DNA from: Limnoraphis robusta CS-951
Lineage (GTDB): Bacteria; Cyanobacteriota; Cyanobacteriia; Cyanobacteriales; Microcoleaceae
Reading direction: 5' to 3'
DNA length: 10,043 bases
Assembly (NCBI RefSeq): GCF_000972705.2
Contig: NZ_LATL02000211.1
Coordinates: 1-10,043, forward strand
Shown here one piece after another: positions 1-10,043 of this stretch (position 1 is its first letter; each line of letters starts with the position of its first letter). The notes beneath the pieces were generated by a model that was not told the DNA's origin, did no database searches, and saw only the letters and a list, made by a program, of their open reading frames with translations. A program made the position numbers and the translations under genes.

Positions 1-190
1 AAGAAACAACACCCAGAATAAATCTTTGTGTCTTTGTGTCTTCGTGGTGAATTTCCCCCTCAACAAAATGTTCTCGATAATAGAGACAAAAGAAACAACA
101 CCCAGAATGTGTCTTTGTGTCTTCGTGGTAAATTTCCCCCTCAACAAAATGTTCTCGATAATAGAGATATAAGAAACAACACCCAGAATA
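1..190. repeat. Tandem repeat, about 2.2 units of 81-89 bp
   Basis: The string aagaaacaacacccagaat starts at 1, 90 and 171. Between copies lies a nearly identical body containing ctttgtgtcttcgtgg, then aatttccccctcaac, then ttctcgataatagaga. Unit 1 is 8 bp longer than unit 2 because of an extra internal 'gtgtcttt' step. Each unit can form a small hairpin around TGTTCTC/GAGACA. The 'ctttgtgtcttcgtgg' core resembles a repeat I know from many cyanobacterial intergenic regions (from memory). The array sits just past the 3' end of the photolyase gene and is cut by the window edge, so its true copy number is unknown. A short frame that opens through it only translates the repeat and is not called as a gene. 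Confidence 0.9.
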
Positions 191-204
191 ATTTTTTTCT
201 ATTT

Positions 205-1710
205 TTAAAATTTACTTTGTAAATTTTCAGCTTGTTGATGAATGATTTGACGTTCATTTTCAGAGATTTTATCCAGATGAGAAAGAACTAAATTCATTCG
301 TCCTTGAGACTTGAGTTTTTCCCGATGTCTATCGAGAAAATCCCAGTAAAAAACGTTAAAAGGACAAGCTTTTTCTCCCGTGCGAATACGGGGGTTATAA
401 ATACAACTTTTGCAGTAATCGCTCATTTTATTGATATAATTTGCTGAAGCAGCATAAGGCTTAGAAGCGAGAATTCCGCCATCGGCAAATAATCCCATAC
501 CAATTACGTTTGTTTGCATCACCCAGTCATAGGCATCAATAAAAATAGCATGAAACCAGTTTTCAACTTCTTGGGGAGAAAGTCCGGCAATTAACGCAAA
601 ATTACTTAAGATCATTAACCGTTGGATGTGATGAGCATATCCTGTCGTTTCTACTTGAGATAAGGCTTGATGTAAACAGTTCATATCGGTTTTTTCAGCA
701 TCCCAAAAAAACTCCGGTAAAGGTTGAGTGTGATTAAACCAATTGTGTTCGGAATAATCAGCATCCATGACTCGATAAATTCCGTGCATATATTCTCGCC
801 AACCGAGAACCTGGCGAATAAATCCTTCTACACTATTAAGCGGTAAGTTATTTTGATGATAAGCTGTTTCTGCGGCTTGAATCACTTCAAAAGGATGCAG
901 TAAACCTAGATTCAAATAAGGAGAGAGTAAAGCGTGCCATAACGTTTGTTCACCCGTGACCATCGCATCTTGATAGGAACCGAAAAAAGCCAGACGTTGT
1001 TCTATAAAATTTTGCAAGACTTCCAAGGCTTGTTGGCGAGTCACCGCCCAAGCAAAGGGTTCAATTTTTCCATATAATGGAAGTGAAAGTTGTTTAACTT
1101 GTTCAAGAGTTTCTTGGGTGATTTCATCCGGTTCAAACTCAAGGGGATGAGGAGGATTTAATTTTCCTTTGGGCGGTTTGCGATTTTCCTGATCAAAATT
1201 CCAACGATTTCCAATCGGCTGATCATCCGCCATCAAAATATTAAATCGTTTGCGTCCTTCTCGATAAAAATCCTCCATCAATAAACGTTTCCGACGCTTT
1301 GACCATTGCTGAAACTCGGGTTCACTCCACAGAAAATGGTTATTTTCCAGCCAATTCAGTTGACAAGGTAACTGTAAATTTTCGATCAATTGTTGGAAAG
1401 GTCTATCATTGGGAATCATGACTCTAAGTTGAGTAATTTGATGATCTTGAATCCATTTTTTCAGGGGAAATTCCACAGATTCCTCTGTAATAATATAAGT
1501 TACAGACCAGCCTGCCTCTCGCAACTCAGCCGCAAAATGTCGCATTGCTGACCACACCAACACCAGTTTTTGTCGATGATAAGGTCTAACTCTCACAAAG
1601 TCTAGAGATTCAATCAAAATAATCGGTGTATCCTGATGAGAATCACAACTTTTTAATGCAGCTTGTTGACTCCAAAGCTGATCTCCTAAAATCCAAATAC
1701 CTACTGTCAT
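205..1710 (-). CDS. Cryptochrome/photolyase family protein, iron-sulphur (FeS-BCP, PhrB-like) type
   Basis: This 501-residue flavoprotein belongs to the deoxyribodipyrimidine photolyase-related family, whose characterised members repair (6-4) photoproducts using light and bind FAD plus a [4Fe-4S] cluster. The N-terminal alpha/beta antenna domain starts with GIWILGDQLW. The C-terminal helical FAD domain follows. Four cysteines fit the cluster ligands: C345, then C433-x2-C436-x12-C449. Compared with Agrobacterium PhrB (Cys350, 438, 441, 454, from memory), all four are shifted by exactly five residues, and the catalytic-type histidine pair falls at H360-H361 in GYAHHIQRLM. The length is normal for the family and nothing is missing. 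The ATG at 1710 is preceded by AGGAAA about 9 bases upstream. The gene stands alone, divergent from the sensor kinase. Repair of (6-4) lesions is inferred from family; a photoreceptor role is the main alternative. Confidence 0.93.
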   Translation of the reverse strand: MTVGIWILGDQLWSQQAALKSCDSHQDTPIILIESLDFVRVRPYHRQKLVLVWSAMRHFAAELREAGWSVTYIITEESVEFPLKKWIQDHQITQLRVMIPNDRPFQQLIENLQLPCQLNWLENNHFLWSEPEFQQWSKRRKRLLMEDFYREGRKRFNILMADDQPIGNRWNFDQENRKPPKGKLNPPHPLEFEPDEITQETLEQVKQLSLPLYGKIEPFAWAVTRQQALEVLQNFIEQRLAFFGSYQDAMVTGEQTLWHALLSPYLNLGLLHPFEVIQAAETAYHQNNLPLNSVEGFIRQVLGWREYMHGIYRVMDADYSEHNWFNHTQPLPEFFWDAEKTDMNCLHQALSQVETTGYAHHIQRLMILSNFALIAGLSPQEVENWFHAIFIDAYDWVMQTNVIGMGLFADGGILASKPYAASANYINKMSDYCKSCIYNPRIRTGEKACPFNVFYWDFLDRHREKLKSQGRMNLVLSHLDKISENERQIIHQQAENLQSKF

Positions 1711-2166
1711 TGAACTGATTTCCTGATTTAATTTTCAGAGCGGCGGTGTTGTCTTAATGTTTGAATCTCGAATCCGTTTAGTTTGATTAAAATCCCGAAA
1801 AAGACGAATTGTCAAGAGAGAATGCTTCCTCAGAATCAATTCTGGAAATATCAAGATTTTGTTTCAAAGAGGAATTAGACCTGATCAGCAGCATTTTATC
1901 GCAAATCATATACTCGGGGGAGGCAATCGAGGTTAACAAGGGTTACGATCTAAAAATACAACTGAAAGATCACTTATTATAGAATTGGAGTATATAATCT
2001 CACCGGATCGGGTTGGCAATCTCACCGCAGAGTTAGTTTACTCCCTACCCTAGCCACTCAACTTTTAAAGCTTACATTTGCCTTTTTCTCGATCTAGTCT
2101 TACTTTAATTTAGGTCAAATTACTCTCCTATCATGCACCCTCAGTTCAAACAGTTCAAAACGGACT
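1711..2166. other. 456-bp non-coding region between the divergent photolyase and sensor kinase genes
   Basis: No credible gene is visible here. It must hold the promoters of both divergent genes. Three things stand out: a TATAAT at 1993-1998, a 10-bp perfect direct repeat AATCTCACCG at 1996-2005 and 2018-2027, and a 9-bp tandem repeat CAGTTCAAA at 2142-2150 and 2151-2159, immediately before the kinase start. The length is generous for two promoters, so an unrecognised small RNA cannot be excluded. Confidence 0.6.
1993..2027 (+). promoter_or_regulatory. Possible -10 box with overlapping direct repeat, upstream of the sensor kinase
   Basis: A perfect TATAAT lies at 1993-1998. No good -35 hexamer lies 16-18 bases upstream, so this would need an activator or be a chance match. 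The direct repeat AATCTCACCG overlaps the -10 box and recurs 22 bp later, about two helical turns, which is the spacing expected for tandem binding of one regulator on one DNA face. Transcription from here would give a kinase leader of about 160 nt. Confidence 0.3.
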
Positions 2167-2174
2167 ATGCCTAA
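2133..2174 (+). CDS. Possible 13-codon upstream open frame overlapping the sensor kinase start
   Basis: An ATG at 2133 opens a frame reading MHPQFKQFKTDYA and stops at TAA 2172-2174, so it overlaps the ATG of the kinase at 2167 in another frame. Such an arrangement could couple kinase translation to the leader. The repeated QFK comes from the 9-bp DNA repeat. No good ribosome binding site precedes the ATG, so chance is a real alternative. Confidence 0.15.
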   Translation: MHPQFKQFKTDYA

Positions 2175-4137
2175 ACCCAGTCAATCCTCCTTTCGTCGCA
2201 TTCTGCTGTCCCGGATTTTACTGCTCAGTGTTCCGGTTCTTCTTGTTGGAGAATATGTCACCTATCGCAAAGCAAGATCGGGTTTATTAGAAACTGCTCG
2301 TCTGAATTTAACTGAAAGTGCAGTCGATATGGCAGAGTATATTAACAACTGGATAAAATTTCTTCAGTCTAATCTAATTTTAGCAACTAACAGCACAATA
2401 TTACAATCCGAACAAATCGAAAATTATCAACAGTTTATCAAGCAGCTTGAACAACAACTTCCCACGCAAGTCAACTGTCTACAACTGGTTGATATCCAAA
2501 CCAATGAAGTTCAGGCTAGCAGTTGTGGAAACGAAGCCATTATTTCCACTCCCTCTAACCTCTGGGTTCAACAAAAACCCTCAAATCAGGTTTTAAGCCC
2601 AGCGAATGTTTACATTCAAAATAAAGAGTTTAAGTCTAAAATCGACGAGGAAACACCCGTCTCCGAAACTTCCGCAGCTATTACCCCCTGGAATAATAAA
2701 ATTCAGTTGGTTTTTATGGCTCCCGTTTATATCACCAATGCCGAAACAAATCAACTCCGTTACGTGCTTATTTTAGAATCAAATTTACCCTTATCCTCTA
2801 AAGATAGACCCAAATCCTTAACCGGTTTTACCGTTGTTCTAGATGAAGCCGGTCAAATTATTGCTCATCCCGAAGCTTCAAAAGTTGGAGTGAATATTAA
2901 TCAAGAAGTTGACGGTCCCCGTCTGCAAAATATCATTAATAGTGCCTTATCAGGAGAAAAAGATTTTGTTCATCTATTCTTCTTTGATCAAAATGGGAAT
3001 GAATTACTCGCCGGATATAATGCCATTCCCAGTCCGATTTCTCAGGAAAAGGGAAGTCAATGGGTGATATTAGCCGTTACCAGTTTAGATGATGCACTCT
3101 CCGGTTTAAAAGACATCAACTCCGTTTTATTTTATTTAACGATTAGTTTAATTGCCGCGAGTATTATTGCAGCCCTTTATTTATCGAGAGACTTGGCTCG
3201 TCCTCTCGAACGGTTAAGAGATTATGCCTTAACAATTAATAGCCGAGAATCACCGAAACCTGTCCCGCAAAACTTGAGAATTCGAGAATTTATTCAACTT
3301 GGACAAGCCATTAGTATTATGGTTGAACGGTTGCAATCAAGAGCCTCTGCTTTAGAATTAGCCACCCAAGAAGCACAAATAGCCAATCAATTGAAAGATG
3401 AGTTTCTGCGAGTGATTTCTCACGAACTGAGAACCCCACTCAATGGCATTATTAACTCCCTGCAATTTCTCCGAGATGATTTGTGCGACAGTCCCGAAGA
3501 AGAACAAGAATATTTGGATATGGCGAATGAATCCGCTCTGCATTTATATAGTATCGTTAATGATATTTTAGATATTGCTCTGATTCAAGAAGGCAAGTTT
3601 TCAATCAACCCAAAAACCGTTGATTTAGTCAAAATTATTCAAGAAGTCATTGCCATTCACAGCTTAGAGATTAACCAAAAAGGTTTAAAATTAAAACTGC
3701 ACATCGAAAAACCGATTAAGGTTTTAGCTGATTCCGATAAATTGAAACAAGTTTTTGTCAATATTTTGAGTAATGCCGTTAAATTTACAAAAAAAGGCAG
3801 CATTACCATCACAGCCGATATTCAACCCATCGTTCACTGTGATTTAATTTCCTATGAATCCTGCGAGGAAAAATCTCAAGTGATTATCACCGTCAAAGAT
3901 ACCGGAATCGGAGTCGCTCTCGATAAACAAGATAAACTCTTTCAACCTTTCGTCGTCGTCGATGGTTCAACCACTCGAGAATTTGACGGCATTGGCTTAG
4001 GATTAAGCATTTCCCAAAGTTTAATGAAAATGATGGGAGGTTCAATTGAACTTTATAGCAAAGGCGAAAACCAAGGTACAACCGTCACTCTTTCTATCCC
4101 CGTTGTCTCATCCCCATCTGATACAAAATTGCGTTAA
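2167..4137 (+). CDS. Membrane-bound sensor histidine kinase (dCache-HAMP-HisKA-HATPase)
   Basis: This 656-residue two-component kinase should sense an extracellular or periplasmic signal, autophosphorylate on histidine and pass phosphate to a response regulator. A first transmembrane helix lies at about residues 12-30. An external sensor region follows, with a Cache-type stretch from TGFTVVLDEAG to AHPEASKVG (219-241). A second transmembrane helix spans about 318-338, then a HAMP segment begins at LSRDLARPLERL (339-350) and runs into a coiled coil. HisKA carries SHELRTPLNG with the phospho-acceptor His419. The ATPase domain shows the N box (Asn536 in NILSNAVKF), DTGIG at 578-582 and GIGLGLS from 608. 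The protein ends soon after the catalytic domain, with no receiver or Hpt domain. No response regulator gene lies in the window, so it is an orphan here. The start has only a weak CGGA upstream. The ligand cannot be read from the sequence. Confidence 0.95.
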   Translation: MPKPSQSSFRRILLSRILLLSVPVLLVGEYVTYRKARSGLLETARLNLTESAVDMAEYINNWIKFLQSNLILATNSTILQSEQIENYQQFIKQLEQQLPTQVNCLQLVDIQTNEVQASSCGNEAIISTPSNLWVQQKPSNQVLSPANVYIQNKEFKSKIDEETPVSETSAAITPWNNKIQLVFMAPVYITNAETNQLRYVLILESNLPLSSKDRPKSLTGFTVVLDEAGQIIAHPEASKVGVNINQEVDGPRLQNIINSALSGEKDFVHLFFFDQNGNELLAGYNAIPSPISQEKGSQWVILAVTSLDDALSGLKDINSVLFYLTISLIAASIIAALYLSRDLARPLERLRDYALTINSRESPKPVPQNLRIREFIQLGQAISIMVERLQSRASALELATQEAQIANQLKDEFLRVISHELRTPLNGIINSLQFLRDDLCDSPEEEQEYLDMANESALHLYSIVNDILDIALIQEGKFSINPKTVDLVKIIQEVIAIHSLEINQKGLKLKLHIEKPIKVLADSDKLKQVFVNILSNAVKFTKKGSITITADIQPIVHCDLISYESCEEKSQVIITVKDTGIGVALDKQDKLFQPFVVVDGSTTREFDGIGLGLSISQSLMKMMGGSIELYSKGENQGTTVTLSIPVVSSPSDTKLR

Positions 4138-4212
4138 AATTACGGTAGGGTTCATCAAACCCATTAATCTTTTGAGACAAGGGAAAGTGTTGAAAATTTG
4201 ATGGACTCGACT

Positions 4213-5274
4213 TTAAAGTTGAATCGGTTTTCCCCCTTGTTGAAGAGACTCACTTAAACCACAAAGAACCCGCACTAAATCAGTCCCAATTTCACCCGAA
4301 GAAATCGAACAAACTTGATTGTGACGAATACAATTTAAAAAGCGATCGCAAACTTCAGCCAACGGTTCAGCAGGTTCGACTTCAACCGTTTCACATTCAA
4401 CCCCAGCCGCTTGCCAACCTTCTCCCACCGTCTCTAAATAGCCGCGTTGTAAGGTTAACGGCCTATCTTTTAACATCTCATCAAAAATCAACGTTCCTTC
4501 ACTCCCCACAAGCGCCAAACGTCGCTGTTTATCCGGGTTCAACCAACACAAATGTAAAAACGCTTGAAAACCTGACTCATAAGTAATCGTTGCCATCACC
4601 ACATCTGACAACCCCGAAATATTATTAGAAATAGGAAAACTCGGACTACTCAAATCAAAACTGCGATCCGGTTGCAGCCAAACCGTTCCCGTTGCTTGTA
4701 CCTCAACAGGTTTTTGTCCTAACCAAGTATTAAAAATCCCAATATCGTGAATCGCTAAATCCCACAACGCATCTACATCTTGTCGTACAGGTTCTAAGTG
4801 AGTCCGAGCCGCATAGCCATACCGCAACTGTCCCAACTGTCCTTGTTCAATCACCGCTTGACCTTTCGTAACCGCCGGATGAAACAAATAGGTATGATCG
4901 ATGAACAGTTGACGATTATGCCGTTTAGCCAAGCTACAAAGGCTCTGTGACTCCGAAAGTTTCAGCGTGAGAGGTTTTTCGGCAAAAACATGATAACCCC
5001 GCTCTAGAGCCTCATAAATCAGGGTATAGTGCGTTGAAGCGGGAGTCGCAATCACAACAGCATCCAGTTCACAGTCGTTAATCACCTTAAACCAATCCGT
5101 CTCCAACTGCACCGTATCATCAAGCAGCAAACGCTCCTTAGCCTTTTGAAGTCGTTCAAAATGAGGATCAGCGATCGCCACCACCTGCGCTTGAGGATGT
5201 TGATAAAAATTGCGGATCAAATGGGTTCCCCAACGACCCGCTCCGAAAATAGCAACTTTGATCGGATTTGTCAT
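4213..5274 (-). CDS. Gfo/Idh/MocA family NAD(P)-dependent oxidoreductase
   Basis: This is a sugar- or inositol-dehydrogenase-like enzyme of 353 residues. Numbering from the ATG at 5274, the N-terminal Rossmann fold has IFGAGRWG with the glycine motif at 11-16. The family EKP motif lies at 99-101, with Lys100 contacting cofactor and substrate. The DLAIHD motif carries the likely catalytic His176. The C-terminal half is the usual alpha/beta substrate domain. The frame stays open nine codons further to a TTG at 5301, but I choose the ATG because the conserved fold starts just after it and GGA sits 10 bases upstream. It lies 36 bp downstream of rnc on the same strand, so both are probably cotranscribed. 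Its 3' end converges with the sensor kinase. The substrate cannot be deduced; nothing around it points to a sugar-nucleotide or cobalamin pathway. Confidence 0.92.
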   Translation of the reverse strand: MTNPIKVAIFGAGRWGTHLIRNFYQHPQAQVVAIADPHFERLQKAKERLLLDDTVQLETDWFKVINDCELDAVVIATPASTHYTLIYEALERGYHVFAEKPLTLKLSESQSLCSLAKRHNRQLFIDHTYLFHPAVTKGQAVIEQGQLGQLRYGYAARTHLEPVRQDVDALWDLAIHDIGIFNTWLGQKPVEVQATGTVWLQPDRSFDLSSPSFPISNNISGLSDVVMATITYESGFQAFLHLCWLNPDKQRRLALVGSEGTLIFDEMLKDRPLTLQRGYLETVGEGWQAAGVECETVEVEPAEPLAEVCDRFLNCIRHNQVCSISSGEIGTDLVRVLCGLSESLQQGGKPIQL

Positions 5275-5310
5275 CTGTTCATCGTCCGTAATTAGAATCA
5301 AAAAATTGAA

Positions 5311-6039
5311 TTAATCTTGAGTTTTCTTTTGAGTCGGAACCACCAAAATCCTATAAGCCTCTTGAGCCGCTGCTTGTTCAGCCGCCTTGATCGAACGTCC
5401 GCGACCTTCACCCACAGATTGACCTTGAAACCAAACTTTAGCCGTGAACCGTTGATCATCGCCCATCGGCCCGCTTTCTTCTACGGTATATTCGGGTAAA
5501 ACTTTATAATAACTTTGCGTCCACTCTTGCAGTGCAGCCTTGTAGTTTTGACGAGCCGGATCGCGTAAAATCTGAGTCGCTCCCTTTTGGAAGTGAGGTT
5601 CTAGCCAGGGACGGATCAGTTGTAAATTTTGGGTACTCAAGTACAAAGCCGCCAGTATCGCTTCCAAACAGTCCGCTAAACGTGACTGGTTCCCCATGCG
5701 ATCTTGCGCCGCACTCCCGCCAATTAACAAATATCGACCCATGCCATAACTTTCGGCAATTTCTGCCAAAAACCGATCACTGACCAACACCGAGCGAATG
5801 GCGCTAAACTCTCCAACAGGTTGATTGGGATAAGTTTCCCACAAAAATTCGGAAGCCGCCAGTCGCACAACAGCATCTCCCACAAATTCTAACTGCTCAT
5901 AGTTAGCTTCCGTTGAAATCGAAGGATGCGTTAGGGCCAGATCTAACAAATGCCACTTAATGGCGTCTTGTTCCGACAGTCCCAAACGTTCAACCAGCTT
6001 CTGCAACTGACGTTGGCGGTTTGGATAGCCGATTTTCAT
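5311..6039 (-). CDS. rnc: Ribonuclease III
   Basis: This double-strand-specific endoribonuclease matures rRNA precursors and cuts structured mRNAs and small RNAs. It has 242 residues, a normal length. The catalytic domain carries the family signature NYEQLEFVGDAV, with the metal-binding acidic residues Glu48, Glu51 and Asp55, and the second pair Asp123 and Glu126 in LADCLEAILAALY. A C-terminal double-stranded RNA binding domain runs from about NYKAALQEW (164) to the AAEQAAAQEA helix near residue 225. A strong ribosome binding site GAGGTGAG ends about 7 bases before the ATG. A TATAAC (6075-6080, minus strand) could be its -10 box. The matching -35 position falls on the junction of the inserted element upstream, so that insertion may have rebuilt this promoter. 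It is followed by the oxidoreductase gene after 36 bp. Confidence 0.97.
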   Translation of the reverse strand: MKIGYPNRQRQLQKLVERLGLSEQDAIKWHLLDLALTHPSISTEANYEQLEFVGDAVVRLAASEFLWETYPNQPVGEFSAIRSVLVSDRFLAEIAESYGMGRYLLIGGSAAQDRMGNQSRLADCLEAILAALYLSTQNLQLIRPWLEPHFQKGATQILRDPARQNYKAALQEWTQSYYKVLPEYTVEESGPMGDDQRFTAKVWFQGQSVGEGRGRSIKAAEQAAAQEAYRILVVPTQKKTQD

Positions 6040-6076
6040 TGGGTTCTCACCTCTCTAACCTGCTGGAGACTCCCGT

Positions 6077-6082
6077 TATAAT
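6077..6082 (+). promoter_or_regulatory. TATAAT pointing into the HEARO-like element
   Basis: A perfect TATAAT on the plus strand lies 20 bp before the element. A start about 7 bases downstream (near 6089) would give a transcript whose first 12 or so bases are flanking DNA followed by the element, the order expected for a HEARO/IscB-type RNA with a 5' guide. No good -35 hexamer is visible, and the same bases form a TATAAC on the other strand for rnc. Confidence 0.25.
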
Positions 6083-6101
6083 CTTTTTGATTTAACGGTG
6101 A

Positions 6102-6505
6102 GAGGAAAGCAGGGCAGGGCGTACTGCTTCCTTACTAATTTTGAGAACCCCTACCGCCTTGGATGTACTAACGACATTCGACGTTTTGCATTCGCCTTTC
6201 GCCTGGACAGTTACAGGCTTGTGCGTTCTACCTGTACGCATAGGGGTTGTTTTTCGGCTTAACGCCTCTCCCTTTCGGGGTAAAGTGAGCTTCGCCAATG
6301 TTAGAGGTCGGTACTTTCCAATCAGCACTACCACTGACCCGACGCGACTGTTTAACTGCTTGGTTCTAGAGCGGGGGACTAGCTACGCATCCCCCGGTAG
6401 GAACTTTAACACTTACCTCTAACGTAGTGCGCTAGACACTTAGGCTGGTCAACTTGGGCTTTTTAAAGCCCCCGTTAGAGTCCTAGAACTTAACGGCGGG
6501 TTGTT
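6102..6505 (+). ncRNA. Structured non-coding element, HEARO-like (solo IscB omega-RNA candidate)
   Basis: This region, between rnc and rnpB, has no believable protein but unusual self-complementarity. It begins right after GTGA (6098-6101). A first hairpin pairs 6104-6112 with 6124-6131 (8 bp, one bulge). A perfect 8-bp helix joins AACCCCTA (6146-6153) to TAGGGGTT (6241-6248). An 11-pair helix with one wobble joins 6298-6308 to 6415-6425 and encloses a long arm: GTTCTA (6363-6368) with 6398-6404, then CGGGGGA (6372-6378) with TCCCCCG (6390-6396). Two more hairpins close the 3' side, GGGCTT/AAGCCC (6456-6471) and CCCGTTA (6471-6477) with 6491-6500. HEARO RNAs are known to insert after ATGA or GTGA (from memory), are common in cyanobacteria and are the omega-RNA of IscB. 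No IscB gene is here. The strand follows the GTGA flank. The identity is inference; an IS200/IS605-derived miniature element is the main alternative. The right end is uncertain by tens of bases. Confidence 0.5.
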
Positions 6506-6511
6506 GACAGG

Positions 6512-6527
6512 TTCGGAGCAATCCGAA
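6512..6527. other. 6-bp hairpin with GCAA tetraloop at the rnpB 3' flank
   Basis: TTCGGA, GCAA, TCCGAA form a perfect stem with a GNRA-type loop when read on the plus strand. It lies between the HEARO-like element and the 3' end of rnpB. It is not a normal terminator for either direction: a run of A follows it on the plus strand, and the T-run precedes it on the minus strand. It may be the outermost hairpin of the inserted element or part of the rnpB trailer. Confidence 0.35.
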
Positions 6528-6529
6528 AA

Positions 6530-6968
6530 AGAGAGAGTCAGACATAAGCCGGGTTCTGTTCTTTCAACTGCTAGCAGTCAAAAGGGCAGTTATCTATCTG
6601 GGATGTTTGTTACCAAACACCTCTAGCGGTGCCACCTCAACCGGAACCGGGAAAAGACCAACCGTAGTTCCTCCGACCTTGCTCCCACCTGGGGTTTACC
6701 GAGCCAACGCCTCACGACGTTGCTGGTGCGCTCTTACCGCACCTTTGCACCCTTACCCTTTCAGTGATCAGTAAACAGTTATCAGTTCTCAGTTATTCAC
6801 TGTCTCCTGTCCCCTCTCTCCTGTTGACTGAAAAGGCGGTATCTTTCTGTGGCACTATCCTCACGATCGCTCGCACTGGGCGTTACCCAGCAGATTTAGT
6901 CTTTTGGGAGCCCGGACTTTCCTCAGACTCGGGTATTGAGTCCGCAACTGCCTTCGCTGACTCTCTCT
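6530..6968 (-). ncRNA. rnpB: RNase P RNA, bacterial type A, cyanobacterial form
   Basis: This is the catalytic RNA of ribonuclease P, which removes the 5' leader of pre-tRNA. The ends are fixed by the terminal P1 helix: AGAGAGAGTCAG at the 5' end (6968-6957 read on the minus strand) pairs over 12 bp with CTGACTCTCTCT at the 3' end. Conserved blocks occur in order on the minus strand: GAGGAAAGTCCGGGCTCCC (6924-6906), GGTAAGAGCGCACC (6738-6725), a P-loop region with GGTAAACCCCAGGTGGGAGC (6700-6681), and CAGAACCCGGCTTATG (6558-6543). The length of about 439 nt is normal once the enlarged P12 arm is counted. A T-run just after P1 may define the 3' end. A TACTAT at 6974-6979 (minus) is a weak -10 candidate. 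It is co-oriented with rnc. Confidence 0.97.
6757..6836 (-). repeat. Repeat-filled P12 arm of RNase P RNA
   Basis: CCTTTCAGT (6757-6765) pairs with ACTGAAAAGG (6827-6836), one bulge, forming the P12 stem. The ~61-nt loop between them is made of short repetitive units: CAGT-containing steps (cagttatcagttctcagttatt) and CCTGT steps (ctcctgtcccctctctcctgt). Repeat-derived P12 extensions (STRR sequences) are known from some cyanobacterial rnpB genes. The same CCCTGTCCCCTGTT motif recurs in the short gap at 9214-9228. Confidence 0.75.
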
Positions 6969-6973
6969 AGTCC

Positions 6974-6979
6974 ATAGTA
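6974..6979 (-). promoter_or_regulatory. Candidate -10 box of rnpB
   Basis: TACTAT on the minus strand ends five bases before the predicted 5' end of RNase P RNA at 6968, the right distance for a start site. It matches the consensus at four of six positions. No convincing -35 hexamer is found upstream. Confidence 0.4.
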
Positions 6980-7067
6980 TCTCAAAATCTCTTGATTCCA
7001 TCATCAGCTACATTTACAGGCGTCTAGTTTGTGATGTTTAATAACGGTGTTGTGTGAGGAGAACTAG

Positions 7068-8375
7068 ATGCCGCGACTGTTTCGTTGGGCCACTACTATG
7101 ATCAGTAGTTTGGCGATCGCAGTGGGTGTAGGACTGACTCAAACCTTACCGATGTTCGGATCATCGAATGAGTTCTATGGCGCTCGTTCCCTAGATGAAT
7201 TAATTCAACTGCGAGATCAAATCATTCAAGAATTAGAAACGCCTGTTCAAGACTCTTCTGAACCTCGCTTTTTGAATTCTTTGTTATCGGAAACGCCTTC
7301 ATTCAATCCCGATCAGGAGTTATTCCACAAGCTCAAAGAAATAGAAGTCCAAATCTTGATTGAAAACCGAGCCAATGATAACTGGAAACAAGCCATTCGT
7401 TTGGCGACAATCGCCATAGAAACCGAGAATAATTCATCAGATTCTTTAGGCCGCAAAAAGCAAGCCCAGCAACTTTGGCAACAAGCTATCGGCAATTTAA
7501 ATGAAGTGCCGAAAAATTCATTAATGGCTAGCCAAGCTTCCCAAAAAATCGAACAATATCAAGTCAGCTTAATCGGCTTAACCAAACAAATCCAACTCGC
7601 TCAATCTTCTTTTCTAGAACAAATTCGCGCCGAAAGTAACTTATCAAAAACCGCAATGATTAGTGTTTGTAATCTCAACCGAGATTGCGCTCATCTGCGA
7701 GGCGAACACCCCCCCGCAAGTCCCGCCAGTTTGATTAAAGTTCCGATTGCGCTTGCCCTTTTAGATAAGGTTTCAAAGGAAAAGATTAGTCTCGAAGAAC
7801 AAGTTTATGTCGATGGCGGAAACTTTACCGAAGATGCTTCATCAATTCAAGCTAGAAAAAGCTATTCTCTCAAACAATTAATGGGAGAAATGATCGATCA
7901 TAGTAGTAATATTGCCACCAATCAACTGATTGATTATGTGGGTCAAGATTCTATTAATAATATCCTCAAAAAACAAGGCTATAAAGAAACTCGCGTTCAG
8001 TTTAAACTCATGGGCGATCGGATCATGCCCCGACGTCCCGGAAAAGGTCGTAACCGCCTGACTAGCAGCGAACTCACCGAAATGATGGTTAAAACCTATA
8101 ACCATGAATATCCCGGTTCAGAAGCCTTAATAGAAGCCCAAAACCGCCAGTATGATCGAGCAATTGGTTACGCGGCGTTAGAAGGATTAAAAGCCGAATG
8201 GTTAGGCGAAAAAACAGGTCAAAATTCTCGCGTTTTAGGAACTACTTTAGCCGTTAGCATTGATGGCGAACGCTATATTATCACTGTGATTGACAATAAT
8301 ACAGGTAATATTTTTGAAATTCGTAAAGCCATCTCAAAAATTGCCGATCATATTATTCAAAACGGTCATCTTTAA
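7068..8375 (+). CDS. Exported serine hydrolase with class A beta-lactamase fold
   Basis: This is a penicillin-recognising type protein of 435 residues. An N-terminal hydrophobic segment (about residues 10-30, ISSLAIAVGVGL) acts as a signal peptide or anchor. A charged helical region of about 170 residues with no recognised domain follows. The catalytic domain occupies about 200-430. The active-site motifs are in order: SLIK with nucleophile Ser221 and Lys224, SSN at 279-281 in place of the usual SDN, and KTG at 382-384. The omega-loop region (about 312-332) lacks an ExxLN sequence, so the Glu that deacylates beta-lactams in true class A enzymes is not evident. A cell-wall D,D-peptidase-like or other hydrolase role is therefore likelier than antibiotic resistance (inference). 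The ATG is supported by GAGGAG 8 bases upstream. It diverges from rnpB and is followed after 11 bp by an alpha/beta hydrolase. Confidence 0.92.
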   Translation: MPRLFRWATTMISSLAIAVGVGLTQTLPMFGSSNEFYGARSLDELIQLRDQIIQELETPVQDSSEPRFLNSLLSETPSFNPDQELFHKLKEIEVQILIENRANDNWKQAIRLATIAIETENNSSDSLGRKKQAQQLWQQAIGNLNEVPKNSLMASQASQKIEQYQVSLIGLTKQIQLAQSSFLEQIRAESNLSKTAMISVCNLNRDCAHLRGEHPPASPASLIKVPIALALLDKVSKEKISLEEQVYVDGGNFTEDASSIQARKSYSLKQLMGEMIDHSSNIATNQLIDYVGQDSINNILKKQGYKETRVQFKLMGDRIMPRRPGKGRNRLTSSELTEMMVKTYNHEYPGSEALIEAQNRQYDRAIGYAALEGLKAEWLGEKTGQNSRVLGTTLAVSIDGERYIITVIDNNTGNIFEIRKAISKIADHIIQNGHL

Positions 8376-8386
8376 ACATTACTTGA

Positions 8387-9205
8387 ATGATGGAATTCCT
8401 ACCGTTAAAAACGATAATTCAAGGCGAAGGATTTCCGATTCTTTGCCTTCATGGTCATCCCGGTTCCCGTCAATGTATGTCTGTTTTTACCGATTATTTA
8501 TCCCATCGCTTTCAAACCGTTGCGCCGGACTTACGCGGATATGGTCAGAGTCGCGCTTCTAGAAGCTTTCAAATGCAGGATCACTTAGTTGATCTCGAAA
8601 ACCTACTCGATCAACTGAATATTCAACATTGTCTGATTTTAGGATGGTCTTTAGGGGGAATTCTCGCCCTAGAACTTGCGTTAAAATTTCCTCAACGAGT
8701 CACCGGGTTAATTTTAGTCGCCACCGCCGCTTATCCCCGAGGAAACCATCCGCCGATCACTTGGCTTGACTATGTTTATACAGGTTTAGCGGGAATGATT
8801 AACGGGTTGGTTCCCGGTTGGGAGTGGAATATTAACACCTTCGCAAAGCGATCGCTATTTCGATATCTTATTCAACAGCATACCCCCACCGCCTACCAAT
8901 ACATCGCCCGGGAAGCCTTACCCGCCTACCTACATACCTCTGGCTATGCCACTCAAGCCTTAAATCAAGCCCTCCGAGCCTCCTACAACCGTCAAGCGGA
9001 ACTCGAACAAATACACTGTCCTTGTTTGGTTCTTGCAGGTGCGGAAGATCGTCATATTACAGCCTTATCTAGCCAAGCCACTGCTCAACATCTGCCTAAC
9101 GCTCAGTTTCGTTGTTATCCTCAAACCGCTCATCTTTTCCCTTGGGAAATTCCAGAACAGGTTCGAGGCGATATTGAGAGTTGGCTGAATACTCAAGTTC
9201 TCTAA
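8387..9205 (+). CDS. Alpha/beta hydrolase
   Basis: This 272-residue enzyme has the alpha/beta hydrolase fold and is probably cytoplasmic, as no signal peptide is seen. The oxyanion-hole segment is LHGHPGS near residue 23. PDLRGYGQS follows, as in esterase and haloalkane-type relatives. The nucleophile elbow is GWSLGG with Ser88. The acid is Asp221 in AGAEDRH and the base is His249 in TAHLFPWE. A cap region of about 80 residues lies between. The complete triad argues for an active enzyme, but the substrate is unknown; esterase, lactonase and BioH-like activities all fit. It starts 11 bp after the serine hydrolase with no clear ribosome binding site, which suggests translational coupling in one operon. 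The two adjacent ATG codons (8387 and 8390) leave the start ambiguous by one residue. Confidence 0.93.
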   Translation: MMEFLPLKTIIQGEGFPILCLHGHPGSRQCMSVFTDYLSHRFQTVAPDLRGYGQSRASRSFQMQDHLVDLENLLDQLNIQHCLILGWSLGGILALELALKFPQRVTGLILVATAAYPRGNHPPITWLDYVYTGLAGMINGLVPGWEWNINTFAKRSLFRYLIQQHTPTAYQYIAREALPAYLHTSGYATQALNQALRASYNRQAELEQIHCPCLVLAGAEDRHITALSSQATAQHLPNAQFRCYPQTAHLFPWEIPEQVRGDIESWLNTQVL

Positions 9206-9242
9206 TCAAATAATCCCTGTCCCCTGTTGGCTGTTTTCTAAA

Positions 9243-9524
9243 CTAAGATTGAGGACTGAAAGCTGGAATAATCAGTTGATAAATCGTTTTTTCAAGATCT
9301 TCAGCAACCGTTAGGCGAGAGGGTTTACAGCGTCTAACCGAAACTTTGTAAGTGTTCACTCCTTCACTTTCGATGTCTTCTCGATAACCCACTTCAGCAG
9401 AATGAGCTTCTTTTGCCGTCAAAAAAGGCCCGAAATAATAAGTGCAATTTGGGCTTTCGGTAATGATTTCTACCCAAAACGCCAAGCCAAAAAAATTGAG
9501 CAAATTAATCAAAAGTTCTTTCAT
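9243..9524 (-). CDS. DUF1816 domain-containing protein
   Basis: This small protein of 93 residues contains the DUF1816 core: FWVEIITESPNCTYYFGPF, then TAKEAHSAEVGYREDIESEG, then a beta-strand and a basic patch (VSVRRCKP). The family is known mainly from cyanobacteria and has no established function. The core fills about residues 16-70, and a short helical tail follows. There is no signal peptide or clear membrane helix, although the N-terminus is hydrophobic (LLINLLNFFGLAFWV). The ATG at 9524 has GGAA about 12 bases upstream and a plausible promoter close by. It converges on the alpha/beta hydrolase gene, with 37 bp between the two stops. Confidence 0.88.
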   Translation of the reverse strand: MKELLINLLNFFGLAFWVEIITESPNCTYYFGPFLTAKEAHSAEVGYREDIESEGVNTYKVSVRRCKPSRLTVAEDLEKTIYQLIIPAFSPQS

Positions 9525-9542
9525 GTCTGTTTTTTTCCGTTT

Positions 9543-9572
9543 CTTATAAGGGCTAGAGATGCTGCTTCACAA
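9543..9572 (-). promoter_or_regulatory. Likely promoter of the DUF1816 gene
   Basis: On the minus strand TTGTGA (9572-9567) and TATAAG (9548-9543) are separated by 18 bases, matching the sigma-70 consensus at four and five of six positions. A start near 9536 would leave a leader of about 12 nt, just enough for the GGAA ribosome site. Confidence 0.45.
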
Positions 9573-9588
9573 CTGGACAAAATCTGTC

Positions 9589-9603
9589 ACTGATCCGATC
9601 AGT
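9589..9603. promoter_or_regulatory. 15-bp perfect palindrome upstream of the DUF1816 gene
   Basis: ACTGATC and GATCAGT flank a single central C. It lies about 17 bp upstream of the proposed -35 box of the DUF1816 gene and about 40 bp before the transposon left end. It could bind a dimeric regulator, but it is a single short palindrome and may be chance. Confidence 0.25.
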
Positions 9604-9727
9604 CAGTAATCGTGTTCTCTCAAGCTCAACTGGATATCAATCTTTACCCAAAGTTTGCCGCACACGCCCCTACCTTCAGGTATGGGGATATAAGGCTCTT
9701 TCTAATGCTAGAATAACTCTACTGGCA

Positions 9728-9767
9728 GGGTATTCAACCAGTTGAAAAACCCAGCATCTAATCGATG
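9728..9767 (+). other. Internal hairpins of the IS200/IS605-type element
   Basis: TTCAAC (9733-9738) pairs with GTTGAA (9741-9746), extended by GGG (9728-9730) and CCC (9750-9752). Next to it GCATC and GATGC form a 5-bp stem (9753-9767). Together with CTTAAGG (9784-9790) pairing with 9829-9836, they show that the body of the element is structured rather than decayed coding DNA. Confidence 0.45.
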
Positions 9768-9890
9768 CAATGAACCTTGAAAACTTAAGGTACGGGGTTC
9801 TTGCCAGGAATGCTTTGGCCATATAAAACCTTAAAGCACCAAGTACAGAGAATCAAGCATTTTTTCTCAAGTACGGTAGGGCATACCGAA

Positions 9891-10043
9891 ACTATCTCTG
9901 AAATGGGATGAACGACTGGGGAGACGAACCCCTCAAAGAGTAGGTCAGGAAACTAGCTTGCTGTAAGGGTTGTCAATGAATCAGTAATCCAAAGCCGTGA
10001 GGCTTGGAGAATCCCCTTTCTTTAGAAATGGGGAGTATGTCAA
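9891..10043 (+). ncRNA. Candidate TnpB-type omega-RNA (right-end RNA)
   Basis: In IS200/IS605 elements the 3' end of tnpB and the right end encode an omega-RNA whose guide is the sequence just past the element. This stretch has the expected architecture: a GGGG-CCCC hairpin (9918-9932), a hairpin around AAGCC-GTGA-GGCTT (stem 9989-10007), and the right-end hairpin (10013-10033), ending in TCAA. The guide would begin at base 10044, outside the window. Without TnpB it would be a solo guide RNA serving a nuclease encoded elsewhere. The 5' limit is a guess. Confidence 0.45.

Follow-up and report, generated by a model that had tools for sequence, protein, structure and literature searches.

Organization of the rnpB–rnc locus

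The stretch analysed here (the window) comprises 10,043 nucleotides of contig NZ_LATL02000211.1 from Limnoraphis robusta CS-951. Two host genes on its minus strand, rnpB for the class A RNase P RNA (6530–6964; RF00010, 257.4 bits) and, downstream in the sense direction, rnc for RNase III (5311–6039; identified from its sequence and the Pfam Ribonuclease_3 and dsrm domains), are separated by 490 bp. Within this interval lies an element of 458 bp (6051–6508), delimited by its register with copies in other genomes and by the empty site at L001, a locus of another species. Everything belonging to it is read from the minus strand. In sense order, host DNA at the end of rnpB forms a predicted 16-nt guide, GGATTGCTCCGAACCT (6509–6524), directly 5' of position 1 of the HEARO model; it is followed by a HEARO or IscB-type omega-RNA scaffold (6280–6508), a group II intron-like RNA domain that we call R1 (6138–6252), a terminal hairpin region (6060–6112; stem 6073–6078/6093–6098) whose sequence is common to other elements, and GTGA (6047–6050), the putative TAM or target motif, with which the downstream host flank begins. 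The rnc ATG is 11 nt beyond the element end.

A sequence-only reading of this DNA had proposed a standalone HEARO-like RNA in a region with no credible protein. The only ORFs of at least 60 aa there are of 80 and 93 aa, no IscB was found within the window and rnc comes directly after the element, as that reading implied. In an autonomous IscB element the IscB gene lies directly 3' of the RNA; here the interval holds no ORF above 93 aa. No promoter-like site was found for the element.

The insert carries a complete omega-RNA

A search with the Rfam HEARO covariance model (RF02033) matched 6280–6508 on the minus strand at 144.4 bits (gathering score 83; E 5.7e-31). The match spans the complete model, positions 1–211, with 12 positions of the alignment marked as non-standard pairs. 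The window RNA is a HEARO, or IscB-type omega-RNA. The proposed identity was correct, and the strand, which the sequence-only reading had left unfixed, proves to be minus.

The omega-RNA stretch folds better than its shuffled versions (z −2.39), 4 of 200 shuffles being equally good. The pairings proposed for it were largely accurate: the inner arm of 4+2+7 bp at 6363–6404 is exact, and between 6298–6308 and 6415–6425 ten of the 11 pairs claimed are Watson–Crick pairs, the eleventh being a C/A mismatch (6424/6299). When 24 HEARO RNAs were aligned, 13 of the 24 pairs in the two omega-RNA helices had changed on both sides, and 80.9% of cells could pair, compared with 30–45% when the partner strand was slid. 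On two of five measures, the number of double-change pairs and the further pair types, these helices did not rise above shuffles, the observed value being reached by 87 and 424 of 500 shuffles.

Of 98 genomes, comprising G001 and relatives selected by search, 63 had HEARO RNAs above the cut-off, often in many copies, as had been anticipated for cyanobacteria. HEARO RNAs favour a boundary at ATGA or GTGA. The window RNA resembles them in its full-length match, in the RTGA at its boundary and in being multi-copy in cyanobacteria; it differs in that no IscB lies at the locus and R1 stands behind the RNA. The insert is almost certainly a solo HEARO element.

R1 is related to a segment of group II introns

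The 8-bp pairing of 6146–6153 with 6241–6248 is an exact complement, as the sequence-only reading had stated, and that reading had nested it with the other helices in one RNA. This second part did not stand, since the helix closes R1, a separate, intron-related domain. A search of the 98 genomes with the whole element showed that its tail part, sense ~265–360, recurs without the omega-RNA and matches loci in which domain V of a group II intron lies on the same strand. In these intron loci domain V lies 61–107 nt 3' of the R1 model end. R1 stands 5' of an Rfam-identified domain V at L094 and L095 (Crinalium plasmids), L153, L154 and L158, and at L155 together with a local duplication. The same arrangement was seen at L225 (G008) and L226 (G094), in genomes without a HEARO match, and the domain therefore exists in introns on its own. 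At L225, L226 and L233, domain V was located by regular expression instead of Rfam, and at L226 the pattern matched on both sides of R1.

The R1 covariance model was built from the window sequence together with eight relatives; the window, itself a member of this training set, scored 109.3 bits. The alignment of these nine sequences kept double changes in 16 of 22 pairs, so that covariation, which the sequence-only reading had made a test of its helices, is found in the 8-bp-helix domain as well as in the omega-RNA. Among 29 copies from omega-RNA settings, 98.3% of cells were paired and double changes again affected 16 of 22 pairs; none of 500 shuffles was as high on any measure, and slid helices gave 28–47%.

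Judged by sequence similarity, R1 has its homologue in the group II introns of cyanobacteria, in a segment 5' of domain V. It would be a candidate for domain III, a segment between domain I and domain V, the domain being judged by position alone. Rfam includes families for group II D1–D4, none of which matched, at E up to 0.1, any of six loci that included five intron loci. Domain V itself (RF00029) had no match in 6040–6560 at E up to 1, and its absence rules out a functional group II intron at the locus. There was likewise no sign of an IscB coding remnant in the tail, which matches intron loci instead. A tree of R1 (~110 columns, many supports low, the row L155:1644–1760 from the local duplication left out) put the window, L156 and L157 with the intron copies; the R1 domains of omega-RNA elements are therefore not shown to be one lineage.

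Several other arrangements of R1 were noticed. At L181 and L233 (G097) it follows domain V, unlike in other introns, and at L181 it falls within what Rfam aligns as an expanded domain VI. R1-like sequence without a domain V or HEARO pattern nearby was present at L227, L228 (G094), L232 (G031) and L240 (G056).

Ends of the element and its target site

The sequence-only reading had suggested comparison with a related strain lacking the element. Such a strain is Lyngbya aestuarii BL J (L001), the one rnc relative found among GTDB contigs (90% aa identity), in which rnpB and rnc are uninterrupted neighbours 43 bp apart and HEARO is absent; a HEARO search of its whole genome also gave no match. At the point homologous to the window GTGA junction L001 has ATGA: it reads CTCCGAACTA followed by ATGATA, while the window reads CTCCGAACCT, the element and then GTGAGA. 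The motif lies 22 nt from the rnc ATG in L001 and 11 nt in the window. The comparison and these distances therefore put RTGA on the rnc side, that is, in sense 3' of the target. The empty site comes from another species with diverged flanks, so that the alignment places the join at homologous, not identical, bases; an empty site in a close relative would join ...CCGAACCT to GTGAGAACCC.

In a set of 20 rnc loci (L034–L053, the first being BL J again), rnpB was beside rnc in 15, and none of these 15 had a HEARO between the two genes; L053 has one on the far side of rnc. With 15 of 20 loci showing it, a co-oriented pair in which rnpB immediately precedes rnc is conserved in these cyanobacteria.

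The element had been proposed to start at 6098, with GTGA at 6098–6101 as its left flank. Neither claim could be upheld, since that GTGA lies inside the element, within CTCTCACCG, which is common to L092, and copies elsewhere place the end at 6051. A boundary at 6098–6101 is ruled out by this conserved stretch, which covers it. L092 has a window-like start and terminal motif, with an equal 12-nt spacing from GGGAGTCTCCAG to its ATGA; because of this equal spacing the window element is taken to run from 6508 to 6051, with the motif at 6050–6047. At the opposite end, 18 copies in G010 and 12 in G003 follow unique flank and open with the GTCA that begins the model. In G010 the 13 solo copies stop directly before GTGA; in G003 those solo copies with an end readable by eye stop before GTGA or ATGA. 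Among the 18 G010 copies examined, 13 (L064, L065, L069–L078 and L080) have a different, R1-free tail of near-identical sequence that ends at GTGA.

The same 3' ending plan was found in IscB elements (L005, L023, L030, L002 and L020) and IsrB elements (L218, L219 and L222). In the whole-element search of the 98 genomes, the terminal hairpin (sense ~397–449) also recurred without the omega-RNA. The terminal motif is 84% identical over 51 bp in the IscB-bearing element L140, whose IscB is 60% identical over 422 residues to the plasmid IscB of L032, and the hairpin is common to TnpB-type elements (L132–L139; 85–91% over ~51 bp). By eye, the ORFs of L137 resemble a broken TnpB, and L132–L139 border ATGG, not RTGA.

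Non-autonomous IS200/IS605 elements of the PATE or MITE kind are known. Like them, the window element has a terminal hairpin, a one-sided flank motif and ends common to nuclease-bearing elements; the difference is that it carries two structured RNAs. A Y1 TnpA encoded elsewhere would have moved it by recognising the terminal hairpins, and we consider mobility in trans likely. The fuller description, a non-autonomous, RNA-only relative of IscB transposons with IS200/IS605-like ends and an RNA served in trans, is probably correct.

R1 occupies the place of the nuclease gene

R1 was found in at least 44 of the 98 genomes, a lower bound, since the search scored up to 37 candidates per genome with strict filters. 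Context was analysed for the best R1 match of each of 30 genomes, ranked by score (L153–L182). In 22 of the 30, R1 follows a full HEARO on the same strand, the gap being 13–43 nt overall and 20–28 nt in 20 of the 22. In three others the preceding RNA is a HEARO that is truncated (L157, by eye) or interrupted by an intron end (L167), or is of the IsrB type (L159), so that R1 stands behind an IscB- or IsrB-type omega-RNA in 25 of these 30 matches. The other five (L153, L154, L155, L158 and L181) are in or beside group II introns. No IscB homology was found within the flanks of any of the 30 loci by tblastn with one IscB as query (that of L032), a search blind to IsrB, whose absence beside R1 was read from ORF lists alone. 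At L167 (1–230; G058:C136), on the edge of a contig, a group II intron has inserted into an omega-RNA gene, and its domains V and VI, which form the intron end, run straight into the 3' half of the HEARO.

Inspection by eye of the individual genomes gave the same order. R1 stands behind a HEARO end in all 16 contexts of G044 and in 10 of 14 contexts of G036, where the other four are behind an IsrB-type RNA; these contexts overlap the 30 loci (L199 is L159 and L183 is L162). Viewed from the HEARO side, 62 loci reduced to 60 distinct ones (L004/L064 and L007/L082 are duplicates), with flanks of mostly 1000–1500 bases and contigs that end early at L015 and L024, the latter cutting off R1. Twenty of the 60 had IscB homology, four had R1, none had both and 36 had neither. 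R1 is therefore not needed for a solo element.

The IsrB-type RNA is a second omega-RNA-like RNA of about 230 nt that begins like HEARO. A 311-nt query matched 18 of the 98 genomes, and the RNA proper is present in 14, the match being to host flank alone in G044, G053 and G055 and to the first 37 nt alone in G040. In 12 loci (L213–L224; G036, G033, G011, G047, G049, G050, G056, G058, G054, G052, G042 and G045), the RNA is followed by an IsrB-like protein in seven (L218–L224) and by R1 in five (L213–L217), the latter having the appearance of solo IsrB-type elements. The frame behind the RNA begins MFVPVV...PLMP and is ~344 aa long where complete. The L218 protein matched the IsrB of PDB 8dmb over residues 3–334 (E 7.9e-35) and scored 94.6 bits against the IscB profile, below the cut-off of 175; the other six were judged IsrB-like by their similar N-termini.

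R1-bearing and nuclease-bearing elements have alike 3' ends. We conclude that R1 stands where autonomous elements have their nuclease gene, and that it does so in two families. In the mechanism we propose, R1 would replace the nuclease ORF as a structured 3' partner and would shield the omega-RNA from degradation and from downstream mRNA, although this specific role as a protective partner is unlikely. Opinion is evenly balanced on the wider proposal that the IscB and IsrB transposons of cyanobacteria gave rise to RNA-only 'satellite' elements in which the same intron-derived module replaced the nuclease and was selected as RNA. If true, a captured ribozyme domain would be the standard component with which a guide RNA persists in the absence of its nuclease gene, and two great families of RNA-based mobile elements would meet here.

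The element might instead be a dead relic: the nuclease gene of a HEARO element would have been deleted, and what is left would be drifting as spacer between rnpB and rnc. The locus does lack a nuclease, and 40 of the 60 distinct HEARO loci lack IscB homology, so that, among the loci examined, solo copies are more numerous than those with IscB. PMC8400943 names HEARO RNAs with the regulated non-coding RNAs of Limnospira indica, its authors setting them aside as remnants. Against this, the omega-RNA is complete over 211 model positions and R1 is complete as well, and compensatory changes accompany the recurring R1 form in many genomes, a pattern that drift would not maintain. We regard a relic as improbable, if less so than the alternatives below, and favour a mobile element with an intron-related module.

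Junctions with start codons

At the window junction the element end (GAGAG) and the host GTGA together form a Shine–Dalgarno-like GAGAGGTGA, 7 nt before the rnc ATG. Start codons are frequent at such junctions. RTGA opened at least 60 codons at 18 of 21 R1-element junctions from 21 genomes, as compared with 64 of 293 ATGA sites elsewhere in the same loci. This set comprised 22 loci, L165 being without a junction; the L161 junction was taken too far downstream, and its true ATGA is also open. For G044 and G036 the figures were 20 of 27 junctions and 44 of 196 ATGA sites elsewhere in the same loci, from 30 loci of which L184, L186 and L200 were without a junction; the motif of L210 is ATGG. Two loci are in both sets, and like insertions across genomes (L171/L175, L179/L180 and L191/L207) are non-independent. 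Two misses of the second set (L187 and L195) look by eye like very small proteins. R1 elements (L159–L182 and L183–L212) abut host genes at their ATGA start codons; by eye these genes include trigger factor-like ones in G044 (L191) and G036 (L207) and, at L168, a tRNA synthetase-like gene.

These observations bear on the possibility that the element was exapted as the rnc 5' UTR, or as an rnpB processing signal, and contributes the Shine–Dalgarno sequence GAGAG plus GTGA. The ribosome-binding-like junction and the abutment of R1-bearing elements on start codons elsewhere would agree with it. However, selection against insertions within genes could produce the start-codon pattern, and the insertion is not conserved, HEARO being absent from between the genes in all 15 rnpB–rnc pairs. 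Exaptation as a leader is thus distinctly improbable, and we retain the solo mobile element as the preferred reading.

A predicted guide and proposed action in trans

In the IscB layout the flanking sequence on the 5' side of the scaffold serves as the guide. The guide predicted here, GGATTGCTCCGAACCT, with a 16-nt length that we take over from IscB, overlaps the hairpin just after rnpB (TTCGGA-TTGC-TCCGAA). It belongs in the precursor to this 6-bp hairpin and may pair with itself. In other copies the flank at the guide position is unique sequence. The homologous 16 nt of L001 have five differences from the predicted guide and are followed by ATGATA; elsewhere in the window there was no guide-like site with up to five mismatches followed by RTGA.

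IscB above the NCBIfam cut-off was found in 59 of the 98 genomes, which makes partners in trans plausible. The tally at E ≤0.001 (98 of 98) is uninformative, as this threshold is also passed by nine of 14 control genomes; none of the 14 is above the cut-off. The nearest genome, G001, has no HEARO, and its best match to the IscB profile (E 1.7e-15) is far below that of a full-length IscB. Among the elements examined, the closest relative with a nuclease is the G018 element in L142. HEARO-like matches were present in six plasmid records. Searches for the element in phages and for rnc in viral contigs found none.

Altae-Tran and colleagues reportedly carried out the original work on standalone trans-acting omega-RNAs with IscB. 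According to PMC9581776, standalone omega-RNAs function with IscB; NTGA serves as TAM for one IsrB, while others, including two from cyanobacteria, have NTG. In our scheme, read-through from rnpB would make the transcript, the hairpin after rnpB becoming the guide; IscB (or IsrB) made elsewhere would bind the element RNA and cut element-free rnpB–rnc alleles carrying GGATTGCTCCGAACCT followed by GTGA; and repair from the filled allele would keep or spread the element among chromosome copies. The predicted guide adjoins rnpB, so that cutting would fall beside an essential gene. The chances that the window RNA works as a guide in trans are about equal to those that it does not.

Relation to known elements

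According to PMC9581776, the solo omega-RNA is of a known kind, sharing with the standalone trans-acting omega-RNAs the lack of an adjacent nuclease; the window element, known from its sequence, adds defined transposon-like ends and an intron-like module. With IsrB omega-RNA systems (PDB 8dmb and PMC9581776) it has in common an NTGA TAM, and its relatives also include solo forms with R1, whereas the window RNA itself is of the IscB/HEARO type. The intron-like module is new with respect to the open literature, where an intron-derived domain in HEARO, IscB or IsrB elements was not found in sources including PMC9755519, PMC8400943 and PMC9581776; subscription papers could describe one.

The element shares with group II introns a homologous segment, 5' of domain V in the introns, and differs in having neither domain V nor a maturase; it is not an intron. 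Group I IStrons are known chimeric elements. An IStron-like chimera able to splice, in which the tail would be the remains of a group II intron entered by HEARO, or the reverse, would account for the intron-related R1 and has a parallel in the domains V and VI inside the HEARO of L167, but it is very improbable given the missing domain V in 6040–6560, the HEARO–R1 order in 22 of 30 loci and the presence of R1 behind IsrB-type RNAs, which a single accident does not explain.

Within OMEGA systems, solo guide RNAs are poorly understood and could be satellites that borrow a nuclease. The form defined here occurs in many genomes. Its ends are fixed, it obeys an RTGA rule, a natural empty site exists and an intron-related module replaces the nuclease gene, so that the action of solo omega-RNAs in trans and the role of the extra domain become directly testable.

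Two further repeats were noted in the window, an 81-bp unit in two tandem copies that are 96% alike (27–189) and, inside rnpB, five copies of the heptamer TCAGTTA (6761–6796).
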